Of a stretch of DNA of 39,182 nt, positions 1-39,182 are shown one piece after another (the first letter of the stretch is position 1; each line of letters begins with the position of its first letter). Origin of the DNA: Candidatus Darwinimomas equi (GTDB lineage: Bacteria > Bacillota > Clostridia > Lachnospirales > Lachnospiraceae). The notes beneath the pieces were generated by a model, which saw nothing but the letters and a program-made list of their open reading frames with translations, ran no database searches and was not told the DNA's origin. The stretch is taken from the NCBI GenBank assembly GCA_018066045.1, contig JAGHSD010000051.1, positions 1 through 39,182 on the forward strand. Direction: 5' to 3'. A program made the position numbers and the translations under genes.

Positions 1-17
1 ATTACCTTGTATATAAA

Positions 18-851
18 TTATATCCTGTTTGATAAATCCGCGAACTGTTCAAGCGAAAGAGCTTCTCCTCTGATGTTTTCATCTATGTTCATTTCACGGA
101 GCGCTCTTGCAATATCTTCTTTATCAATATTCAGATCCTCTGCGTGATTCAGACAGTTCTGAAGCGTTTTCCTTCTTTGGTTAAATGCAGCGCGTATTAT
201 CCGAAACATCTGTTTTTCATTTTTAACATTCACAGGTGTTTTCTCATGAAGTTTAAGTCTTATTACCGCACTTCCGACATTCGGCCTTGGCATAAAACAA
301 TTCTGCGGAACATTTGCGGCAATGTACGGTTCGGCATAATACTGAACCGCAAGCGATAATGCTCCGTAGTCTTTCGTTCCGGCTTTTGCTTTCATGCGGT
401 CAGCTACTTCTTTCTGTACCATTACAGTGATTGAATCGAGCGCAATACGCGATTCTAAAAGTCCCATTATAATCGGTGTCGTAATATAATACGGCAGATT
501 TGCAACCACTTTATTCACTCCGAGCGATGCAATATCCGTTTTCATTACATCCCTGTTAATGATTTCAACATTATCATACTGTTCCAGGTTTTCATTCAAA
601 ATAGGAATAAGATTTTCATCTATTTCTATTGCTACCACTCTTTTTGCATTTTCCGCAAGAGCCTGTGTCATAGTTCCTATTCCGGGTCCTATCTCCAGTA
701 CGGTGTCATCCGGACCTATCTCTGCTGCATCAATGATCTTATTGAGCACATGTGCATCTATCAGAAAGTTCTGTCCGAATCTTTTCTGAAAAACAAATTT
801 ATTATTCTGTATTACTTCTATTGTTTTTTTCGGATCAACTAAGTCTGGCAT
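18..851 (-). CDS. rsmA: 16S rRNA dimethyladenosine transferase (RsmA/KsgA)
   Basis: Contains KRFGQNFLID, VLEIGPGIGTMT and NLPYYITTPI motifs. The ORF track starts at 890, but the internal Met (MPDLVDPKK) at 851 is the more likely start. Confidence 0.95.
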   Translation of the reverse strand: MPDLVDPKKTIEVIQNNKFVFQKRFGQNFLIDAHVLNKIIDAAEIGPDDTVLEIGPGIGTMTQALAENAKRVVAIEIDENLIPILNENLEQYDNVEIINRDVMKTDIASLGVNKVVANLPYYITTPIIMGLLESRIALDSITVMVQKEVADRMKAKAGTKDYGALSLAVQYYAEPYIAANVPQNCFMPRPNVGSAVIRLKLHEKTPVNVKNEKQMFRIIRAAFNQRRKTLQNCLNHAEDLNIDKEDIARALREMNIDENIRGEALSLEQFADLSNRI

Positions 852-1608
852 AAACCTTCCTTGCATTTTCTGCTGTAATTTTAATAACATCCTCCGGAGA
901 ATACCCTTTTATTGCTCCTATTTCAGCTGCCACATACATCAGATTCCTTGAATCGTTCCGTTCTCCCCTGTGTGGAGCCGGTGCCAGATAAGGGCAGTCG
1001 GTTTCCAGAACTATCCTGTCTATCGGAAGATAATCCACTACCTCTTTCACAGTCTTTGCATTCTTATATGTAACAACTCCGCCTATTCCGAAATGGAAGC
1101 CTAACTTCATGTATTCCTTCGCCAGTTCAATTCCATATGAGTAACAGTGAACCACACCGCCGAATCTTCCGGCATCCTCAGCTTTTACGATATCCAGCGT
1201 GTCCTGTGCCGCATCTCTTGAATGAATGCATATCGGCAGCTCCGCTTCATGTGCCAGCTTTATCTGCTTTACAAACCACTCTTTCTGTATCTGACGCGGG
1301 TTGACATCCCAATGATAGTCAAGTCCGATTTCTCCGATTGCCACGACTTTGGGATTCCGTGAAAGTTTCAGAAAGTTCTGCATATCCTCATCCGTCAGTT
1401 CGGCGACTTCATCGGGATGAACTCCGAGAGCGGCATAGATATTTGCATATTTCCCTGAAAAATCAAGTGCCGTAAGGGCGGACCCTTTGGTAGCTCCGAC
1501 ATTTACGGCAATGATATTTTTTTTATTAAGTTCTTCGATGAGCTGCTCCAGATCTTCATCAAAAGCAGCATCATCGTAATGTGAATGTGTATCAATAAGC
1601 ATTAACAA
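835..1608 (-). CDS. tatD: TatD family metal-dependent hydrolase
   Basis: MLIDTHSHYDD N-terminus, GEIGLDYHWD, ICIHSRDA, LETDCPYLAP motifs. Confidence 0.93.
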   Translation of the reverse strand: MLMLIDTHSHYDDAAFDEDLEQLIEELNKKNIIAVNVGATKGSALTALDFSGKYANIYAALGVHPDEVAELTDEDMQNFLKLSRNPKVVAIGEIGLDYHWDVNPRQIQKEWFVKQIKLAHEAELPICIHSRDAAQDTLDIVKAEDAGRFGGVVHCYSYGIELAKEYMKLGFHFGIGGVVTYKNAKTVKEVVDYLPIDRIVLETDCPYLAPAPHRGERNDSRNLMYVAAEIGAIKGYSPEDVIKITAENARKVYARLS

Positions 1609-3668
1609 ATCTCGCTTCCGGCTTTAAGTGCTTTTTCAGGAGTCATCAGTACAACATGTCCCTCATCATCCTCTGCACAGAGCAGCATGCCTTCTGACAT
1701 GCATCCTGCTATCTCGCGCGGTGCCAGATTTACAAGTACCATGACATGCTTGCCTACCATTTCTTCCGGCTTATAGTACTGCTTGATTCCGCTGAGGATA
1801 GTACGTACCTGTGATCCCACTCTGACTTGCGACTTAAGAAGCTTCTTTGACTTCGGAACTTCCTCGCATGCTTCGATTACTCCTACCTGAAGCTGCATTT
1901 TCGCAAAATCATCATATGAGATAATATCTTTAGGCTCGATATCAATATAATTCTGTTCCTCTTTCTTCTCTTCTTCTGCCGGAACGCCTGCAGCTGCTCT
2001 CTGTGCTGCCTGAAGCTTTTCAACTTCCGCAAAGATTTCTTCCGGTTTAAGTCTTGCAAAAAGGATTTCCGGTTTTTCAGTTACTTTATTGCCTGATCTA
2101 TAATTTCCCCACTTGACCATCTGTTCAAGATCAAGTTTCTCCGTATTGATCTCTTTAAGAATCTTATCCGATGTATCCGGCATAAAGCTGTAAAGCAGAG
2201 ATGCTCCGATGGTAATTGCCTCGCACAGATTGTAAAGAACTGTCTGAAGTCTTTCGCGGTTTGCTCCGTCCTTTGCAAGCTCCCACGGACATGTTTCATC
2301 AATATACTTATTGCTTCTGCGGAAAATCGACCATACTTCCGTGATGGCATCGGCAACTCTGAGTTCATTCATCTTTGCATTGCATTTTTCTACTGCCATA
2401 AGAACAGTATTCTTCAGATCTTCATCTGCCTCTCTCTGTCCCGGGCCTCCGTCGTCCTCGGCATCGGTTACTACACCGTCGAAGTACTTATTGGACATCG
2501 CTATTGTTCTGGATACAAGGTTTCCGAGAATATTTGCAAGATCCGAATTAAATCTTTCGATCATCAGATCCCAGCTGATAACGCCATCATTATCAAACGG
2601 CATCTCATGAAGTACGAAATAACGTACCGCATCAACGCCGAACATATTTACAAGGTCATCTGCATAAAGCACATTACCCTTGGATTTGCTCATCTTTCCG
2701 TCTCCCTGAAGCAGCCACGGATGTCCGAATACCTGTTTCGGAAGCGGAATATCGAGTGACATAAGGAAAATCGGCCAGTATATCGTATGGAATCTTATGA
2801 TATCTTTACCGATGAGATGAAGATCTGCCGGCCAGTACTTATCCCACAGTTCTTTTCCTCTCCCGGCGTTGCCCGGCTTGCATGTGAGACTGTCAGCATA
2901 TGCTGCGCTCTCTTCATCCGGTTCACCGTCGGCATTGTATCCAAGTCCGGTAATGTAGTTTGACAGTGCGTCCAGCCATACATAAACCACATGATTCGGA
3001 TCAAAATCAACCTGAATTCCCCACTTGAATGATGTACGTGATACGCAGAGATCCTGGAGTCCCGGAAGAAGGAAATTGTTCATCATCTCATTCTTTCTCG
3101 AAACAGGCTGAATAAACTCCGGATGTGTATTGATATGCTCAATAAGACGATCTGCATATTTGCTCATTCTGAAGAAATATGCCTCTTCCTTTGCCGGCTT
3201 AACGGGTCTTCCGCAGTCCGGGCATTTTCCGTCTACAAGCTGTGATTCCGTAAAGAAAGACTCACAGGGTGTGCAATAAAGGCCCTCATAATATCCTTTA
3301 TAGATATCCCCTTTATCGTACATTTTCTTGAACATCTTCCTGATCTGTTTTTCATGCTGAGGATCAGTGGTACGGATAAACTTGTCATAGGATGTATTCA
3401 TCATATCCCAGATATCCTTAATCTGACCTGCTACGTCATCAACAAACTCCTTCGGAGTCTTTCCTGCAGCCATGGCCTTTTCTTCGATCTTCTGACCGTG
3501 CTCATCCGTTCCTGTCATGAACCTGACATCATAGCCCTGTTCTCTTCTGAATCTGGCTATTGCGTCAGCAAGAACGATCTCATATGTATTTCCGATATGA
3601 GGTTTGCCTGATGTATATGCTATTGCCGTTGTAATATAATATGGTTTGCCTTTGCAACTGTCACACAT
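1602..3668 (-). CDS. metG: Methionyl-tRNA synthetase with C-terminal tRNA-binding (EMAP/Trbp111-like) domain
   Basis: PYYITTAIAYTSGKPHIGN, CxxC zinc-binding motifs, KMSKSKGN motif, C-terminal VGVIEACEEVPKSKKLLKSQVRVG. Confidence 0.97.
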   Translation of the reverse strand: MCDSCKGKPYYITTAIAYTSGKPHIGNTYEIVLADAIARFRREQGYDVRFMTGTDEHGQKIEEKAMAAGKTPKEFVDDVAGQIKDIWDMMNTSYDKFIRTTDPQHEKQIRKMFKKMYDKGDIYKGYYEGLYCTPCESFFTESQLVDGKCPDCGRPVKPAKEEAYFFRMSKYADRLIEHINTHPEFIQPVSRKNEMMNNFLLPGLQDLCVSRTSFKWGIQVDFDPNHVVYVWLDALSNYITGLGYNADGEPDEESAAYADSLTCKPGNAGRGKELWDKYWPADLHLIGKDIIRFHTIYWPIFLMSLDIPLPKQVFGHPWLLQGDGKMSKSKGNVLYADDLVNMFGVDAVRYFVLHEMPFDNDGVISWDLMIERFNSDLANILGNLVSRTIAMSNKYFDGVVTDAEDDGGPGQREADEDLKNTVLMAVEKCNAKMNELRVADAITEVWSIFRRSNKYIDETCPWELAKDGANRERLQTVLYNLCEAITIGASLLYSFMPDTSDKILKEINTEKLDLEQMVKWGNYRSGNKVTEKPEILFARLKPEEIFAEVEKLQAAQRAAAGVPAEEEKKEEQNYIDIEPKDIISYDDFAKMQLQVGVIEACEEVPKSKKLLKSQVRVGSQVRTILSGIKQYYKPEEMVGKHVMVLVNLAPREIAGCMSEGMLLCAEDDEGHVVLMTPEKALKAGSEIC

Positions 3669-3684
3669 TTCTCTATCTCCTTAA

Positions 3685-4275
3685 TTATTGCTCTCCCGGG
3701 CCGCCTGAAGAAACATTTGCATCAAAATCTTCTGCTCCGCCCTCGTAGGTATTATCAATATTCTTATAATCAGCGTTATAGCCTGATTTCATAACTGTAT
3801 CACCGTCAATCTGAAGTTCCCACTGATCCGGGAATTCAAAGTTTTCGGTAAATGTATTTATAATAGCCATTGCCTCCAGCGGCGTAAGCCTTGAAACGCC
3901 CGAAAAAGACATCACATGATTAACGGGGTCGAACACAGTAAGCTCCGCACCATCGGGAAGAACCTTATACTCTATCATTTTCTTGGTAAGTTCTTCATCA
4001 TCAATCGAGGGAACATCGTCCATCTTCTGCTCAAGTCCCTGTCCGTCTTCGGCCGGAACATATATCATAACATTTTCTGCTGCAGGTGCATTCGGATCCG
4101 GAACCTTATCGGCCGCACCGCCTGTCTCCTGTGTATTCATATAATCCTGAAGAGCTTCTTCAAGTGCTTCGTTTTTCTCATCGTATTCCGACTCATGCTT
4201 TGAACATCCTGCAGCAGCCATCATGATAGCGGCTGTCATCACAAGCATGACTGCCATGCATAAAATCTTTTTCAT
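3685..4275 (-). CDS. Putative lipoprotein of unknown function
   Basis: Signal peptide plus lipobox (MMAAAGCSKHES). RBS-like AAAAAGGAG upstream. Confidence 0.75.
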   Translation of the reverse strand: MKKILCMAVMLVMTAAIMMAAAGCSKHESEYDEKNEALEEALQDYMNTQETGGAADKVPDPNAPAAENVMIYVPAEDGQGLEQKMDDVPSIDDEELTKKMIEYKVLPDGAELTVFDPVNHVMSFSGVSRLTPLEAMAIINTFTENFEFPDQWELQIDGDTVMKSGYNADYKNIDNTYEGGAEDFDANVSSGGPGEQ

Positions 4276-4305
4276 TTTACCGTATCTCCTTTTTAAGCTT
4301 TATAC

Positions 4306-4334
4306 ATTATAGTTTATTCCCGATTAGCTGTCTA
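4306..4334 (-). promoter_or_regulatory. Candidate sigma-A-type promoter for lipoprotein-metG-tatD-rsmA
   Basis: Minus strand: -35 TAGACA (4329-4334), 17 nt, -10 TATAAT (4306-4311). The -35 lies in the last codons of the MBL gene. Confidence 0.55.
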
Positions 4335-4965
4335 TTAAGATATCATTATGTTTCTTTTCATATCCTAAATCAGTATATCCGCCATGTCCCGGCAGTACCT
4401 GAACTTCATCATCGGGTATGGTGAAAAGTCTGTCCTTTAACGAACTGACTATATCTCTGTAGCTGCCTGTTTCCAGATCTGTTCTTCCGTATGACCTTCT
4501 GAACAGTGTGTCTCCCGAGAAAATTACTTTCCCGTCTTCAATGTAATAGCATACGCTTCCTGCCGAATGCCCCGGGGTGTGTATGATTTTCCATTTAAAT
4601 CCTGCAAGATTCAGAACATCTCCGTGCTTAACCGGTGAATATTCCGTAACCGCCCTGCTCCCCAGATTCGGGATTCTCAGACCTGCCGCCGGATTTGCCA
4701 GAAGCCACGCTTCATCCCTGTGTGCATATACCGGAATATCATATCTGTCCTTCAGCGCATTCACCGCCATAATATGATCAAAATGTCCGTGCGTCAGCAG
4801 TATGGCTGCCGGTTTCAGACCGTTCCTCTCAAGCCTGTCGACGATCTTTTCCGGACTGTCTGCCGGATCTATGACAACACATTCTCCTGTTTTGTCATTG
4901 CTGACTATATAAGTGTTTGTCTCTATCGGCCCCAGGACCATACGATCTATATTTAATCCGTACAT
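4324..4965 (-). CDS. MBL-fold metallo-hydrolase (glyoxalase II-like)
   Basis: LLTHGHFDHI, HTPGHSAGSVCYY, FSGDTLF, LPGHG motifs. Confidence 0.9.
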   Translation of the reverse strand: MYGLNIDRMVLGPIETNTYIVSNDKTGECVVIDPADSPEKIVDRLERNGLKPAAILLTHGHFDHIMAVNALKDRYDIPVYAHRDEAWLLANPAAGLRIPNLGSRAVTEYSPVKHGDVLNLAGFKWKIIHTPGHSAGSVCYYIEDGKVIFSGDTLFRRSYGRTDLETGSYRDIVSSLKDRLFTIPDDEVQVLPGHGGYTDLGYEKKHNDILIDS

Positions 4966-5798
4966 TCCCTGTATACCTCTCTCTTTCCTATTCCGCGTTC
5001 TGCCGCAACTTTCTTCATGGCATCCTTCTTATCCATTCCCTCGTTTACATATCTTTCAACATGCTCCCGGATCGAAATATCACTCCATTCGCTGCGTTTC
5101 TGCTCCAGTATTTTCAGAGGGTCCTCTCCCTCTACAACTATTACAAATTCTCCCCGCGGTTCACTTAACGAATACTTTTCAAGCAGTTCGCCAAGCGTAG
5201 ATCTGTTTACTTCCTCATGAACCTTGGTCAGTTCACGGACCGCGCTTGCCCTTCGTGTTTCTCCGAAGGTCTTCACTAAAATTTCCAGTGTCCTGACAAG
5301 CCTGTGCGGTGCCTCATAGAAAATGATGGTGCGGGTCTCGTTTTTAAGCGCTTCCAGCCTCGCTTCGCGTTCCTTTTTATTTTTGTCATTCGGCAGGAAT
5401 CCCTCAAAAACAAATCTTCCGGTCGGCAGTCCGCTGATTGCCAGCGCGCTTACTGCCGCACATGGACCCGGAACTACAGTAACCTCTATTCCTGACTCCA
5501 TTGACATCCTTACAAGATCTTCCCCCGGGTCTGAAATCGCCGGCATGCCCGCATCGGTAACAAGCGCAACATTCATCCCGGACTGCATTTTCCCTATAAG
5601 CTCTTCTGCCTTTTCAATACGGTTGTACTCATGATAACTTGTCATCGGAACCCTGATATCGAAATGATTGAGGAGTTTTATGGTGTTCCTCGTATCTTCC
5701 GCCGCAATCAGATCCGCTGTCTTAAGAATCTCAACAGCGCGCGGACTCATATCATTCAGATTTCCTATCGGTGTCGCCACCAGAAACAATTTACCCAT
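4953..5798 (-). CDS. rsmI: 16S rRNA (cytidine(1402)-2'-O)-methyltransferase
   Basis: LFLVATPIGNLNDMSPRAVE, AAEDTRNT, DAGMPAISDPGEDLV, FYEAPHRL motifs. Confidence 0.95.
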   Translation of the reverse strand: MGKLFLVATPIGNLNDMSPRAVEILKTADLIAAEDTRNTIKLLNHFDIRVPMTSYHEYNRIEKAEELIGKMQSGMNVALVTDAGMPAISDPGEDLVRMSMESGIEVTVVPGPCAAVSALAISGLPTGRFVFEGFLPNDKNKKEREARLEALKNETRTIIFYEAPHRLVRTLEILVKTFGETRRASAVRELTKVHEEVNRSTLGELLEKYSLSEPRGEFVIVVEGEDPLKILEQKRSEWSDISIREHVERYVNEGMDKKDAMKKVAAERGIGKREVYRECTD

Positions 5799-6507
5799 AA
5801 TACAATTGCTTTACTTCTTCTGTATATTCTCCCTGAGACTTGTATACGATGAGCGGACGTTCTATTTTCAGAAAAGGATTTCCGTCTTTCGCCGCCTCAA
5901 TAAGTATCATGTTTGCCTCTTTATCCTCAAACGGATAAACGAATCTCATTCTCTTCGGCTCCAGCCTGTATTTTCTCATTGATGTAATCACATCAGCCAT
6001 CCTGTACGGGCGGTGAACCATATAATATCTGCCTCCGCTTTTCAGCATCCTGGCGCCTTCTCTCAGAACATCATCCAGAGTACATGCTATCTCGTGTCTT
6101 GATATTGCCATGGATCTGTTATCGTTCTGCAGGCCGTGTCTGTCATTCATATACGGAGGATTGCATGTAACCACATCGGCGCTCTGCCCTTCAATGACTT
6201 TATCCGATTGGTTAACATCACAGCAGATTATCTTTACTCTTTCGTCAAGTCCGTTCAGAGTCACGCTCCTTGCGGCCATTTCCGCCATGTCCTCCTGAAT
6301 CTCCAGGCCATAATGCATCCGACCCGCTCCCTTGCCGGTCATAAGAATCGGTATCACTCCTGTTCCCGTGCCGATATCGACAAGTACTTCTCCCTGCCTG
6401 ACTCTTGCAAATCCGGTCAGCAGAACGGCATCCATCCCGAAGCAGAACTTATCAGGATTCTGTATTATTTTTAGGCCGTCTCTTTCTAAATCGTCTATAC
6501 GCTCCAT
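5791..6507 (-). CDS. tRNA1(Val) (adenine(37)-N6)-methyltransferase family (TrmN6/YabB-like)
   Basis: DIGTGTGVIPIL SAM motif and CNPPYM catalytic NPPY. The ORF extends to 6522 with a GTG start; ATG at 6507 is the alternative. Confidence 0.88.
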   Translation of the reverse strand: MERIDDLERDGLKIIQNPDKFCFGMDAVLLTGFARVRQGEVLVDIGTGTGVIPILMTGKGAGRMHYGLEIQEDMAEMAARSVTLNGLDERVKIICCDVNQSDKVIEGQSADVVTCNPPYMNDRHGLQNDNRSMAISRHEIACTLDDVLREGARMLKSGGRYYMVHRPYRMADVITSMRKYRLEPKRMRFVYPFEDKEANMILIEAAKDGNPFLKIERPLIVYKSQGEYTEEVKQLYYG

Positions 6508-7912
6508 TGTGCTTTTTCTCACCGTTTTCGCTGTGCTCCTGCGGTTTTACATCCTGATTGCCGGATCTGTTATGATCTCCGTCTCTGTTTTGATTTCCTT
6601 CTTTGTTCTGATTCCGGTTATTTGTCTGTGCCTTGTTATCCTGGCCCTGATTGTTTTCCTGTCCCTGCTGACCCTGATGTCTGGGATGATGATGTCTGTG
6701 TCTGTGCGGTCTGTGCCCGTTATTATCACCCTCTGCTTTTTCGGATCCTTCACCGTTATCAGACTGTTCTTCTTTGCCTGACGCATTTCCGGAATTCTCC
6801 GTTCCGTTCTCCGGATCATTCGTCTTCGCCTCTCCTTCTCCCAAAGGTTTTCGATGATGATGACGGCGTCTTCTGTTCTTCTTTACCTCGGCAGTTTTTT
6901 CCGTATCGTCGGAAGACTCTTTTGTTTCCTGCTCGAATACATCGTCGATTTCAGCTATTTCCAGTACCTTTAACTCAGAATCGTTCTCTTCTTCGGCTTC
7001 TTTAATAAGCTCATCTACCGTTTCGTCGATCTCATCCGCGTATTTCTCAGCAGGTATTTCTTCTGCCTTTTCCTTCTCGGATGTCTTATTCTTACGCCTC
7101 GGAGTGAACTTAAGATCAGATGCAGCAAATTCCTCCATCTCCCTGTTGCCCTGCTCATCCGTAAAGAGAACCCTCACACGCTCTCTGAGAACATTTACAC
7201 TCTCTGCTATTCCCTCTCTTCCGTCAGCAGTAACAACTTTGCCGCCGTCCTTGGGAAGTCTGGTATTAAGATCCTCATATGTGTCCGCCTCATTCTTCAG
7301 ACAGCACATAAGTCTTCCGCACACTCCGCTGATCTTCTGCGGATTCAGGGAAAGGTTCTGCTCCTTTGCCATACGGATAGAAACCGGAACAAAATCCGAC
7401 AGATAGCTTGCGCAGCACAGAGGACGACCGCATCCGCCGAGTCCTCCCATCAGTTTTGTTTCGTCTCTTACGCCAACCTGACGCAGCTCGATACGAATCT
7501 TGAATATCGCAGCCAGATCCTTGACCAGCTCACGGAAATCCACTCTGCCGTCAGCTGTGAAGTAGAACAGTATCTTGGCATTGTCAAACGTATACTCCGC
7601 CGAAATCAGCTTCATATCCAGTCCGCGTTCTTTTATCTTCTCTCTGCAGATATTGAAAGCATCCTTCTCTTTCTCGCGGTTGCTTCTCACTCTTTCGGCA
7701 TCGTCAGCTGTTGCCATACGGCGTACGATCTTAAGCGGCTGAACTATCTCCTCATCCTCAACCTGACGGTTTCCGATCATGATAGTTCCGAATTCCGTTC
7801 CTCGTGCCGTATCAACAATAACATTATCACCCGGGTTAAGTGTCAGCTCACCCGGATCAAAATAATAAATCTTTCCTACTTCTCTAAACCTTACACCTAC
7901 TACTGTTGTCAT
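6452..7912 (-). CDS. ricT: PSP1 domain protein, RicT/YaaT-like, with long charged His/Asn/Gln-rich C-terminal tail
   Basis: VVGVRFREVGKIYYFDPG, Cys-rich GGLGGCGRPLCCASYL and SGVCGRLMCCLKNE motifs typical of YaaT/RicT. Confidence 0.9.
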   Translation of the reverse strand: MTTVVGVRFREVGKIYYFDPGELTLNPGDNVIVDTARGTEFGTIMIGNRQVEDEEIVQPLKIVRRMATADDAERVRSNREKEKDAFNICREKIKERGLDMKLISAEYTFDNAKILFYFTADGRVDFRELVKDLAAIFKIRIELRQVGVRDETKLMGGLGGCGRPLCCASYLSDFVPVSIRMAKEQNLSLNPQKISGVCGRLMCCLKNEADTYEDLNTRLPKDGGKVVTADGREGIAESVNVLRERVRVLFTDEQGNREMEEFAASDLKFTPRRKNKTSEKEKAEEIPAEKYADEIDETVDELIKEAEEENDSELKVLEIAEIDDVFEQETKESSDDTEKTAEVKKNRRRRHHHRKPLGEGEAKTNDPENGTENSGNASGKEEQSDNGEGSEKAEGDNNGHRPHRHRHHHPRHQGQQGQENNQGQDNKAQTNNRNQNKEGNQNRDGDHNRSGNQDVKPQEHSENGEKKHNGAYRRFRKRRPKNNTES

Positions 7913-7920
7913 ATTCAGTA

Positions 7921-8691
7921 TTAAATCTCCATTAACATCATTTCTATTGTCAGTTCAGAATTAACGTTGAACTTAAGTCTCTTTTCAGCCTTGTCTGTCA
8001 GCTCCAGTGCTCTGTATGCTCTTGTCATGTCAAATGCTGACGACCCGCTGCGGTTTACCATCTGATCGTGTATCCATCCACGGATGTAATCCATGAATTT
8101 TCCTGCTTCATCCGCTCCTCCTGCCAGAACAGCCGATGCGATATCCGCTGCATCCGTCGCATCCATGTGTTCCCTTCCGGAAGAAACATCGAAGCTTATA
8201 TACTCCGAAAGATCCGGACCGGTATATTCATATCCGTTATCTTTCTTATCACACTTAAGACATATACATCTGCTTCTTATCGTATCTAAAAGCATCTCCT
8301 GGTTCTTGGTCATCAGTATGATGCATCCGTATTCCGGCGGCTCCTCCACCGTCTTGAGCAGCGCGTTCTGGGCACCCGGAGGCATGAGTTCCGCATCATC
8401 CATGATGTACAGTTTCCATCCTCCCTCAAAAGGACGTATACCCATGGTATCGCATACCTGTTCGCGCACTTCTCTGACCGATATCGTAAGAGGCTTCTCA
8501 TGCTCGACCCATATGACATCCGGATGAGTTCCCGCTTCCGTCTGTGCCTTTGAATGTTCATCTTTATTCATAAGCGCACTGATGAATTCTCCGGCAGCCT
8601 CACGGCGCAGTTCGGAAGTTTCGCCTTCTATTATGTATGCATGCGACCACTTAGACCGCAAGGCAGCATTTTTCAGATATTCCTTGATCAT
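7921..8691 (-). CDS. holB: DNA polymerase III delta' subunit-like protein
   Basis: YIMDDAELMPPGAQNALLKTVEEPP and LDTIRSRC motifs; position next to ricT as in Bacillus. Confidence 0.85.
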   Translation of the reverse strand: MIKEYLKNAALRSKWSHAYIIEGETSELRREAAGEFISALMNKDEHSKAQTEAGTHPDVIWVEHEKPLTISVREVREQVCDTMGIRPFEGGWKLYIMDDAELMPPGAQNALLKTVEEPPEYGCIILMTKNQEMLLDTIRSRCICLKCDKKDNGYEYTGPDLSEYISFDVSSGREHMDATDAADIASAVLAGGADEAGKFMDYIRGWIHDQMVNRSGSSAFDMTRAYRALELTDKAEKRLKFNVNSELTIEMMLMEI

Positions 8692-8702
8692 ACACCATGC
8701 TC

Positions 8703-9293
8703 TCAGTCTTTCTTCGGATCACCGATATCGCTGAGGATTCTCTGGAAACACTCCTGCAGATTTTCGTTTACATAGAGTTTCCTGATTCCCGCCTGAGCTA
8801 TCTTTTCCTCTGAAAAATCCTCCTCATCGGCCAGGAAGCGCCTGCACATCTCTTTATACTGAGGAACCGGCTGAGCATTTTCCCTGTTCAGCGCACGCTG
8901 CAGACGGATTCCGCTGTCGAGAGTAATCAGTATCGGAACAACTTTTTCCTCTCCGAAGTAATCTCTTATCTTCTGATATGATTCAAGTGTACCGATTACA
9001 AGATAATTCCTGTTCGTCAGTCTTATCTGCGAATCATCTACAGTGGCATATGCCCACGGACCATGCACCGTATTATATACGCGTTTTTCAACCAGCTTTC
9101 CTTCTTTTTCAAAACGGTCCAGGTCCGACGGTTTTACAAAATGATACTCCACACCATCCGTCTCCCCGTCTCTCTGTGGTCTGGTGGTATACAGAACCAT
9201 TTTTCTCATCTTCGGGCATTCTTCAAGCAGTTTTTTAAAAAGTGTATCTTTGCCGCTTGCACTTTTTCCCATAATACAATATATCTTTCCCAT
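8703..9293 (-). CDS. Guanylate kinase-like P-loop kinase
   Basis: MGKSASGKDTLFKKLL P-loop and YTTRPQRDGETDGVEYHFV guanylate kinase signature. Confidence 0.85.
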   Translation of the reverse strand: MGKIYCIMGKSASGKDTLFKKLLEECPKMRKMVLYTTRPQRDGETDGVEYHFVKPSDLDRFEKEGKLVEKRVYNTVHGPWAYATVDDSQIRLTNRNYLVIGTLESYQKIRDYFGEEKVVPILITLDSGIRLQRALNRENAQPVPQYKEMCRRFLADEEDFSEEKIAQAGIRKLYVNENLQECFQRILSDIGDPKKD

Positions 9294-9325
9294 CCGGTTT
9301 CCTTTCTCCGAACATAATCCACTAT

Positions 9326-9331
9326 ATTATA
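9326..9331 (-). promoter_or_regulatory. Extended -10 promoter element upstream of the guanylate kinase-like gene
   Basis: Minus strand reads TATGGTATAAT (TGn + TATAAT). -35 match is weak. Confidence 0.45.
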
Positions 9332-9345
9332 CCATAAAACGACGA

Positions 9346-9373
9346 GTCATATACAAATTTATTTGCATATGAC
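9346..9373. repeat. Inverted repeat in the lepB/guanylate kinase intergenic region
   Basis: GTCATATACAAAT-TT-ATTTGCATATGAC, 13-nt arms with one mismatch. Confidence 0.6.
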
Positions 9374-9389
9374 GACCGTAAGCGATGAT

Positions 9390-9418
9390 TTGCATATTTC
9401 CGGCAATTAGAGTAAACT
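9390..9418 (+). promoter_or_regulatory. Candidate lepB promoter
   Basis: TTGCAT (9390-9395), 17 nt, TAAACT (9413-9418). Confidence 0.4.
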
Positions 9419-9425
9419 ATAGGGC

Positions 9426-9995
9426 ATGAGTACTAAAAAATACAAAAAAACAAATAATGAAGAGAAAAAAGAAGGCAGCAGCGTCGGAAAAGAGATTCTG
9501 AGCTGGATTGAGGTATTTCTGATCGCCGCTGCCATCGCATTTGTGGTCAACCGTTTCCTTATAGCTAATTCCGTGGTTCCGACCGGTTCCATGGAGCCGA
9601 ATATCATGTCCGGCGAGCGTGTCTTCGGTTCAAGGCTTACTTATCTCAACAGTGATCCTCAGCGGGGAGATATAGTGATCTTCCGCTGGCCCGATAATGA
9701 GAAGATTTATTTCGTAAAGAGAGTAATCGGTCTTCCGGGTGAAACTGTGGATATCGTTCAGGGCAAGGTATACATAAACGGTGAACTGCTTGATGAACCG
9801 TATCTTGCGGAGCCAATGCTTGAGGAACCTCCAATGCATTTCGAGGTACCTGAGAATGCCTATTTCATGATGGGTGACAACCGCAATAACTCGGCAGACG
9901 CACGCTACTGGGATAACCATTTTGTTTACAGAGACAAGATTATCGCAAAGGTCGGTATAAAATACTGGCCCTTCCCGATAGAGAAAGTAGAATAG
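9426..9995 (+). CDS. lepB: Signal peptidase I
   Basis: VVPTGSMEPNI catalytic Ser motif, KRVIGLPGETV Lys motif, MGDNRNNSADAR motif; N-terminal TM. Confidence 0.96.
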   Translation: MSTKKYKKTNNEEKKEGSSVGKEILSWIEVFLIAAAIAFVVNRFLIANSVVPTGSMEPNIMSGERVFGSRLTYLNSDPQRGDIVIFRWPDNEKIYFVKRVIGLPGETVDIVQGKVYINGELLDEPYLAEPMLEEPPMHFEVPENAYFMMGDNRNNSADARYWDNHFVYRDKIIAKVGIKYWPFPIEKVE

Positions 9996-10009
9996 CCGGA
10001 AGAAAAAGC

Positions 10010-10039
10010 AATGAGTCAGGAGCAATCTCCTGACTCATT
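10010..10039. terminator. Probable bidirectional Rho-independent terminator between lepB and hom
   Basis: AATGAGTCAGGAG-CAAT-CTCCTGACTCATT perfect 13-bp stem, T tract on the plus side and GCTTTTTCTT on the minus side. Confidence 0.85.
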
Positions 10040-10090
10040 TTTATATATCCCCGCGGCCGGGGTCTATCAAGATGCCCGGAAAAACCCGGT

Positions 10091-10984
10091 TCAGGTTCTC
10101 ATCACATCTGCGATAACTGCAGTTGCTGTCGGAAGCTTTCCTGCTCCGGGGCCGTAATACATGGATCTTCCCATATATTCAGACTCCACAAGAACCGCAT
10201 TCATAACTCCGTTCACACTATACAGCTCGTTTTCCGGTCCTATAACAGCAGGGCCGACATGTGCGGTGAGATTTCCGTAGCTGTCCTTTTCAACCACACC
10301 TAAAAGCTTTATCACTTTTCCTTTGGACTGTGCTTCTCTGATATCTTCTATGGTAATCTTCGTAATCCCTTCAGTCGGTATAGCCTTGTAATCCGGCATC
10401 TTTCCGCTGATAAGCCATCCTAATATTGCCGTCTTGCGGCATGTATCCCATCCTTCAATATCTGCCGACGGATCTTTCTCCGCATAGCCGAGTTTCTGTG
10501 CCAGCGCAAGAGCCTCGTCAAATGACATGCCTTTCTTATCCATCTGCTCAAGAATGAAGTTGGTGGTTCCGTTAAGGATACCTGACACTCTGGTTATCTC
10601 ATCACAGCGGAGACACTCCGTGATCACATGTATGATCGGTATTCCTCCGCCTACTGATGCTTCAAAAAGAAATCTGACGTTGTGTGCTTCTGCTGTTGCA
10701 ATCAGATCCTCACCAAACGCCGCAACAAGGGCTTTGTTGGATGTTACCACGCTTTTCCCTTTTTCAAGACACTGTTTTACGAACTCATATGCAGGATGTT
10801 CCCCGCCCATGGTTTCTACAACCGTATTGCAGTCCCCTGCCAGTACCTCGTTAAAATCCTTTGTCAGCTCCGGAACTTCAAGATCCCTCAGATCCAGTAC
10901 TTTTTCAATTTCTATTCCGTTTGCCTTTGCTATCTCGTATACTCCGCTGCCTATCGTTCCGAATCCGAGAATTGATATCTTCAT
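10091..10984 (-). CDS. hom: Homoserine dehydrogenase, short form without a C-terminal ACT domain
   Basis: LGFGTIGSGVYEI Rossmann motif, VTSNKALVA, ASVGGGIPII, GILNGTTNFIL, GYAEKDPSADIEGWD motifs. Confidence 0.92.
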   Translation of the reverse strand: MKISILGFGTIGSGVYEIAKANGIEIEKVLDLRDLEVPELTKDFNEVLAGDCNTVVETMGGEHPAYEFVKQCLEKGKSVVTSNKALVAAFGEDLIATAEAHNVRFLFEASVGGGIPIIHVITECLRCDEITRVSGILNGTTNFILEQMDKKGMSFDEALALAQKLGYAEKDPSADIEGWDTCRKTAILGWLISGKMPDYKAIPTEGITKITIEDIREAQSKGKVIKLLGVVEKDSYGNLTAHVGPAVIGPENELYSVNGVMNAVLVESEYMGRSMYYGPGAGKLPTATAVIADVMRT

Positions 10985-11038
10985 AAAATGCTGCCTTCTT
11001 TCAAAATGCTTTGCCTGTCGTCTGCTGTCCTCGCTCTG

Positions 11039-12169
11039 TCAGTCTTCAACCTTGCGGTCCGGACATCCCAGTGACATCCATGTCAGATATGCCGTAATAA
11101 ATTTATCTAAATCTCCGTCAAGAACCGCATCCGTGTTTCCCGATTCACATCCCGTACGAAGGTCTTTTACCATCTTATATGGCTGGAGCACATAGGAACG
11201 TATCTGCGATCCCCATGCATTATCCTTTACTTCTCCGCGGATACCTGAAAGCTTTTCCATGTTTTCCTGCTGCTTGAGCATGAACAGTTTCGTCTTCAGG
11301 ATCTGCATAGCCTTGTCCTTATTCTGGAACTGGCTTCTTTCATTCTGACATGTTACAACTATTCCTGTCGGAAAATGTGTGATTCTGATAGCCGATGATG
11401 TCTTGTTGATATGCTGTCCGCCTGCACCGGATGAACGGTATGTATCAATACGTATATCATCATCCTTAACCTCTACATCAAGGTCTTCCTCTATATCCGG
11501 CATAATGTCACAGCTTACGAAACTCGTCTGCCGCTTGCCCTGTGCATTGAACGGACTTATACGTACCAGTCTGTGGATTCCGTGTTCGGAACGCAGAAAG
11601 CCGTATGCATTTTCCCCGTTTATCTGTATCGTTACCGATTTGATACCTGCCTCGTCGCCGTCAAGAAAATCAAGCACGTCAACGGAGTATCCTTTCTTCT
11701 CTGCCCATCTCGTATACATACGGTAAAGCATCGAGCACCAGTCGCACGACTCTGTTCCGCCTGCTCCGGCATTCAGTCTCAGGATCGCGCTGCTGTGGTC
11801 ATACTGACCCGAAAGGAGCTGCTGCGTCTTCATCATGTCAATCTTAGCGGTCAGGTCTTCAACCAGTTCCCTGATCTCATCGATAAGGCTGTGGTCATCC
11901 TCTTCGTTGGCGATGTCAATCATGTCCTTTGCATCACTGAAATCCTGCTCCACCTGATTATATGTCTGAACTGTGTCTTTCAGATTCTTTGCTTCCTTGG
12001 ACAGCTTAGTGGACCGTTCTGCATCTGTCCAGAAATCCGGTGCCTCCATGGCACGGTCCAGCTCCGCAATACGGTTCTTCTTGTTGTCCAGATCGAGCGA
12101 AGCCTTCAGATCCTTAAGAGGCTGCTCATATTGTGAAAGTGTGTATTTAAATTGATCAAGCTCTACCAT
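11039..12169 (-). CDS. prfB: Peptide chain release factor 2
   Basis: [18 protein letters not shown] with GGQ loop [20 protein letters not shown]. Start MVELDQ at 12169 overlaps the secA stop; the ORF-track start at 12214 lies within secA. Confidence 0.95.
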
Positions 12170-14723
12170 GACAGTTCTTATACTTCTTTCCTGACCCGCA
12201 CGGGCACGGATCATTGGGATATACTTTTGCTGCTGCTTTCTTAACCGGCTGTCTCACGGACGAATCGTCTCTGTTGGTTCCCGTTACCTTTGCGGCCGGC
12301 TCGCGTTCAAGCTTGCGCTCCACCTGAATATGATAAAGGATTCTTACCGTATCCTCTTCAATTCCGGCTTCCATCTGCTCAAACATATCAAATGCCTGAA
12401 TCTTGTATTCAACCAGCGGATCCTTCTGACCGTATGCAACAACTCCTATATTCTGACGGAGCTGCTCCATATCATCAATATGGTTCATCCACTTGTTATC
12501 GATAACCTTGAGAAGGATAACTCTCTCGGCCTCACGTGCCTGTTCCGCATTCGGGAACTGAGCCTCTTTGGCTTCATAAAGCTTTACAGCCTCTTCTTTC
12601 AGTCTGTGAATAAGCTCATTCTTCCTTTCATCAGGAGAAATGCTGACAGACTGCAGCGGAATAACCGGAAGCAGAAGCTCATTGAGCGCCGTAACATCCC
12701 ACTGCTCCTTCGGAGCATCCTCATTACATGTCATATCCACCGCATGCTCTACTATGTCATTGACCATCTTCATGACGGTCTCGCGCATGTTGTGACCGTC
12801 GAGCACCTGATTACGCTCTGCATAGATGACTTCACGCTGCTCGTTGTTAACCTGATCATACTTGAGAAGGTTCTCACGGATTCCGTAGTTGTTGTTCTCT
12901 ATACGTTCCTGCGCTTTTCTGATGGCGTCCGAAAGCATCTTGTGATGGATTTCCTCACCGTCTTCAACACCGAGAGAATTGAATATTCCCATCAGTCTGT
13001 CTGATCCGAAAAGTCTCATCAGATCATCTTCAAGGCTTATATAGAAACGGCTTGATCCGGGATCTCCCTGACGTCCCGAACGTCCGCGAAGCTGATTGTC
13101 TATACGTCTCGCCTCATGGCGTTCTGTTCCTATGATCTTCAGTCCGCCTGCCTGACGGCTGTATTCATCAAGCTCGATATCCGTACCACGGCCTGCCATG
13201 TTGGTGGCTATGGTAACGGCACCCTTCTGACCTGCTCCCGCTACGATCTCAGCCTCTTTCTCATGGAATTTCGCATTCAGTACAGTATGCGGGATTCCTT
13301 TTCTCCGAAGCATCGTCGAAAGCATCTCCGAAGTCTCGATGGTAATCGTACCGACGAGCACGGGCTGTCCTTTTTCATGTGTTGCTATGATTTCCTTAAC
13401 AACCGCCTCGAATTTTTCCCTCTGAGTCTTGAATACCGCATCATCATAATCGATACGCGCGATCGGAAGGTTCGTCGGAATCTCGATAACGTCCATACCA
13501 TAGGTGTTTCTGAATTCCTTCTCTTCGGTAAGTGCAGTACCTGTCATGCCCGCTTTCTTTGTAAATTTATTAAAGAAATTCTGGAATGTAATTGTTGCAA
13601 GAGTCTTGGACTCTCTCTTTACCTTTACATGTTCCTTTGCCTCGATAGCCTGATGAAGTCCGTCGCTGTACCTTCTTCCTTCCATGATACGTCCCGTGAA
13701 CTCATCAACTATAAGAACCTCATCATCCTTGACAACATAGTCCTGATCCCTGAACATGAGGTTGTTTGCACGAAGTGCCAGAATTATACAATGCTGAATC
13801 TCAAGGTTCTCGGCATCTGCAAGGTTATCAATATGAAAGAACTGTTCAACCTTGGCAACACCTTCCTCTGTAAGGTTAACTATCTTGTCTTTCTCATTGA
13901 CTATGAAATCACCTGTCTCGACGATATCCTCATTCATAAGGGCATTCATCTTGGTGAACTCACCGCTTGCCTCACCCCGTTTGAGCTGTTTAGCCAGCAG
14001 ATCGCACAGTTCATAAAGCTTTGTCGATTTTCCGGACTGTCCGCTGATGATAAGAGGTGTACGTGCCTCATCGATAAGCACCGAGTCAACCTCATCGATT
14101 ATGGCGTAATCAAGTTCGCGGATTACCTGCTGTTCCCTGTAGATGGCCATATTGTCTCTCAGGTAATCGAATCCGAGCTCATTGTTGGTAACATATGTGA
14201 TGTCACACGCATACTGCTCTTTTCTCTCATCGGCTGTCATACCGCACAGTACGCATCCGACTTTCAGCCCTAAAAATTCATGAACGGATCCCATCCACTC
14301 GGCATCACGCTTTGCCAGATAATCGTTGACCGTTACGATGTGAACTCCGTGGCCTGCAAGTGCATTAAGATAAGCAGGGCAGGTCGAAACCAGAGTCTTA
14401 CCTTCACCGGTCTTCATCTCGGCGATTCGTCCCTGATGAAGAACGATACCACCGATAAGCTGAACCGGATAGTGTTCCATATTCAGCACTCTTCTTGCTG
14501 CTTCACGGACCGTGGCGAATGCCTCAACCAGAATATCATCCAGTGTCTCTCCGTTTGCCAGACGCTCCTTGAACTTCACTGTCTGTTCCCTGAGCTGTTC
14601 ATCCGTCATAGCCTGCATCTGAGGACGCAGTGCAACTATCCGGTCAACTACAGGAGTGATCAGTTTTAATTCTCTTTCGCTATGTGTTCCGAAGAGTTTA
14701 TCAACTATAGTACTCATGCGCAT
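12156..14723 (-). CDS. secA: Preprotein translocase ATPase SecA
   Basis: [52 protein letters not shown]-terminal zinc motif [14 protein letters not shown]. Confidence 0.98.
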
Positions 14724-14747
14724 ATTTCTCCTTATACACTATTGTCT

Positions 14748-14756
14748 ATAATAACA
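14748..14756 (-). promoter_or_regulatory. Possible extended -10 element upstream of secA
   Basis: Minus strand TGT-TATTAT. No convincing -35. Confidence 0.3.
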
Positions 14757-14818
14757 CATTTCAGGCCGCCACGCGAGTTTTTAGACAGCATGTTTACATT
14801 TTTTTAACATATCATTCA

Positions 14819-14847
14819 TTGTATGACCACATGTACTATGGTAAAAT
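14819..14847 (+). promoter_or_regulatory. hpf promoter
   Basis: TTGTAT (14819-14824), 17 nt, TGG-TAAAAT (14842-14847, extended -10). Confidence 0.65.
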
Positions 14848-14885
14848 GTATACATAAAAGTACATCAGTACAAGGAGGTAGGCTT

Positions 14886-15419
14886 ATGAAATATACGATC
14901 ATCGGAAGAAACATCGAAGTCACCGACAATATCAAAGATTCAGTTGAAAACAAGCTGGAGAGGTTGGCGAAATATTTTGCTCAGGATTCCGAAGCTAAAG
15001 TTACGATGGGTACAGACGGAGATATGCAGAAAATCGAAGTTACGATCCCGACAAAGCTCGGTTTCATCCGTGCAGAAGATGCAGGATATGATCTTTACAA
15101 TTCGATCGATAACGTAGCAGCAATCATCGAAAAGCAGATAAAGAAGTACAAAAGCAAGATAATCGACAAGAAGCAGAATTCCTTATCATTCTCAGATGCA
15201 TTTATCGCAGAGAGCTATCCGGAAGAAGATGAAGAAAACATCAAGATAGTCAAGACCAAGAGCTTCGCGCTTAAGCCGATGGATGCCGAAGAGGCATGTC
15301 TCCAGATGGAAATGCTCGGACATAACTTCTTTGTATTCCTGAATATGGATACCAACAAAGTTAACGTAGTTTACAAGCGCAAAGGCAACAGTTACGGCCT
15401 GATTGAGCCGGAAATGTAA
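14886..15419 (+). CDS. hpf: Ribosome hibernation promoting factor, long form
   Basis: MKYTIIGRNIEVTDNIKDSVENKLERLAKYF plus C-terminal KTKSFALKPMDAEEACLQMEMLGHNFFVFLN dimerisation domain. AAGGAGGT RBS directly upstream. The ORF-track start at 14823 would overlap the promoter. Confidence 0.95.
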   Translation: MKYTIIGRNIEVTDNIKDSVENKLERLAKYFAQDSEAKVTMGTDGDMQKIEVTIPTKLGFIRAEDAGYDLYNSIDNVAAIIEKQIKKYKSKIIDKKQNSLSFSDAFIAESYPEEDEENIKIVKTKSFALKPMDAEEACLQMEMLGHNFFVFLNMDTNKVNVVYKRKGNSYGLIEPEM

Positions 15420-15453
15420 AATTAAAAATGTTAAACTGAATTATGATAATATC

Positions 15454-15486
15454 AAAACCGGGGCGGAATCGATCCGCCCCGGTTTT
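15454..15486. terminator. Intrinsic terminator between convergent hpf and glnN
   Basis: AAAACCGGGGCGGA-ATCGA-TCCGCCCCGGTTTT perfect 14-bp stem. Confidence 0.85.
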
Positions 15487-15546
15487 ACTGTCCGTCCGGA
15501 TCATGGCAAACCGAATCCGCCCCGGTTTATGCTGTAACAGAATAAA

Positions 15547-17643
15547 TCAGAAAATAATATCCCCGTAAGACGGCATCGGCCAGCAGGATTTATCAATCAG
15601 CAGCTCCAGTGCATCAATAGGAGCGCGAAGTGCCTCCATCGCCGGAACTACTTTTGTCCTGTATGCACGGGCTGATTTCTCTGCCGCTGATACAGACGCT
15701 GCCTTATCGATCTCTCTGCTGAGCCTGTCCATGGCCTTTCTGGTCGATGCAAGAAGTGCCGAACATTCACTTATAAGCATTTCCTGCACTGTCGTATCTG
15801 CACACGGAACAGCTGTATTAACCGCTATCTTTGCTCCTGCAAGACTGCCAAGATAGGATACTGTTGCCGGAATAATCTGCTTGGTCGCTATATCCAGCAT
15901 TGTACGTGCCTCGATATTGATCTCTTTTGCATACATCTCAAATTCGATCTCCGCACGTGAATCAAGCTCACTCTTTGTGAATACTCCGAATTTTTCGAAA
16001 AGTTCAACCGCTTTCCTGTCTGTGATAGCCGGAATAGCATCCACCATTGATTTAAGATTCGGAAGTCCGCGTCTTTTTGCTTCTTCTATCCAGGCCTTTC
16101 CGTATCCGTTGCCGTTGAATACCACCCTGCGATGCTCACTGAAGGTCCTTGCTATATATTCTCTTATCTTTGCCTTACCCGGTTTTGTCCCGAGCTCATC
16201 GCATGCTTCCTTGAAAGCTTCCGCCACGATAGTGTTAAGAACAATATTCGACATTGCAAGAGAATCCGAACTTCCCAGTGTTCTGAGCTCGAATTTATTT
16301 CCTGTAAACGCAAACGGTGAGGTCCTGTTTCTGTCGGTTGCATCTTTATTGAGATCCGGAAGCACCGCAACTCCTGTCTCGAGTCTTCCGCCCGGAATGC
16401 TGTGTGTTGCGGAGCCCTTTTCCGCAAACTGATCAAGCACATCCTGAAGCTGTTCCCCAAGGAAAATACTTACGATTGAAGGAGGAGCTTCATTTCCGCC
16501 AAGACGAAGGTCATTGCCGACATTTGCACTGCTGTATCTGATCAGATCCGCATGCTTGTCAACTGCTTTTATTACACAGGCAAGAATCAGCAGGAATTCA
16601 AGATTCTCATGCGGCCTGTCTCCCGGTTTAAGGAGATTACGTCCTTCATCCGTAAGAAGTGACCAGTTGTTATGCTTACCCGAACCGTTAACTCCCGCAA
16701 ACGGTTTTTCATGAAGCAGACATACCATGCCATGACGTCCTGCCACACGTTTCATGGTCTCCATGGTCATCTGGTTATGGTCTGTTGCGATATTGCGCTG
16801 TTCATAAAGAGGTGCAAGCTCGTGCTGTGAAGGTGCACCCTCGTTATGCTGTGTCTTGGCCGGAACTCCCAGTTTCCAGAGCTCGCGGTTGATATCCTTC
16901 ATATATGCGCCGACGCGCTCATTTATGATTCCGTAATAATGATCGCTGAGTTCCTGTCCCTTGGGCGGCATCGCACCTAAGAGTGTATGCCCTGTATAAA
17001 CAAGATCCTTACGCTTGTTGTATATGTCCTTGTCGATGAGGAAATATTCCTGCTCGGCACCTACCATCGGGATGACACGTTTTGTCCTGCTGTCGCCGAA
17101 CATTCTGACCAGCCTGAGTGCCTGCTCATCGATAGCCTGCATGGATCTCAGAAGCGGTGTCTTCTGATCAAGCGATTCTCCTGTATATGAGCAAAATGCT
17201 GTCGGTATGCAAAGTGTCACTCCGAGAGCGTCTTCCCGCAGGAATGCCGGCGAGGTACAGTCCCATGCTGTATAACCGCGTGCCTCGAAGGTTGCACGCA
17301 GTCCGCCCGAAGGAAAGCTGGACGCATCAGGTTCACCTTTGATAAGATGCTTGCCTTCAAAATCAAGAATTGCCTTGCCCTGCTTGTTGATTGCAAGAAA
17401 AGCATCATGCTTTTCCGCTGTGACACCCGTAAGCGGCTGAAACCAGTGAGTATAATGTGTTGCTCCTCTTTCCAGAGCCCATTCCTTCATTGCATTTGCC
17501 ACGGTATCCGCAATAGACGGATCAAGTTCCTTACCCGTCTCTATCGTCTTTTTTAATTTACCGTAGACATCCTTCGGAAGGCGTGCCTTCATTTCCTTAT
17601 CAGTAAAAACATCGCAGGCAAAAGTCTTTAAAAAATCACTCAT
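15547..17643 (-). CDS. glnN: Type III glutamine synthetase (GlnN)
   Basis: ~700 aa; [52 protein letters not shown] motifs. Confidence 0.96.
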
Positions 17644-19024
17644 TGTTTTTCCTTTCTTTTTCGGTACCGGTTATCGTTAGATCCCTGTACCAGGTGTGGC
17701 TGTTGGTTTTTATCGCAGCCGGAATGATCTTGAGTATCTGATCGATGTTAAGGCAAAGCATGATTGCAAGCGGTGACCAGTGAAACTTAAATGCTGCCAG
17801 AAATGACAGCGGTATAACTATAAGCCAGATTCCTACAAGATCAACATACATAACGAATTTCGGATCGCCGCCTCCGCGGATTATACCGCAGTTGCAGGAC
17901 ATCTGGTATGACATACAGAAACCGATAAAGCACAGAAGAATAATAAACTGATCTGCAAGTTCTCTTGTCTCCGGTGATACCTTATACATGTTGAGCACAG
18001 GAACTCTGATTATGAACAGAACAACTGCTATCAGTATGCCTATTCCGATGAATACGATCTGCAGCGAGTTCGCACATTTGACGGCATATTCTTTTCCTTT
18101 CGGCACTGTCTGACCCATTATTACCGATGCTGCATTTGCTGCGCCGATGGCCATGACTTTGACCAGCTGGTAAAGAGAATTGGATATCGCATTTGCCGCA
18201 AGTGCCGTAGTACTTAAATTGCCGAGCACTATTCCCTGAGCTGCATTGCCGCAGCAGAACGAACCTTCTGCAATAAGTATCGGTGCCGCAACGCCCATAT
18301 ACTGTCCGATGTTCTCAAAGTGCGGAGTGATGACATCCTTTATCTTCATGCACAGTTTCCTGTCCATCCTGAATACATAGAATGCCACTATAAACATCTC
18401 TAACACTCTGGCTATCGTTGTTGCAAGTGCTGCTCCGGCCGAGCCGAGTTCAGGTGCCCCGAAGCGTCCGAAGATAAGAATATAGTTTCCTCCGCCGTTT
18501 ACAAAAAGCGATATAACCGATACTATTACCGCGATTTTTGCAGAACCTACGCCCTTCATGGTTGCCAGCAGGAACATGGATACGGCAAAGAACAGCCAGG
18601 ACCATTTGATAACATTGAGATATGCAAGTGCTTCCTGAATAACCGCCGCATCTTTGGTGAAAATGCCTACAAGACCTTCCGGAACAATCGCAGCTATCAA
18701 AAACAGCAGTGCCGAAAATGCAAGTGCGAGGTAGAAGCCGGTCGGCGCAAGTTTTTTGATAGAGTCACCGTCTTTCTTTCCCCAGTACTGCGATCCAAGT
18801 ACTACCATGCCGGTTACAAGACCGTTAAGAAGGCCCTGATACACGAAGTGAATCTGGTTGATGATAGTAACTCCGGCTAAAGCGTTCTCGCTGTAGGATC
18901 CGATCATAATATTATCAAGCAGGTTGACGCTGAGGACGATTGCCTGCTGTAAGATAAGCATGATCGCAAGCTTAAAATATTTTTTAAAGAATTCTTTGTC
19001 TGTACAGAAATGTTTACTCATCAT
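17636..19024 (-). CDS. MATE family efflux transporter
   Basis: Multi-TM protein with N-terminal [27 protein letters not shown] and internal repeat typical of MATE. Confidence 0.9.
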
Positions 19025-21893
19025 GTTCCTTATATTGCTGTTTCAGAATTTTCTGTAAATACTGACCTGTATACGAAGCTTTGGACCGGGCAACCTGTTC
19101 AGGAGTTCCGTGAGCAATCTGAGTGCCGCCGCGGTCGCCTCCGTCTGGTCCCATGTCAATTATATAATCCGCACTCTTGATCACATCAAGATTGTGCTCA
19201 ATAACAACTACCGTATTACCGCCTTCAGTCAGCCGCCTGAGTATCTCCACCAGTTTGTGAACATCCGCAAAATGCAGTCCCGTAGTCGGCTCATCTAAAA
19301 TATAGATGGTTCTGCCCGTACTTCTCTTTGCAAGCTCAGTCGCAAGTTTAATACGCTGTGCCTCACCTCCGGAAAGTTCGGTCGATGGCTGCCCGAGTTT
19401 AATATATCCGAGTCCCACATCATAAAGAGTCTGTATGATACGGTGTATCTTCGGAATTGCTTTAAAGAATTCCAGCGCCTCTTCAACGGTCATGTTCAGA
19501 ACATCATATATTGACTTACCCTTGTATTTCACTTCCAGAGTTTCTCTGTTATATCTCCTGCCTCCACAGACCTCACATGGAACATATACATCCGGAAGAA
19601 AATGCATCTCAATCTTGATTATACCGTCTCCGGAACAGGATTCGCATCTTCCGCCTTTGACATTGAAGCTGAAACGTCCCTTCTGGTATCCCTTTGCCCT
19701 GGCATCAGGTGTCTGTGCAAACAGATCGCGGATCAGGTCAAACACTCCCGTATATGTCGCGGGATTTGAACGCGGTGTCTTTCCTATCGGTGACTGATCG
19801 ATACAGATGACTTTGTCCAGTTTCTCCGCTCCCTCAATCTTCTTATGCTTTCCGGGAAATACAACCTGCGCCCTGTTGAGCTTTCTGGCAAGAGCCTTGT
19901 AGAGAATCTCATTAACCAGCGAAGATTTACCCGAACCGGATACACCCGTCACACAGGTCATGACGCCGAGCGGAAATTCAACATCGATATTTTTCAGATT
20001 GTTTTCGGCTGCTCCGCAGACCTTAATCCACCCTGCCGGTTTCAGCCGCTTTTCCGGAACCGGTATCCTGAGCTCTCCCGAAAGATACTTTCCCGTAACT
20101 GATTCTTTGCAGCGTACGATATCATTCACGCTGCCTGCGGCAACGATCTTTCCTCCGTGTTCTCCGGCTCCCGGTCCGATATCTACCAGGAAATCGGCTT
20201 CTCTCATAGTCTCTTCGTCATGCTCAACCACGATTACCGAGTTTCCGAGATCACGCAGATGCTTAAGTGTTGCAAGCAGCTTGTCATTATCCTTCTGATG
20301 CAGTCCGATAGACGGCTCATCAAGAATATATGCAACTCCTACAAGTCCCGAACCGATCTGCGTCGCAAGTCTTATTCTCTGTGCCTCTCCTCCGGAAAGA
20401 GTTGAAGTCGAACGGCTGAGTGTAAGATAATCCAGACCCACATCAATAAGAAAAGATATTCGTGCACGGATTTCTTTGAGAACCAGTTCACCGATCTGTG
20501 CCTGCATCTTACTTAATTTCAGTCCGTCGATGAAACTGCGGAATGCAACTATACTCATATTTGTTGCATCATAGATATTTTTATCGCCGACCGTGACCGC
20601 AAGCGACGATGCTTTCAGCCTCTTGCCTCCGCAGGTCGAGCACGGAGCTATCCGCATGAATTTTTCATATTCAGCCTTACTTGTTTCACTGAATGTCTCA
20701 CGGTATCTTCTGTTGCAGTTTTCGATAAGTCCCTCAAATGCAACAGGATAAACACCGCTTCCGCGCTGTCCCGTATATCTTACATCCACTTCCTCTTCGG
20801 TTCCGCAGATCAGAATGTCGTGTATTTTTTTCGGATATTTTTCAAACGGAGTATCCAGACTGAACCTGAAATGCTGCGACATGGCCACAAGCATGGCATG
20901 TGAGAAGCTGCCGTCCTTCTGTGCGCTCTGCCATCCGGGAACCACTATTGCACCTTCGTTGATACTGAGCGATTTATCCGGGATTATCAGATCCTCATCG
21001 AACTCCATAGTATAACCGAGTCCGAGGCAGTCGGGACATGCTCCGAACGGATTGTTAAATGAAAAGCTCCTCGGTTCAACTTCATCTATCGAAACCCCGC
21101 AGTCAGGGCACGAGAAAAGCTGTGAGAAATTGAGTTCCTCATGCTGAACCGGTCTGCCGGCACCGTCCGGATAATCGCACACTACGGTGCAGATATTTCC
21201 CGTAAGTCCAAGCGCCGTTTCGAGAGAATCCGTAAGTCTCTTCTGTATTCCCTCACGTACTATCAGTCTGTCCACGATAATCTCTATGGTATGCTTGATA
21301 TTCTTGTCAAGCTTCTCATCCCCGATATCCTGGAACGAAACCGCCTCTCCGTCTATACGCGCACGCACGTATCCTGATTTAACGGCCTGCTCAAGCACCT
21401 TTTCATGGCGTCCTTTTTTTCCGCGAACAACCGGAGCCATAATCTGAAGCTTCGTTCCCTCCGGTGACGCAAGAACCTGATCCACCATCTGGTCTATACT
21501 CTGCTTATGTATCGGCTTTCCGCATTTCGGACAATGCGGCACACCTATTCTTGCATAAAGCAGTCTCATATAATCGTATATTTCCGTAACGGTTCCTACC
21601 GTGGATCTGGGATTCCTGTTGGTTGATTTTTGATCTATGGATATTGCAGGGGGAAGTCCCTCGATATTCTCGACATCGGGCTTCTCCATCTGGCCGAGGA
21701 ACTGACGTGCATAGCTCGACAGCGATTCCATGTAACGCCGCTGCCCTTCTGCATATATTGTGTCAAATGCCAGGCTGGACTTGCCGCTTCCCGACAGGCC
21801 CGTGAAAACTACCAGCTCATCCCTCGGGATCTCAAGGTCGACATGTTTTAGATTATGTTCGCTTGCACCGCGAATTTTAATGTATTTCTTCAT
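19014..21893 (-). CDS. uvrA: Excinuclease ABC subunit A
   Basis: [37 protein letters not shown], two ABC signatures, CxxC zinc fingers. Start is ATG at 21893 ([16 protein letters not shown]). Confidence 0.98.
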
Positions 21894-22053
21894 CGCTTTT
21901 CTTATCTCTGTTTTCAGGCGCATTTATGACCGCATCTTCATGACGGCATCGGTCCAGATCGCACCCGCCGCGGAGATTTGCCTCCGGGCAGTCACGGTCC
22001 ATCCTGTTGCAATGAAACATGCCATCATTTTCTTTCATAAATGCTCTGCTCAT
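21877..22053 (-). CDS. Small Cys-rich hypothetical protein (58 aa) overlapping the uvrA start
   Basis: [61 protein letters not shown]-like AGAGGA upstream of ATG 22053. The longer ORF-track call (to 22335) reads through two tRNAs and is not accepted. Confidence 0.5.
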
Positions 22054-22121
22054 ATATTCCTCTTCTGTGTTGTAATATACTGTCTTATTCCCCGCGCCGG
22101 AAATTGTCTTCTGCGGAGGAT

Positions 22122-22148
22122 AAAAAATGAGAGACCTGCCGGCCTCTC
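22122..22148 (-). terminator. Rho-independent terminator after the tRNA pair
   Basis: Minus strand GAGAGGCC-GGCA-GGTCTCTC (one G.U) followed by ATTTTTT. Confidence 0.7.
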
Positions 22149-22153
22149 GAGAG

Positions 22154-22227
22154 TAGCGGAAGGGAGACTTGAACTCTCGACACCACGGGTATGAACCGTG
22201 TGCTCTAGCCAACTGAGCTATTCCGCC
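22154..22227 (-). tRNA. tRNA-Met (anticodon CAT, elongator-like)
   Basis: GGCGGAATAGCTCAGTTGGCTAGAGCACACGGTTCATACCCGTGGTGTCGAGAGTTCAAGTCTCCCTTCCGCTA folds as a cloverleaf; 3' CCA not encoded. Confidence 0.93.
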
Positions 22228-22249
22228 ATATTCACTTTTCTGCGTCGAG

Positions 22250-22322
22250 TGGGGCGTATAGGGCTCGAACCTATGACCCCCTGCTTGTAAGGCAGATGCT
22301 CTCCCAGCTGAGCTAACACCCC
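22250..22322 (-). tRNA. tRNA-Val (anticodon TAC)
   Basis: GGGGTGTTAGCTCAGCTGGGAGAGCATCTGCCTTACAAGCAGGGGGTCATAGGTTCGAGCCCTATACGCCCCA folds as a cloverleaf with anticodon loop CTTACAA. Confidence 0.95.
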
Positions 22323-22340
22323 GGATTTGACGCAAATAAG

Positions 22341-22369
22341 ATTATAAGAATTATTGAGCTTAATGTCAA
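22341..22369 (-). promoter_or_regulatory. Consensus sigma-A promoter for the tRNA-Val/tRNA-Met unit
   Basis: Minus strand TTGACA (22364-22369), 17 nt, TATAAT (22341-22346). Confidence 0.88.
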
Positions 22370-22372
22370 GGA

Positions 22373-23728
22373 CTATTTTTCTAGTGCTTTTACAGCGGCG
22401 GAATACTGATTATCGTTTTCGTCTGTATATCGTTTGCACTCTTCATTCAGCTCAACCACGATATCGGGCTTCAGGCCCTCACCGTGCAGATCAACACCGT
22501 CCGGTGTATAATAATGCTCCGTTGTCAGTTTGATGGCTGACCCGTCGGCAAGATTGATAACATTCTGTACTATTCCCTTTCCGAATGTCTGTGTTCCGAC
22601 TATGGTCGCCCATTTATAGTCTATCATGGCTCCCGTGAAAACCTCGGATGCCGATGCACTGTTTCCGTTTACCAGAACAACTATCGGAAGATCAACCTGA
22701 TGTCCGTCATTTGCGAAATACCTCTCACCGACTCCGTCTCTGTTGGCTGTATAAACTATCAGACCTTCATGCTCCCTGACACCGTCAGGAAGAATATAAT
22801 CTATCATTCTTACTGCAGCCGTGAGCACTCCTCCGGGATTATCTCTCAAATCAATTATGTATCCTTTTGCTCCCTGATCCCTGAGCGTATCCAGTGCCTT
22901 CCTGAAATCCTCAACAGTCACGTCTTCAAACCGAGATACTTCGATATATCCGATGTTACCGTCCTTCATTTCGGAATAAACGGTCTGCGAATTGACTTCA
23001 CCGCGTGTGATCGGGATGTCTATTTCCTTTCCGTCACGGATAAATGTTATTACTACTTCCGTGCCTTTTTCACCACGAATCATATCATATACAAGAGTAT
23101 CGAAATCAATTCCGGATGCGTACTCCCCGTCAACCTTATAGATGATATCTCCCTGATTTACTCCCGCTTTTTCGGCCGGAGAATCTTCTATAACAGATAC
23201 TACCTCGACCGCTCCCGTATCTGCATTCTGCTGAACCACTGCTCCTATTCCGAAAAACTTTCCGCTGAGGGATTCATTAAGCTTCTTGAATTCATCGCGG
23301 CTGTAGTATGCCGCATATTTGTCATCCAGTCCGCTCATATAGCCTTTGTATATCCCGTCTTCGATATGCTGCGGATCCTGTTCAAACAGAAAATACTTGT
23401 TAACAATTTCCTGTATGGTCAGAAGCTTGTTCTCCACTCTCGGAATATTCAGGCTGTTTCCTTCCGAAGTTACTATCTCCGTAGGTTCGGTATTCTTATA
23501 GCCGATGATCTGAGGATTGCTCAGCATTATTATCAGGGCCGCGATTCCCCCGATCAGCAGAAGAAGTCCGAGAGCTACGCATGCTCCTGCGAGCATACCT
23601 CTCCCGAAGTTTCCATCCTTAACCGGATTCACCGGCTGCACCGGCCTGTCGTTATTTATATCGGCTGCCGGTGTTTCTGCCTCATCAATAATCTCTGTAT
23701 TAATTTCTGTGTTTTTATTCTCTTCCAT
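22373..23728 (-). CDS. S41 family C-terminal processing peptidase with PDZ domain
   Basis: N-terminal TM, PDZ (AEKAGVNQGDIIYKVDG), GYIIDLRDNPGGVL, NGNSASASEVFTGAM catalytic Ser, GKGIVQN Lys. Confidence 0.93.
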   Translation of the reverse strand: MEENKNTEINTEIIDEAETPAADINNDRPVQPVNPVKDGNFGRGMLAGACVALGLLLLIGGIAALIIMLSNPQIIGYKNTEPTEIVTSEGNSLNIPRVENKLLTIQEIVNKYFLFEQDPQHIEDGIYKGYMSGLDDKYAAYYSRDEFKKLNESLSGKFFGIGAVVQQNADTGAVEVVSVIEDSPAEKAGVNQGDIIYKVDGEYASGIDFDTLVYDMIRGEKGTEVVITFIRDGKEIDIPITRGEVNSQTVYSEMKDGNIGYIEVSRFEDVTVEDFRKALDTLRDQGAKGYIIDLRDNPGGVLTAAVRMIDYILPDGVREHEGLIVYTANRDGVGERYFANDGHQVDLPIVVLVNGNSASASEVFTGAMIDYKWATIVGTQTFGKGIVQNVINLADGSAIKLTTEHYYTPDGVDLHGEGLKPDIVVELNEECKRYTDENDNQYSAAVKALEK

Positions 23729-23740
23729 GTTTCCTGACTT

Positions 23741-24916
23741 TTACGGGCTCACATACGCGAGCGGATTTATATAATGACCGTCGGCACGGACACCGAAATG
23801 AAGATGAGGTCCGGTGGAATATCCTGTTGATCCGACTTTTGCTATAGTCTGTCCCTGTTTGACTTTCTGTCCCTGTGAAACCAGCAGTTCACTGCAATGC
23901 ATATATACGGTTGATACTGTTCCGCCGTGACTTATCATGACATAATTTCCTGCTGACGGAGAATAGGTTGCTATAGTGACCTCCCCATCTGCAGCGGCAA
24001 CTATCGATGATCCCTTTGATGCGCCGATATCTATTCCCTGATGATTGGTTGATGCGCCTGCCACAGGCTGTTCTCTGTCTCCGAAATACGATGTGACTCT
24101 TGATGAAGACGGACACGGCCAGATAAAATGTATATTCCCGAGATCTACTGTCTTGTATGCCTTGCCCGCTGCCTCGGCTGCCTTTCTGGCCTCCTCTTCA
24201 CGGCGTTTTATCTCAGCTTCAATTGCCTTGATGGTATCTTCCTGTTTCTTGATTTCCTTCTCATATTCCTGAAGCTGAACTTCGGCAACACCTATCTGTG
24301 ATTCATATTTCTGTATTTCCGATTTCTTGTCCGCCTGAAGATGCTCCAAATCAGACTTCTTCCCTTCAGCTTCTTCCTTTGCTGCCTGAAGTTCTGCAGA
24401 TGCAGTCTCAAGTTCTTCCTTCTTCTCTGCCAGCTCTGCCTGTGTAGCTTCGTATGCGTCAAGCTGCTGCCTGTCATAATTACTGATTTTGTTGACATAT
24501 TCGGTGCGGTTAAGCATCTGTGTCAGAGACTCTGAACTTGTCAGCAGGTCAAGAAAAGTAGTATCGGATCTCTCATACATATATTTGATACGGAGTTTCA
24601 TATCCTCGTACTGTTTATCTGATTTTGCCCGGATATCCGCAAGTTCCTGCTCTTTTATATCTATCTCTGATTCTTTCTGTGCAATCGCATCATTAAGCTG
24701 AACTATCTCCGCCTCTACCTGATCAATATCTTCATCAAGCTTTACAACATATGCATTGACGTCCGATTTCAGCTGATTGAGCTCAGAGATCATGGATTCC
24801 GTCTTTTTCTTCTCTTTTTCCAGATCTTTCTTTTTATTCTGTGCATCGGTAATACCCTGGTTCGATGCAGCCAGCGTGATAACCGATATTAAGATAAGTG
24901 CCTGCTTGAATACCAT
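23741..24916 (-). CDS. M23 family peptidoglycan endopeptidase with long coiled coil
   Basis: Extended coiled coil followed by TNHQGIDIGASKGSSIVAAADGEV ... GPHLHFGV (LytM catalytic residues retained). Confidence 0.92.
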   Translation of the reverse strand: MVFKQALILISVITLAASNQGITDAQNKKKDLEKEKKKTESMISELNQLKSDVNAYVVKLDEDIDQVEAEIVQLNDAIAQKESEIDIKEQELADIRAKSDKQYEDMKLRIKYMYERSDTTFLDLLTSSESLTQMLNRTEYVNKISNYDRQQLDAYEATQAELAEKKEELETASAELQAAKEEAEGKKSDLEHLQADKKSEIQKYESQIGVAEVQLQEYEKEIKKQEDTIKAIEAEIKRREEEARKAAEAAGKAYKTVDLGNIHFIWPCPSSSRVTSYFGDREQPVAGASTNHQGIDIGASKGSSIVAAADGEVTIATYSPSAGNYVMISHGGTVSTVYMHCSELLVSQGQKVKQGQTIAKVGSTGYSTGPHLHFGVRADGHYINPLAYVSP

Positions 24917-24922
24917 ATACCG

Positions 24923-25813
24923 TTATACCCTCAGATGTTTATTCAGTGCAAACAGACTGGTGAAGAATCCGATTCCCACGCCCAAAAGAAGTGCCGTAAC
25001 AGCCATCACCGGGAATATCTCCGATATGGGAAGAAAACTGAAGATGTCTGACAGCATCGTAAAGTTCTTCTGCATGTATGTAACCGCATAATTGTATAAA
25101 AAATAAATAGCTGCAAGCGGAATTGCCGCACCGACAAATCCCAGCACTACACCCTCTATTATGAACGGCGCGCGTATCATCGAATTGGTCGCACCGACAA
25201 GTTTCATGATTGCCGTTTCGGATTTTCTGAATTCCGCTGAGATAACTACGGTATTTCTGATCAGGAATATCGCTACTGCAAGCAGCACTCCGATGAGTAC
25301 CAGTGAAACTATCAATAGTGCGTTGTTCAGTCCTGTCAGCATTGATCCTGCCTGATTCGAATAGTTGACCTGTCTTACTCCATTCAGCCCCTGAAGCCAT
25401 TGAACGAACTCATCCTGTTTCGTCACGTCATTCAGCCATATGGAATAGCTGGAGCTTCCTTTCAGAGGATTATCCTGTGCGAAACCTTCCGCCAGTTCTT
25501 CCCTGCCCTCAAAATAATCTTTCTTGAAGCTTTCCCAGGCATCATCCGCCGAGGTAAACTCTATGTCCTTAACCTCCGGTCTTGATTTTATCTCTTCCCC
25601 TATTGTCTTTACTTCGCTGTCGCTAAGATCCTCATCAAAGAATACCGTTATTCCGACCTTTGTCTCTATATTGGTAACAATATTTCTCAGGTTGACTATT
25701 ACCGAGAAAAACAGACAGAATAAAAAAATACATGCCGAAATCGTTGCCACGCTCGCAAGCGAAAGCCTGATATTCTTGCATATATTTTTAAATGCCTGTC
25801 CTATGCTGTACAT
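24923..25813 (-). CDS. ftsX: Cell division ABC transporter permease FtsX
   Basis: FtsX-like topology; IFLIRNTVVISAEFRKSETAIMKLVGATNSMIRAPFIIEGVVLG; adjacent to ftsE. Confidence 0.95.
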   Translation of the reverse strand: MYSIGQAFKNICKNIRLSLASVATISACIFLFCLFFSVIVNLRNIVTNIETKVGITVFFDEDLSDSEVKTIGEEIKSRPEVKDIEFTSADDAWESFKKDYFEGREELAEGFAQDNPLKGSSSYSIWLNDVTKQDEFVQWLQGLNGVRQVNYSNQAGSMLTGLNNALLIVSLVLIGVLLAVAIFLIRNTVVISAEFRKSETAIMKLVGATNSMIRAPFIIEGVVLGFVGAAIPLAAIYFLYNYAVTYMQKNFTMLSDIFSFLPISEIFPVMAVTALLLGVGIGFFTSLFALNKHLRV

Positions 25814-26465
25814 CGCTTCTGACTACTCCTTTTTCCAGTGTAATGACCCTCTTGTCCATTGAGTTTACTATCTCGCGCGAATGTGTGATCACTATGACCG
25901 TAGTACCCTGACTGTTGATCTCATCAAGCAGTTTCATTATTTCTTTTGCCGTTGTTTCATCAAGGTTTCCCGTAGGCTCATCACAAAGAAGTATATCCGG
26001 CTTATTGATGATTGCACGGGCTATCGCCACTCTCTGTTTCTCTCCTCCGGACAGCTGATTCGGAAACGATTTGTATTTTGATGACAGTCCCACCCTGCGC
26101 AGAACTTCCGGAACCGATTCCTTTATCTCGCGCGTGCTCTTCCCGATAACTCTCTGAGCGAAGGCAACATTTTCATATACCGTCCTGTCCGGAAGAAGAC
26201 GGAAATCCTGGAATACCACGCCGAGCCTTCTGCGGTACTTCGGAACATAACTGCGCGGCATATCGCTGAGAGTATAGTCATTTACCACTATATCACCGTC
26301 GCTTGCATCTATCTCCTTCAGAAGAAGACGAAGCAGTGTTGACTTTCCGCTGCCGGACTTACCCATAAAGAACACGAACTCGCCGTCATCGATTACAAGG
26401 TCCACATGCTGGAGTGCTCTCGTTCCGTTCTCATATGTTTTGCTTACATCGTTTATCTCAATCAT
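25788..26465 (-). CDS. ftsE: Cell division ATP-binding protein FtsE
   Basis: FMGKSGSGKSTLLRLL, VVFQDFRLLPDRTVYENVAF, LSGGEKQRVAIARA, LLCDEPTGNLD. Confidence 0.96.
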   Translation of the reverse strand: MIEINDVSKTYENGTRALQHVDLVIDDGEFVFFMGKSGSGKSTLLRLLLKEIDASDGDIVVNDYTLSDMPRSYVPKYRRRLGVVFQDFRLLPDRTVYENVAFAQRVIGKSTREIKESVPEVLRRVGLSSKYKSFPNQLSGGEKQRVAIARAIINKPDILLCDEPTGNLDETTAKEIMKLLDEINSQGTTVIVITHSREIVNSMDKRVITLEKGVVRSDVQHRTGI

Positions 26466-26484
26466 TTATGAAACGGCTCCCGGT

Positions 26485-27573
26485 TTAATAATCCTGATTC
26501 TCCATATACTTCATGTATTTGCCAACCATAAGAGCTATCTTGAAGGTAATGGCATCATCAAATACCCTGAGATCAAGTCCCGTGGATTTCTGAAGTTTAT
26601 CTATACGATAAACCAGCGTATTGCGGTGAATATATAACTGCCTGGATGTTTCCGACACATTAAGTGAGTTCTCAAAGAACTTGTTGATTGTGGTTACGGT
26701 CTCCTCATCAAATTCATCCGGATTGCGTCCGTCAAATATCTCACGTATGAACATCTTGCAGAGAGGAAGCGGGAGCTGATATATCAGACGTCCTATTCCA
26801 AGCTTTGCATATCCTACTATCTCACGGTCTCCGTAGAAAATCTTTCCGACATCAAGAGCCATCTTAGCCTCTTTGTATGTACGCGATACTTCCTTGATCT
26901 CGTTTACTATGGTTCCGTATGCCACGCTGAGCTTTGTGACTCCGGCTTCATGAAGCGTATCCGATATCTCTTTTGCAATCTCATCCAGCTGTTCGGCATC
27001 CGCAGACGCATCCAGTTCCTTGACCACGATGGTATCATTTTCATCAACAGCGGTAACAAAGTCATGGTCCTTCTTCGGGAATAAGGTCATCAGAAGTTCG
27101 GGAACATTTGCCTCACTGTCTGAAGATGTTTCTGCGATAAAAACGCACCTGCGTACAGCCGTTTCGATATGAAGCTTCTTTGCTCTGTTATAGATGTCAA
27201 CAAGAAGCAGGTTATCAAGAAGCAGGTTTTTGATAAAGCTGTCCTGATCAAAACGCTCCTTGTATGCGATCAGCATGCTCTGAAGCTGGAATGCCGCCAT
27301 CTTTCCCACCATGTATATATCATCGGCGTTTCCGTCAACAACAAGCACATACTCTATACGGCGATCGTCAAATATTTTGAAATACTGCGCTTTTCCTATT
27401 GTCTGCGAATCCGCGTTCGAATCTAAAAACGCCTTGACCGAATCAAGATCTGCTCCGAACTGGTCTGATGTTGCTGCAAGAGCTCTTCCGTCCGAATCCG
27501 TGATACACATATCTACTCTGGTTATGTTTTTTAATCCGTCTAAAGTGTTTTGTAATATCTGTGTTGATATCAT
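26485..27573 (-). CDS. CdaR/PucR-type transcriptional regulator (putative sugar diacid recognition domain plus C-terminal HTH)
   Basis: C-terminal NVSETSRQLYIHRNTLVYRIDKLQKSTGLDLR HTH. Start MISTQILQ at 27573 preceded by AAAGGAG; the ORF-track start at 27663 lies in the upstream terminator. Confidence 0.85.
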   Translation of the reverse strand: MISTQILQNTLDGLKNITRVDMCITDSDGRALAATSDQFGADLDSVKAFLDSNADSQTIGKAQYFKIFDDRRIEYVLVVDGNADDIYMVGKMAAFQLQSMLIAYKERFDQDSFIKNLLLDNLLLVDIYNRAKKLHIETAVRRCVFIAETSSDSEANVPELLMTLFPKKDHDFVTAVDENDTIVVKELDASADAEQLDEIAKEISDTLHEAGVTKLSVAYGTIVNEIKEVSRTYKEAKMALDVGKIFYGDREIVGYAKLGIGRLIYQLPLPLCKMFIREIFDGRNPDEFDEETVTTINKFFENSLNVSETSRQLYIHRNTLVYRIDKLQKSTGLDLRVFDDAITFKIALMVGKYMKYMENQDY

Positions 27574-27607
27574 AAGCACTCCTTTCCCTTCCTGAACAGC
27601 GGATAAT

Positions 27608-27620
27608 GTGAATATTTCAC
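27608..27620. repeat. Palindrome in the cdaR-like 5' UTR
   Basis: GTGAA-TAT-TTCAC perfect dyad. Confidence 0.5.
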
Positions 27621-27634
27621 AAATTATTATGTCA

Positions 27635-27663
27635 ATTATAATGCAAATTGCCAATAAAAACAA
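27635..27663 (-). promoter_or_regulatory. Promoter of the cdaR-like/ftsEX unit
   Basis: Minus strand TTGTTT (27658-27663), 17 nt, TATAAT (27635-27640). Confidence 0.6.
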
Positions 27664-27682
27664 GAGAGCATCCGCTCTCTTG
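27656..27682 (-). terminator. Rho-independent terminator downstream of apt
   Basis: Minus strand CAAGAGAGC-GGAT-GCTCTCTTG followed by TTTTTATT. Confidence 0.88.
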
Positions 27683-27730
27683 CATAATAATTTCAGTCAA
27701 TATTGTCAAAAATTGGGCAAATTGTTGTTA

Positions 27731-28255
27731 TTATTTACCTTCATAACAGATAAGAGATTCCATATCATAGCCTTCAAGAGCCTTTCTTCCCTCAAGGCCG
27801 GCAAGTTCCATAACATAGACAAGCTTTACTATCTTTCCGCCGAGACGCTCGACAAGCTTAATATTGGCGAGACTTGTTCCTCCGGTAGCGATAAGGTCAT
27901 CAACTATAACGACTTTCTGTCCCGGGAGTATGGCATCCTTATGAATCTCAACCGTTGCCCTGCCATATTCGAGATCATAGCTCTCTTCTATAGTTTCGCG
28001 CGGGAGTTTCCCTTTCTTTCTGATCGGTATAAAAGGTTTATTCATAGCATATGCCACCGGAACTCCGAATATAAAGCCTCTTGATTCAGGACCCACCACC
28101 ACATCAAAGTCAACATCTTTGAGCTTCTCTATGATACCGTCAACGCTCATCTTCAGTCCTTCTGCACTCTGCAGTATACTGGTAACATCTCTGAAGATGA
28201 TACCCGGCTGCGGAAAATCAGGGATACTTACTACATAATCTTTAAAATCTGCCAT
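27731..28255 (-). CDS. apt: Adenine phosphoribosyltransferase
   Basis: VVSIPDFPQPGIIFRDVTSIL, VVGPESRGFIFGVPVAYA, VVIVDDLIATGGT PRPP-binding motif. Start MADFKDY at 28255. Confidence 0.96.
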   Translation of the reverse strand: MADFKDYVVSIPDFPQPGIIFRDVTSILQSAEGLKMSVDGIIEKLKDVDFDVVVGPESRGFIFGVPVAYAMNKPFIPIRKKGKLPRETIEESYDLEYGRATVEIHKDAILPGQKVVIVDDLIATGGTSLANIKLVERLGGKIVKLVYVMELAGLEGRKALEGYDMESLICYEGK

Positions 28256-28260
28256 TTTTC

Positions 28261-30039
28261 TCACTTCCATGTTTTAATCTGAATATCGATGCTTCTTCTG
28301 CCGTTGAACAGATTAAGCTTCGGATAATATAATATATCAATTCTGTCTCTTTTAGCAAGTGCCGATAGGATTTCATCGGAATCTCCGAACTGAATTCCGT
28401 CCGCATTAAAGTATGCTGCATCCCGCAATTTAAACTTTACAAAATTCCTGTAATTGAGCACCGTTCTCGCCGAAAGCACCGTCACATTCTTCTGTGCAAA
28501 CACAGGTTTCTCGTTGCCCTGTCCGAACGGTTCAAGCCTTTCAAGCTGTTCAAAAAGATCAACCGTGGCATACTCCAGAGGAAGAGGCACGTCTATCCAT
28601 ACCTTCCTGACGAAATCATCTTCGGTAAGCCCGGATTCTTTATTCAGCCTCTCCCTCAGAATATCCAGATTATCAAGCTTCATGGAAATGCCCGCCGCAA
28701 GCTTATGTCCTCCGAATTTATCAAACAGTTCGGAAACCTCCGACAGTTTTTCGTACATATTGTATTTTTCTATCGAACGCGCCGAGCCCTTGATCAGTCC
28801 CGGTCCGGAATTAGTGAAGACTATCGCCGGGTGATTGTAGTATTCCTTGATCCTGCCGGCTATGATCCCTGCGATGGATTCATGACAGTCCGGAAGGTAT
28901 ACCACTTTGACATCATCCTCCGGAAATCTGTCTTCGACCTGACGCACTGCCATATCCGCATACTCTTCCGTAAGAAGCTTGCGTTCATCATTCAATTCTT
29001 TAAGATGATCTGCAAGTTCCTCAGCCTTTTTCTCATCATCGGCCATGAACAGCTCCATTGCTATATCCGCCGTCTCCAGCCGTCCTCCCGCATTGATACA
29101 CGGTCCGAGGATAAATCCTATGGCATATGCATTTATCCCGCCCGGGGGCAGAAGGCACGCATCTTTTAAGGCATTGAGCCCGATGTTGTCCGTAGTCTTC
29201 AGTTTCTCAAGACCTTCTTTAACAATTATCCTGTTTTCATCCCTCAGGGGCATCACATCCCCGACAGTCGCTATAGCCGCAAATTCCAGCAGCCGCTTCC
29301 ATTCTTCCATGGGTATGCCGGCATTTTCATATAAAACCTTTACAAGTTTAAATGCCACCATGGCTCCGCATATATCCGTGAACGGGTACGGATCTCCGGG
29401 CTGTTTCGGATCAACTATGGCATCCGCCCCGGGAAGCTGCTCCGGCACTTCATGATGATCCGTAATAACTACGTTCATGCCGTACTGCATTGCAAGCTCG
29501 CACGCTTCATGCGCGGATATTCCGTTATCACAGGTGATGATCAGATCGACTCCTTCAAACTGTGCTTCCTTGATAATAGCTGTATTTATCCCGTACCCGT
29601 CCTTTATACGGTCCGGTATAGCATAGCTTACATCGGCCCCGAGTTTCTTTAATGCCGATACAAGAATATACGTTGAACACACACCGTCAATATCATAGTC
29701 TCCGACTACTCTGATCTTTTTGCCCTCATCTATGGCTCCGGCTATGATATCGGCAGCCAGTTCCATATCGTTCATCAGCCTGCCGTCGTGAATATCATTC
29801 AGAGTACCGTTAAGAAAGAGGTCAAATCCGTCTTCCGGTATGCCTCTGTTTATCATGATTCTGGCAATCACGGGTGATATTCCATATTTCGCCCCGAGTG
29901 AGTTGAAATCCGCTTTCTTCCCGTATACATACCATTTCTGATTGTCAATAGAGCCGTTCAAAAGTATTGTAATAATCTCCCGTGTAATATATAAGCCCGT
30001 CGTTACTGTATAATGTGTCCATTGTAACACATTATTCAT
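28261..30039 (-). CDS. recJ: Single-stranded-DNA-specific exonuclease RecJ
   Basis: DYDIDGVCSTYIL, VITDHHEVPEQLP DHH motif, FGGHKLAAGISM DHHA1 motif. The exact start is uncertain. Confidence 0.93.
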   Translation of the reverse strand: MNNVLQWTHYTVTTGLYITREIITILLNGSIDNQKWYVYGKKADFNSLGAKYGISPVIARIMINRGIPEDGFDLFLNGTLNDIHDGRLMNDMELAADIIAGAIDEGKKIRVVGDYDIDGVCSTYILVSALKKLGADVSYAIPDRIKDGYGINTAIIKEAQFEGVDLIITCDNGISAHEACELAMQYGMNVVITDHHEVPEQLPGADAIVDPKQPGDPYPFTDICGAMVAFKLVKVLYENAGIPMEEWKRLLEFAAIATVGDVMPLRDENRIIVKEGLEKLKTTDNIGLNALKDACLLPPGGINAYAIGFILGPCINAGGRLETADIAMELFMADDEKKAEELADHLKELNDERKLLTEEYADMAVRQVEDRFPEDDVKVVYLPDCHESIAGIIAGRIKEYYNHPAIVFTNSGPGLIKGSARSIEKYNMYEKLSEVSELFDKFGGHKLAAGISMKLDNLDILRERLNKESGLTEDDFVRKVWIDVPLPLEYATVDLFEQLERLEPFGQGNEKPVFAQKNVTVLSARTVLNYRNFVKFKLRDAAYFNADGIQFGDSDEILSALAKRDRIDILYYPKLNLFNGRRSIDIQIKTWK

Positions 30040-30818
30040 TATCTAAGAAACCCTAAACCCTTTTTCTTCTTTGTGTTGTTTTCTTCATCCTGTTTTTTGT
30101 TTCTCATCCCGAAATGATACTTTTTCGGATCGGCATTCAGTGAAGTATACAGTTCATCCATATCTCCTGCCGTCCGGCTGTCTTCATCATCAACTCCCGA
30201 TACCGAGATGACTTCTAAATTATCATCTTTATACTGTACGGTTTCCCTGACTGAAGAATCTGATTCTTTTATCTTTCCTTTCTCTGTGTCCATTGTATTG
30301 CGGTTAACTATGTCCACCAGATCCTCCATACCGTATGTACTCTTCATACTCATCTGATAAAGCGAATAAATCGAAACGACAGCGGAACGGTCGGTACTGT
30401 CAACCATACCCAACAGATCCTGCAGCAGTGATGACAACCCCGCCGAAAATTTCTTTCCGTGTCCCGGGCAGCAGCAGAATACCGGCTCCAGCCTGTCTCC
30501 TGAAATATACATATATTTTCTGTCAATAATCAGATCATCTGCATCCAGCAGATAGTTCTCTAAATTTCTTACGGTACGGCTGATACTGAGTATCAGAGCT
30601 CTTATGTCATCCATCTGCAGGGTACGTGAGCCCACAATCGAATCAAAAGTTTCCATTGAGGATATATCATAATACAGTCTTCTGCTGTCATCCTGTTCCC
30701 TGATTTCAAGCCGCAGAAGTCCCCTGATCCTGTTCGCCTCAAGCATCCTGAGTTTATATCCTATCTCGCCGCAGTCGATGACCAGATAGTTATCCTCTAT
30801 TCTTAAATCATTATTCAT
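30039..30818 (-). CDS. DUF6382-like protein without the usual FHA domain
   Basis: N-terminal LRIEDNYLVIDCGEIGYKLRMLEANRIRGLLRLEIREQDDSRRLYYDISSMETF and CCCPGHGKKFSAGLSSLLQDLLG resemble DUF6382; ends in KKKKGLGFLR. Confidence 0.6.
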   Translation of the reverse strand: MNNDLRIEDNYLVIDCGEIGYKLRMLEANRIRGLLRLEIREQDDSRRLYYDISSMETFDSIVGSRTLQMDDIRALILSISRTVRNLENYLLDADDLIIDRKYMYISGDRLEPVFCCCPGHGKKFSAGLSSLLQDLLGMVDSTDRSAVVSIYSLYQMSMKSTYGMEDLVDIVNRNTMDTEKGKIKESDSSVRETVQYKDDNLEVISVSGVDDEDSRTAGDMDELYTSLNADPKKYHFGMRNKKQDEENNTKKKKGLGFLR

Positions 30819-31227
30819 CCTCAGTTCCTTCTTTCAGATTATCCGTAAAATCTTCAATAACAGAAGTAAGTCTCATATAGTTTTCTGTATCAGCAACCGG
30901 AGCCGTGAACGTTCTTTCATCAAATTCTGCTGCAGCATTGTCTGACAGATCGTTTTTGGAAACATATACCGGCTTTCCGTAAAACCTTCCCACAGTATGC
31001 AGCCTTTTTTCAACACTTTCCTCAATGCTATCTATACTGCTGTTTCCCGACTTCCATTTTTCTTCCAGATATGCCGCCCTCACTGCTGCCTCGTTCGCAA
31101 CATAATTTCCGAAAATATTATCACGGCACTGATATGCAAACATGATCATGGTCACAAGGCAAAGAAAGATGACGGACAGCACAAGAGTCGCTTCTACCGT
31201 AAAGCTTGCTTTCATCTGACAGTTCAT
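30811..31227 (-). CDS. TadE-like pseudopilin
   Basis: N-terminal MNCQMKA-SFTVEATLVLSVIFLCLVTMIMFAY: Glu at +5 of the predicted prepilin cleavage site and a single TM. Confidence 0.75.
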   Translation of the reverse strand: MNCQMKASFTVEATLVLSVIFLCLVTMIMFAYQCRDNIFGNYVANEAAVRAAYLEEKWKSGNSSIDSIEESVEKRLHTVGRFYGKPVYVSKNDLSDNAAAEFDERTFTAPVADTENYMRLTSVIEDFTDNLKEGTEDE

Positions 31228-31240
31228 TGCATCAATACCT

Positions 31241-31696
31241 CTATACTATAAACATCACTCCGAATGCCACCGGAAGGGCTATCGGAAGAAGCGGAAGTGT
31301 GCATCCGCGTATCTTCCGGTTTTTAAAGAACCTTACGGCACATACCACCAGCGAGATAAATGCCCCGAGGATCATCGCCCCGCCGATAAGGAGGATGTTT
31401 CTGCAGCCTAAAACCAACGCAGTGGCAGTAAAGAACATGGCGTCACCATACCCCAACTGCTGACGGGTCAGGATCGCTATCAGCCACATTACTGCCGCCG
31501 ACAAAAGGCCCAGCCCTATCCTGCCCCACAGGATCTCTTTTCCTGTTACAGCCATCCATATATAACCGGCTATCGTTAATATGAACATGGCAATAAACCA
31601 TCTTATATTCACTGTGCCCTTTCTGAAATCGCTGGCGGCACAGACGATTACAAATATCGCAAAAAGCATTTTTCCGTACATAAAATCTATAAGCAT
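31241..31696 (-). CDS. A24 family prepilin peptidase (TadV/CpaA-like)
   Basis: Multi-TM protein with two catalytic Asp contexts: AASDFRKGTVNIRW and GYGDAMFF. Confidence 0.85.
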   Translation of the reverse strand: MLIDFMYGKMLFAIFVIVCAASDFRKGTVNIRWFIAMFILTIAGYIWMAVTGKEILWGRIGLGLLSAAVMWLIAILTRQQLGYGDAMFFTATALVLGCRNILLIGGAMILGAFISLVVCAVRFFKNRKIRGCTLPLLPIALPVAFGVMFIV

Positions 31697-32619
31697 TATT
31701 TTCCTCCGTAATTACCGCAATAACTGCAGCATCCTAAGTGCTCCACCGTCGATTTCTTCACAGCCTGCGGAAATGCCTGCATCGCCGTGCAGTGCACATC
31801 CGTATGGAATTTCCCGCCTTCCGGTGTCACATATACCTGCTGACCCGGAACGGCAGCTCTCCCGCATCTGTCGCATGGTGTTCTGCCTTCCGCTCTTCCG
31901 TTTCCGTTCACAGTTACTGTACTCCAACTGTTTGACAGATAATGACAGCTTGGGGAAAGATGATATCTGGTGGGATTCTTTCCTATGTATACGATTTCAT
32001 CATCTTCGGCTTCCGCATCACCGGCATGGCTCCCTCCGCTTCCGTCTTTTCCCGTCCATGCCCTGCGTGCCGCGACCGTCTCCTGTGTAAGAGTTCCCAG
32101 TCTTAATACCGGAAAGGGAAGTTTGTATTCATAATCAAGTTTTACAACTATCATATCGTTCTCCCTCATAAATTCACTGTCTAAAAAGTTTATGATATTC
32201 AGTCCCCGGTCATCGACCTGCTGTCCTGCTCTTGCAGCGGCAAAGGCTCCGAGTGCGGCATCCGTAGCCAGATTCATGTATTCATCAGCCTCTCCGCCTT
32301 TATCCTCCTGTTTACCCTCCCGTATCTCATTCACCGTATACATGTATCTGCTGACATCCGTTACTACAGATTCAGCCGCTATCTGCATCTGCCGGTCCGC
32401 ATCCATGATTCGCAGCGGAATCATCAGGATAATCATGGAAAACAGTATAAGAGGCAGACCAAGCGCAGCTTCTATCGTTAATGAGGCATTCAGACACACT
32501 CTCTTATCTTTTTCAATGATGCCACAGACATGCGCTTGGAGAGGCGTACTTGTTTTTTGGAATTTTGTATTGAGTTTTGTAAAAAGAGACAGATAAGAGA
32601 GCATGTCCGAAAACCCCAT
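31696..32619 (-). CDS. TadE-like protein with two C-terminal Cys/His modules
   Basis: LNA-SLTIEAALGLPLILFSMIILMIPL TadE-type segment, then VYIGKNPTRYHLSPSCHYL...CDRCG and VYVTPEGGKFHTDVHCTAM...CSYCG. Confidence 0.7.
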   Translation of the reverse strand: MGFSDMLSYLSLFTKLNTKFQKTSTPLQAHVCGIIEKDKRVCLNASLTIEAALGLPLILFSMIILMIPLRIMDADRQMQIAAESVVTDVSRYMYTVNEIREGKQEDKGGEADEYMNLATDAALGAFAAARAGQQVDDRGLNIINFLDSEFMRENDMIVVKLDYEYKLPFPVLRLGTLTQETVAARRAWTGKDGSGGSHAGDAEAEDDEIVYIGKNPTRYHLSPSCHYLSNSWSTVTVNGNGRAEGRTPCDRCGRAAVPGQQVYVTPEGGKFHTDVHCTAMQAFPQAVKKSTVEHLGCCSYCGNYGGK

Positions 32620-32632
32620 TAACTCATATTCA

Positions 32633-34612
32633 TCAATATGCCTTTACGGCATTGGTCTTTATCGTAAAATCGCGCGCCAGACCCATAGTTTCACCTGATA
32701 TCATCGGTATGGAAGTAAACAGATGTTTAACCGCGGCAGTAAATTCCATATCTGTTCCGTATACACAGTTCTTCATCTCAAAATCCTCATCATTTATTTC
32801 TGTATTAACCTGCATGATATCCATCATCCTGTAATTCCGTATTTCAGAGAAAAGCAGAAGGATAATGAACTTCAGATAATTCTCATAATCAAGTCCCCTG
32901 TCGTCACCCGAATCCGGTCCGGACAGATGTCTGCTCTCTCCCCAGTTCAGAATAGAAGAAACATCAAGTTTCCATTCCAAAGGCTGTTTGACCAGAGAAA
33001 CTCTGTTACCTTTAAGAAGAGCCCTGCAGTCAGTAACGGATTCCGCACCCGCCCATACACCGATGATAAGACATTCAACCACCGGAACCAGCGCGGTAAG
33101 CGTACCTCCGCTTGCACCTATTACTATCTCTTCAGCCAGATGCCTTGCCTGTGCCCTCTTATTACCGTCACGCATTATGCTCAGATAATTCATGCCTTCA
33201 CGTATGGCAAATACCTTTCCGGCGGCAGAAGAAAGATTGTCCCTGTCATTTGTTTTTCCTGCACAGATATACTCCATCTCATATCTGACAGGGCCCTCTG
33301 TATCATCCGTAAACTCTGAAAAATACCTCGCAGCATACTCTGCAATCAGCACATTCTCAATAACTGTACGATATTCCGTGGTTCTATCTGTCCCCGTACA
33401 TGTAAGCGACGGTGCTCCGCTCATATCAATATCAGCATTGCTCACGCTCCGGCCTTCGGGAACGATGAGTGCCAGAAGGCCGTCTCCTGCCGCGCTTCCC
33501 AAAAGATCCTTCGCGCTTTCAATAAAACCTTTTTCTTTTTCGTCCGCAACTCCGAATTCAAAATCAAGGTCAGGAATATTTATTGATGCAAATGCATCCG
33601 CAAGCTCATACCACAGGTCCCTGATCTCGCTGTAATCATAATCTTCATCATCTTCAATTGCCGCCTCATACTCTTCAATCATATCTGCGGCCTCTTTACT
33701 TCTTCTGACCGCTTCTATGTTATCGATGGTTACTGAATAAATCTCTTCGACCTGCGTTCTCCGGTTTTTCTCTTCGGCAGAATATCCAAGATAATCATCC
33801 TTTACGGATCTGATGATTTCTTTTCCTTCATCGCTGTTTATATCCGCATATGCGGAAGCATGGTTTTCATCTACCTCATTCAAGGCTTTTTCAAGTTCAT
33901 AAGAACCGTCCTCGTAAACGCATACCAGTCCACCATCACCGCCTTTTCCCGTGACCTTTTCTATCTCATTTATCATCTGATCCGCGTAGCGCTGAAAACT
34001 TCCGTTGGAACCGCTATGAAGTGCCGAGACAGCTTTGCCCTGAACTTCCTTCTGTCTGTTCAATGACTTGTTTATATCCATCAGAGCCTGTTCAACCTTA
34101 AGTGCCTCTTTGGATTTCTCCGCATAATCAGCCGTGATTTCTTCCATAGCCTCAGCTTCTTTCAGATCTTTCCACAGATCATCCAGTTCCTCCGCCGCAC
34201 TCACATCAAAGAGTTCCTCTGCAAGGCCGTAATTCATATAATCAATAATTTCCTGTTCCAGCCACTCTCCTCCGGTATCCGTCAGATAAGAGATCTTGTT
34301 GATACCGGCCGTAACTTCATCCATACCCATCCAGCTCTTTACTTTTATGTACGGATCTATATATTTCATCGCAGAGTTTTCGGCCTCTGTCATATCCTCA
34401 CACTCATATGCCAGGATTCTGTATCTGTCCCACAGTCCGTTATGATATTCGGAAAACAACGAATCCATAGCCGATCCCGCTGCCGTCTCAAGATGGAACT
34501 TCAGGCCTGCAGTACGAGCCGATTCAACCAAAGTCAGGACAAGCGCGGATACGCACACAAAAATCAACGCAAGAAATACGGTTATGGTTCCCCTCAATGG
34601 CTTCATATACAT
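32633..34612 (-). CDS. DUF5702-like Tad locus protein
   Basis: GTITVFLALIFVCVSALVLTLVESARTAGLKFHLETAAGSAMDSLFSEYHNGLWDRYRIL N-terminus typical of DUF5702 proteins. Confidence 0.75.
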   Translation of the reverse strand: MYMKPLRGTITVFLALIFVCVSALVLTLVESARTAGLKFHLETAAGSAMDSLFSEYHNGLWDRYRILAYECEDMTEAENSAMKYIDPYIKVKSWMGMDEVTAGINKISYLTDTGGEWLEQEIIDYMNYGLAEELFDVSAAEELDDLWKDLKEAEAMEEITADYAEKSKEALKVEQALMDINKSLNRQKEVQGKAVSALHSGSNGSFQRYADQMINEIEKVTGKGGDGGLVCVYEDGSYELEKALNEVDENHASAYADINSDEGKEIIRSVKDDYLGYSAEEKNRRTQVEEIYSVTIDNIEAVRRSKEAADMIEEYEAAIEDDEDYDYSEIRDLWYELADAFASINIPDLDFEFGVADEKEKGFIESAKDLLGSAAGDGLLALIVPEGRSVSNADIDMSGAPSLTCTGTDRTTEYRTVIENVLIAEYAARYFSEFTDDTEGPVRYEMEYICAGKTNDRDNLSSAAGKVFAIREGMNYLSIMRDGNKRAQARHLAEEIVIGASGGTLTALVPVVECLIIGVWAGAESVTDCRALLKGNRVSLVKQPLEWKLDVSSILNWGESRHLSGPDSGDDRGLDYENYLKFIILLLFSEIRNYRMMDIMQVNTEINDEDFEMKNCVYGTDMEFTAAVKHLFTSIPMISGETMGLARDFTIKTNAVKAY

Positions 34613-34615
34613 TTC

Positions 34616-34831
34616 TTATGACGTATATACGTTTTCCGCAGCACCCTGAATCTGATCCATAATATTCCCCAGCAGCTTCGTAATCCTGCCCTTGAAAACA
34701 ATAACCAGCCCGATCAGCACGACTAAAATCAGAACGACTTCGATAGTTCCCATGCCGCTCTCGTCCGCGAATTTTTCCCTGATTTTCGGTATCCATCCGT
34801 ATCTGATATTGAAAAAAACTGTTCTAAACAT
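34616..34831 (-). CDS. Flp1-family type IVb pilin
   Basis: 71 aa; FADESG-MGTIEVVLILVVLIGLVIVFKGRITKLL with Glu+5 after the predicted Gly cleavage site. Confidence 0.85.
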   Translation of the reverse strand: MFRTVFFNIRYGWIPKIREKFADESGMGTIEVVLILVVLIGLVIVFKGRITKLLGNIMDQIQGAAENVYTS

Positions 34832-34855
34832 AATTGCCTCCTTATATTTCTATAT

Positions 34856-36094
34856 TTAAATAAATCCCATAATTGCAGGTGTCTTGATAATCACCATAAC
34901 TATTACCAGCATCATGATCAGAGGAATCAGAAGCTTTGTTGAAGCCTCTTCTCCCTGACGAAGCGCCAGATTTCTTCGTTCCTCCCATGCTTCCATCATC
35001 TCCAACTGAAGAAGCGATTTCATATTCGCCACCCCGGATCTGCGATTCTGCTCAAGAAGCGACGCCAGTTTCATATACTGCTTCAGCCTGCATTGTCTTC
35101 CGAAGTCCCGATATACCGCGCCTTCCGGCGTCCCTGTTTTCAGCCTGTTATTTGCCCTGCATAATTCCTCATATGCATATCTGATTTCGAATTTATCATC
35201 AGCCTTTCTTTTATTCTCATAATCATCAGCTATGGTATTCCATGCAGTCCTCACACTCATCCCGGCTCCGACAAAAATCAGAAGCCTGGAAACGATCTCC
35301 GGATAATCCATCTGCATCTGTTTGTCTCTTTTCTTCTGTTCTGTTTTCTCGTTCTCTCTGTCACGCAGAAAAAACAGCAGTGCCAGAACTATCCCGAATA
35401 TCCATATGAAGTTGTAAGACCTGTCCTTAGAATCAGTGTATCTGATACTTCGTCCCTCATAGTTCTCAGGAAGTTCCACTTTCGGTGCAGTCGCCGCTTT
35501 TTCATCGGCATCCTCTATCATCTCGATCAGGCCTTTTGCACGTCTTTCAGAATCCGTCAGCTTCTGCGGCATGACGGTTACCGGCACCGCATACTCATTC
35601 TTATAATCTTCATTGCTGACCGCAACATGCAGTATGGTTTCCCTTGCTTCCCCGAGTTCTGCGTTTTTCACGGTTCCCGCTGACGTGATCACATCCCTGT
35701 CGTCCGAAGTCCATACAAGTTTGAATCCGTACTCAGAACTGCGGTCCGGGAGTTTCATATCATAATAAATCTCACTCGTTGAGGGATTGTCCCCCAGCGC
35801 TTCCTCCACCGCACTCTCCATACATCTACGCATGGCATCATCTATCTCATCGTCACTGTATTTTCTCGGCTGTACGGAAATATTCATCTGCACGGTATCA
35901 TCTTCCAGTCCGTCCACATATAACGATTCCGTTTTTTTATTTCCGTATCCTGCCCGTTCTATCTCGTGAATGCTTTCAGCCTTTCCGGGCTGCAGAATCT
36001 GTGCCAGCACAAACAAAACAACACCGCCGGCAACACATATGATCTGCAGTTTGTATTTCTTTGTCAGACCTTTGATCTTCTCTCTATCCATCAA
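34856..36094 (-). CDS. TadC-like T2SF-family membrane protein with large extracytoplasmic insertion
   Basis: C-terminal DYPEIVSRLLIFVGAGMSVRTAWNTIA ... KQYMKLASLLEQNRRSGVANM ... GEEASTKLLIPLIMMLVIVMVIIKTPA is TadC-like. Confidence 0.82.
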   Translation of the reverse strand: MMDREKIKGLTKKYKLQIICVAGGVVLFVLAQILQPGKAESIHEIERAGYGNKKTESLYVDGLEDDTVQMNISVQPRKYSDDEIDDAMRRCMESAVEEALGDNPSTSEIYYDMKLPDRSSEYGFKLVWTSDDRDVITSAGTVKNAELGEARETILHVAVSNEDYKNEYAVPVTVMPQKLTDSERRAKGLIEMIEDADEKAATAPKVELPENYEGRSIRYTDSKDRSYNFIWIFGIVLALLFFLRDRENEKTEQKKRDKQMQMDYPEIVSRLLIFVGAGMSVRTAWNTIADDYENKRKADDKFEIRYAYEELCRANNRLKTGTPEGAVYRDFGRQCRLKQYMKLASLLEQNRRSGVANMKSLLQLEMMEAWEERRNLALRQGEEASTKLLIPLIMMLVIVMVIIKTPAIMGFI

Positions 36095-36834
36095 ATCTCA
36101 ATCTCCAGAATCTTCTGTCCTATCAGAATCGCTGCGATATATGCCGCCAGACAGACCGTCATAATTATTCTTCCTGCCGCAGTCTCATACATGACACCGA
36201 AGAATCCCGGGGATGTAACTTCAATATATAAGACTATGACTATCGGTATAATACTCATCACCTTCTGTTCAAGTCTTTTCTCAGCTGTCTGCGTCAGGAT
36301 CTCCTCTTTGATCCGGATCTTGTCCCCGATGGTATCGGCAGTCCTCATGATGATCGAGTTAAGTTCTCCTCCTGTGCGTTTTGCCGCTCTTATAACCCTG
36401 GCGAAATTCTCTATATCATCCGTTCCGCTTCTTCCGGCAAACTCCTGCCATGCAGTCTCCACCGGAACGTTCATTTTCACCCTGTGATTCATATAGTCAA
36501 ATTCACGGACTATCATCGAATTCCCGTCATAAATCAGTTTCAGTTCCTCACCTGTCTCTATCATGGCATTCTCCATCGAATATCCCGCGGACAAAGCGGA
36601 CGCCAGTACAGTTATGGCTTCTCTGAATTCCGAAGAGAGCCTTCTCTTTCGTTCCTCATAAAGATCTCTTTTCTTATACAGCGGATACAAAATAGCCGCA
36701 GGCACGGCAAGTATCGCGAACACGATAAGATTCCTGTAAAAAACAAATGCCGCTATTCCCGCAATCACTATTCCCGTCAGCCCGTATCGTACCCACTCTC
36801 CGGTGCTTAATTTATATACCGTATAATCCGTCAC
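36091..36834 (-). CDS. TadB-like T2SF-family membrane protein
   Basis: LSSEFREAITVLASALSAGYSMENAM, FARVIRAAKRTGGELNSIIMRTADTI. Likely GTG start at 36834 ([14 protein letters not shown]); the ORF-track call from 36981 overlaps tadA by 170 nt. Confidence 0.82.
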   Translation of the reverse strand: MTDYTVYKLSTGEWVRYGLTGIVIAGIAAFVFYRNLIVFAILAVPAAILYPLYKKRDLYEERKRRLSSEFREAITVLASALSAGYSMENAMIETGEELKLIYDGNSMIVREFDYMNHRVKMNVPVETAWQEFAGRSGTDDIENFARVIRAAKRTGGELNSIIMRTADTIGDKIRIKEEILTQTAEKRLEQKVMSIIPIVIVLYIEVTSPGFFGVMYETAAGRIIMTVCLAAYIAAILIGQKILEIEI

Positions 36835-38056
36835 CTGAGGCTGCGAGCTTTGCTGTGTTTTTAAGAGACGAAACCTTCCTGAGCCCTCCTCTGACTGTCC
36901 TTGATGCCTTTGCCGCCGGTCCGGATTCTTCGCAGAATTCATATATAACGTTTGTTCTGATCTGGCCTTCCTCATACCCAAGTACCTCCACTATGGACAG
37001 GACCCTCCTGCTTCTGTCCCTGACTCTTCCCAAATGCACTAATATGTCCAGTGCATTTGCCATCTGTCCGCGTATCGCATCAAGCGGCATTCCCGCACCG
37101 GCACTTCCGCTTAAAACCATAGTCTCGATACGTGTCAGCATTTCCCTTGCAGAGTTTGCATGACCCGTACTCAGGCTGCCGTCATGTCCGGTATTCATAG
37201 CCTGAAGCATATCCAGCGCCTCCGCACCTCTGACCTCCCCGACCACGATCCGGTCCGGGTTCATCCTCAGCGATGCCTTGATCAGATCGGCTATTCCGAC
37301 TGCGCCTTCCCCCTGGGAATTGGCTCCCCTTGCTTCCAGACTCACTAAATTCTCAATATGCCTCAGCTGAAGCTCCGCCGAATCCTCTATGGTAATCACG
37401 CGTTCCGATGACGGTATGAATCCCGACAGAGCATTCAGAAATGTAGTCTTGCCGGAATTTGTCCCGCCCGAAATGAAAATGTTATACCCCGCTCTTACCA
37501 GCCTTCCCAAAAACTCCGCCGCCTCGCGTGTTATCGCTCCGTAAGCAATCAGTTTCTCCATTGATATAGGTTCGGGAAATTTTCGTATCGTCAGCACCGG
37601 CCCCGTAAGAGAAACCGGCGGGAGTACAACATGCACTCTCGATCCGTCAGGCAGTCTGGCATCCACTACCGGCTGGCTTACATTGACAACCCTGTTCACT
37701 CTCGAAACTATCTGCTGTATAAGATTTTCAAGCTGCTCGCGTGACGAGAATTTCAGCGGCCACTCCACCACCTGTCCGGCCTGCTCCACAAAGACATGAT
37801 CCGGTCCGTTTACCATAATCTCGGTAATATCCGGCCTGTCTATCAGTTCCTGCAATATATCAAGCCTCCGGAACGAGTCAAACAGCCTGCCTCTTATCTG
37901 AAGTTTCCGGCTGACCGGAAGAAAACTGTCCTGCTCGGCAATCTCAATCTGCTCATCGATCATGTTATACAGTTCCTCATCATCCACCCCGCTCATGTCG
38001 GAAAGCCTGTCACTCAGATTCGCCTGTATCAGGGAAAAGACCTCCTGCGTATTCAT
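36812..38056 (-). CDS. TadA/CpaF-family secretion ATPase
   Basis: [16 protein letters not shown] Walker [35 protein letters not shown]. Start uncertain (38056 MNTQEVF used here; the ORF extends to 38116). Confidence 0.94.
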
Positions 38057-39011
38057 ACATGGCCCCATATCCGTATTCCTCCTCTTCCGGAAGCGCTCTG
38101 TCAAACCTTTCCTCATATGGCAGCTTCACTTCTTTTATCCTCGCAAGCATTTCCGCTCTTCCGCTCTGTTCCAGAGACTCCCTGTACTCCGCAGCCTTGT
38201 ACGAACTGATTGCATCATCCGGCACCGGCATGTAAACCTCATCGCATATCTCCGTGATCTCGGCGGCATGCTTCCCGTAACTACCCATGTCAAGAATCAG
38301 GAAATCATATCCGCTCTCCTTCTTAATATGCCCTAAAAGATCCGTCATCTGCTGCGGACTCAGTGCCGCAAGATCCTCCGCGTATCTCACCGGCGCAATA
38401 TAATCCGTACTTCCGAAATGACATACCGACTGCGACAGCCGCACCCACGAATATCTTCCCTGCCTGTACGCATAAATCACATCGGACAAATCTCCGACCG
38501 CATCCGCCGCCAGATATCTGAAAACCCCGGCGAACTCATCTAAAATTATCAGCAGGCAGCGCCCTCTCTGCCCCAGCAGCTGAGAGACAGTTATGGAAAA
38601 TGTAGTCTTCCCGCAGCGTCCTGCCGGGGAATACACTCCTATCATACGGCTCCGCTTTGCCGAAGCGTGTTCAAGATAGGACGGAGCCTTGTCCTCGTAT
38701 TCCCTGAGAACATTTTTTAACAGAAGATCCGCCCTGGAATATTTATTTACGGACGGAACCGCAACCGAAGAGAATCCGTCACCGGACAGACATATGACAA
38801 CTCCGCCGACATCACCCTCGTGAAGCCCGCAGTATTCAGTTTCATCGATCAGGAGAATCCGAACATCATAATCAGAATTTTTAGAAAGGAATTTTTTGGT
38901 ATCAGAAAAGATGACCGCTTTCATGCCGCCATTCTCGTGGTTGTTGAAATATTGTGCCAGTCTCCCGGCATACTCGACATCGGGATCTACTATTGCGATA
39001 ACACGACGCAC
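38010..39011 (-). CDS. TadZ/CpaE-like ParA-type ATPase
   Basis: Receiver-like N-terminus VRRVIAIVDPDVEYAGRLAQYF and GVYSPAGRCGKTTFSITVSQLL deviant Walker A. GTG start at 39011; the ORF-track start (TTG 39098) coincides with a -35 box. Confidence 0.82.
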   Translation of the reverse strand: MRRVIAIVDPDVEYAGRLAQYFNNHENGGMKAVIFSDTKKFLSKNSDYDVRILLIDETEYCGLHEGDVGGVVICLSGDGFSSVAVPSVNKYSRADLLLKNVLREYEDKAPSYLEHASAKRSRMIGVYSPAGRCGKTTFSITVSQLLGQRGRCLLIILDEFAGVFRYLAADAVGDLSDVIYAYRQGRYSWVRLSQSVCHFGSTDYIAPVRYAEDLAALSPQQMTDLLGHIKKESGYDFLILDMGSYGKHAAEITEICDEVYMPVPDDAISSYKAAEYRESLEQSGRAEMLARIKEVKLPYEERFDRALPEEEEYGYGAMYEYAGGLFPDTGESE

Positions 39012-39069
39012 TGCCGCTTTGCAAAGACGAGTAAAAAGAATATAAAAGACATTAACAAATCTTGCGCAA

Positions 39070-39098
39070 ATAATATACTCAAAAAAACTCCCGGTCAA
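39070..39098 (-). promoter_or_regulatory. Tad locus promoter
   Basis: Minus strand TTGACC (39093-39098), 17 nt, TATTAT (39070-39075). Confidence 0.7.
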
Positions 39099-39130
39099 GA
39101 CTTTTGATTCAAAATCCCACCAGGAGTTTT
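39081..39130 (-). terminator. Probable terminator of a gene upstream of the window, overlapping the Tad promoter
   Basis: Minus strand AAAACTCCTGG ... CCGGGAGTTTT (one U.G wobble) followed by a T run. Confidence 0.6.
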
Positions 39131-39182
39131 CTTAGAAAATTTTTCTATATATTTTTTCTATAAAACTTTTACTACTCAACCC

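Follow-up and report, generated by a model that had tools for sequence, protein, structure and literature searches.

Among the closest described systems to the protein studied here are the TadE, TadF and TadG pilins and the Kil 'Tip' complexes, in which a minor prepilin of a Tad locus likewise carries an extra C-terminal domain (PMC12075869). From work on Myxococcus, exchangeable or variable tip domains have been proposed for many Tad pili (PMC12075869). Natural transformation of Micrococcus luteus (PMC4322843) and DNA uptake by Liberibacter (PMC8513845) both depend on Tad/Flp pilus genes, and the ComEC domain is a nuclease required for transformation (PMC8579336). PilJ of C. difficile, with its PilJ_C domain (PF18223), is likewise a Gram-positive minor pilin.

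Here we describe a TadE-like minor pilin encoded on a stretch of 39,182 nucleotides from Candidatus Darwinimomas equi, a member of the Lachnospiraceae; this whole stretch is hereafter called the window. Kil tips bear unrelated domains with predicted disulfides, whereas the window protein ends in a zinc-type double module. Such a duplicated ligand set is absent from standard descriptions of TadE, as the initial annotation of this DNA had remarked. Our search of the literature on Ada-like domains on pilins, DUF5702 and Tad pili in Lachnospiraceae (subscription papers were outside its scope) returned nothing relevant, and the papers searched describe no role for the Tad pilus in this family.

Results

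A TadE-like minor pilin with two C-terminal units

The open reading frame at 31696-32619 (-) encodes 307 amino acids. A scan with Pfam and NCBIfam named no domain in any part of its product, and we call the protein TadE-like because it has no match above the Pfam TadE (PF07811) cut-off, which module-bearing relatives from L275, L283, L287, L289 and L291 do exceed. Glu5 of the mature N-terminus, SLTIEAALGLPLIL, is invariant in 28 and in 67 aligned relatives. Together with the surrounding Tad locus, this prepilin N-terminus marks the product, on sequence grounds, as a minor pilin of the TadE type, belonging to the Tad pilus of a monoderm bacterium; the initial annotation likewise read it as a TadE-like minor pilin. 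The prepilin leader (window 32485-32619) is very long, which may reflect an extended N-terminal signal or an incorrectly assigned start. A TLQVR-like motif occurs well upstream of the cleavage site in L004, L005 and L007-L009; the window version reads PLQAHV.

The last 99 residues (209-307, positions 31699-31995) comprise two units, IVYIGKNPTRYHLSPSCHYL...TPCDRCG followed by QVYVTPEGGKFHTDVHCTAM...CCSYCG, both with the pattern [YF]H-x4-C-x(n)-CxxC. That two related Cys/His units lie here had been seen before, with exact coordinates and sequence, and both shuffling and profile comparison agree: randomly reordering the 99 C-terminal residues 200,000 times produced no tandem pair of such units, and the profiles of units 1 and 2 aligned by hhalign with an E-value of 1.6e-14 (score 62, ligand-keeping column shuffles reaching at most 21). 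Judged by these profiles, the units are homologous to each other. The predicted strands also follow the same succession in both, a likeness of the models that concerns strand order only.

AlphaFold models were of fair quality, with pLDDT values of 83 and 87 and with module residues mostly above 80. The AF2 model of the mature protein has a helix at residues 2-58 and a linker at residues 148-158 with pLDDT below 50. This linker carries a mean net charge of -3.2 over 20 residues among 80 relatives, and the double module is positive in 92% of sequences, with a mean of +4.8. TadE proteins lacking the module stop at the same RAW point at which the pilin domain of the window protein ends.

The gene belongs to a complete Tad locus (Table 1). 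In all 64 full-length named loci, TadZ, TadA, TadB, TadC and DUF5702 are encoded on the same strand at matching distances and the DUF5702 gene adjoins the TadE-like gene. The DUF5702 protein is TadG-like by size, position and hydrophobic N-terminus, and the TadC-like protein gave only a sub-threshold aBig_2 match in the Pfam scan. A DUF6382 protein is encoded downstream of the pilin genes (window 30039-30818) and occurs in 59 of 64 full related loci.

Table 1. Features of the window and module-bearing pilins of other Bacillota
Feature	Position	Strand	Evidence
Second small prepilin-like protein (ASFTVEATLVLSVIF), without module	30811..31227	-	sequence
Prepilin peptidase (A24)	31241..31696	-	PF01478 E 1.7e-5, just below cut-off
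TadE-like minor prepilin with C-terminal double module	31696..32619	-	relatives in 192/200 family genomes
Unit 2, residues 261-302, ligands H272, C277, C298, C301	31714..31839	-	alignments, hhalign
Unit 1, residues 209-253, ligands H220, C225, C249, C252	31861..31995	-	alignments, hhalign
Short acidic Gly/Ser-rich linker, after RAW-x-G end of pilin domain	31996..32055	-	pLDDT, charge, module-less TadE ends
Prepilin N-terminus, LNA followed by SLTIEAALGLPLIL...	32413..32487	-	predicted cleavage A45/S46, Glu +5, then hydrophobic helix
DUF5702 protein, TadG-like neighbour	32633..34612	-	PF18960 E 1.4e-69
Flp1-like major pilin	34616..34831	-	PF16982 E 2.6e-18
TadC-like protein	34856..36094	-	locus position; tblastn match in 64/64 full loci
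TadB-like platform protein	36091..36981	-	PF00482 E 4.7e-13
TadA ATPase	36812..38116	-	PF00437 E 2.5e-55; TIGR03819 E 6e-84
TadZ-like ATPase	38010..39098	-	weak TadZ/CpaE matches; present in 64/64 full loci
Module-bearing pilin between Flp1 and DUF5702	L283:12101-12931
Module-bearing pilin between Flp1 and DUF5702	L287:8344-9159
Module-bearing pilin between Flp1 and DUF5702	L288:4714-5529
Module-bearing pilin between Flp1 and DUF5702	L289:6452-7303
Module-bearing pilin between Flp1 and DUF5702	L290:7315-8124
Module-bearing pilin between Flp1 and DUF5702	L291:5644-6393

Conservation across Lachnospiraceae

We surveyed 200 genomes of Lachnospiraceae, one per genus. A relative of the TadE-like gene was found in 191 by the first search and in 192 once G197, one of the nine genomes missed at first, was seen to have it; five of the nine seem to lack a clear TadA. 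In G007, TadA is present and the TadE-like protein has an unrelated C-terminus. No convincing relatives were found on viral contigs or plasmids. The initial annotation had made its reading depend on conservation of the Cys and His residues in homologous TadE proteins, and this proved strict. Every one of the eight ligands (a His and three Cys from each unit) is invariant in the first 30 aligned relatives and in 145 of 145 distinct Lachnospiraceae sequences, one of which (L172) needs a one-residue gap in the first CxxC to align. These sequences came from three sets, namely 30 best matches, 80 named loci (including Hungatella, Lacrimispora, Lachnoanaerobaculum and [Clostridium] symbiosum) and 40 weaker matches. 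Patterns lying close to the modules had served to locate the named loci, and taken alone the conservation in that set would be biased; the weaker matches were picked without such patterns, and all loci taken hold both units. The double module is a family-wide trait of gut and oral Lachnospiraceae that extends beyond the window protein.

Relatives of the module and remote kinship with N-Ada by sequence profile

A class-wide search with the double module retrieved secreted proteins that bear one copy at their C-terminus, at its extreme end in the carriers sampled. Also with the only TadE sequence removed from the set, units 1 and 2 matched these single modules by hhalign with E-values of 4e-18 and 7e-19, respectively, and with scores of 77-79 against at most 24 for ligand-keeping shuffles. 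Secreted Bacillota nucleases (SNase, Endonuclease_NS_2 and ComEC-type MBL) have the same C-terminal module by profile (E about 1e-18), in single copy on soluble or lipoprotein enzymes, whereas the window protein has two copies on a membrane-anchored prepilin. From these alignments, both units belong to one module family, kin of the C-terminal module of secreted Bacillota proteins, with a His for the first Cys of Ada. A copy in L266 (1021-2292) is internal to a protein that is RNase H-like by eye and apparently cytoplasmic.

The single modules in turn scored 55 against the PF02805-type set (ligand-keeping shuffles at most 26). Compared directly, unit 1 scored 34 (shuffles at most 22) and unit 2 only 18 (shuffles at most 16), which means that unit 2 hardly reaches this set and does so only via the single modules. 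Distant relatives of the module pass the Pfam cut-off of Ada_Zn_binding (PF02805); the window protein gave no match at this curated cut-off. Cys38 is the methyl-acceptor cysteine of the DNA-repair protein Ada. A PF02805-type profile without true Ada sequences matched the solved N-Ada structure 1adn with an E-value of 3.6e-5 and with His on the Cys38 position, and with His aligned there the module would not be an Ada-type methyl acceptor.

The PF02805 layout consists of four ligands in two pairs, the second being a CxxC, and both units keep the order and the CxxC, with a Pro before the CxxC in unit 1 only. N-Ada (PDB 1adn, 1eyf, 1u8b, 1zgw and 1wpk) has the same ligand order and the conserved Gly-x-x-Pro-Cys-x-x-Cys end in common, and PF02805-type H-modules align with it over 40 residues. 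The pilin module differs in having His for Cys38 and H-x4-C for C-x3-C, and the pilin modules are tandem and predicted to be extracellular whereas N-Ada is cytoplasmic. Foldseek gave no significant match, N-Ada included, for either the full model or the double-module model; on their sequence profiles, we regard the modules as remotely related to N-Ada.

Identification as PilJ_C, FdhE or RING/PHD was rejected, the matches being partial, sub-threshold and inconsistent; those to PilJ_C, in 2 of 30 members, also differed in place and were treated as chance. A RING-like cross-brace was also considered for the eight ligands; two separate sites are probably the simpler reading, given single modules that have a complete HCCC set of their own.

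Metal or disulfide

The choice between metal sites and disulfide-linked modules had been left open by the initial annotation. Each unit has one His and three Cys and is by profile kin to the zinc domain of Ada, and in the TadE modules of family f153 (L208, L210, L213 and L223) HxxC stands in place of CxxC, as in RPHKGCP, a swap compatible with a zinc site but not with a CxxC redox pair. These features favor zinc over a disulfide, and predicted zinc sites are by far the likeliest reading. Extracellular cysteines that act in redox reactions or pair in disulfides would suit the CxxC of both units and their extracytoplasmic location, but would leave the invariant His beside three Cys, the HxxC relative and the homology to a zinc module unaccounted for. 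We consider this very unlikely, and the redox role once suggested found no support. Two exposed HCCC sites would also bind Zn2+ tightly, as expected if the modules served to collect or sense extracellular metal ions, zinc for example. Given that the module is widespread on nucleases and that the Tad locus holds no hint of metal uptake, such a function appears extremely unlikely.

The module on Tad pilins of other Bacillota

At the TadE position of other Bacillota, the pilin has one module (L061, L206 and L211), two (family f5), the HxxC form (f153) or none. In six loci of families f89/f131 (Table 1), a single Ada-type module sits at the C-terminus of the pilin encoded between Flp1 and DUF5702; this module matches the PF02805-type set with an E-value of 1e-15, and the TadE-position pilin is without one. 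Of five such module-bearing f89/f131 pilins scanned, four exceed the Pfam TadE cut-off and one is slightly below it. Where both pilins are present and TadE bears the module, the other pilin lacked it in all four loci checked, and both minor pilins were tagged in none of the loci checked, a one-pilin-at-a-time pattern that comes from a small, partly related sample. Tad minor pilins have thus acquired modules of this kind on at least two occasions, apparently on one pilin of the two at a time. The one-module, HxxC and other-pilin variants support zinc and a repeatedly selected function in the pilus. In L204, L215, L219, L220 and L221, of a Paenibacillus-like family, the TadE-like proteins have a different C-terminal domain, beta-rich and possibly Ig-like, at the place where zinc-type modules would be.

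These variants bear on a purely structural role, in which the modules would be two zinc knuckles that stabilise the minor-pilin complex as a cap or bind DUF5702/TadF-like pilins, with no outside ligand. Invariant ligands in a small, generic fold would be expected in that case, as would the occurrence of the module as a cap at the C-terminus of secreted proteins of widely differing kinds, some without an enzyme domain. The role is harder to reconcile with complete loci of other Bacillota whose TadE is module-less, with a module that can sit on the other pilin instead, and with the unrelated C-terminal extensions of TadE in the Paenibacillus-like family and in one member of the Lachnospiraceae, as expected of a display site. 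We rate a purely structural role as possible but not probable.

Carriers of the module and candidate ligands

Nucleases and ComEC-type nuclease-like hydrolases make up half of the 42 non-pilin carriers sampled, with a ComEC-type hydrolase domain in 12, SNase in 6 and a DNA/RNA non-specific endonuclease in 3. Others are lipoproteins, SH3, ChW and choline-binding proteins, some without an enzyme domain, and given such carriers the module may be a general C-terminal cap. The genome to which the window belongs encodes ComEA and ComEC. TadA is the only type IV filament ATPase found there and no ComGA-like ATPase occurs beyond it; with the assembly about 81% complete, the absence of a Com pilus is provisional. 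ComEC seems split in the genus, its membrane and hydrolase parts being encoded in adjacent, slightly overlapping frames (G000:C34:7332-9154, G871:C58). The nuclease carriers, the positive charge of the module, the presence of ComEA and ComEC without a second ATPase, and Tad-dependent uptake elsewhere make extracellular DNA the leading candidate ligand.

Alternatively, the ligand could be a polymer of the cell surface or of the host (peptidoglycan, teichoic acid or glycans), and the modules would then act in adhesion instead of DNA capture. Tad pili serve adhesion, SH3, ChW or choline-binding repeats occur in some carriers, and in Myxococcus prey cells are recognised by Tad tips that bear variable domains (PMC12075869), but half of the sampled carriers are nuclease-type and few are wall-binding, which makes such a surface or host ligand unlikely.

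Discussion

We consider it probable that the C-terminal units are zinc-stabilised display modules on a Tad minor pilin, with ligand binding the probable function and DNA the leading candidate. Each unit would likely fold around one structural Zn2+ held by its HCCC set. Cleavage of the prepilin would then likely leave the module pair displayed outside the cell, a location we infer in agreement with the initial annotation, on the complex of minor pilins from which the pilus begins or which forms its tip. A tip position for TadE is uncertain, since neither TadE nor TadF was detected when M. luteus pili were sheared off (PMC4322843). With less certainty, the positively charged pair may form a ligand-binding head for extracellular DNA or another polyanion, and by analogy with M. 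luteus and Liberibacter the Tad pilus would in that case serve to capture DNA or to adhere.

A bolder proposal, which we put forward only tentatively, is that the Lachnospiraceae Tad pilus is a DNA-capturing, competence-like machine, in which the Ada-type zinc tandem of TadE grips DNA and feeds ComEA and ComEC without a Com pilus, the module having been recruited at least twice. Three points extend the initial annotation: the double module is a trait of the whole family, from its profiles the module has a known relative in the Ada_Zn_binding type modules of secreted nucleases, and in other Bacillota it occurs on another Tad pilin.

The pilus gene occurs in nearly all sampled genera of the Lachnospiraceae, a dominant family of gut commensals. 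The family of modules described here is missed on pilins by current domain libraries, and its recognition extends the idea of exchangeable Tad tip domains to monoderm bacteria. An invariant metal-type head that is common to these pilins and to secreted nucleases leads to a testable hypothesis, namely that it holds a zinc site and binds DNA or another polymer.
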